Source: an uncultured Anaeroplasmataceae bacterium (lineage in GTDB: Bacteria; Bacillota_I; Bacilli_A; Acholeplasmatales; Anaeroplasmataceae). Taken from it: DNA of 39,967 nt. The notes under the pieces were generated by a model. It did not search any database. It was not told the DNA's origin and saw nothing but the letters and a program-made list of their open reading frames with translations. Location of the stretch: contig CALVBA010000011.1 in NCBI GenBank assembly GCA_944325695.1, forward strand, positions 1 through 39,967, in the 5' to 3' direction. Each line of letters starts with the position of its first letter. Within the stretch, counting starts at the first letter, position 1. Position numbers and translations under genes: made by a program. Below are positions 1-39,967 of the stretch, in pieces.

Positions 1-6
1 AAGTAT

Positions 7-12
7 TATAAT
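7..12 (+). promoter_or_regulatory. putative -10 box of the DUF3784-like gene
   Basis: A TATAAT hexamer lies about 40 bases before the ATG at 53. The matching -35 element would fall outside the window, so this is only half a promoter and remains tentative. Confidence 0.35.
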
Positions 13-52
13 ATTCATAAAAGTGATAATATCAAAAAAGGAGAAATAAAAT

Positions 53-388
53 ATGAATATAGGGTTTTTAACATGTATTTTACTTAGTGTATTTTTTAGT
101 ATAATTGCTTTAATATTCACAATTATGCGAGGTAAAGCATCGATTTTAATATCAGGATTTAATACCTTACCAAAGAATGAACAAAAATTATATGATAAAG
201 ATTTTCTGGTACGTGATATGCGTAATTTAATGTTTTTACTAGGATTTATAATGTTAATAGGTGCATTATTATCATATTTTATAACACCATATATAGCTAT
301 TTTAGCTTTTATTATACTCCTATTTATTTTTTTAAAGAATGTATCTTTGGATAATAAAAAGGCATTCTTAAAATATAAAAAGAAATAG
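53..388 (+). CDS. small DUF3784-like membrane protein
   Basis: A 111-aa protein with three predicted membrane segments: residues about 4-24, a pair around 60-80, and about 82-96. The short loop after the first helix has the pattern GKASxLISGFNTLPKNEQ with an acidic/basic RDMRN segment further on. That pattern is typical of the DUF3784 family, small Firmicute membrane proteins of unknown function. The start is supported by an AAAGGAG ribosome binding site at 37-43, nine bases before the ATG. The protein ends in a Lys-rich tail. The gene stands alone, because about 600 bases of gene-free DNA follow it. No function can be assigned. The family call rests on remembered motif resemblance and is moderately sure. 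Confidence 0.65.
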   Translation: MNIGFLTCILLSVFFSIIALIFTIMRGKASILISGFNTLPKNEQKLYDKDFLVRDMRNLMFLLGFIMLIGALLSYFITPYIAILAFIILLFIFLKNVSLDNKKAFLKYKKK

Positions 389-997
389 AAAATCACTTCA
401 ATTATTTTAGTTTTTTTATTATTAATTTTTAAATATTATCTATTGAATTTATATACTTTTACTATTATAATATGGACAAAAGGAAATATTATAAATCACT
501 TAATTAAAAAATGTATAATTTTTGATACATATTATTTAATATTTATCTTTCATTGTAGTTAAATAGTTCGATAGAATTAATACATATGAAATAGATAATC
601 CTTAAAGGTGTAAATTGACTATTTTAAAAGTTATTTAAGATATTGTTTATAGTATGTAAAAAAACATTTTTATATTCTTTTTATTAAAGAATATCTTTTT
701 AGTTATATTTTTTAAATTTTAATAATACGTTTATAAAATAATTTATAAAGAAGTAAATGTTGGTATTTATAATTAAAAAATTAAGTTTAGCATTGCTTTA
801 ATTGGAATTGATCATACATCATTATCAAGTATTTAATCACAAATTATTTTTATTAATTTATCCTATTTAGTCCTGTTATAAAATATTGAAAGTAAAATAC
901 ATCATAATAAACTGATAGTTTATAAAAAAGCCTAGTTTAACGACATAATAAGTGTTATAAATGGATAAAAAAATAGAATAATTTATATGATAAATAA
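389..997. other. gene-free AT-rich intergenic stretch
   Basis: About 600 bases of strongly AT-rich sequence with stops in all frames. I see no convincing small ORF with a ribosome binding site, no tRNA and no clear terminator hairpin after the first gene. It may be decayed sequence or simply a long spacer before the riboswitch operon. Confidence 0.5.
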
Positions 998-1026
998 TTG
1001 ACAATATACGCTTTTTTTTATATAAT
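998..1026 (+). promoter_or_regulatory. consensus sigma-A promoter of the riboswitch operon
   Basis: TTGACA at 998-1003 and TATAAT at 1021-1026 are separated by exactly 17 bases, a perfect housekeeping promoter. Transcription should begin near 1033, about 20 bases before the conserved riboswitch core. The transcript is therefore probably initiated strongly, with control exerted afterwards by the riboswitch and terminator. Confidence 0.85.
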
Positions 1027-1045
1027 TTTATTAGAAAAAAGAATA

Positions 1046-1117
1046 ATTTCCAAAGGCAAAACTAAAGCAATTTAGTGACGCAAAACTATAGGGTCCTAGG
1101 ATGGATAGCCAGCTGCA
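1046..1117 (+). promoter_or_regulatory. c-di-GMP-I (GEMM-I) riboswitch aptamer
   Basis: The conserved GEMM-I core is readable. GGCAAA (1055-1060) comes first. A 6-bp P2 helix follows, ACTAAA (1061-1066) with TTTAGT (1071-1076), capped by a GCAA GNRA tetraloop. Next is GACGCAAA (1077-1084). P3 is formed by CTAT (1086-1089) and ATAG (1105-1108), with the AGGGTC...GGATGG receptor-like strands between them, then CC at 1109-1110. The apical part of P3 is unusually short. The aptamer lies directly downstream of a consensus promoter and directly upstream of an intrinsic terminator, the expected layout for cyclic di-GMP control by transcription termination. The family is well established; the identification here is by motif only. 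Confidence 0.88.
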
Positions 1118-1136
1118 CTTCGTTGCAGTTTTTTTT
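1111..1136 (+). terminator. riboswitch expression-platform terminator
   Basis: AGCTGCA (1111-1117) pairs with TGCAGTT (1124-1130, one G-T pair) around a six-base loop, followed by a run of T to 1136. The 5' arm starts immediately after the aptamer's last conserved CC. Closure of the aptamer base could therefore compete with this hairpin, which would make the switch ON with ligand. That polarity is an inference from the overlap. Confidence 0.85.
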
Positions 1137-1161
1137 ATTATATTTGGAAGGGGTTGAGATG

Positions 1162-4100
1162 ATGAAGCGTAAAACATTGATGTTATTTTTAAGTTTAGGG
1201 CTAATGATATTAACCCTATCAGGTATTGTTTTTGGTCATTTTGTTTATTATAAAGGAAATGATTTTTCAGGAAATACAATTACGATTAAAAATACCTCAA
1301 TTATCAATCCTGCTTCATTAGAAGCTACTTTCAACGAACCTGGAGATTCTTTTGAGTTTATTTTTGGAATTAATAACGAAGATGATACAAACTATAAGGT
1401 AGATTTTAGTTTATCAAGTAGTACAACGATTTTAAACGAACAATTAATGCAAATGATTTATGTGTATCAAAATGATGTTTATTGTGGACTTTTAAATGAT
1501 TTTGTTGGTATCGGTAGTACATCTTTACCACAAAGTAGTTATGTTTTTAAAAATAGTATCAAAAATGAGGCTATTAAAATTAAATTAGAGTTGCATAACG
1601 GTGCTTATGAATTTACAGAAAATACATTGGTATTAAATGTAAATGCTGATGTTAAAACTTTAAATACCCAAACATATAGTGTTGTTTCCACATATGAAGA
1701 ATTAAGACAAGCAATTAACGCCACAAAACAGCTAAATAAAACGATTATATTAAATGGGGATATTACAGTTTCAAACGATCTTTCAATTTCTAATAATGCA
1801 ACAATTGATCTAAATGGATATAGTTTAATTTTAAATGCTAATATCAATTTAAATGAAAATTTAACAGATTTTATTGTTTCTATAATCGATAGTGAAAAAT
1901 TATATCAAATTAGTGGAACAGGAACTTTTATTATAAATGCTAGTCAAGCATTCTTAAAATGTGACTATGACATTTCTTCTTTTATCAATGTTTTATCATA
2001 TAATGAAAATACGTTAATAGACACTTTAAATACATACTTAACTAAAGAAGATTATGTAATTAGTCAGAATAATATAGATATATTAAAATCTTACAAAGCA
2101 TATCTTGGAGTTAATGGATTTAGTTTTACTACAAGTAATGGTTCTGTTACTAATGGAATTTTGGATGTTAGTACGGTCACATCATTTCAAGTTGTGGAAC
2201 TAAGTTTTCAAACAACAGCAAATAGCTATAAAAAAGCGATTAAAGTTTATCCAAATTCAGATGCTACGACAATTTTAAATACTATTTTAAACACTGATTT
2301 GAAGCATTTATATTATTATAGTAGTAATCAAGTTCAAGTAACAAACGATTTATTCTTACCAACTGCGCTAAAACAGTATAATGCAGTTATTTCATGGTAC
2401 AGTTCAAATAGTGACATTTTAACTAGTGATGGTAAGACATCACAAACTGGACAAGGGTCGGTTTCTCTACGAGCAACGATTAAAATTAATAATCAAGTTT
2501 TAACATACGATTTTAATTTAACAGTCATGAAACAAGATGATAAGATGCGATTACAATATCTTATCTCGAAAATTAGCCCAATTGTAATAGAAGGATTATA
2601 TGAATCAAATGGTAAAACATTACCAACAGCTAATGATTATACAAATTATACTAGTGGAGAATCATTAGGAATTGAAGATATTCAATATCAATTAAATAGT
2701 GCCTATTATTATTTAACATTTAATACGGCTAATAATTTACTTTATTTAAATCAAGTTACTTTCCAAAAATATGCGGTTATTCAAATTCAAGCTACTTTTG
2801 ATAGCGGTAATGTTGAAGAGGGAAGTATCAATATTGAAATTCGTTTAAGCCATAGTTCAGAACTACAAACGCTAGTTTATGATTATGTTCAAAATTATTT
2901 AAATAGTGTTGATGTTTTAGCAAATATTTTACAAACAAGAGATCAAGTTGGAATTTTAAATGAAAATGGAGATTTCTTGATGGTTGATAGCTATATGGGA
3001 ATTAAACTTTCTTATGCTATTTCAACAGCTACTTATGGCGATATCATCACTTTAGTTGAAGAAGATGGTTTAACAAAAGTCTGTGTTGATTTAACAAAAT
3101 TAAAATTAACAACTAGACGTGTTCCAATAACAGTTAATATTGTTATTGATAATGAAATTGCTGTTTCTAAAGATTTACATTTTAATGTGCCTGGAGCTTT
3201 AACAAAAGATAATTTAAGCATTACAACGACAAATCAATTAAACATGCTTTACAATGTAAAGTTACAAGCGATGCAGCAATTAGCTACTTCTGCTACTTAT
3301 GATGGAAGTAAAAGCTTAAGTGATATTACTCTTACGGAAGTTTTAAATTTAAAACCATATTTATTAACTTATGATGCTGAAAATACGCGTTTATTACGCT
3401 TTGAACGTGGAGAAAATGACGATTTAGTAGACTATTATGATTTATCAACATTTATCCATTTAATATCATGGGCTCAACAAACGACAGTAAGCGATATTCC
3501 TTCTGATGTAATCAAGAGTATTCCACAAAAATTTAGATGGATTCAATCAGATGGAGCAGAAACCTTAAGCGATGGTGAAATTACTGTTATTTTAGAATAT
3601 AGTGGTCGTTATTCATTCTTCCAAAATCAATTTTTAAAATATATTAATGTTGGAGATAATAAATTAAGTTCAAGTGATATTTTAAGTTTAACTAACTTAT
3701 TAGTTGATGCCAACTTTTCAAAATTGATTACATGGGCAACTTCTACAACAACAAATATTGTAAGTGATATAATTGATACCGATTTAGGATCATTAGTTGA
3801 CTATCCAAATGATTCTAAAGCAACAATTAATAACTTAGAAGAAGAAGTTATTAATTACTATGTTTATTCACAACTTAATGCATATTATGATTCTTTTGTG
3901 GAAACTTGGCAACAAGTTATAACACGCTTAGATCAAACAGCTAGTAAGCAAACGTTTGTCGATCCAATCTTTCCAATGATTATCTCTTGGATGAATACTA
4001 CTAATGATGTTAATTTAAAAGATCAAATTGATGCTGCATTTGGAGCAGGAACAACCGATTTATTGTTTGCTGATAGTGGTATTACAAGTTTTGCAAGTGA

Positions 4101-5790
4101 GTATACAAAAAACTTATTAGGAACAAAATATAATTCTACTTCGCAAAATGAATGGAATGTTTTAAAATACTATGGTTATACGATTATGGGAGTAACTGAT
4201 GTTGGAATCTTTGTTAATGAAGATGGTACAGATCGTTATACTGCTGGAACAGCCACAAGCGGAGTATCAGAAAGTTCTAGTTCATGGGGAACAACATACG
4301 TTCGTCTAACTTCAGCTTATCAAACAACATTAACAAATGCGATTAATGCAGATAGTTTTTATACTAATATTGCAACAGTTTTATCATGGAGTCAAAGTAC
4401 AACTAACATTGCAACAGCATATAGTTCAGTTTTACAAATTCAATTAGGAACAGCTATTGAAGATGGATTTACGATTACTCTTGATGAGAAAACATCAGAT
4501 GGGAAAATTACTGTATCTTATATGGAATATTTAGTTATTGCTAATTTCATTAATCTACAATTACCATCCAAAGTTAATTCTTCACTAAAATCGACTATAG
4601 CAGATGTTTATTTAACTGATTTATCATTAGATTTAACATTTGCTGATAATGTTATTTCAAGCCAGGATAATATGAGTCTTTTAAACAGTATTTCAGGTGG
4701 AGTTTTAGAAGATTTTAACACGATTATGGCAGCAATTACAGCTGATAAAGATCACAATCCTGAAACATGTACTAGTGGTGATTGTCCAACGTATATTGAT
4801 GGTTTAAAAACAATTAGTCAAGACGAGTATAACTATGTTATTAACCATTTTTCAAATGTTAGTGGATTTGCAGAAGCTTTTGCACAATTTGTTGTTTTAC
4901 CGGATAATGATGATCGTAGTTTAGATACTGATGAGATTAATAATTTACAAACATATATTAAAGATATTCTTGGATATACCGATGGAAGTTATTTCAATTT
5001 TATCGTATTAAATACATTTGATACAGATGATACGCGATTATTCAATGACATGATTAAATATTTTATTAACTTAAATGATTTATCGCTAGTTGGTTCGGAA
5101 AATCAAAAATTAATTGAGAATTCTGAATATGCAAATGAAATTTTTGAAACAGTATCAGATAGTATCGTTAATAGTATTCAACAATTATCTCTAAATTACA
5201 TCGCATTGACTGATGTAGAATCAATTAGAAATTTTATTAATTTAGAATATTTAGATTTACACGGTAATACCGATTTAGATAATATTTATGGTTTAACAAT
5301 CTTAGATAATGGAAAATTACGATATTTAAATATTAGTAATACAGGAATTAACTCATTATACCTACAACCATTATTAACTCGTTTATATGTTAACTATACA
5401 AGCATTAATACTACTTCACAGCCAATTTATATATATAGTGTGGAAGGAATAGAGTATCTATTTATAATGGATTCTTCAATTACATCAGATGATGTTGCAG
5501 CTATGAATTATTTATATATGTTAAAAGAAATAACAAGTATATCATATAAATACATGCAATTACCAACTAAGATTTATACTTTAGAAGGCGGAAATGTTGT
5601 AAGTGTTGATGTTGAATGGGATGCGATTAGTGGTTATATAAGAATTGAGAATTTAGCTAATAACTTAGTTCGTGCAACAAGAACTAACACAGGGGCATCA
5701 CATGCCGTTTTAAGTGCTACAGTAAATTATAATACAGGAAGTTTTACACGCTATTTTGAAATTGATTTAACAGAAATTACGAATGTATGA
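1162..5790 (+). CDS. giant exported Ig/LRR surface protein, riboswitch-controlled
   Basis: A protein of about 1542 aa. The ATG at 1162, with GGAAGGGG at 1146-1153 eight bases upstream, is chosen over the adjacent ATG at 1159. The same frame extends back to a GTG at 1075, but that lies inside the riboswitch. The N-terminus is Lys/Arg-rich followed by one hydrophobic segment (about 5-28), a signal peptide or anchor. Residues about 170-230 carry a DLNGYSL-type beta-helix-like segment. Residues about 370-457 resemble an atrophied Ig-like domain (WYSSNSDILTSDGK). Residues about 765-1080 contain four copies of a motif around [ST]W..xTT (Trp 770, 858, 943, 1076). Leucine-rich repeats occupy about 1340-1455, then a beta-rich end. 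There is no LPXTG motif or C-terminal membrane helix. It probably acts outside the cell as an adhesin or matrix protein; the ligand is unknown. It ends in TGA, four bases before the next ribosome binding site's core. Confidence 0.85.
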   Translation: MKRKTLMLFLSLGLMILTLSGIVFGHFVYYKGNDFSGNTITIKNTSIINPASLEATFNEPGDSFEFIFGINNEDDTNYKVDFSLSSSTTILNEQLMQMIYVYQNDVYCGLLNDFVGIGSTSLPQSSYVFKNSIKNEAIKIKLELHNGAYEFTENTLVLNVNADVKTLNTQTYSVVSTYEELRQAINATKQLNKTIILNGDITVSNDLSISNNATIDLNGYSLILNANINLNENLTDFIVSIIDSEKLYQISGTGTFIINASQAFLKCDYDISSFINVLSYNENTLIDTLNTYLTKEDYVISQNNIDILKSYKAYLGVNGFSFTTSNGSVTNGILDVSTVTSFQVVELSFQTTANSYKKAIKVYPNSDATTILNTILNTDLKHLYYYSSNQVQVTNDLFLPTALKQYNAVISWYSSNSDILTSDGKTSQTGQGSVSLRATIKINNQVLTYDFNLTVMKQDDKMRLQYLISKISPIVIEGLYESNGKTLPTANDYTNYTSGESLGIEDIQYQLNSAYYYLTFNTANNLLYLNQVTFQKYAVIQIQATFDSGNVEEGSINIEIRLSHSSELQTLVYDYVQNYLNSVDVLANILQTRDQVGILNENGDFLMVDSYMGIKLSYAISTATYGDIITLVEEDGLTKVCVDLTKLKLTTRRVPITVNIVIDNEIAVSKDLHFNVPGALTKDNLSITTTNQLNMLYNVKLQAMQQLATSATYDGSKSLSDITLTEVLNLKPYLLTYDAENTRLLRFERGENDDLVDYYDLSTFIHLISWAQQTTVSDIPSDVIKSIPQKFRWIQSDGAETLSDGEITVILEYSGRYSFFQNQFLKYINVGDNKLSSSDILSLTNLLVDANFSKLITWATSTTTNIVSDIIDTDLGSLVDYPNDSKATINNLEEEVINYYVYSQLNAYYDSFVETWQQVITRLDQTASKQTFVDPIFPMIISWMNTTNDVNLKDQIDAAFGAGTTDLLFADSGITSFASEYTKNLLGTKYNSTSQNEWNVLKYYGYTIMGVTDVGIFVNEDGTDRYTAGTATSGVSESSSSWGTTYVRLTSAYQTTLTNAINADSFYTNIATVLSWSQSTTNIATAYSSVLQIQLGTAIEDGFTITLDEKTSDGKITVSYMEYLVIANFINLQLPSKVNSSLKSTIADVYLTDLSLDLTFADNVISSQDNMSLLNSISGGVLEDFNTIMAAITADKDHNPETCTSGDCPTYIDGLKTISQDEYNYVINHFSNVSGFAEAFAQFVVLPDNDDRSLDTDEINNLQTYIKDILGYTDGSYFNFIVLNTFDTDDTRLFNDMIKYFINLNDLSLVGSENQKLIENSEYANEIFETVSDSIVNSIQQLSLNYIALTDVESIRNFINLEYLDLHGNTDLDNIYGLTILDNGKLRYLNISNTGINSLYLQPLLTRLYVNYTSINTTSQPIYIYSVEGIEYLFIMDSSITSDDVAAMNYLYMLKEITSISYKYMQLPTKIYTLEGGNVVSVDVEWDAISGYIRIENLANNLVRATRTNTGASHAVLSATVNYNTGSFTRYFEIDLTEITNV

Positions 5791-5803
5791 TAGGAGGGAT
5801 ATT

Positions 5804-8767
5804 ATGAAAAAAATAGTGCTTGGATTAATAATTTTGCTTTCTTTTGTGAGCGTATCATACGCCTATTTTACCTATAATATCCTTTCTAATGACATTAATG
5901 TTACATATCAACCGACAAGCAAAAGTTTGATTGTTGTCGATGAACAATCAATTTATGATTATGCTAACTATTATTACTTAAATCAAGGGGAAGCTAATTT
6001 ATCTAGTGGTATTGCCACTAAAAAATTTACAATGCAACTTTCTAAAGATATTCAATTACATGATGATTTAATTATCACAAGTGATTGTCATATCGATTTA
6101 AATAACTTTAAATTAGATTTAAATGGTCATAGTTTACAAGTGAAAAATCAATTTTATGGTACTGTAAATATATATAATGGGTCAATAATTGATAATACTT
6201 CAACATTTAATATTATTGTTGATACTCCACATGCTTATGTATACTTTCCTGAAGATATAACACCAAATGTTGTCAATATTTCTACCGATGCGTTTTTAGA
6301 TAGTGTTTTCAAATATATTTACTTTTACATGCATAATTATCAATTATACAATGTTGAAGATTTATTAAATATGCAGACACTAGATACAAATCGTCATTGT
6401 ACATTACAACATACCGGAGACAATCCATGTATTTATACTTATACCGATCTAGAGTTAATAACAAATTTTAAATCATATGATGATCTAAAAATAACTTATC
6501 AATCAAAAGATGAAAGTATACTAACTAATAGTGGAAAAATTGTTAGTAATGGTAATGTCGTACTAACTGTAAATCTTTCTTATCTAGATGTAGTAAAATC
6601 ACAAGATTTTAATATTCATGTTGTTAATTCTACTGAATATGCTCAAGCAAGTGTACTTTCGTTATTAGAGTGGTTTTCATTATACGAATCATACGATGAA
6701 AACAATACTTTTACAAAATACGTTTTTACAAGTAGTTTTATGTTACCTGTTAATGATAATTATTTTGGGGGAACCTTTATTTATACAGTTTACGATGAAA
6801 ATGATGGAGTTATTGCAACTAGTGAAACACAAAATGATTATTTTAAATTAAGCGGTGATGGTAACTACTATATTGTAAGCTTAAATAAATATGTATTTAA
6901 AATGTCAATCCAAAATGATACATATACATCTGACAAATTTGCTATTGAAGGGAACTTCCAAAATGTAATCGTTGATGATAGTGCGTATGCATTAGGGGTT
7001 TTACGCGAATTATACGGCGATAGAATTATTATTTCTGAAGATGTAAGAGGATATGAAGGATATACAAGCATAACTTTATTAACTGAAAATGTATCAGCCA
7101 CATATAATCGTTTAGAATCTTTAGATTATAGTTTAATTAATAATGATGATGGAACATATGAAATTTCTGGAGATATTTTACGTGTTTCAGCTAGTAGAAC
7201 ATTAGATCCAAATATTACACAAAACGTATTTTTACAAGTAACATTTACTTTTAAATTAGAAGATGGCCAATTAGAACAAACTGTTATAACATTACAAGTG
7301 CCAATTTCATTTGAAACTCAAGATAGTGGTACAGGAATTGATGATTTCTCGCCATATTATGTATATTTCAATCGAGAATTTGCAACTTTCACTAATAACT
7401 ACACGTATCGAGATTTTTCAATTCCGTTATCATTTGGGTCACGTTTTCCTGTTTATAAATGGCGTATTTTTAATAGTGCAAACGAGGAAGTAACAGATTT
7501 AGGTTTATTTACAATAACGATTTTATATCAAAATCGACATTACAATATGGCTTCTTTGACATACGCTGAATTAAAGGCGATGGTCGAATCGGGAACGGCC
7601 AAAACATATGTCGATATAGATCAATTTAAAATTTCAAATTTAGATGAAACATATTATTTTGCCTATATCCCATGTTTTGATGTTGGTGGAGAAATCGTTT
7701 ATGATAATAGTTTTGTAAGCGTTGATACTTATCCATTCGTTAGTGAATTAATTATTCCAGGAATTGTCCGTTATTATTCTGAAGGAAATAGCTATGGTGA
7801 AGAAGCATTTACAAGTTCTGTTTTATATAAAGAAATTTTTGAATTGTTTAATTCTAACACGACATATGTCGATTTAGAAACTTTTATAATTGCTTCACAA
7901 TTACCACAACATATTGAAGCATTAGATTTTAGTAGTCGTTCAGATATTACTAGTTATAAAGGAATTAATTTATTAACGGGATTAGAATCTTTAAACTTAA
8001 GTGGTGTTAAATTGGGAAGTAATAATTTGATGAACTCATCAAATCAAATTACAGAAATTACGTATATATCACAAATGACTAGTCTTCGAATTCTAAATTT
8101 AACAGGGACAGTTATTAGTGATTACATCGGTTCAAATAACACAACTATGCCATATCCAAGTGGATCAAATAACCAATTCTTAGCTACACTATCAAATTTA
8201 ACATCTTTAGAAGAATTGTATTTAGCAAATAATGAAATCTATGAATTTTCTGATTTAACATTGTTCCCAAATCTAAAGAAAGTTACAGTTTTAGGTAATA
8301 CATTTACCTCTTCATCTTCATGGATTGGTGGAGTTTTCGAAGCAATCGTTAATGCTATTTATGGGACACAAGGAATTACGAACCAATCAACATTTATTTT
8401 ATTACGTGGTAATGGTGTTGAATTAGATTATCAAGATACTGGGGAAGAAAATGAGATTATTTCAGCATTAATGAATATTGAATATCAAGATTATCTTCCT
8501 ATTGGAATGGATATTTCTTATGCTTATAGTAATTTTTCAACAAGTTTATCTGATTATGGATTGAGTGCAACGACAACTATTTCAACAAACGGGTCTAATT
8601 ATAATCTTCACAGTGGAACATTAAGTTTTGGTTATGTAGGTGATGCTACTACTTCAACACAATTTTATATAAATTTACGTTATGTGTATAGCGGAGGTAT
8701 CTTCGGTGGAGGAGATCAAAACATCGATTATCGCGTTAATTTTAGAATTACGAGAATAGAGGTGTAA
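5804..8767 (+). CDS. second giant exported Ig/LRR surface protein
   Basis: A 987-aa protein, start chosen at the ATG at 5804 because AGGAGG sits at 5792-5797. The N-terminus is a short MKK hydrophobic segment ending SVSYA|YFT at residues 16-23, resembling the signal peptides of TasA/SipW-type matrix proteins. A DLNGHSL beta-helix-like segment (about 74-130) and an Ig-like segment (about 187-275) follow in the same order as in the preceding gene. Leucine-rich repeats lie at about 702-842, and a Gly/Tyr-rich beta domain closes the protein. The two giants therefore look like diverged paralogues with a common architecture. There is no sortase signal or transmembrane anchor at the C-terminus. It is co-transcribed with its neighbours, with a 13-base gap to the previous stop. 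Adhesion or matrix function is inferred from architecture only. Confidence 0.85.
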   Translation: MKKIVLGLIILLSFVSVSYAYFTYNILSNDINVTYQPTSKSLIVVDEQSIYDYANYYYLNQGEANLSSGIATKKFTMQLSKDIQLHDDLIITSDCHIDLNNFKLDLNGHSLQVKNQFYGTVNIYNGSIIDNTSTFNIIVDTPHAYVYFPEDITPNVVNISTDAFLDSVFKYIYFYMHNYQLYNVEDLLNMQTLDTNRHCTLQHTGDNPCIYTYTDLELITNFKSYDDLKITYQSKDESILTNSGKIVSNGNVVLTVNLSYLDVVKSQDFNIHVVNSTEYAQASVLSLLEWFSLYESYDENNTFTKYVFTSSFMLPVNDNYFGGTFIYTVYDENDGVIATSETQNDYFKLSGDGNYYIVSLNKYVFKMSIQNDTYTSDKFAIEGNFQNVIVDDSAYALGVLRELYGDRIIISEDVRGYEGYTSITLLTENVSATYNRLESLDYSLINNDDGTYEISGDILRVSASRTLDPNITQNVFLQVTFTFKLEDGQLEQTVITLQVPISFETQDSGTGIDDFSPYYVYFNREFATFTNNYTYRDFSIPLSFGSRFPVYKWRIFNSANEEVTDLGLFTITILYQNRHYNMASLTYAELKAMVESGTAKTYVDIDQFKISNLDETYYFAYIPCFDVGGEIVYDNSFVSVDTYPFVSELIIPGIVRYYSEGNSYGEEAFTSSVLYKEIFELFNSNTTYVDLETFIIASQLPQHIEALDFSSRSDITSYKGINLLTGLESLNLSGVKLGSNNLMNSSNQITEITYISQMTSLRILNLTGTVISDYIGSNNTTMPYPSGSNNQFLATLSNLTSLEELYLANNEIYEFSDLTLFPNLKKVTVLGNTFTSSSSWIGGVFEAIVNAIYGTQGITNQSTFILLRGNGVELDYQDTGEENEIISALMNIEYQDYLPIGMDISYAYSNFSTSLSDYGLSATTTISTNGSNYNLHSGTLSFGYVGDATTSTQFYINLRYVYSGGIFGGGDQNIDYRVNFRITRIEV

Positions 8768-8770
8768 GGT

Positions 8771-9376
8771 ATGAAAAAAACATTACATTTAGGATTAATT
8801 ATTATATTAATTTGTTTAACATTTTCGGTATCTTACGCCTTATATACCTTCGTTAAGACCCTTCCTGAGTTAGATGGTAATGTAGGACATTTAGAATTTT
8901 CATCTGAATTATATAAAGGGCAAGATTTTGATTTTGATGGAATTATTGATATTGATGAATCAGGAGAAGAAATCTATAATCCACTTGCAACCGGAATCAC
9001 TTTAACCAATATTTATCCAAGTCAAGTTTTGACATACCGTTTAAATATTCAAAATACTGGCTCAACAATTATGAGTTTCAAATTAGAATTAGATGAAGGC
9101 ATTTCAAGCAATCAAAATTTAAAAGTATTTAGTATCAAATGTAATGATACCCCATTTTTCTTATATAACGTGAGTAGTTCTAATAAGATTTTTTATGAAT
9201 ATGAAGGGAAAATCTTACCAAATGAAAGTACTTATGTTGATATCAAAATAACATTTGAAACGTATGATGTATTACAAGAAAATGGGATAAATTTGACATT
9301 TGAAGAATATCAAACATATCAAGGAATAAGCATTCCAACGACTAATTTATTTAATACAGTAGGAGTTTCAGTTTAA
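8771..9376 (+). CDS. TasA-like exported protein (tentative)
   Basis: A 201-aa protein starting three bases after the previous stop, with GAGGTGTAAGGT as ribosome binding region. The signal segment (about 4-23) ends SVSYA|LYT, nearly identical at its end to the signal of the gene before. The mature part has an Asp-rich patch (DFDFDGIIDIDESGEE, about 54-69). It then has Ig-fold-like stretches: YPSQVLTYRLNIQNTG near residue 90 and a later LPNESTYVDIKITFE near 150. A pro-x-ser/asp turn followed by NTG is the pattern seen in TasA, camelysin and related biofilm-fibre proteins. The length (about 200) also fits. No sipW-like signal peptidase is encoded in the window. The family call is an inference; the export signal is clearer. 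Confidence 0.6.
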   Translation: MKKTLHLGLIIILICLTFSVSYALYTFVKTLPELDGNVGHLEFSSELYKGQDFDFDGIIDIDESGEEIYNPLATGITLTNIYPSQVLTYRLNIQNTGSTIMSFKLELDEGISSNQNLKVFSIKCNDTPFFLYNVSSSNKIFYEYEGKILPNESTYVDIKITFETYDVLQENGINLTFEEYQTYQGISIPTTNLFNTVGVSV

Positions 9377-9468
9377 ATTATATCTTAATAAAACCACATC
9401 AATTTATTAAAAAAAATAATAGAAAAAGCATTAAAAAAATGATATTATAAATTAAGGAGTTGGTTAAA

Positions 9469-10716
9469 TTGCAGGTCAAAGATTTAGTTTTGCGTAAAAG
9501 AATGCTTATACCTATTTTAATAGTAATATTTTTTTGTTTATCCTTTGTTGTAGATAGTCCTAGGAATTTATGGAATGGATATGTTAACATTTTAAAAAGT
9601 GAATCGATTTTAGTTACTGACTATTTAGCGATCGGTGGTTTAGGAGCCACACTTTTTAATGTTGCAACAATTTTATTATTTAACTATTTAATAATTATTC
9701 ATTTAATGAAATTAAAAATTACTGGTCCTATTTTTGCTGGTTTGCTTTCGATTATCGGTTTTTCTTTTTTTGGTAAAAATATTTTTAATACGATCCCCAT
9801 TTATTTAGGAATATTTATCTATGCCAAAGCTGTAAAAACCCCACAAAGAAATTTTATTTTATCTTATTTATTCGCAACAGGTTTATCCCCTGTTGTAAGC
9901 TATTTTTATTTTGGAATTGATATTCCGATTGCGCTGGCAATTTTTTTAGGTACGGTCATTGGAGTTTTTGTCGGATTTATTGTTCCATCACTGGCTGCAC
10001 ATACAATCAAATTTTCACAGGGTTATAATATTTTAAATACTGGTTTTGCATTAGGTGTAATATCGGTTATGATTACATCTATTTTAAACACTATTGGAAT
10101 TCAAATTGAAGTTAACGATATAACAACAGATAAGTATCATAATTTTTTATTAGGATTATTAATATTAATTTCTTGCTTATACTTAATATCAAGTTTTATT
10201 ATTGACAATAAAGCAATTTATCGTTATAAAAAAATATTACACAAATCAGGTCGTTTAGTTACAGATTTTATCCGTGATAATGATCACGCTCCAACGCAAA
10301 TAAATATCGCATTAATGGGATTTTTATGTGTTTTATTAGTTATAATATTTGATATAAAAATTACCGGCCCTGTTTTTGGATCGATTATTGCATGTATGGG
10401 ATTTTCAGCATATGGAGCACATATTAAAAATACTACTCCAGTAATATTAGGTGTAATCCTTATGACCTTATTTTCTAATGTTAATTTTGATAATACTCGT
10501 TATGTCGTAACATTATTTTTTTCTTTTGGTTTAGCACCAATTGCTGGAAGATATGGTTTTTTTGCTGGATTATTAAGTGGTGTATGTTGTACATTTATCT
10601 CTCGTACGACAGTTGGGTTTCAAGGTGGACTTTGTTTATATAATACTGGATTTAGCGCAGGATTTATCGCAGCTATTATCATTCCAGTGATTGAATCTTT
10701 TAGAAAGGAGATATAA
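9469..10716 (+). CDS. DUF1576 multi-spanning membrane protein
   Basis: A 415-aa protein with roughly ten to twelve hydrophobic segments. The TTG at 9469 is chosen because AAGGAG at 9454-9459 lies nine bases before it; the upstream in-frame TTG at 9460 directly abuts the ribosome binding site. The sequence matches the DUF1576 family, conserved integral membrane proteins of unknown function. It contains an internal duplication: KITGPIF...GFSFFGKNIFNTIP around residues 83-110 recurs as KITGPVF...GFSAYGAHIKNTTP around 296-325, and each half has a later YNTGF-type motif. Such duplicated halves are common in transporters, but no substrate can be named. No terminator separates it from the surface operon upstream, so it could be read by the riboswitch transcript. 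It is followed two bases later by a small soluble protein gene. Confidence 0.75.
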   Translation: MQVKDLVLRKRMLIPILIVIFFCLSFVVDSPRNLWNGYVNILKSESILVTDYLAIGGLGATLFNVATILLFNYLIIIHLMKLKITGPIFAGLLSIIGFSFFGKNIFNTIPIYLGIFIYAKAVKTPQRNFILSYLFATGLSPVVSYFYFGIDIPIALAIFLGTVIGVFVGFIVPSLAAHTIKFSQGYNILNTGFALGVISVMITSILNTIGIQIEVNDITTDKYHNFLLGLLILISCLYLISSFIIDNKAIYRYKKILHKSGRLVTDFIRDNDHAPTQINIALMGFLCVLLVIIFDIKITGPVFGSIIACMGFSAYGAHIKNTTPVILGVILMTLFSNVNFDNTRYVVTLFFSFGLAPIAGRYGFFAGLLSGVCCTFISRTTVGFQGGLCLYNTGFSAGFIAAIIIPVIESFRKEI

Positions 10717-10718
10717 TT

Positions 10719-11054
10719 ATGCATCAAGAATCTAAAAAGATTTGCAAAATTACAAGTGAAATTTTGTTATATTTGATGAGTCAAGGATACTATAAAGTAG
10801 TTTTTGATATCGATGTTAAAGATCACATTTTCACGTTAAAGTTCAATTTAAAAAATGTTCCAAAAGATGTTATTTTGTATATGGATCGTAAAATAAATAG
10901 TGAACGTGAATATGAGATTGAAGAATATGGATGGGAATTAATGGGAGAAAGTACTGAGTCTAATGAATTAGAAATGATTGGTTTAATCGTTGATAAATTA
11001 GAGATTGAACAAAAAGGTGATACAACTTATTTCACATTAATAAGGAAAGGGTAA
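10719..11054 (+). CDS. small soluble protein of unknown function
   Basis: A 111-aa protein with no signal peptide or membrane segment. It starts two bases after the DUF1576 gene with a GAAAGGAG ribosome binding site. It is rich in charged residues, with predicted beta strands around residues 25-45 and a C-terminal strand pattern DTTYFTLIRK. The fold hints at an alpha/beta domain, and the last strand vaguely recalls the end of histidine-kinase-type ATPase domains, but no catalytic motif is visible. The tight packing between a DUF1576 membrane protein and a PAP2 phosphatase suggests a shared process at the membrane. I do not recognise the family. Confidence 0.65.
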   Translation: MHQESKKICKITSEILLYLMSQGYYKVVFDIDVKDHIFTLKFNLKNVPKDVILYMDRKINSEREYEIEEYGWELMGESTESNELEMIGLIVDKLEIEQKGDTTYFTLIRKG

Positions 11055-11056
11055 AT

Positions 11057-11671
11057 ATGAAAAATAGAGTTATCAAAATTATTATTGCTTTAATTATTTT
11101 TTTAGCAATGCTTACAATCGTCTTAATTAATCCAGCAAATCCATTGGATTATGCAATTCGTGATTTTTTCTACAGTATTCGTATCAAACCATTAAATAAA
11201 ATTTTTACAATTTATACTAATTTATGTGATGCATATGTAATCATTCCATTACTAATTGGCTTGTTATTGGTTTTTAAGAAAAATCTTTATCGAATCATTA
11301 TTACATGTAATATTGCTTTTGCATTTGTATTAAACAACATAATTAAATTGTTAGTAAATCGCGAGCGTCCATTAGTAGAAATGCAGTTAGTTAGCGAATC
11401 TTCATCATCATTCCCAAGCGGACATTCCATGAATGGAATTGCTTTTTATTTAATGTTATTTTATATTATTAGTTTAAATGTTGAAAATGAAAAGACAAGA
11501 AAATCTTTAATTTTTGTAGGATATTTTATCGGTTGTTTTCTAGTTATATCTAGATTGTATTTAGGAGTACATTATTTTACTGATACAATCGCAGGTTTTA
11601 GCTTAGGATATGCAATTTGTAATTTTATGATGATTATCTTAGATAAATACCTAGCAAAAGATACAAAATAA
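11057..11671 (+). CDS. PAP2-family membrane phosphatase
   Basis: A 204-aa integral membrane protein with about six hydrophobic helices and all three signature motifs of the type 2 phosphatidic acid phosphatase superfamily. They are KLLVNRERP (K-x6-RP), PSGHS and SRLYLGVHYFTD (SR-x5-H-x3-D). The two His residues and the Arg are the expected catalytic residues for removing phosphate from a lipid pyrophosphate or phosphatidate. Members act on undecaprenyl pyrophosphate, phosphatidylglycerophosphate or phosphatidic acid, and the sequence does not show which. The start follows the previous stop by two bases with AAGGAAAGGG upstream. It is the last gene before the strong hairpin at 11684-11746, so it closes the transcription unit. 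Family assignment is secure; the substrate is open. Confidence 0.9.
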   Translation: MKNRVIKIIIALIIFLAMLTIVLINPANPLDYAIRDFFYSIRIKPLNKIFTIYTNLCDAYVIIPLLIGLLLVFKKNLYRIIITCNIAFAFVLNNIIKLLVNRERPLVEMQLVSESSSSFPSGHSMNGIAFYLMLFYIISLNVENEKTRKSLIFVGYFIGCFLVISRLYLGVHYFTDTIAGFSLGYAICNFMMIILDKYLAKDTK

Positions 11672-11683
11672 TTTATATTGATT

Positions 11684-11746
11684 AAAGTAATTATTAATAT
11701 TAATATTCTTATATGAATCTTAGTATTAATGATTACTTTTTTATTT
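11684..11746. terminator. long AT-rich intrinsic terminator, probably bidirectional
   Basis: A 25-base arm at 11684-11708 is nearly fully complementary to 11715-11739, with a short loop. It is followed by TTTT/TTATTTT on the plus strand and T-rich sequence on the other. It ends the PAP2 transcript and isolates the diguanylate cyclase promoter. Confidence 0.8.
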
Positions 11747-11784
11747 TAAAGTTAATAATTTATAAATTACTAACGAAGAATTGT

Positions 11785-11813
11785 TTGACAATCCACAAAT
11801 TTCATATTATAAT
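11785..11813 (+). promoter_or_regulatory. consensus sigma-A promoter of the GGDEF gene
   Basis: TTGACA at 11785-11790 and TATAAT at 11808-11813 have a 17-base spacer. Transcription should start near 11820, leaving a leader of about 55 bases in which I see no riboswitch motif. Confidence 0.85.
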
Positions 11814-11875
11814 ATGTTACAATTAAATTACTACGAAAAATTTTATAAAATATCGTTTTTACGGGGGTATTAGAA

Positions 11876-13822
11876 GTGAAAAAGAAACTATTTCACGATT
11901 TAAGACGAATGGTAATTGGTATAATTATATTAATGATATTATGTAGTACTGTTATTGTAACAATATTTAATATTGGAACAAATAAAAGAGAAATTGAAAC
12001 CATGTATAATCAAATGGTAGAAAAATATGAAGTAAGTAAAGAAAATTATAAATCTAAAATCGATTTGTTTCGTGAAGATTACTTAAATCGTTGTTTTGCT
12101 CTTTCATACTTTTTAAGTTCTAAAAATTCATTGATTGATAATTCTGAATTAAATGAATTACGAAGACTGATGGAAGTTAGTTCGATTAATTTAATTGATT
12201 TTGATAATAAAGTTGTGCAAAGCACGGATGAAAGTTTAAAAAATATTGATTTTGATGATGTAGCTGAATATGACGATTTTGTTTCATTTTTAGCTGATGA
12301 TGAAGTAGAATCATATTATTCATATGTAAAAAGACCATTTCATAATTTAGAAGATGAAGCTTCATATTTTGCTGTAAAAATTGAGTCAAACATATATCAC
12401 GCAATTTTATTAGAAGTAAATTATAATGTTTTCGGAGATATTGTAAGAGAAAATTCTCTAGCAACTTTAGTAAAACAGACCGTAAAAGTTTCTGGAAATG
12501 AATATTTTTTAATGGATGTGACAACAAAAGAAATTGTTGGAATTAGTAAAGAATCCGAAAATATGATTGGTGATTTAGTTAATAATGCCGATTTATTTAT
12601 CAAATTATCAAATAAAAATTCGATGAGGTTTATTAATATTGATGGTAAATTTTACTTTTCTTCAAGTTATATCATTGAAGGACAAGTTCTAGGGATACTT
12701 ATTAGTACCAGTAAAACGATTAATGATATTATTTTATCGATTATTTTAATTGCTATTTCGTTATCTATTGTATCTATTGTATCTCTAATATACACTAATT
12801 CTTTTTTAAAACACGAAGTATTTAATGATTTTATGAAGATTGAAAATTCTGTAAGTGAATTATTATCTGGAAAATTAAATGTGAAGTTTTATGATTTTAA
12901 ATATGAGGAATTCAAAAAAATATCTGAAGCATTGAAACTTTTGCAAAAAAGTTATTTAGAAAAAAATTCACGTATTACTCGTTTGACACAAGCTATTTCT
13001 AAAAATATTGCCGCTTTTGAGGTTATCTATGGTATTGATGTTTTCTTATCTAATAATATGCAGGCGTTATTACATTTAACAGATAAAGAATGGTATGATA
13101 TTTATCATGATATTGATAAATTCAAAAACTTCATTTTATATTTAAAATCATTAGAAGATGAAAATAAAATTATAAATTATAATGGTCTATATTTAGAAAT
13201 TGACGTTGTAGAGCAAGAAAACTCTTTTAACGGGATAATTAAAAATCGTACAGATGAAATTTTAAATAAATTAGAATTAGAGCAAAAAATAATTCATTTT
13301 AAAAGCGAAAGTGAAACTGATCCATTAACTAATTTATTAAATCGCAAAGGATTTACCGCGATTGTTTCAGATTTAATTAAAACAAATCAACGGGGAATTT
13401 TATTTGAGTTTGATTTGGACCATTTTAAACGTGTTAATGATAGTGAAGGACATTTGGTTGGAGATAAAGTTTTACAAATATTTTCTAATGTATTAAAAAA
13501 AGTATTTGTTAATAAATCTACAATTGCTCGAATTGGTGGCGACGAATTTTTAATATTTATTGATGTTTATTTTGATAAATCATTAATTGAACAAAAAATG
13601 AAGTTATTTTATGAAACACTTCATTGTGATTTAAAATACTATATTGAACGTTATGAGGTTTCTTCAAGTGTTGGTATAGCTTATTTTAGCGATGAAGTTA
13701 ATTCATATCATATGTTATATAAAGCATGTGATGCTGCATTGTATAATGCAAAAGAGTTTGGAAGAAATAATTATTCAGTTTATAAACTTATTAAAAATAA
13801 AAATAAAACTCAGTCCAAATAA
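11876..13822 (+). CDS. membrane-bound diguanylate cyclase (GGDEF)
   Basis: A 648-aa sensor protein that starts at GTG, with a GGGGGT ribosome binding site eight bases upstream. Topology: a first membrane helix (about 12-34), an extracytoplasmic sensor region (about 35-278) and a second helix (about 282-307). Then come a short HAMP-like linker, a weak PAS-like segment (about 375-455) and a GGDEF domain (about 478-640). The catalytic RIGGDEF motif is intact (GGDEF at 554-558), with the DPLTNLLNR motif at the domain start and a DLDHFKRVND metal/substrate segment. It should make cyclic di-GMP from two GTP at the membrane. The RxxD inhibitory site normally found before the motif is absent, so allosteric product inhibition through that site is unlikely. 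It has its own promoter and terminator. The ligand sensed is unknown. Confidence 0.92.
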   Translation: MKKKLFHDLRRMVIGIIILMILCSTVIVTIFNIGTNKREIETMYNQMVEKYEVSKENYKSKIDLFREDYLNRCFALSYFLSSKNSLIDNSELNELRRLMEVSSINLIDFDNKVVQSTDESLKNIDFDDVAEYDDFVSFLADDEVESYYSYVKRPFHNLEDEASYFAVKIESNIYHAILLEVNYNVFGDIVRENSLATLVKQTVKVSGNEYFLMDVTTKEIVGISKESENMIGDLVNNADLFIKLSNKNSMRFINIDGKFYFSSSYIIEGQVLGILISTSKTINDIILSIILIAISLSIVSIVSLIYTNSFLKHEVFNDFMKIENSVSELLSGKLNVKFYDFKYEEFKKISEALKLLQKSYLEKNSRITRLTQAISKNIAAFEVIYGIDVFLSNNMQALLHLTDKEWYDIYHDIDKFKNFILYLKSLEDENKIINYNGLYLEIDVVEQENSFNGIIKNRTDEILNKLELEQKIIHFKSESETDPLTNLLNRKGFTAIVSDLIKTNQRGILFEFDLDHFKRVNDSEGHLVGDKVLQIFSNVLKKVFVNKSTIARIGGDEFLIFIDVYFDKSLIEQKMKLFYETLHCDLKYYIERYEVSSSVGIAYFSDEVNSYHMLYKACDAALYNAKEFGRNNYSVYKLIKNKNKTQSK

Positions 13823-13840
13823 GTGAACTGAGTTTTTTTT
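13805..13840. terminator. terminator shared by converging genes
   Basis: AAAACTCAGT (13805-13814) pairs with ACTGAGTTTT (13827-13836), with T's to 13840. The left arm overlaps the last codons of the diguanylate cyclase gene. On the minus strand the hairpin is followed by T-rich sequence, so it can also end the converging activase operon. Confidence 0.85.
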
Positions 13841-15074
13841 ATAATCGTTCTTTAGCGATGGCTAACATTAATTTAATGCGATTTTCTTGATTAACTTTGG
13901 TAGCAGATGGGTCATAGTCAATTGCGACAATATTACTTTGTGGATATAATTCTTTAATTTGTTTCATAACACCTTTTCCACAAATATGGTTTGGTAAGCA
14001 TCCAAAAGGTTGTGCACAAACAATATTTTCATATCCAATTTGCGTCAATTCGACCATTTCAGCAGTTAAAAGCCATCCTTCTCCCATTTTAACTCCATGA
14101 TCAATTACTCCATTAGACATTTCTTTAGTATGTTTGAAAGGTTGCATTGGAACAATTTCTGTATTCTTTTTGATAGCTTTTATCATCAATCCTTCTAATA
14201 ATTCTAAATATTTTATTAAAAGTGATGGGAGAATTTTCTTTGTTTTTTTACCACCATAAAGATTAATATCGTACAATGAATTATAAATGCAATAAAATCC
14301 AAATCCTAAAATTCCTGGGACCATTATTTCACAATCTTGGCTGATTAAGAAATCTTCTAAATCGTTATTTCCTAAGGCCGCGTATTTAACATATATTTCT
14401 CCAACAATACCCACTTTTATTTTCTTTGCTTTACTTACTTTAAGATTTGCGAAATCTTTAGCAATTTCGTTTAATCTTTTCTTCATTTGGAAGAATTTAA
14501 TTCCTGTATTAGCATCAATATCATTGCTGATGTTTTGAATCCATTTATCGACTAAATTTTTACTAGCGTTAGGTTCTAATTCATAGCTTCGAGTTTTATT
14601 GTATAAATACATTAACATATCGCCATAAATTAAAGCTGCACATATTTTACGAATCATTTTTAAATCAATAACTAAACCAGAATCCTTTTCTAAATTGCTC
14701 ATATTTAAACTTAAAACAGGAACGTGTGGATAACCAGCTTTAATCAATGCTTTTCTCAATAAGTGTAAGTAGTTAGAAGCGCGACATCCTCCACCAGTCT
14801 GGGTAATAAGTAAGGCAACATCATCAGTACGTTCTCGATTATTTAAAGCATCGATAAATTGTCCTATAACTAGTGTTGCTGGGTAACATGTATCATTATG
14901 AACGTATTTTAATCCTTCATTGCAACATGCTTCAGATTTATTTTTTAAAACTTCAACTTTATATCCACATCCAATTAAGGCTCTTTCAAATAATCTAAAA
15001 TGAATATCTGCCATTGAAGGAATTAAAATAGTATGAGTTTTAACCATTTCTTTAGTAAATTTTGGGTATGACAT
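13839..15074 (-). CDS. 2-hydroxyacyl-CoA dehydratase-like protein, C-terminal half of the long activase family
   Basis: A 411-aa protein resembling the C-terminal part of the long (about 1400-aa) acyl-CoA dehydratase activase-related proteins (COG3580/COG3581 type). Visible features are the N-terminal SMADIHF segment, the Cys-rich EACCNEG and NDTCYPAT motifs, LITQTGGGCRASN, and a late CAQPFGCLPNHICGKG. These cysteines are candidate iron-sulfur ligands. The start has GGAGG at 15081-15085, within the end of the upstream gene, and the ATG begins one base after that gene's stop in a different frame. Translation of the two genes is probably coupled. The biochemical role of these long proteins is not established; a redox or radical enzyme-activation role is inferred from the family. 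Confidence 0.8.
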   Translation of the reverse strand: MSYPKFTKEMVKTHTILIPSMADIHFRLFERALIGCGYKVEVLKNKSEACCNEGLKYVHNDTCYPATLVIGQFIDALNNRERTDDVALLITQTGGGCRASNYLHLLRKALIKAGYPHVPVLSLNMSNLEKDSGLVIDLKMIRKICAALIYGDMLMYLYNKTRSYELEPNASKNLVDKWIQNISNDIDANTGIKFFQMKKRLNEIAKDFANLKVSKAKKIKVGIVGEIYVKYAALGNNDLEDFLISQDCEIMVPGILGFGFYCIYNSLYDINLYGGKKTKKILPSLLIKYLELLEGLMIKAIKKNTEIVPMQPFKHTKEMSNGVIDHGVKMGEGWLLTAEMVELTQIGYENIVCAQPFGCLPNHICGKGVMKQIKELYPQSNIVAIDYDPSATKVNQENRIKLMLAIAKERL

Positions 15075-15075
15075 C

Positions 15076-17973
15076 TTAATCCTCCATTTCTAAAGCCCCA
15101 AATAAGCTTCGTAGACGAATTTTAACGGCACCTAGGTTGGTGATTTCATCAATTTTAATTTGTGTATAAATTTTATTATGAGATTCTAATATTGACTTAA
15201 CTTCATCTGTAGTGATAGCATCTAATCCACATCCAAAAGAAACAAGTTGAATTAATTGCATATCTTTTTGTGTCGCAATATAATTAGCAGCTTGGAATAA
15301 TCGTGAATGATATGTCCATTGATTTAAAATATTAGTATTTTGCCGCTCTATCAAATGACAAAGGGCTTCTTCATTAACAATTCCCACATTTAATCCTAAG
15401 ATTAATTTATCAATTCCATGATTAACTTCTGGATCAACATGGTATGGACGTCCAGCTAAGCAAATTATTTGTTTACCTTGACTACGACATTGATCAATAA
15501 TCGCTTGTCCTTTGGCTTTGATTTCTTTTAAATAATTATCATATTCATCATAAGCCAAATTAATCGCTTTAATAAGAGCTTTTTTATTTACTTTTATGTC
15601 GTATTTTAAAAGTAATTCATAAAATTTATCATAGAAGTATTCTCTTTTTGATAAATCAATATAACCAGTAATATAACGGTTTAAATCTAAATTTTTGACG
15701 TTATTTTTAATTTGTTCGGGATAATATGCTACAACTGGACAGTTGTAATGATTATCTCCAAAATGTTCATCAATATTGTAACTCATACAAGGATAGAATA
15801 TATAATCATAGTTAGCATCCATTAATTTTTCAATATGTCCATGGACTAATTTAGCAGGGAAACATGCAGTATCACTTGGGATAGTGTGTTGTCCTTTTAA
15901 ATATAATTTGGCATTTGAAAAGCCACTATTATAAACTGCAAAACCTAAATTAGTAAATAGCGTATAAAAGAAGGGGAAAAGTTCATAGTTATTTAAAACA
16001 AGTGGTATACCAATACTTTTACCACCTAAAACTGGTTGATAACTTAATAATTTATCTTGAATGAAACTATAAATATTTAACGAATTATCAAATATTTTTT
16101 TGTTTAGTGGAACATCACATCGGTTTCCACTTATATAACGATTTTTATTTTTGAAAGTATTAATTGAAAGATTACAGTTATTAGCACATCCTCCACAATT
16201 GATATTACGTACACTGTGTACAAATTCTTTTAATTCTTTTAAAGTTATTATTGAAGATTTTGTCGTATTTTTCTTATTTAGCCCATATAAAGCAGCTCCA
16301 TAAGCCCCCATTATTCCACTGATATTTGGACAAACAACATCGACATTTAATTCTTTTTCAAAGGCTCTTAAAACGGCTTCATTGTGGAATGTACCACCCT
16401 GAACAACAATTTTTTTACCTAATTCCTCTTTGTTTGCCGTACGAATAACTTTGTATAATGCATTTTTTACAACACTTATTGATAAACCAGCAGAAATATT
16501 ATCAATTGTTGCCCCTTCTTTTTGGGCCTCTTTAACCGAAGAATTCATAAAAACAGTACAACGACTTCCCAGCTCAACAGGTTTTTTAGCAAATAATCCT
16601 AACTTAGCGAACTCTTTAACATCATATCCTAAAGCATTAGCAAATGTTTGTAAGAATGATCCACATCCACTTGAACAAGCCTCATTTAAGAAGATATTAG
16701 AGATAACATTATTCTCAATTTTGAAACATTTAATGTCTTGTCCACCAATATCAATGATAAACTCGACATCAGGCATAAATTTTTTAGCTGCTGTAAAATG
16801 GGCAATCGTTTCGACAATTCCATCATCTAAATTAAAAGCTGCCTTGATTAACTCTTCTCCATAACCGGTAGAAGTAGCATAAGCAATATTAAGGTTTGGA
16901 TATGTTTCATAAAGACCTATTAATACATCTTTGATAATAGTAACCGGATTTCCTTTATTCGGCATATATTTTTCAAAACGAATATTGGCATCTTCATCAA
17001 TTAATACCATTTTTAAAGTTGTTGAACCAGAATCAATTCCAAGAAACAATCTACCATCATACTTATCAAGGGGTAATAAATTAACCTTGGCTTTGTTATG
17101 ACGGTTTTTAAATTCATTATATTCTTCCATATTATTAAATAATGGTTCATGATTTTTATATGTAGGCTCACTTTTCATGGCTTTTAAGTTTTCAATTATT
17201 GTCTCTAAGTTAATTACTTTGTTTGCACATAAAGCTGTTCCAATTGCAACATAATATAATGAATTTAATGGAGATGTACCATGTAAATGAAGAGCTTCAT
17301 CAAATGACTCGCGTAATTCACTAATAAATGTTAATGGACCTCCAAGATAGACAATATTTCCTTTGATTTCGCGACCTTGCGCTAATCCACCTATTGTTTG
17401 ATTAACCACGGCGTTAAAAATAGATTTAGAAATATCTTCTTTTTTTGCTCCTTGGTTAATTAGCGGTTGAATATCTGTTTTAGCAAAAACACCACAACGA
17501 CTGGCAATATTATAAACTTTAGTGTGCTTTTGGGCTAATTCATTCATTGTTGGAATATCAATATTTAATAAAGTTGCCATTTGATCAATGAATGCTCCTG
17601 TTCCACCGGCGCAAGAACCGTTCATACGTACTTCTAATCCATCAGTTAAAAATAAAATCTTGGCATCTTCTCCCCCAAGTTCGATGATACAATCGGTTTG
17701 AGGTAAGAATTTTTTAGCGGCAATTCTTGTTGCATATACCTCTTGTACAAACTCAACGTTAATTTTTTCTGCTAGTCCCATACATGCACTACCAGACATG
17801 GCTATTTGACAAGGTGTATTTTTGATGACATCGTTATTAAGTTTTGTTAATAACTCTAAAACTTTTTCTTTAATTTTTGAAAAGTGTCGTTCATAAGATT
17901 CATAGATGATTTTATCATCTTTTAAAACGACACATTTGATTGTTGTAGAACCAACATCTAGACCTATTTTCAT
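15076..17973 (-). CDS. double BadF/BcrA-type acyl-CoA dehydratase activase with DUF2229
   Basis: A 965-aa protein with two ASKHA-fold activase domains in tandem. The first (about 1-255) shows GLDVGSTTIK, ELGGEDAKI, NGSCAGGTGAF and SRCGVFAKTD. The second (about 308-570) shows GIDSGSTTLK, DIGGQDIKC, EACSSGCGSF and SRCTVFMNSS. Each domain has the two cysteine positions that, in the HgdC activator, hold one 4Fe-4S cluster shared across a dimer. A Cys-rich linker (NCGGCANNC with a later GNRC, about 592-616) is followed by a DUF2229-type region (about 650-870) with PSDTACFPAK and FYPCMSYN. The ATG at 17973 has GGAG ten bases upstream and a consensus promoter. It probably hydrolyses ATP to drive low-potential electron transfer; the partner is presumably the product of the next gene. 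Confidence 0.87.
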   Translation of the reverse strand: MKIGLDVGSTTIKCVVLKDDKIIYESYERHFSKIKEKVLELLTKLNNDVIKNTPCQIAMSGSACMGLAEKINVEFVQEVYATRIAAKKFLPQTDCIIELGGEDAKILFLTDGLEVRMNGSCAGGTGAFIDQMATLLNIDIPTMNELAQKHTKVYNIASRCGVFAKTDIQPLINQGAKKEDISKSIFNAVVNQTIGGLAQGREIKGNIVYLGGPLTFISELRESFDEALHLHGTSPLNSLYYVAIGTALCANKVINLETIIENLKAMKSEPTYKNHEPLFNNMEEYNEFKNRHNKAKVNLLPLDKYDGRLFLGIDSGSTTLKMVLIDEDANIRFEKYMPNKGNPVTIIKDVLIGLYETYPNLNIAYATSTGYGEELIKAAFNLDDGIVETIAHFTAAKKFMPDVEFIIDIGGQDIKCFKIENNVISNIFLNEACSSGCGSFLQTFANALGYDVKEFAKLGLFAKKPVELGSRCTVFMNSSVKEAQKEGATIDNISAGLSISVVKNALYKVIRTANKEELGKKIVVQGGTFHNEAVLRAFEKELNVDVVCPNISGIMGAYGAALYGLNKKNTTKSSIITLKELKEFVHSVRNINCGGCANNCNLSINTFKNKNRYISGNRCDVPLNKKIFDNSLNIYSFIQDKLLSYQPVLGGKSIGIPLVLNNYELFPFFYTLFTNLGFAVYNSGFSNAKLYLKGQHTIPSDTACFPAKLVHGHIEKLMDANYDYIFYPCMSYNIDEHFGDNHYNCPVVAYYPEQIKNNVKNLDLNRYITGYIDLSKREYFYDKFYELLLKYDIKVNKKALIKAINLAYDEYDNYLKEIKAKGQAIIDQCRSQGKQIICLAGRPYHVDPEVNHGIDKLILGLNVGIVNEEALCHLIERQNTNILNQWTYHSRLFQAANYIATQKDMQLIQLVSFGCGLDAITTDEVKSILESHNKIYTQIKIDEITNLGAVKIRLRSLFGALEMED

Positions 17974-18013
17974 TTTTTACACGCTCCAAAAAAAACTTCC
18001 ATTTTATCGCTTT

Positions 18014-18042
18014 ATTATATTTTAAAAACGTACAAATGTCAA
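18014..18042 (-). promoter_or_regulatory. consensus promoter of the activase operon
   Basis: On the minus strand, TTGACA (18037-18042) and TATAAT (18014-18019) are separated by 17 bases, and the start codon is about 40 bases downstream. It diverges from the lipoprotein promoter about 60 bases away. Confidence 0.82.
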
Positions 18043-18101
18043 ATATAGTGATATCTTGATATTCGTTTTTACATGAGCTAAAAAAGTTTAAATATAAAGT
18101 G

Positions 18102-18130
18102 TTGTAAAATTGATTATAATGGGTTATAAT
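18102..18130 (+). promoter_or_regulatory. promoter of the GLUG lipoprotein gene
   Basis: TTGTAA (18102-18107) and TATAAT (18125-18130) with a 17-base spacer precede the ATG at 18168. A second TATAAT sits at 18115-18120, but it has no well placed -35. Confidence 0.7.
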
Positions 18131-18167
18131 TATAAACAACAATAATATTGTAAGGAGCAAAAAACAG

Positions 18168-19631
18168 ATGAAATTATTAAACAATTTTTCCAAACGATTA
18201 TCAGCGTTAATTTTACTAATATTTGCACTAATTTTAACAGGATGTACAACAAAAAAAGCCACAATTAGTGTTAACGGATATAATGGTTTGCGTGATTCAG
18301 TAGTTGTTATCGTGCAAATTGATGAAGATTCTGTTGATGTTGACAGTTTGACTGTTACATTGACAAAACGCAATGATAAAAATGTTCAAAAACAAGAGTC
18401 TTGTGATACAACAGATTATGAAGAACAAACTGTAACATTTACAGGATTAGAAGAAGAAACAGCGTATATTATTTCTGTAAAGTATACGATTAACAAAAAA
18501 ACACGTGAAATTTTTAATAAAGTAGTAGAAACATCAGCTTTAGGGGGATCAGTTGATACTGCAAAAGAAATTTCTAGTTCACAACAATTTATCGATGAAA
18601 TTAAAACTGACACTGACGGATACTTTAAATTAACAAGTGATCTTGATTTTAAAGATATTAAATTTGATATGTTACATACATCATCAAAACCATTTAATGG
18701 ATATATCGATGGAAATGGTCATACGTTAAAAAATATTTCATATGAAACAACAAGTGCTCCTGCATATAACGGTATTTTTGCTTATAATACAGGAACGATT
18801 AAAAACTTAAATATTGATACCGTAACATTTACGATTTCTCGTTCTTCAACTTTATATGCCGGTGTTGTTGCTGGATATAATGAAGGAACAATTAACAATG
18901 TCACAATCACTAATTCAACAATTAAAGCTAGTAGTAAATCTACAGGTGTAGGAGAATTCTATGTAGGTTTAGGAATTGGACATAACTCTTCTAAAGGATA
19001 CTTAGATACGGTTAAAGTTAATGGAAATTTAGATGTAACAGTTAACCAAAATGTATATGCTGGTGGTTTAATTGGACTAGATAGCTCATTTTCTTCAGGA
19101 CGTGTTATTTCTAACTCAGAAGCAAATGTAGTGATGAATATTAAATTAACATCAATTGTTACTTCAGCAAAAGAAATTAAAACTTATGTTGGTGGTTTTG
19201 TAGGTTCAATATTATACTCAGTTATTGAAAATTCAAAATCTAATTCAACTATTAACATTGAAGCACAAAGTAAATCAACACAAGAAAATTTTAAATTTGA
19301 GTTACATGTTGGTGGATTTGCCGGATTTATCCAAAATACAAGCCTAACAAATGTTACAGTGTCAGGAAGTTTAGATATTAAAAATAAAATCGAAGATGGA
19401 ATGAAATATTTAACAAAAGTTGTTGCTGGAACAATCTCTGGATATGTATCAGCTAATGCATCTTTTACTAATGTTATTTCCAATGTATCTAGTATTAAAA
19501 TTGATGTAACAAATGATTGTGATGTAGTTGCTAATATGGGTTCAAAATTCTTTGGAGAAATGGCTGAAAATACTAATTATGTGATTAATGCTGATACGGA
19601 ATGTGATTTTGTAATAAATAAAACGGCTTAA
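18168..19631 (+). CDS. GLUG-repeat surface lipoprotein
   Basis: A 487-aa protein with a lipoprotein signal peptide. A basic start is followed by a hydrophobic stretch and the lipobox LTGC, with the acylated cysteine at residue 26. The ribosome binding site AAGGAGC lies just upstream. Residues about 30-110 look like a fibronectin- or Ig-like beta domain. A conserved FNGYIDGNGHTLKNISY segment (about 178-194) is followed by repeats such as YNGIFAYNTGTIKNLNI and YAGVVAGYNEGTINNVTI, then further copies (YAGGLIGL, YVGGFVGS, HVGGFAGF). These are typical GLUG-type repeats, thought to form an extended beta solenoid seen in adhesins and in proteins near extracellular proteases. It is anchored to the outer face of the membrane; its binding partner is unknown. 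It is monocistronic apart from possible readthrough into the next gene. Confidence 0.85.
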   Translation: MKLLNNFSKRLSALILLIFALILTGCTTKKATISVNGYNGLRDSVVVIVQIDEDSVDVDSLTVTLTKRNDKNVQKQESCDTTDYEEQTVTFTGLEEETAYIISVKYTINKKTREIFNKVVETSALGGSVDTAKEISSSQQFIDEIKTDTDGYFKLTSDLDFKDIKFDMLHTSSKPFNGYIDGNGHTLKNISYETTSAPAYNGIFAYNTGTIKNLNIDTVTFTISRSSTLYAGVVAGYNEGTINNVTITNSTIKASSKSTGVGEFYVGLGIGHNSSKGYLDTVKVNGNLDVTVNQNVYAGGLIGLDSSFSSGRVISNSEANVVMNIKLTSIVTSAKEIKTYVGGFVGSILYSVIENSKSNSTINIEAQSKSTQENFKFELHVGGFAGFIQNTSLTNVTVSGSLDIKNKIEDGMKYLTKVVAGTISGYVSANASFTNVISNVSSIKIDVTNDCDVVANMGSKFFGEMAENTNYVINADTECDFVINKTA

Positions 19632-19637
19632 TAAATG

Positions 19638-19663
19638 AAAAGGGATTTTTATCCCTTTTTTTT
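19638..19663 (+). terminator. intrinsic terminator after the lipoprotein gene
   Basis: AAAAGGGAT pairs with ATCCCTTTT around a TTTT loop, followed by T's to 19663. It lies about 20 bases before the next start codon. Confidence 0.88.
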
Positions 19664-19684
19664 GTAAAAAGGATGTGTTATTAA

Positions 19685-21439
19685 ATGATTTCCAAAACAG
19701 AATTTAAAAAATTTTTAAGATGTCCCCGCTATGCAGGGTTTTATCAAATGCAAAAAAATCATCATTTCATGGTTAAGTATAAAGGGAAAGTAATTGATGA
19801 AAACAGTACAGAATCAATAAATATCAAAAAGTTATTTGTCGATACTAAAGATTCATTAACAATGCAAGAATACTATCAAAAATTAGAAGAGTATACAGCA
19901 CAAGAAGTGCAAAAAAAATTCCAAATTAAAATTCATTATAGTTTAGATACATCTTTGCAAAAAATGTTAATTGCAAGTTATTTAGACTATGATTATTATT
20001 GTTATTTAGATGGTTATTATGAAGATGAAAAAAACTTATATTTATTTGAAACCAAAGCGACAACATCAAAGAAAATTGAGAATTTGTGTTATAGTGAAAA
20101 AGGGAAAAAGGTTTCCATTTTTTCCTTAAAAGATGGTATTTATCAACTTCGTCATATCGATAATCCAAAATTGTTAGAAGAAAGTCGTTATTTTAATTTG
20201 TATCAAAAATTATTTGATAGAGAAAGTGATTTAGGTCAATATGTTTTTGATTTAGCCTTTCAATATTTTCTGTATCTTAATCAAGAAAACTATTTTTATA
20301 AGGAACCGCACTTGTATTTAGCAATTTTGAATGCTGATTTTATTTATGATGGAAAATCTTATGAAGGATTAGTATCTTTTGTCGATGTCACAACGGTTGT
20401 TGTTGAAATGCAAGAATTAATAAAAAATGATTTTAAACGATTAAATGAGTATTTAGATGAGCTTGATATTAGTAACGGAGAAATTGGGGCTTGGTGTGGA
20501 TATCGTCGCCCTGATGAATGTCCATATGCTAAAGTATGTTTTAATGATTTTTCCTGTGATGGTAGTATTTTTGAATTAATAGATCGCCATTTTAAATTTG
20601 TGGTTGATGGTAAGAAAGTTGATATTTATCAATTAGCTAAAACTTATAGATTAATTAGCGAGTTAAACAAAGAAATAATTCCTAAAATCAACAATCAAAT
20701 TCAATATGATGTACTTACTAAAAAAATTCCTCATTATCGGAAAGATAAAATTAAAGCCGCATTAGATTTATTAGAATATCCATTATATTACCTTGATTTT
20801 GAAGCATTTAATTGTCCTATTCCACGTTTTATTTATGAGAAACCATACGATCAATCTGTTTTTCAATACTCATTGCATATCGAAAATAAACCTGGAAATT
20901 GTGATATTGATCAAGATCATTTAGGATACTTGGCGCACTCTAATAAAAGCGATGAAAGATATCAGTTAGCTAAAAAACTATGTTCAGATATCGGGGATAA
21001 AGGAAGCATCATCGTCTATAATAAAGCTTTTGAAAAAACAAGACTTGAAGAATTTGCAACATACTTCCCTGATTTAAGAAGTAAACTTTTAAATATTGCT
21101 AATCGCCTTTTTGACTTAATTGATGTTGTTAATACCAATGTTAATTTGTATAAAAGTTTAGGCTTTAGTGAAAATGATGCTAAGATGGTAAATATATACG
21201 ATTCAAGATTAAAAGGATCATACTCTATAAAAAAAGTTTTACCATTAGTGAGTGATTTATCATATGAGAATTTGGAAGTGAAAAATGGTGTTATGGCGAT
21301 GGATGCATATTATCAATTTGATAAGGTAAGCGAAAGCGAATTTACTAAGTTATATGAAAGCTTAATTCAATATTGCAAGCTAGATACGTATTCGATGGTT
21401 TTGATTGTAAAATTTTTATACAAAATAGTTAATAATTAA
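19685..21439 (+). CDS. DUF2779 protein: Fe-S PD-(D/E)XK-like nuclease fused to DEDD exonuclease-like domain
   Basis: A 584-aa cytoplasmic protein. N-terminal part: CPR motif at Cys13, then a candidate PD-(D/E)XK core with Asp109 (LDGYY) and the E-x-K motif at Glu122-Lys124 (LFETKATT). Cys271, Cys279, Cys285 and Cys291 follow. One early cysteine plus a later cluster is the arrangement of the 4Fe-4S nucleases AddB and Cas4. C-terminal part: the DUF2779 region beginning LDFEAF (Asp371, Glu373), with VYNKAFEKTRL and a final YCKLDTYSM, the spaced acidic residues of a DnaQ/DEDD 3'-5' exonuclease. It presumably degrades DNA or RNA; the target is unknown. The ATG has AAAGGATG upstream and follows a terminator by about 20 bases. 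I find no separate promoter, so expression may depend on readthrough. Confidence 0.8.
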   Translation: MISKTEFKKFLRCPRYAGFYQMQKNHHFMVKYKGKVIDENSTESINIKKLFVDTKDSLTMQEYYQKLEEYTAQEVQKKFQIKIHYSLDTSLQKMLIASYLDYDYYCYLDGYYEDEKNLYLFETKATTSKKIENLCYSEKGKKVSIFSLKDGIYQLRHIDNPKLLEESRYFNLYQKLFDRESDLGQYVFDLAFQYFLYLNQENYFYKEPHLYLAILNADFIYDGKSYEGLVSFVDVTTVVVEMQELIKNDFKRLNEYLDELDISNGEIGAWCGYRRPDECPYAKVCFNDFSCDGSIFELIDRHFKFVVDGKKVDIYQLAKTYRLISELNKEIIPKINNQIQYDVLTKKIPHYRKDKIKAALDLLEYPLYYLDFEAFNCPIPRFIYEKPYDQSVFQYSLHIENKPGNCDIDQDHLGYLAHSNKSDERYQLAKKLCSDIGDKGSIIVYNKAFEKTRLEEFATYFPDLRSKLLNIANRLFDLIDVVNTNVNLYKSLGFSENDAKMVNIYDSRLKGSYSIKKVLPLVSDLSYENLEVKNGVMAMDAYYQFDKVSESEFTKLYESLIQYCKLDTYSMVLIVKFLYKIVNN

Positions 21440-21458
21440 ATTACATTTATAAATTTAG

Positions 21459-21487
21459 TTGTATTTTAAGCTATATTTCGATATAAT
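21459..21487 (+). promoter_or_regulatory. promoter of the cysS operon
   Basis: TTGTAT (21459-21464), a 17-base spacer and TATAAT (21482-21487). The leader to the start codon is only about 25 bases, too short for a T-box. Confidence 0.75.
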
Positions 21488-21517
21488 AAATTGATAAGTA
21501 GAGAGGTGTTTATTACT

Positions 21518-22846
21518 ATGAGTTTAAAAGTTTATAACTCTTTAACAAATAAAATAGAAGAATTTAAAACAATTAAAGAAAAAGAGGTAACGATGTATGT
21601 TTGTGGACCGACGGTTTACAATTACATTCACATCGGAAATGCTCGTCCGGTGATTTTTTTTGACGTTTTCCGTCGTTATTTAGAATTCCTAGGTTATAAA
21701 GTAACATATGCATCAAATATAACTGATGTTGATGATAAAATTATTGCTCAAGCGATAAAAGAACATGTTAGTGAAAAAGAAATTGCATCTAAATATGCAG
21801 AAGCTTTTTTTAATGATGTTAAGGCGCTAAATAGTAAGCAGTGCGATTTTACCCCTCATGCAACTGATTACATCCCACAAATGATTACTTTTATTCAAGG
21901 GTTGATTGATTGTGGTTATGCATATGAAGCAGATGGAGATGTATATTTTAGAGTTACTAAATTAAATGATTATGGAGTGTTATCAAATCAAAATACTGAA
22001 CAACTAGAAAGTGGAGCTAGAATTAAAGTAAATGATAAAAAAGAAAATCCTTTAGATTTTACTTTATGGAAAAAAACAACTGAAGGAATTATGTGGGATT
22101 CTCCTTTTGGTAAGGGACGTCCTGGTTGGCATACGGAATGTGTATGTATGATTGATGATTTATTTAAAGGAATGATTGATGTTCATGGGGGAGGATTTGA
22201 TTTAAAATTCCCACATCATGAAAATGAAATCGCTCAAAGTGAAGCATTACACCATCATAAAATCGCTAATTACTATATGCATGTTGGAAGAGTTGATTTA
22301 GATGGAGAAAAGATGAGTAAATCTAAGGGGAATGTAATTAATATTCCTTTTCTACAAGAAAAAGGATTGTTAGAAGCATATCGTTTTTTAATTTGCTTTT
22401 CTCATTATCGCGTTCAAGTTAATTTTTCATTAGATTTATTAGAACAATTTAAACGTGATTTAGATAAGATAAAACGTAGTTTTAAACAAGCATCGTTAGA
22501 ATTAGATTTAGCTGATGTTTCATCAAATGAAGTAGTTGAAAGTGATATTAACTCTTTTATTAGTTATATGAATGATGATTTTAATACACCAAATGTTTTA
22601 ACATTACTATTACAAATTACTAAAGATATTAATGTGTTACTTCGTAGTAAAGATAATACCAACTTAGTACTAAAAGTTAATACGTTAAAAACAATTTTCG
22701 ATGTTTTTGGATTAAAATTAGAATATCAAAAAATGAATCAAGAAACAAAACAAATCTATTTTGATTGGAATGAAGCGAGAATTAATAAAGATTTTGCTAA
22801 AGCAGATTTATTACGTGATAAACTTGTGGAAAAAGGAGTATTATAA
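21518..22846 (+). CDS. cysS: cysteinyl-tRNA synthetase
   Basis: A 442-aa class I aminoacyl-tRNA synthetase that charges tRNA-Cys. The ATG at 21518 is supported by GAGAGGTG at 21501-21508; the upstream in-frame TTG at 21491 lacks a ribosome binding site. The HIGH motif appears as HIGNARP near residue 35, preceded by the zinc-ligand cysteine in VCGPTVYN. Further zinc ligands are in WHTECVCM and HHENEIAQ. The KMSKS loop reads KMSKSKGN. The protein ends abruptly after KADLLRDKLVEKGVL. It is about 20-25 residues shorter than the Bacillus or E. coli enzymes at the C-terminus, but it retains the catalytic and helical-bundle parts. The stop overlaps the next ATG by one base (TAATG), so mrnC is translationally coupled. 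Confidence 0.96.
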   Translation: MSLKVYNSLTNKIEEFKTIKEKEVTMYVCGPTVYNYIHIGNARPVIFFDVFRRYLEFLGYKVTYASNITDVDDKIIAQAIKEHVSEKEIASKYAEAFFNDVKALNSKQCDFTPHATDYIPQMITFIQGLIDCGYAYEADGDVYFRVTKLNDYGVLSNQNTEQLESGARIKVNDKKENPLDFTLWKKTTEGIMWDSPFGKGRPGWHTECVCMIDDLFKGMIDVHGGGFDLKFPHHENEIAQSEALHHHKIANYYMHVGRVDLDGEKMSKSKGNVINIPFLQEKGLLEAYRFLICFSHYRVQVNFSLDLLEQFKRDLDKIKRSFKQASLELDLADVSSNEVVESDINSFISYMNDDFNTPNVLTLLLQITKDINVLLRSKDNTNLVLKVNTLKTIFDVFGLKLEYQKMNQETKQIYFDWNEARINKDFAKADLLRDKLVEKGVL

Positions 22847-23247
22847 TGCAGGCTCATCTGTATAATGGACAGTCTTTAGCATATATTGGAGATGCTTGTT
22901 ATGAAATTCAAATTCGTCTTTACTTATTAAAAAAAGGATTAACTAAAGTTAATAGCTTACATAAAGAAGCGATTAAATATACTTCAGGAATAGCCCAATC
23001 AAAAGCAATAAATTTTCTTTTAGAGAATAAGATTTTAACTTTAGAAGAAGAGATGATTTATCATCGTGGAAGAAATATTAAGTGTGGGCAAAATCGTAAA
23101 AATATTTCGATAGCAGATTACCAGAAAGCAACAGGATTTGAAGCAATAATTGGCTATCTTTATTTAATAAATAATACCAATCGCATAAAAGAAATTGTTG
23201 ATTTAGTCATAAATTATTTAGAAGGTGATACAAGTGATGGACAGTAA
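22846..23247 (+). CDS. mrnC: mini-ribonuclease III
   Basis: A 133-aa protein consisting only of the RNase III catalytic fold with no double-stranded RNA binding domain, as in Bacillus Mini-III. It shows AYIGDACYEIQIR near the N-terminus, with the metal-binding Asp, and GFEAIIGYLYL near the C-terminus, with the Glu. In Bacillus this enzyme matures 23S rRNA ends. It overlaps cysS by one base and the following ATPase start by 11 bases, which fits the conserved cysS-mrnC pair. Confidence 0.93.
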   Translation: MQAHLYNGQSLAYIGDACYEIQIRLYLLKKGLTKVNSLHKEAIKYTSGIAQSKAINFLLENKILTLEEEMIYHRGRNIKCGQNRKNISIADYQKATGFEAIIGYLYLINNTNRIKEIVDLVINYLEGDTSDGQ

Positions 23248-25927
23248 CAATAAAAAAACGTCAACTACTACGGCAAAACCACGGACACAAACAGTAAAAA
23301 AAGTTAGTATTGCAAATGCTGTAAGTAATCCGATCAGAACAGATGAAACATTACGTAAAAGACCTGTTAGGACACGAAAAACTATAACTAATGAATCAAA
23401 TTTTGATGTTTTCAAAGATGATAGTGAACTAAGTAGCAACGCATATCCTGTTTATGAAGAAACTGTTGAAAGTAAAACAGAAAAATTAGTTAATAGTAGA
23501 GGTGAGAGCAAAACAATCACTCGCTATAACACTAGTATTAAAAAAGGTTTAACTTCAGATATTGTTGAAGAACGAACAAAAGAAGGTTTTACTAATGATG
23601 TGAATAAAGGTTCAACAAAAACAATTAAGAAAATTATTTTTTCTAACATCTTTACATTTTTCAATATTTTAACTTTTGCGATTGCAGGGTGGCTAATAAG
23701 TGTTAATAGTTATAAAGATTTAGTCTTTTTATTTATTGTAACACTTAATGTTATTATTGGAATCTTACAAGAAATAAGAGCTAAAATAACAATTGATAAG
23801 TTATCGATTTTATCGGCACCAACGGCAAATATTTTACGTGATGGAGAGACATATGAAATCGCTGTTAAAGAGGTTGTATTAGACGATATTTTAGTCTTAT
23901 CCAATGGAAAACAAATTCCGGCCGATAGTATTGTTTTAGAAGGGACAATTGAAGTTAACGAATCTCTTTTAACAGGAGAAAGTGATTCAATTTTAAAACG
24001 TCCAGGCGATGAATTATACAGTGGTTCATTTGTTGTTTCGGGAAATTGTAAAGCACAAGTAAATAAAGTGGGAAAAGATAATTATATTGAAACACTAACT
24101 ACTCAAGCAAAAAAATATTCTCGTCCAAAATCAGAACTATTAAAATCACTAAATAAAATAATTCGTACTGTTGCGATTATTATTATTCCTATTGGTGCAA
24201 TGCTTTTTTTGATGCAAACTAATCTATTAGAAAATAAAAATGTTGATTACTCTGTTTATGTGCAAGCAGTTCAAAAAACGGCTGGAGCAATGATTGGGAT
24301 GATTCCGTCAGGATTGTTCCTGTTAACTTCAGTAGCATTAGCTGTTGGGGTAGTGCGTTTAAGTCAAAATAACACATTAGTTCAAGAGTTGTATTGTATT
24401 GAAATGTTAGCTCGTGTTGACTGTATTTGTTTAGATAAAACTGGAACAATAACAGATGGAACGATGACAGTAAAAGGTTTAATCGATTATAATTGTGGAA
24501 TTGATGTGCCGATTAAAAATATCATTTCAGCAATGTTAAACGCATTAAATGATAATAATATGACATCTAAAGCTTTAGAAGCTAAGTTCGGTCGTGGAAA
24601 AAGAATTAAACATCAAGCAACAATTCCTTTTTCAAGTCAAAGAAAATATAGCGCCGTTGATTTTATGGAAAACGGAACATTTGTTATGGGAGCACCAGAA
24701 TTTGTATTAAAAGAAAACTACAGTTTAGTAGAAAAAGATGTTGAAGAACAAGCAAAAGAAGGATATCGTGTTTTAGTAGTTGCCTATACAAAAAATCCAA
24801 TTGTTAATAATGAAATTAGAGGTATATTAAAACCGTTATGCTTAATCTTAATTGAAGATACAATTAGACCAGATGCAGTAGAAACATTAAAATACTTTAA
24901 AGATACAGGTGTAGATATTAAAGTTATTTCGGGAGATAATCCAATTACAGTATCTAAAGTTAGTCAAAGAGCTGGGATTGATGGGGCTGATAAATATATT
25001 TCACTTGATGGCTTAAGTAATAAAGAAGTTGAAAAAGTAGCTACAAGTTATACTGTTTTTGGGCGTGTAAGTCCAACTCAAAAATATATTTTAATTAAAA
25101 CATTAAAGTCTAAAGGTAAAACAGTGGCGATGACTGGAGATGGGGTAAATGATATTCTAGCTTTAAAGGAAGCTGATTGTAGTATTGCCATGGCTAGCGG
25201 TAGTGAAGCTGCCCGTAATGTTAGTCAACTAGTTTTATTAGATTCTAATTTCTCTTCAATGCCTAAGGTTGTTGCGGAAGGAAGAAGAGTTATCAATAAT
25301 ATCCAAAAAGTTTCGATATTATTCTTAACTAAAACGATTTTCTCATTTTTGCTGGCAGTAGTCGCTTTATTAAGAAATGGGACATATCCAATTAGTCCAT
25401 CTCAGTTATTTATGATTGATTTTTTAGTTATTGGAGCGCCTTCATTCTTCCTTGCTTTAGAACCAAATGATCGCAAAGTTGTCGGTAAGTTTTTATTTAA
25501 CGTCTTGTCAAGAAGTATTCCTGGAGCATTAGTTGTTATTGTTAATTCTATTATTATATTTATGATGGAAGGCATTTTAGGATTAGAGACACAAGAAACA
25601 TCAACGTTAATTGTTATTACAGCGACATATACTTGTATGATGGTTTTATTTAAGGTTTGTTCACCTTTTAACATATTGCGACGAATTTTGTTTTTCTGTT
25701 CATTTACTGCATTTATATGTTTAACATTATTTGTTCCATGGATATTTGATTTCACACCATTTTTTGCTATTCCAGGTAGTGATTTCGTCCCATTAGAATT
25801 ATCATCGATTTTATTAATAATTTGTTTATGTGAAGCAGCTTATCCATTAATCACATTACTACAAAAATCAGTACCATGGTTAAAAAAACAGATATCGGCT
25901 TCGGTAAGTCGTATTGCTAAAAGTTAG
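23237..25927 (+). CDS. P-type cation-translocating ATPase, CtpE-like
   Basis: A protein of about 896 aa. The ATG at 23237 has GAAGGTGA at 23221-23228; an upstream in-frame ATG at 23225 lies inside that site. The first 130 residues are Ser/Thr/Lys/Arg-rich and probably disordered. Core motifs are TGES (246-249, actuator), the phosphorylation site DKTGT (Asp400), and TGDGVND with a following MASGSEAA in the hinge. About ten membrane helices are present. The helix-4 motif reads PSGL rather than the PEGL of many Ca2+ pumps, so the ion-site Glu is replaced by Ser. The family resembles mycobacterial CtpE and lactic acid bacterial homologues, for which Ca2+ is proposed; the ion cannot be read from the sequence. 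It sits between mrnC and rlmB, where Bacillus has no such gene. Confidence 0.9.
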   Translation: MDSNNKKTSTTTAKPRTQTVKKVSIANAVSNPIRTDETLRKRPVRTRKTITNESNFDVFKDDSELSSNAYPVYEETVESKTEKLVNSRGESKTITRYNTSIKKGLTSDIVEERTKEGFTNDVNKGSTKTIKKIIFSNIFTFFNILTFAIAGWLISVNSYKDLVFLFIVTLNVIIGILQEIRAKITIDKLSILSAPTANILRDGETYEIAVKEVVLDDILVLSNGKQIPADSIVLEGTIEVNESLLTGESDSILKRPGDELYSGSFVVSGNCKAQVNKVGKDNYIETLTTQAKKYSRPKSELLKSLNKIIRTVAIIIIPIGAMLFLMQTNLLENKNVDYSVYVQAVQKTAGAMIGMIPSGLFLLTSVALAVGVVRLSQNNTLVQELYCIEMLARVDCICLDKTGTITDGTMTVKGLIDYNCGIDVPIKNIISAMLNALNDNNMTSKALEAKFGRGKRIKHQATIPFSSQRKYSAVDFMENGTFVMGAPEFVLKENYSLVEKDVEEQAKEGYRVLVVAYTKNPIVNNEIRGILKPLCLILIEDTIRPDAVETLKYFKDTGVDIKVISGDNPITVSKVSQRAGIDGADKYISLDGLSNKEVEKVATSYTVFGRVSPTQKYILIKTLKSKGKTVAMTGDGVNDILALKEADCSIAMASGSEAARNVSQLVLLDSNFSSMPKVVAEGRRVINNIQKVSILFLTKTIFSFLLAVVALLRNGTYPISPSQLFMIDFLVIGAPSFFLALEPNDRKVVGKFLFNVLSRSIPGALVVIVNSIIIFMMEGILGLETQETSTLIVITATYTCMMVLFKVCSPFNILRRILFFCSFTAFICLTLFVPWIFDFTPFFAIPGSDFVPLELSSILLIICLCEAAYPLITLLQKSVPWLKKQISASVSRIAKS

Positions 25928-25936
25928 AGGTATATT

Positions 25937-26644
25937 ATGAAAATATATGGAAAAAATGCGTTATACGCAGCAATTAAAGCTGAAAGAAAAATAGAAGTTG
26001 TTTATTTAGAACAAAAAACATCACTAAAAGAAAAAAAGTTCATCGAACTTTTAAAAGATAAAAAAATCAAATATAAAATTTGTGACAAAAAAATAATAGA
26101 TAAAGATTTTCCTGGTCTTAATCAAGGATTTGGTGCAATTGTTGAGGATTATCAATATGTCGATATAAATACTATTATTGATCCTAAAAAAAGACAGTTA
26201 TTTGTTTTGTTAGATGGATTAGAAGATCCTCATAATTTAGGTGCTATCTTGCGAACTGCGGATGCATTTAGTGTTGATGCAGTTGTTATTCCTAAAAATC
26301 GTTCTGTTAAATTAAACGAAACAGTTATTAAAGTTTCGACAGGAGCTATTGAATATGTTAATGTTTGTGAAGTTAACAATTTAGTGCATACGATTGCCTT
26401 ATTAAAAGAAAAAGGTTTTTGGATTGTCGGGACAGATGCCAAAACAGATTTAGAAATATCAAATATCAAAGCTGATACATCCCTTGCCATTATTATTGGA
26501 TCAGAAGGATTTGGTATGTCTAGATTAGTTAAAGAGTCATGCGATTATTTGGTAAAAATTCCAATGACTGGACACGTAAATAGCCTAAACGCGAGTGTGA
26601 GTTGTGGAATTGTTTTAAACATGGTTCGTCATTTACAAAAATAA
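25937..26644 (+). CDS. rlmB: 23S rRNA 2'-O-methyltransferase, RlmB/TrmH family
   Basis: A 235-aa SPOUT methyltransferase. An N-terminal substrate-binding domain (about 1-75, including YGKNAL and a GLNQGFGA turn) is followed by the knotted catalytic domain. That domain carries motif 1 NLGAILRTADA, motif 2 IIGSEGFGM and motif 3 IPMTGHVNSLNASVSCGI. It transfers methyl from S-adenosylmethionine to the 2'-hydroxyl of a guanosine, G2251 of 23S rRNA in the E. coli enzyme. It has AGAGGTAT upstream and sits nine bases after the ATPase gene. The position next to sigH matches Bacillus yacO. Confidence 0.93.
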   Translation: MKIYGKNALYAAIKAERKIEVVYLEQKTSLKEKKFIELLKDKKIKYKICDKKIIDKDFPGLNQGFGAIVEDYQYVDINTIIDPKKRQLFVLLDGLEDPHNLGAILRTADAFSVDAVVIPKNRSVKLNETVIKVSTGAIEYVNVCEVNNLVHTIALLKEKGFWIVGTDAKTDLEISNIKADTSLAIIIGSEGFGMSRLVKESCDYLVKIPMTGHVNSLNASVSCGIVLNMVRHLQK

Positions 26645-26665
26645 ACTTAATAAAGGAGCTTAAAA

Positions 26666-27211
26666 ATGAGTTATTATTATTTAGATGAGTATGAATTAAT
26701 CATCTTAGCTAAATCTAATAATGAAGAAGCTCTCGACTTGCTATTTTTGAAGTATAGTAATTTTATTTATTTGATAATAAATAATTATAAAGTTAAAAAA
26801 ATTTATTTAGAAGATTTTTATCAAGAAGGTTTATGCGTATTATATGAAGCTATTTTAAAGTATGATGATAGTTTTTCAAATTCATTTTTGTACTTTTTCA
26901 GTATTCTATTAAAAAGACGTTTTGCTTATTTAATTAGTGAGTTATATCGTTATAAAGGCTGCATTATTAAATCTTGTAATAAACTTGAAGAAGATACTTG
27001 CGAGTATGTACCCAAAATAAATATTAATTATGAGGCCATTTATAAAATTTTAGATACTGACTTAGAACGCTTGATTTTTAAAGCAATTTATATTGAAGAA
27101 TATTCGATAAATGAAATAGCCCTTAAATATGAATATAACCCGAAACAAATTTATAATGCTATTTATCGGATTAAGGAAAAGTTAAAGCGAGCTAAAGATA
27201 TTTTCGACTAA
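26666..27211 (+). CDS. sigH: sigma-H-like RNA polymerase sigma factor
   Basis: A 181-aa protein at the sigH position, with AAAGGAGC upstream. Residues about 15-90 match sigma region 2 (DLLFLKYSNFIY, then LEDFYQEGLCVLYEAI and a helix ending RRFAYLI). Residues about 130-178 match region 4 with a helix-turn-helix (DLERLIFKAIYIEEYSINEIALKYEYNPKQIYNAIYRIKEKLK region). Synteny supports the assignment to the sigma-30/SigH group, which controls transition-state or competence genes in Bacillus. The sequence is diverged, so the regulon is uncertain. The rae1/yacP gene that normally lies just upstream is missing. Confidence 0.8.
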   Translation: MSYYYLDEYELIILAKSNNEEALDLLFLKYSNFIYLIINNYKVKKIYLEDFYQEGLCVLYEAILKYDDSFSNSFLYFFSILLKRRFAYLISELYRYKGCIIKSCNKLEEDTCEYVPKININYEAIYKILDTDLERLIFKAIYIEEYSINEIALKYEYNPKQIYNAIYRIKEKLKRAKDIFD

Positions 27212-27221
27212 ATATTTATTG

Positions 27222-27250
27222 TTGACTAAATTCCTATGATTTGATAAAAT
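27222..27250 (+). promoter_or_regulatory. promoter of rpmG-secE-nusG
   Basis: TTGACT (27222-27227), a 17-base spacer and TAAAAT (27245-27250). It starts right after the sigH stop and about 35 bases before rpmG. Confidence 0.78.
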
Positions 27251-27284
27251 AATTTAAGTAAAAGGTTTAACGAGGTGATCAAAT

Positions 27285-27434
27285 TTGCGTGAAAAAATCA
27301 TATTGGTTTGTGACGAATGTTTAAGCCGTAACTATACAACTACTAAAAACAAACAAGTTCAAGTTGAACGTTTAGAGGTAAAAAAATATTGTCCTCATTG
27401 CAATAAACATACAATGCATAAGGAAACAAGATAA
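27285..27434 (+). CDS. rpmG: 50S ribosomal protein L33
   Basis: A 49-aa protein starting at TTG, with GAGGTGAT at 27272-27279 as ribosome binding site. It has two CxxC pairs (CDEC near residue 9, CPHC near residue 37), so it is the zinc-binding form of L33. The order C-x2-C ... YTTTKNK ... KKYCPHC is characteristic. The location between sigH and secE matches Bacillus rpmGB. It is co-transcribed with secE and nusG from the promoter just upstream. Confidence 0.95.
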
Positions 27435-27449
27435 TAAGGAGGATTTAAA

Positions 27450-27875
27450 ATGGCTATAAAGGAAAAAAATAGGGAACAAGAAAATCATTCAATAATGGAG
27501 AAGATATCAAACTTTATTGATAAAGAATTTAAATTTGAAAATGCGATTTTATTTGCGATATCGTTTGTGTCATTAGTTTTATCAATTTTAATGCTTACTA
27601 ACGTTATTGTAATTAACGAGTCGTTTCCTATCTTAGGTGAATTCCCTACAGTATTCTCATGGTTTTTACTTGTGGTTTCTGCACTAGGTTTATTCTTAGT
27701 TGTAGTTCCATACTTTACACCATCATTTCCTGAACTTAAAAAAGTTGATTGGCCAAAAGGGAAATTAACATTATCAAACTCACTTCGAGTATTCATTTTT
27801 ATAATCTTCTTATCCTTAGCCTTTGTGGCATTTGATATGTTTATTCAAGGTATGATGAAAGTGATAGGTATTTAA
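27450..27875 (+). CDS. secE: SecE preprotein translocase subunit, long three-helix form
   Basis: A 141-aa protein. The conserved SecE core is at the C-terminus: amphipathic ELKKVDWPKGK (95-105) followed by one membrane helix (about 112-136). Ahead of it are two additional membrane helices (about 31-53 and 66-89) and a charged N-terminal tail. Bacillus SecE has about 60 residues and a single helix; the three-helix form is known from E. coli. SecE clamps SecY in the export channel. The start has AAGGAGG upstream, 15 bases after rpmG, and nusG begins one base after its stop. Confidence 0.92.
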   Translation: MAIKEKNREQENHSIMEKISNFIDKEFKFENAILFAISFVSLVLSILMLTNVIVINESFPILGEFPTVFSWFLLVVSALGLFLVVVPYFTPSFPELKKVDWPKGKLTLSNSLRVFIFIIFLSLAFVAFDMFIQGMMKVIGI

Positions 27876-27876
27876 T

Positions 27877-28416
27877 ATGGAAAAAAAACGCTGGTATATT
27901 GTACAAACTTATTCAGGGTTTGAAAACTCTGTAAAACAAGATATTGAACGTCGTACAGAGAGCATGCAAATGCAAGACTACATCTTTCAAATTTTAATTC
28001 CAGAAGAAATTGTTGAAGAAACAAAGGCTGATGGAACTAAAAAACAAGTTGTTCGTAAAATGTTTCCTGGATATGTTTTTATTGAAATGATCGTTACAGA
28101 TGATTCGTGGTTTATCGTTCGTAACACTCAAAAAGTAACAGGATTTTTAGGTTCTAGCGGAAACGGAACAAAACCTGTTCCACTTCCACCAGATGAAATT
28201 AATTCTATTTTACGTAAAATGGGTAAATTAGAAAAACCATCATCAAGCTATAATGTTGGTGAAAAAGTTTTAGTATTAAACGGACCATGGAAAGATAAAG
28301 TAGTAGAAATAGCTGCTATTAACGATGAAAAAGAAACTGTAACAGTTTCAATTGAATTATTTGGTCGATATACACCAACTGAATTATCATTTACACAAGT
28401 TTCTAAATTAAATTAA
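27877..28416 (+). CDS. nusG: transcription termination/antitermination factor NusG
   Basis: A 179-aa protein of normal length. The N-terminal NGN domain begins KRWYIVQTYSGFE and contains KMFPGYVFIEM and FVRNTQKVTGFLG-type strands. The C-terminal KOW domain shows VGEKVLVLNGPWKDK and ends with the usual TELSFTQVSKL. It binds RNA polymerase and links it to Rho or the ribosome. It immediately follows secE, as in nearly all bacteria, and is followed by a clear terminator. Confidence 0.97.
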   Translation: MEKKRWYIVQTYSGFENSVKQDIERRTESMQMQDYIFQILIPEEIVEETKADGTKKQVVRKMFPGYVFIEMIVTDDSWFIVRNTQKVTGFLGSSGNGTKPVPLPPDEINSILRKMGKLEKPSSSYNVGEKVLVLNGPWKDKVVEIAAINDEKETVTVSIELFGRYTPTELSFTQVSKLN

Positions 28417-28443
28417 TCGAAGGATATTACCTTCGATTTTTTT
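28415..28443 (+). terminator. intrinsic terminator after nusG
   Basis: AATCGAAGG (28415-28423) and CCTTCGATT (28430-28438) form a 9-bp stem with a six-base loop and a T tail to 28443. It overlaps the nusG stop codon. Confidence 0.92.
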
Positions 28444-28504
28444 ATGTAGATAATATTTTAAAAAAATCAAAAAAGTTGTTTTTTATTTAAATAATAAAAA
28501 AATA

Positions 28505-28513
28505 TGTTAAAAT
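28505..28513 (+). promoter_or_regulatory. possible extended -10 promoter of the inserted membrane gene
   Basis: TGTTAAAAT reads as TGn plus TAAAAT. No good -35 lies 17 bases upstream, which is tolerated in extended -10 promoters. It is placed about 30 bases before the ATG. Confidence 0.45.
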
Positions 28514-28544
28514 TTAAAAAAAGTCTAAAAAGGGGATAAATTTT

Positions 28545-29399
28545 ATGCGGGGGATAAAAAAATTATTTATTTTAGCCATTTTAACAATTGTTTTGTTGTA
28601 CTATTATGGAGCTTTTTCTTTTGAATATGGGTTCCCATCATATGAATTAAATGAATCTACATTAGAATTGTTATTTTTAAAAGATGTAAGAATTTTACAA
28701 ATTACAGATGATTTTTATTTCATCTCATTTAAAACAATTAATAATTTATATGCTGGTTTTGCTAATAGTAATAGTGCTAGTGATATGAAATTAATAGCGA
28801 CATTATTAAATAATGGTTACCAATCATTATCGATTCTACCATTTATATTTTATGTAATAGCAGCCCTTGTCATTCTTTTGAAAAAACAAAATAATATAGT
28901 CCAACTTCCAATTACGCAAACAATAACATCTAATAATAGTGATTCTACCCATTTGGTATCACATAATGAACAAGTTTTTTTACAAATTCCAAATTCAAAT
29001 TTTAAAAAAGAATCACCATTTAAAAAAATATTTTTCACGTTTTGTTCTTTGTTACTAGTAATAACAGCTTTGGCTTATTTTGATATTTTTGTATCTAGTT
29101 CTAATGGCTATATTAAAGAAGATACGCTATATTTTTCAGAAATTAATTTTACAACTTCTGATGATTTTAGTTTAGATAAAGTCTATTATGAAATTAAACC
29201 AAGTGTAAATATTGTTTATGTGAAATACAAAGTTACTATATATGATGAAAGTGATATTGTATTACATGAGGAAACGGTCATTAAATATGAATTAGAAAAA
29301 AATACTACTTATAGGTATCAAGTTGATATAGGCTTTTCTAATTTATTAAAAGCTCAAAAAATACGCATTAAATTATTAGATGGAAAAAAAGATATATAA
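28545..29399 (+). CDS. unknown membrane protein inserted between nusG and rplK
   Basis: A 284-aa protein of no family I recognise. It has an N-terminal hydrophobic helix (about 7-24), an extracytoplasmic segment (about 25-95) and a second helix (about 96-112). A Ser/Asn/Lys-rich loop (about 113-165), a third helix (about 166-188) and an extracytoplasmic C-terminal domain of about 95 residues follow. That C-terminal domain has alternating beta strands (VYVKYKVTIYDE, ETVIKYELE) suggestive of an Ig-like fold. AGGGGAT precedes the ATG. The gene is framed by the nusG terminator and its own terminator, so it forms a separate transcription unit inside an otherwise conserved ribosomal cluster. Confidence 0.7.
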   Translation: MRGIKKLFILAILTIVLLYYYGAFSFEYGFPSYELNESTLELLFLKDVRILQITDDFYFISFKTINNLYAGFANSNSASDMKLIATLLNNGYQSLSILPFIFYVIAALVILLKKQNNIVQLPITQTITSNNSDSTHLVSHNEQVFLQIPNSNFKKESPFKKIFFTFCSLLLVITALAYFDIFVSSSNGYIKEDTLYFSEINFTTSDDFSLDKVYYEIKPSVNIVYVKYKVTIYDESDIVLHEETVIKYELEKNTTYRYQVDIGFSNLLKAQKIRIKLLDGKKDI

Positions 29400-29404
29400 T
29401 GTAG

Positions 29405-29445
29405 TGTGATTTAATCTATCATTTAGTAGATTAAATCACATTTTT
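29405..29445 (+). terminator. intrinsic terminator before the ribosomal operon
   Basis: A perfect 14-bp inverted repeat (29405-29418 with 29427-29440), an eight-base loop and TTTTT. It closes the inserted membrane gene. Confidence 0.9.
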
Positions 29446-29539
29446 AATTATAAGATGATAAAAATTTAATAAACTCATTGGTTATTGGATTAAATTAATT
29501 TTAAGTACTAAAAATCAAAAAAATAAAACAATAAAAATG

Positions 29540-29568
29540 TTGACAAAATAAAATATTTTTGCTATTAT
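29540..29568 (+). promoter_or_regulatory. promoter of rplK-rplA
   Basis: TTGACA (29540-29545), a 17-base spacer and TATTAT (29563-29568). The start site should be near 29575, at the beginning of the structured leader. Confidence 0.85.
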
Positions 29569-29597
29569 TAATTAGCACGTACTATAGGTGCTCTTCT

Positions 29598-29636
29598 AAG
29601 TGGGAGGATAATAATCTTATCCACTTGACCACATTC
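29598..29636 (+). promoter_or_regulatory. putative L1-binding leader motif before rplK
   Basis: The leader has AAGT (29598-29601) pairing with ACTT (29623-29626), and GGATAA (29606-29611) pairing with TTATCC (29617-29622). GGGA is bulged on one side. GTGGGAGG with a partner CCAC is the conserved pattern of the widespread L1-interacting mRNA element, which mimics the 23S rRNA L1 site and lets L1 repress its own operon. Confidence 0.5.
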
Positions 29637-29658
29637 ATGTAAGAAGGAGGAAAATCTC

Positions 29659-30081
29659 GTGGCTAAACAAGTTGTAAAACAAGTTAAATTACAAATCCCA
29701 GCAGGGAAAGCAAACCCAGCGCCACCAGTAGGACCAGCGCTAGGACAAGCAGGAGTTAATATTCCTGGATTCTGTTCACAATTCAATGAAGCAACAAAAG
29801 ATAAAATGGGATACATTTTACCAGTAGTTATTTCTGTGTATGATGACCGTTCATTTACTTTCGTTGTTAAAACACCACCAGCTTCTGATTTATTAAAGAA
29901 AGCTGCCGGAATTGAAAAAGGATCTAGCAACCCTAAGAAAACTAAAGTTGCTACAATCACAAGAAAACAAGCTGCAGAAATTGCTGAGATGAAAATGGCT
30001 GACTTAAATGCAAATGACATTGAAGCTGCTACAAGAATCATCGAAGGTTCTGCTCGTCAAATGGGAATTATTGTTGAATAA
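29659..30081 (+). CDS. rplK: 50S ribosomal protein L11
   Basis: A 140-aa protein of standard length, starting at GTG with AAGGAGG eight bases upstream. Hallmarks are [30 protein letters not shown] near the N-terminus, with the thiostrepton-region prolines, and the RNA-binding C-terminal domain with [16 protein letters not shown]11 forms the GTPase-associated centre with 23S rRNA and is needed for the RelA-type stringent response. It is the first gene of the rplK-rplA unit, and an L1-type motif stands before it. Confidence 0.98.
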
Positions 30082-30119
30082 TAATTTTCGCTATAAGGCT
30101 GTTATAAACATCCTTAAAT

Positions 30120-30147
30120 TGTGGGAGGATATCCCGCTTATACCACA
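30120..30147 (+). promoter_or_regulatory. second putative L1-binding motif, before rplA
   Basis: TGTGG (30120-30124) pairs with CCACA (30143-30147) around GAGGAT...; the GTGGGAGGAT string is the same as in the leader before rplK. The duplicated motif between rplK and rplA suggests translational control by L1 at both genes. Confidence 0.5.
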
Positions 30148-30164
30148 TTTTAGGAGGACGAAAT

Positions 30165-30851
30165 ATGAAGAGAGGTAAAAAATACGTTGAAGCTTCAAAA
30201 TTAGTTGATTCTAACGTTGCTTATTCTTTAACTGAAGCTTGCGAATTAGTTTGCAAAACTTCTGTTACTAAATTCGACGCTAGTGTTGATGCTGCATTCC
30301 GTTTAAACCTTGACCCTCGTAAAGCTGAACAAAACTTACGTGGAGCAATCGTGTTACCACATGGTACAGGAAAAACTCGCCGTGTTTTAGTTATCGCTAG
30401 AGGTGAAAAAGCTAAAGAAGCTGAAGCAGCTGGAGCTGATTACGTTGGAGATGTAGACTATATTAACAAAATTCAACAAGGTTGGTTTGAATTTGATATT
30501 ATGGTTGCTACACCAGATATGATGGCATCATTAGGACGTTTAGGACGCGTTTTAGGTCCTAAAGGATTAATGCCAAACCCAAAAACAGGAACTGTTACAA
30601 TGAATGTTGCTCAAGCAGTAACTGAAATTAAAAACGGTAAAGTTGAATACAGAGTTGATAAAGTTGGAAATATCCACTTACCAGTAGGAAAAGTATCTTT
30701 CGGTGCTGAAAAACTTGCTGAAAATATCAAAACTGTTTATGAAACTTTAGTGAAGGCTAGACCTTCAACTGTTAAAGGTTCTTTCGTTAAAAACATTAGC
30801 ATCTCATCAACAATGGGACCTGGTGTTAAAGTAAGCGAAGAAAACATGTAA
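30165..30851 (+). CDS. rplA: 50S ribosomal protein L1
   Basis: A 228-aa two-domain L1 protein. It starts [15 protein letters not shown] and carries the signature near residues 120-140 ([18 protein letters not shown]) in the hinge and second domain. It ends with the SSTMGPGVK strand. L1 binds the mobile stalk of 23S rRNA and is an autogenous repressor in many bacteria. TAGGAGGA is the ribosome binding site. No terminator is seen between it and the L10 leader. Confidence 0.98.
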
Positions 30852-30860
30852 TAATTTAAT

Positions 30861-30970
30861 ACTTTATGCCAAAGACATCAGGGGCGAAGGCTTAATAATC
30901 CTGACGAGGTGTATAAAGTGTCGATTTGACCTCTTTATGCAACTTTGGCATGAAGAGGTTTTATTTATTT
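30861..30970 (+). promoter_or_regulatory. L10 leader with attenuator upstream of rplJ
   Basis: The conserved L10-leader sequence is visible: AAGACATCAGGGGCGAAGG, then TTAATAATCCTGACGAGG, with TCAGG (30878-30882) pairing CCTGA (30900-30904). The upstream strand TTTATGCCAAAG (30863-30874) can pair with CTTTGGCATGAA (30943-30954, one G-T). That CTTTGGCATGAA segment overlaps the loop and 3' arm of a 12-bp terminator hairpin (30929-30940 with 30948-30959). The two pairings exclude each other, which is an attenuator read by the L10(L7/L12) complex in the Bacillus model. Confidence 0.88.
30929..30970 (+). terminator. L10-leader terminator hairpin
   Basis: ACCTCTTTATGC and GCATGAAGAGGT form 12 pairs (one G-T) around a seven-base loop, followed by TTTTATTTATTT. 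It is the termination half of the rplJ attenuator. Confidence 0.85.
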
Positions 30971-30991
30971 AAACTTATAGGAGGTGTCTTG

Positions 30992-31495
30992 ATGAAAGCT
31001 ATATTATTAGCAAAACAAGAAGAAGTAGCATTAGCTGCTAAACGTTTTGCAGAAGCTAAAGTTGTAATTGCATTTGATTACCAAGGATTAACTGTAAGCA
31101 AATCTGAACAATTACGTAAAGCGTTACGTCAAAGCGGATGCGAAATGGCAGTTCTTAAAAATAACATTACAAGACGTGCCTCAGTAGAAGCTGGATATGC
31201 AGAATTTGCTGAAGCATTAAAAGGACCTAAAGCTATCATTTTCTCAAATGATGATGTTGTAGCTCCTGCAAAAGCATTATACGAATTTTCAAAAGAAAAT
31301 GAAGTTGTAAAAATTGCTGGAGGAATCGTAGAAGGTCAAGTTGTTGATACTGCTAAAATTTTAGAATTAGCTGCATTACCATCATACGAAACATTATTAA
31401 CTATGTTAGCTGCTGGTATGTTAGGAACAGTTTCTCAATTAGCAATCGGATTAAATATGATTGTTGAACAAAGAGAAGAACAAGAAAACGCATAA
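30992..31495 (+). CDS. rplJ: 50S ribosomal protein L10
   Basis: A 167-aa protein. The ATG at 30992 is chosen because AGGAGGTG lies at 30979-30986. The frame stays open farther back, but that portion is the attenuator hairpin. The N-terminal RNA-binding domain shows FDYQGLTVSKSEQLRKALR and LKNNITRRA. The helical C-terminus (LGTVSQLAIGLNMIVEQREEQ) is the anchor for L7/L12 dimers. It forms the ribosomal stalk base with L11. Confidence 0.96.
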   Translation: MKAILLAKQEEVALAAKRFAEAKVVIAFDYQGLTVSKSEQLRKALRQSGCEMAVLKNNITRRASVEAGYAEFAEALKGPKAIIFSNDDVVAPAKALYEFSKENEVVKIAGGIVEGQVVDTAKILELAALPSYETLLTMLAAGMLGTVSQLAIGLNMIVEQREEQENA

Positions 31496-31532
31496 TTATT
31501 AAACATATTGAACAATATAGGAGGATATTAAA

Positions 31533-31904
31533 ATGGCTAAATTAACAAAAGAAAGCTTTATTGAATCATTAAAAGAAATGACAATCTTAGAAGTAAAAGA
31601 ATTAGTAGATGCAATGAAAGAAGAATTCGGAATCGATCCAACTGCTGTTGCTGCTGCTCCTGCTGCTGGTGCTCAAGCTGCTGCTGCTGAACAAACTGAA
31701 TTTGATGTAATCTTAGCTAACGCTGGAGCTCAAAAAATCGGAGTTATCAAAGTAGTTAGAGAAATTACAGGATTAGGATTAAAAGAAGCTAAAGAAATCG
31801 TTGACGGTGCTCCAAAAGCAGTTAAAGAAAAAGTAAGCAAAGAAGTAGCTGAAGAAATCAAAGAAAAATTAACAGCTGCTGGTGCTACTGTAGAAGTTAA
31901 ATAA
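31533..31904 (+). CDS. rplL: 50S ribosomal protein L7/L12
   Basis: A 123-aa protein with the classical layout. It has a helical N-terminal dimerisation domain (about 1-33), an Ala-rich flexible hinge (about 38-55) and a compact C-terminal domain. That domain starts with EFDVIL and contains the factor-binding [25 protein letters not shown] region. It recruits translation GTPases to the ribosome. TAGGAGGA precedes the ATG, and a terminator hairpin follows. Confidence 0.97.
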
Positions 31905-31923
31905 TTAAAACTAAAAATGAATT

Positions 31924-31952
31924 AAAAACCTGAGTTTATGACTCAGGTTTTT
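31924..31952 (+). terminator. terminator/attenuator between rplL and rsmC
   Basis: AAAAACCTGAGT (31924-31935) pairs with ACTCAGGTTTTT (31941-31952) around TTATG. It should end most ribosomal-protein transcripts and lower expression of the methyltransferase gene that begins just after it. Confidence 0.88.
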
Positions 31953-31967
31953 GACTACTTAAAAACA

Positions 31968-32579
31968 ATGGAAAACAAGATACATTATTACACAAATAAC
32001 GAAAATTTAGCGAGTAATCCTCAACAATACACAACCAAAATTCTAAATCAAGAATTTACTTTTAAAACTGATATTGGTGTTTTTTGTAAATCATATTTAG
32101 ATTTTGGTTCTAATTTATTAATTGAAGAATTTATTTGTCCTAATGTTGAAGGTAAATATTTAGATGTGGGATGTGGATATGGCCCAATCGGGATCAGCTT
32201 ATCTAAGGTTTATAATAAAGAGTTTTTAATGCTTGATATTAATAAAAGAGCGGTAAGTTTGACAAAAGAAAATATTATTTTGAATAACGCATTAGCGCAA
32301 GCACTTGAATCGAATGTTTTAGATGCAGTTGGTGACGAACATTTTGCATGTATAATCAGCAATCCACCAATAAGAGCTGGAAAAAAGGTTGTTTATGCGA
32401 TTTATGAAGAAGCTTTCAATCATTTAAAAGAAAATGGTGAGCTGTGGATAGTAATTCAAAAAAAACAAGGAGCTCCATCAACGATGGAAAAGCTTGAAAG
32501 CATATTTGGAAATGTTAGTGTTATTGCGAAGAAAAAAGGTTATTACATCATCAAAAGTGTCAAAAAGAATCTTGACTAA
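31968..32579 (+). CDS. class I SAM-dependent methyltransferase, RsmC/YbxB family
   Basis: A protein of about 203 aa. I prefer the ATG at 31968, since an in-frame ATG at 31938 lies inside the loop of the terminator; neither has a strong ribosome binding site. The beginning (HYYTNNENLASNP, then FTFKTDIGVFCK) matches the small RsmC-like family. YLDVGCGYGPIGI is the S-adenosylmethionine loop, and ISNPPIRAGK is the NPP active-site motif for base-amine methylation. It probably methylates rRNA guanine, as proposed for homologues. The rplL-methyltransferase-rpoB order equals Bacillus ybxB. The -35 box of the rpoB promoter overlaps its last codons. Confidence 0.85.
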   Translation: MENKIHYYTNNENLASNPQQYTTKILNQEFTFKTDIGVFCKSYLDFGSNLLIEEFICPNVEGKYLDVGCGYGPIGISLSKVYNKEFLMLDINKRAVSLTKENIILNNALAQALESNVLDAVGDEHFACIISNPPIRAGKKVVYAIYEEAFNHLKENGELWIVIQKKQGAPSTMEKLESIFGNVSVIAKKKGYYIIKSVKKNLD

Positions 32580-32600
32580 TTTGCATTTTTATGGTAATAT
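32572..32600 (+). promoter_or_regulatory. promoter of rpoB-rpoC
   Basis: TTGACT (32572-32577), a 17-base spacer and TAATAT (32595-32600), overlapping the end of the preceding methyltransferase gene. It gives rpoBC a supply independent of the upstream terminators. Confidence 0.75.
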
Positions 32601-32610
32601 GTAAAAATGC

Positions 32611-32637
32611 AACGTACCGCTTTTTTGCGGTTTCGTT
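32611..32637 (+). other. stem-loop in the rpoB leader
   Basis: ACCGC (32616-32620) pairs with GCGGT (32627-32631), and outer AACG (32611-32614) with CGTT (32634-32637). There is no long T run after it, so it is more likely a 5'-end RNA hairpin than a full terminator. It lies a few bases after the expected transcription start. Confidence 0.5.
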
Positions 32638-32666
32638 TAATACTACTAGACTGAAGGGGTGGCCTT

Positions 32667-35600
32667 ATGAGTTACAAAACAGTAAAATATGGTAAAAAAG
32701 CTGAGCGTCGAAATTATTCTCGTATTCGCACAGAAGTTGAATTACCAAACTTAATCGAAATTCAAACAAAATCTTATGAAGAATTCGTCAAAGATGGATT
32801 AAAAGAGGTCTTTAAAGACGTATCTCCAATTGAAAATCATACTGGAGATTTGAAATTATATTTCGGTGAACATCGTTTTGAAGAACCAAAATATAATATT
32901 TTAGAATCAAAATTAAGAGATATCAATTACTCAAAACCACTAAAGGTAAAAGTAAAATTAGTTAATAATATCACTGGAGAAATCGTAGAACAAGAGCTGT
33001 TCATGGGGGATTTCCCTTTCATGACGCCTACAGGAACATTTGTTATTAATGGTGCTGAACGTGTTATCGTAAGCCAAATTGTTCGTTCTTCAGGAGTATA
33101 TTATTCTAAGGAATTAGATAAAAAAACAGGACAAACTAAAATTTTAGGGCAAATCATCCCAACACGTGGAGCATGGATTGAATATGAAATTGGATCAAAA
33201 GATGTATGGTATGCCAAATTAGACCGTAGTAAAAAGATTCCAATGACTACATTTATGCGTGCTTTAGGTTTATCAAGTAACGAGGAAATTGTTTCTTTAT
33301 TTGGTGAGTCTCATTTCTTAAAAGAAACATTTGATAAAGATACTACTACAAACGCTGATCAAGCTGTAATTGAAGTATTTAAGAAGATTCGTCAAGGTGA
33401 AACTGTTCCAGTTGACGCAGCAAGAGATGTATTATCTGAACGTTTATTCGATGATCGTAGATACGACTTACAAACAGTAGGACGTTATAAATACAATAAA
33501 AAATTAGATGTTTTCCAACGTGCAAAAGGATTATTCTTAGCTCACGATGTTTACTCAACAGGTGAAAAAGTTGATCCAATCACAGGAGAAATTAAAGAAA
33601 CAGAAAAAGTTTTAATCGCTAAAGCTGGTAGTCAAATTGTAGGTGAAGTTTTAGAAACTTTAAAAGCTAATCGCGATGCATTAAAAGTTACAATTGATTT
33701 ATCACAAAATGCTTTAAAAGGACAAGAGTATCCTGTTTGTGAAGTTTTAGAAGTTCGTACAAAAGAATCTTCAGAAAATATTGTAAAAATTATTGGTAAT
33801 AATCCAGAAGAAGATGCACTTCATATCACATTATCAGACATCATCGCTTCTATGAGTTATTATTTTAATTTATATGATGAAGTTGGAAATTTAGATGATA
33901 TCGACCATTTAGGAAACCGTCGCTTACGTTTAATTGGTGAATTATTAAAAAATCAATTTAGAATCGGTTTTTCTAAATTAGAAAAGAATATCAAAGACCG
34001 CATGTCTACAGTAGAAGCAAAAGACGCTACTCCACAAAATTTAATTAATATTAAGCCACTTACTTCTTCTTTAAAAGAATTCTTTGGTTCAAGTCAATTA
34101 TCACAATTCATGGACCAAATTAACCCATTAGCTGAATTAACGCAAAAACGTCGTATTTCAGCTTTAGGTACAGGTGGTATCGCTCGTGATCGTGCCGGGG
34201 TTGAAGTGCGTGATGTTCACCATTCACACTATGGAAGAATGTGTCCAATTGAAACACCTGAAGGACCTTCAATCGGATTAATCACATCTTTAGCTTCATA
34301 TGCACGTGTTACACCATTAGGATTTATTGAAACACCATACTTACGTGTATGCAAAAACACACATAAAGTAACAGATGAGATTGTTTATTTAACAGCTGAT
34401 CAAGAAGAAGAATATGTTATTGCTTCTGCTTCAACAAAGTTAAACGAAGATGGAAGCTTTGCAGATGAAAAGATTATTGCACGTGTTAATGGAGAAACAG
34501 AAATCTGTCAAGCATCACAAATTGATTATATGGACGTTTCGCCAAAACAAATTGTATCAATTGCGACAGCATGTATTCCATTCCTTGAACACGACGATGC
34601 TTCTCGTGCTTTAATGGGTGCCAACATGCAACGTCAAGCTGTACCACTAATTAACCCAGATAGTCCAATTGTTGGAACAGGTATTGAACATAAAGCAGCA
34701 CATGACGTAGGAACTGCTTGTGTAGCTTTAGAATCAGGATTAGTTGAATATGTAGATGCGAAGAAGATTGTTATTAAAGAGGATTCAGGAAATCTACGCA
34801 CATACGATTTATTCCAATTTATTCGTACAAACTCAGATACTGCTCTTCACCAAAGACCAATTGTTAAAGAAGGAGAATATGTCGAAAAAGGCGATATTAT
34901 TGCTGATGGACCATCTATGAAAAATGGAGAATTAGCTTTAGGTCGTAATGTTCGTTTAGCCTTCATGACATGGGATGGATACAACTATGAAGATGCCGTA
35001 ATCATGAGTGAAAAATTAGTAAAAGATGATGTTTATACTTCAATTCACATTGATGAATATGAATTAGAAACTCGTGAAATCAATAAATTAGGTAAAGAAG
35101 AAATTACTCGCGACATTCCAAACGTAGGGGATGAAGCTAAGAAAAACTTAGACAAAAATGGAATTATTATTCCAGGAGCTGAAGTTAAAGAAGGCGACAT
35201 TTTAGTTGGTAAAGTAACTCCAAAAGGACAAACAGATCCAACACCAGAAGAAAAAATTATGTTAGCTATTCTTGGTGAAAAATCACGTGAAGTTCGTGAT
35301 ACATCATTACGTGTTCCACATGGAGGAGGAGGAGTTGTTCAATCAGTTCAATACTTCTCTAAAGCAAATGGTGATGAACTACCACCTTCAGTTAATGAAG
35401 TTGTTAGAGTATATATCGTTAAAAAACGTAAAATCTCTGAAGGAGATAAAATGGCTGGTCGCCACGGGAACAAAGGGGTTATCTCTCGTATTGTTCCAGA
35501 AGAAGATATGCCATTTACATCAGATGGACGTCCATTAGATATTATGTTAAACCCACAAGGGGTACCATCTCGTATGAATATCGGGCAAGTATTAGAAATC

Positions 35601-36197
35601 CATTTAGGAATTGCTGCTCAAAAATTAGGATGTAAAGTTGCTACTCCAGTATTTGACGGAGTTACTGCAGAAGACTTAAAAGAAATTATGGCAGAAGCAG
35701 GAATGGCAAGCGATGGTAAAGAAGTATTATATGACGGACGTACTGGTGAACCATTTGAAAACCGTATTTCTGTCGGAGTAATGTATATGATTAAGTTAAG
35801 CCACATGGTTGACGATAAATTACATGCTCGTTCAGTTGGACCTTATACATTGGTAACACAACAACCAATGGGAGGAAAAGCACAAAACGGAGGACAACGT
35901 TTTGGAGAAATGGAAGTTTGGGCTCTTGAAGCATATGGAGCAGCTCATACATTAAGAGAAATGTTAACAATTAAATCAGATGATTTAGTTGGACGCAATA
36001 AAGTATTCAAAGCTATCATTGATGGTGAAGAAATCCCAGAAGCAAGTATTCCTGAATCATTTAGAGTACTTACAAGAGAACTTCAAGCCTTAGGTATTCA
36101 TGTTGAGTTATTAACAAATGATGGTGAAAATGAAGTAGAAAAATCAATTGTAGACCACGAAACAAGTGAGTGGAATGCAAAGCATGGTTTAAAATAA
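32667..36197 (+). CDS. rpoB: RNA polymerase beta subunit
   Basis: A 1176-aa protein of normal length for low-GC Gram-positives, with the ribosome binding site GAAGGGG. The rifampicin cluster I is at residues about 474-501 ([20 protein letters not shown] then [11 protein letters not shown]). The position equal to E. coli His526 is Gln (residue 493), and Asn518 is Ile. [26 protein letters not shown] follows, and [16 protein letters not shown] near residue 925 is the active-site segment. [25 protein letters not shown] lies near the C-terminus. It forms the catalytic core with the product of rpoC, which starts 14 bases after it. Confidence 0.98.
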
Positions 36198-36211
36198 AAG
36201 GAGGACTTTAG

Positions 36212-39200
36212 ATGAAAAAATATACACAATTTAGAGTTAGATTAGCATCTCCTGAAGAAATTTTAAAATGGTCACACGGTGAAGTTAAAAAACACGAAAC
36301 GATTAATTATCGTACTTTAAAACCTGAACCAGATGGACTTTTCTGTGAAAGAATCTTCGGACCTATGAAGGATTATCAATGTGCTTGTGGTAAAAAGAAA
36401 AGCAGCGAAAAAGGTAAAATCTGTGAACGCTGTGGTGTGGAAATCACTGAAGCCAAAGTACGTCGTGAAAGAATGGGGCATATTAAATTAGCTGCCCCAG
36501 TAGTTCACACTTGGTATTTAAAAAATTCCCCTTCTCGTTTAGCGATCTTATTAGACTTAAAAGCAAAAGATTTAGAGGAAGTTGTTTACTTAGCAAGTTA
36601 CATCGTTATTAATCCAGGAAATACGAAGTTACTATATAAACAAATTTTATCAGAACAAGAATATAGTCACTATTATGAAGAATATGGACATTCTTTTGAA
36701 GCTCTAACAGGAGCTGAAGCGATTAAAAAACTTTTAAAATCAATTGATTTAAAAGCAGAGGTCGTAAAACTTAGAAAGCAATTAAAAAGTCCTTCAAAAC
36801 AAAAACGTGACAAGGCTATTAAACGTTTAGAAGTTGTTGAAGCATTTAACAATTCAGATAATCAACCAGAATGGATGGTATTAGATGTATTACCAGTTAT
36901 ACCACCTGATTTACGCCCAATGGTTCAATTAGATGGAGGACGTTTTGCAACAACAGACTTAAATGATTTATATCGTCGTATTTTAAACCGTAATAACCGT
37001 TTAAAACGTCAATATGAACAAAATGCACCGCATTTAATTACTAAGAACGAAAAACGTATGTTACAAGAAGCAGTTGATGCTTTAATTGACAACTCGAAAC
37101 GTGGTAAAAAAGCCGTAGTAGAGAAAAACCGTCATCTTAAATCATTATCTGATATGCTTCGTGGAAAACAAGGACGTTTCCGTCAAAACTTATTAGGGAA
37201 ACGTGTTGACTATTCAGGACGTTCTGTAATTGTTGTTGGTCCAGATTTAAAAATGTATCAATGCGGTATTCCACGTGAAATGGCTTTATCATTATTTAAA
37301 CCATTTATCATTCGTGAATTAATGAAAGATAACGATCAAATCACAATGAATAAAGCGAAAACAATGATTGACCGTCATGATGATAAAGTATGGCCAGTAT
37401 TAGAACGTGTTACAAGAGAACACCCTGTATTACTTAACCGTGCTCCAACATTACACCGTTTAGGTATCCAAGCGTTTGAACCAAAATTAATTGAAGGTAA
37501 AGCAATTCGTCTACATCCACTTGTAACTACTGCCTTCAATGCCGATTTCGACGGAGACCAAATGGCTGTCCATGTACCATTAAGTCATGAAGCTCAAGCG
37601 GAAGCACGTTTATTAATGTTAGCTTCTAATAATATCTTAAACCCTAAAGATGGTAAACCAGTTGTTACACCATCACAAGATATGGTTTTAGGAAATTATT
37701 ATTTAACATTAGAAGATACAAATAAAGTAACTTCTATTAATGTATATAAAGATTATAATGAAGCATATTTAGCTTATAAAAATCACGAAATTACGTTACA
37801 TACACGTATTTTAATCGATCCAAGAAGTTTACCAAATAAACGTTTTACAGAAGAACAAAAAAATCAATTCCTTTTAACAACGTTAGGAAAATTAATTTTT
37901 AATAAAATTTTACCTGATTCATTTGCTTTCTTAAATGAACCAAATAATCCAAAAACAGGATTAGATATTTCGCAAATGGTTGTTAAAACACCTGATTATC
38001 ATTTTGTTCCTCGTTCATTCAAAACATACCAAGAATTAGTTGATTTTATTAATAATAAGCCAGCTAATAAACCATTCGCTAAAAAATTCTTAGCGGCTAT
38101 CATCGCTGAAGTATTTAAACAATTCCAAATCACAGATACTTCACGTATGTTAGATGATTTAAAAGATTTAGGATTTAAATATTCAACTATTTCAGGAATT
38201 ACAATTTCAGCATCTGACGTTCACGTTTATTCTAAAAAACAAGAATTAATCGAAGAAGCAGATAAGGTAGTAGATAATCTACGTGAAATGTTTGAATTAG
38301 GATTCTTAACAGATTCTGAACGTCATACTTTAGTTACTAAAAAATGGAATGCTGTTCGTTCACAAATTCAAGAAGGGTTATGGAGCGAGTTATTACCTGA
38401 TAACCACATTTACATGATGTCTGACTCAGGAGCACGTGGTAGTGCATCAAACTTTGCCCAATTAGCCGGAATGCGTGGATTGATGAACAACCCATCAGGA
38501 GATGTTATCGAGGTTCCTGTTAAAGCTTCATTCTTTGAAGGATTATCCGTATCAGAATTCTTTACCTCTACACATGGTGCTCGTAAAGGATCTACCGATA
38601 CTGCCTTAAAAACAGCTGAATCAGGATATTTAACACGTCGTTTAGTTGACGTAAGTCAAGATGTAGTTGTTAGCGAAAGAGATTGTGGTACTGAAAAAGG
38701 AGTATGGGTTAAAGCTTTAATCGGAGACGATGGAAAAGAAGCTGTAAGCTTATACGAACGTATTATCGGACGTTATGCAGCTAAAGACATTATTAATCCA
38801 CAAACAGGAGAAGTAATGTTACATCGCAATGAATATATTGAAAATGAAATTGCAAAAGAAATTTGTGATGCTGGTGTTTTAGAAGTTTGCATTCGCTCTA
38901 ACTTAACATGTGATTCTAAAAAAGGTGTTTGTATGAAGTGTTATGGACGTAACCTTGCAACAAATAAAATTGTTGAAGTTGGGGAAGCAGTTGGTACAAT
39001 TGCTGCCGAATCAATCGGAGAACCTGGTACACAGTTAACAATGCGTACTTTCCACAGTGGAGGGGTAGCATCAGTAGCCGATATCACACAAGGGTTACCT
39101 CGTGTTCAAGAGTTATTCGAAGCTCGTAATCCAAAAGGAAAAGCATGCATAAGTGAAACTGATGGAGAAGTTTTAGATATCGTTAAAGAACGCGGTATCA

Positions 39201-39922
39201 CTAAGATTATCGTTGGATCACAATCTAAGCATTATGAATATAAAGTTGACGCTAATGTTGAATTCTTAGTAAGAAAAGGAGACAATGTTACACGCGGTCA
39301 AAAATTAATTAAAGGTTCTGTTTCACCAAAAGAATTATTACGCGTTCAAGATGCTGCAGATGCTCAAATGTATATCGTTGAAGAGGTATTAAAAGTTTAC
39401 CAATCACAAGGAGTAGGTATCTCAGATAAGCACATTGAAATCATCGTACGTCAAATGATGCGTAAGATTATTATCGTAACAGAAGGAGATACTAATTTAT
39501 TACCTGGTTCTGAAGTTTCAATTGCTGAATTTAAGCAAGCAGTAAAAGAAATGATTAAGACAGGTGGACGTTTACCAGTAGGTAAACCATTACTATTAGG
39601 TATCACACGCGCTTCTTTACATAGTGATTCATTCTTATCAGCGGCTTCATTCCAAGAAACAACTCGTATCTTAACAGATGCAGCTATTAAAGGTAAGAAA
39701 GATGAATTATATGGTTTAAAAGAAAATGTTATTATCGGTGGATTAATTCCAGCCGGAACAGGTCTTTTAGTGGAAAAAGAAGGAACATTTACTTGTCCAC
39801 ATAAACCAGAAGAAGAAACACCTTTTGAGTCAGTAGATGATGAAATTATCGACGAAGAAGATGATTTAGATGATATCGATGATATTGATGATTTAAATGA
39901 TGATGAATTGGAAATTCTTTAA
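36212..39922 (+). CDS. rpoC: RNA polymerase beta' subunit
   Basis: A 1236-aa protein, complete. AAAGGAGGA precedes the ATG. The N-terminal zinc ribbon shows CACGKKK and CERCGVE. The catalytic metal-binding loop [12 protein letters not shown] is at residues about 443-454, with the three essential Asp. The second zinc site is [11 protein letters not shown], and the trigger-loop region includes [16 protein letters not shown]. The C-terminus is an acidic tail of about 30 residues very rich in Asp and Glu, which is longer than usual. After the stop only 45 bases remain, with no feature I can support. Confidence 0.98.
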
Positions 39923-39967
39923 TTAAATTTATAATTTAAAAGTACCTATAGAAGTATATGATATACT

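Follow-up and report, generated by a model that had tools for sequence, protein, structure and literature searches.

Does cyclic di-GMP govern the giant exported proteins encoded near the start of this window (the whole stretch of 39,967 nucleotides analysed here, from a genome grouped by GTDB in the Acholeplasmatales), and if it does, are they turned on or off? We consider it fairly probable that the locus (Table 1) is a c-di-GMP-I transcriptional ON switch placed before an operon of SipW-exported giant proteins with an adhesive or matrix role, and that it forms a single unit within a wider Acholeplasmatales regulon. The aptamer match, the terminator overlap and its recurrence, the conservation of the operon, and the enzyme and SipW genes are observations; ligand binding, the direction of switching, the export route and the adhesion or matrix role are what we infer from them. 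Counting against this reading are the poor P1 and the A-C pair of the aptamer, the shortness of the terminator, a genome (G022) whose copy of the operon family has no riboswitch on its strand, the lack of a significant TasA match for protein 3 and the absence of a visible anchor such as LPXTG.

Table 1. Features of the riboswitch locus, numbered from the first nucleotide of the window.
Feature	Position	Strand	Remarks
Sigma-70-type promoter, TTGACA-17-TATAAT	998..1026	+	Perfect consensus
c-di-GMP-I riboswitch aptamer	1045..1120	+	Rfam RF01051, 51.5 bits
Intrinsic terminator	1111..1137	+	Takes its 5' arm (1111-1117) from the aptamer (3' strand of P3, and J1/3)
Shine-Dalgarno region of gene 1	1146..1153	+	Sequence
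Gene 1	1159..5790	+	1543-aa exported protein, Ig-like (aBig_2) domain, weak LRR
Gene 2	5804..8767	+	987-aa exported protein, internalin-type LRRs at about 700-855, SipW-like signal peptide (SYAYF)
Gene 3	8771..9376	+	Exported protein of 201 aa, a distant sibling to small proteins of SipW clusters
GGDEF gene, outside the operon	11876..13822	+	Membrane-bound protein, intact GGDEF motif, own perfect promoter

The leader opens with a promoter that an earlier note on the same DNA had called perfect, and so it is: both boxes match the consensus exactly (TTGACA at 998-1003 and TATAAT at 1021-1026, with a 17 nt spacer), in a window where three such promoters are found against 0.15 expected. The other two lie at 11785-11813 (+), before a GGDEF gene, and at 18014-18042 (-), before the gene of a BcrAD/BadF-type ATPase. 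The covariance search with the Rfam c-di-GMP-I model, which the earlier note had proposed, returned a match over model positions 1-87 of 87, with a score of 51.5 bits for a curated cut-off of 35 (E 2.3e-7). Elsewhere in the window, the Rfam model RF00557 marks an ordinary L10 ribosomal protein leader at 30851-30972 (70.5 bits), ahead of a gene block of the rplJ-rplL-rpoB-rpoC type. The elements from which a GEMM-I aptamer had been recognised are also in place, namely the GNRA loop of P2 (GCAA at 1067-1070) and the core GACGCAAA (1077-1084). When mapped by eye from published structures (PMC6274999 for position 20), the equivalents of G20, A47 and the ligand-contacting C (C92) fall at 1055, 1082 and 1116, respectively. 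As P1 is poor and one pair of P3 is A-C, this aptamer is weaker than those of most relatives, and the same two features would suit a decayed aptamer that has lost its response and leaves the operon at a fixed level of expression. We regard such decay as very improbable, since the core residues are intact, the score is well above the cut-off, and the identical A-C pair is found in relatives (L052, L123, L125 and L127). By its sequence, the riboswitch is an ordinary member of its class.

The ligand can be predicted from position 20. This genome and 60 relatives, 34 of which have sites, together hold 109 c-di-GMP-I sites; position 20 is G in 91 of them, as it is in the window (1055), and A in 17. 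By this G, the window aptamer is of the c-di-GMP type, and c-di-GMP is its predicted ligand. Recognition of a different cyclic dinucleotide (3',3'-cGAMP, for instance) could be argued from the 17 sites with A, a residue tied to cGAMP recognition through a G20A mutant (PMC6274999), but we accord it hardly any probability for a site with G, in a genome where GGDEF and EAL genes are abundant (8 GGDEF and 4 EAL matches, covering synthesis and degradation). The initial reading of a c-di-GMP-I riboswitch with its operon is supported, and the GGDEF protein encoded beyond the operon in the window is a possible source of the signal. The relatives with A at position 20 (L048, L051, L072, L096-L099, L118, L120-L122, L124, L126, L128 and L129 among the 17 sites) may sense cGAMP in addition to c-di-GMP or in its place.

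It is the terminator that speaks to the direction of switching. It had been described as abutting the aptamer; the hairpin and its T run are found, and they overlap the 3' end of the aptamer. The hairpin (1111-1130, AGCUGCA-CUUCGU-UGCAGUU, then the T run) is formed by pairing of 1111-1117 with 1124-1130 and is short (-7.7 kcal/mol); it is the only terminator-like site in positions 1-1300, where 0.1 would be expected. The strand common to both folds includes the base of P3 together with the ligand-contacting C. Because 1111-1117 belongs to both, the terminator and the ligand-bound aptamer are mutually exclusive, and an ON switch is therefore predicted. The overlap, counted where the stem that precedes a T run has 7 pairs or more and draws its 5' arm from the last 16 aptamer bases, occurs at 83 of the 109 sites, against a mean of 14 (8-20) when the downstream sequence was permuted in 25-base blocks, and a folding-based search found it at 77 of 109; these counts overstate the sample, since neither tandem copies nor the sites of related genomes are independent of one another. 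In the pilM GEMM riboswitch, which has the same geometry, the ligand prevents the terminator and the switch is ON (PMC9262584). The geometry of the terminator thus argues for the ON direction, on which the earlier note was silent, and the sequence is most likely that of a switch through which c-di-GMP turns surface proteins ON.

Some c-di-GMP-I riboswitches are nevertheless OFF switches, for example Cd1 of C. difficile (PMC9262584). An OFF switch at this locus, with c-di-GMP favouring the terminator and the surface operon made at low c-di-GMP, would find a parallel in lone GGDEF genes of relatives, whose terminators outside the aptamer would fit that direction. In the window, by contrast, the terminator is built with the 3' strand of the aptamer itself and is thus excluded when the aptamer is bound; we judge the OFF direction improbable here. 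As to the lone GGDEF genes themselves, they are of about 350 aa (L068, L113, L115 and L118; also L050 and L121) and their riboswitch terminators are separate from the aptamer; in L068, L113, L115 and L118 the terminators lie farther downstream, unlike those of the surface operons. From these few cases, it is possible that their riboswitches are OFF switches giving negative feedback.

In the ON switch that we favour, RNA polymerase would start near 1033. With the ligand absent, the 3' strand of P3 with the ligand-contacting C would pair with 1124-1130 to form the terminator, and the T run would end transcription; once c-di-GMP is bound, the strand would be kept in the aptamer, the terminator would be blocked and the three-gene operon would be transcribed. 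A different pairing is available to the leader, between UUUCCAAA (1047-1054) and UUUGGAAG (1143-1150, in the Shine-Dalgarno region of gene 1). It was considered as a second level of control and set aside, as 8 matches can arise randomly in so AT-rich a leader.

The three genes downstream, previously described as tightly spaced and as all encoding exported proteins, are separated by 13 and then 3 nt, and each product has an N-terminal hydrophobic signal segment. The start of gene 2 given in the ORF list (5783) was replaced by 5804, an ATG with a Shine-Dalgarno sequence. Given gaps of this size and the Shine-Dalgarno sequences, a single transcript for the three genes is likely; its 3' end is not fixed, since the stretch from gene 3 to the following gene, at 9460, shows nothing that resembles a terminator. 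The description of the giant proteins as LRR/Ig-like also holds. Protein 1 matches aBig_2 (1.6e-9), a domain found in all 5 members of its family and in 3 of the 6 members of the protein 2 family, and protein 2 matches LRR_4 (2.6e-6, barely over the cut-off), which is found in 5 of these 6. The profile of the protein 2 family matches internalins A and B (E about 1e-14), and also further structurally characterised LRR proteins, over residues 700-855 or so; the structure model of protein 2 is of low confidence (pLDDT 54), and is a hint only.

Protein 3 had been labelled TasA-like. It matches no family profile, including TasA/camelysin PF12389, for which there is no match in this genome, and its TasA-like status is thus not confirmed by sequence. 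The label is left with a weak match of fold, the best Foldseek match of a low-confidence model (pLDDT 57), itself only a hint, being the TasA fibre 8aur, below significance (E 4.1e-3, TM 0.34), and with distant siblings (23-25% identity) whose genes cluster with those of other small exported proteins, in one case together with SipW-type peptidases. Camelysin is weakly matched by two proteins neighbouring these siblings. Judged from the model, protein 3 is possibly TasA-like.

It can be soundly inferred that the operon builds a putative surface or matrix layer. The products would be exported via SipW-like signal peptides, and the giant Ig-like and internalin-type LRR proteins would then form the adhesive or matrix layer. 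Two SipW-type peptidases are encoded on contig C40 of this genome (TIGR02228 above the cut-off, NF046067 below its equivalog cut-off), and it is probably they that cleave the signal peptides of the operon. The riboswitch could also work as proposed and yet serve proteins for prey or host binding or for polymer uptake, and not for attachment or matrix: LRRs of the internalin type and Ig-like domains serve generally as binding modules, and large parts of proteins 1 and 2 have no recognised domain. We think this unlikely, as the output of c-di-GMP elsewhere in the regulon leads to SipW/TasA-like operons, which suggests matrix or fibres.

This wider regulon begins in the same genome. A second c-di-GMP-I site lies behind a GGDEF-EAL gene and before genes for exported and SipW-signal proteins, in an operon that probably continues on contig C40, with the order SipW, McrB-like AAA+ ATPase, DUF2357-like protein, another exported protein and second SipW; the join of contigs C46 and C40 is drawn from the gene order of relatives. 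When tandems are counted once, the 109 sites make up 98 leaders, of which 34 precede operons that have the SipW/TasA-like set, whole or in part, 19 precede operons with proteins of at least 1000 aa, and 14 precede GGDEF/EAL genes. The family queries used left 31 of the 98 leaders unassigned, and many of these also start with exported proteins. By a crude rule, the first gene behind the site encodes an exported protein in 61 of 94 cases; for genes upstream or on the opposite strand, the figure is 27 of 188.

The earlier note knew of no described system with this gene combination and suggested a search for the layout in related genomes. The combination proves not to be unique: the families of the window's own operon stand behind the same riboswitch in three other genomes (L084, L077 and L085), with identities of 33-23% for protein 1 and 35-24% for protein 2. 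L131 is truncated by the end of its contig, no riboswitch was found on the strand of the same operon family in G022, and L116 has none on the operon strand. On this comparison of sequences, the riboswitch-operon unit is genuine and conserved. The same kind of switch stands before similar surface or fibre operons across the order, and therefore c-di-GMP probably turns on a cell-surface layer in these bacteria.

Several other arrangements were seen around these sites. The McrB-like AAA+ ATPase and DUF2357-like protein adjoin SipW in 20 riboswitch-led SipW/TasA-like operons (L144, 916-4803; also L038, L033, L040, L046, L070 and others), and the pair is strongly conserved (A3, 52-56% identity). 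Up to four c-di-GMP-I riboswitches occur in tandem (L046, 1525-1977; L099, 1502-1829; L040, L070, L072, L076 and L097), mostly with a terminator for each copy. In L105 and L112 (G001 and G007), the site lies about 300 nt before a gene of 628 aa, followed by genes of 438 and 329 aa that resemble those of central-metabolism enzymes, with a terminator between. In L111, from a genome that is probably A. laidlawii (G054), the riboswitch leads a gene whose product exceeds 3976 aa and carries GLUG and Listeria-Bacteroides repeat motifs.

We tentatively propose a broader picture, whose chances seem to us slightly under even: an Acholeplasmatales c-di-GMP regulon in which a SipW-dependent coat of TasA-like fibres (with the AAA+/DUF2357 pair) and giant LRR/Ig-like proteins would all be switched on, and some cyclase genes switched off as feedback. 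If true, this would amount to a programme of surface attachment in a group with wall-less members. The bacterium of the window may itself not be wall-less, as its genome has two penicillin-binding transpeptidase domains. Signalling by c-di-GMP is almost unstudied in Mollicutes, and the regulon gives the GGDEF/EAL enzymes a direct, testable output. In A. laidlawii, 14 GGDEF/EAL proteins were noted in 2008 (PMC2408644) and riboswitches in general have been reported (PMC5289693), and according to a 2024 paper no other mollicute is known to use c-di-GMP (PMC11535214). Since G054 (probably A. laidlawii) carries four sites, the proposal lends itself to tests in a cultured laboratory species. Riboswitch-controlled adhesins are already known (PMC4933901, PMC7423583). 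In the open literature, we found no paper on c-di-GMP riboswitches in Acholeplasma and none that joins such a riboswitch with SipW or with SipW/TasA-like fibre operons; judged from this literature, the regulon has apparently not been described before.

The LRRs of protein 2 are of the type found in the Listeria internalins, but they are a short part (residues about 700-855) of a much longer protein, and no anchor such as LPXTG was seen in the operon proteins. SipW-dependent secretion of fibre proteins is known from tapA-sipW-tasA of Bacillus subtilis and sipW-bsaA of Clostridium perfringens (PMC9674648, PMC7395162), for which no riboswitch control is reported in the literature found; the present genome likewise encodes SipW-type peptidases, and the window operon has SipW-type signals but differs in having no sipW of its own and a third protein that is only possibly TasA. 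In pilM (GEMM-Ib) of Geobacter metallireducens, the terminator is likewise made from the aptamer 3' strand and sequesters the ligand-contacting C (PMC9262584), but pilM senses cGAMP, whereas the window site, with G at position 20, is of the c-di-GMP type. Bc2 of Bacillus thuringiensis, which precedes the gene for the cap/CbpA collagen adhesion protein (PMC4933901, PMC7423583), belongs to the same riboswitch class and also stands before a surface adhesion protein; there it is a collagen-binding protein in Bacillus, whereas the window has, in a member of the Acholeplasmatales, an operon for giant proteins of the Ig-like and LRR kinds.
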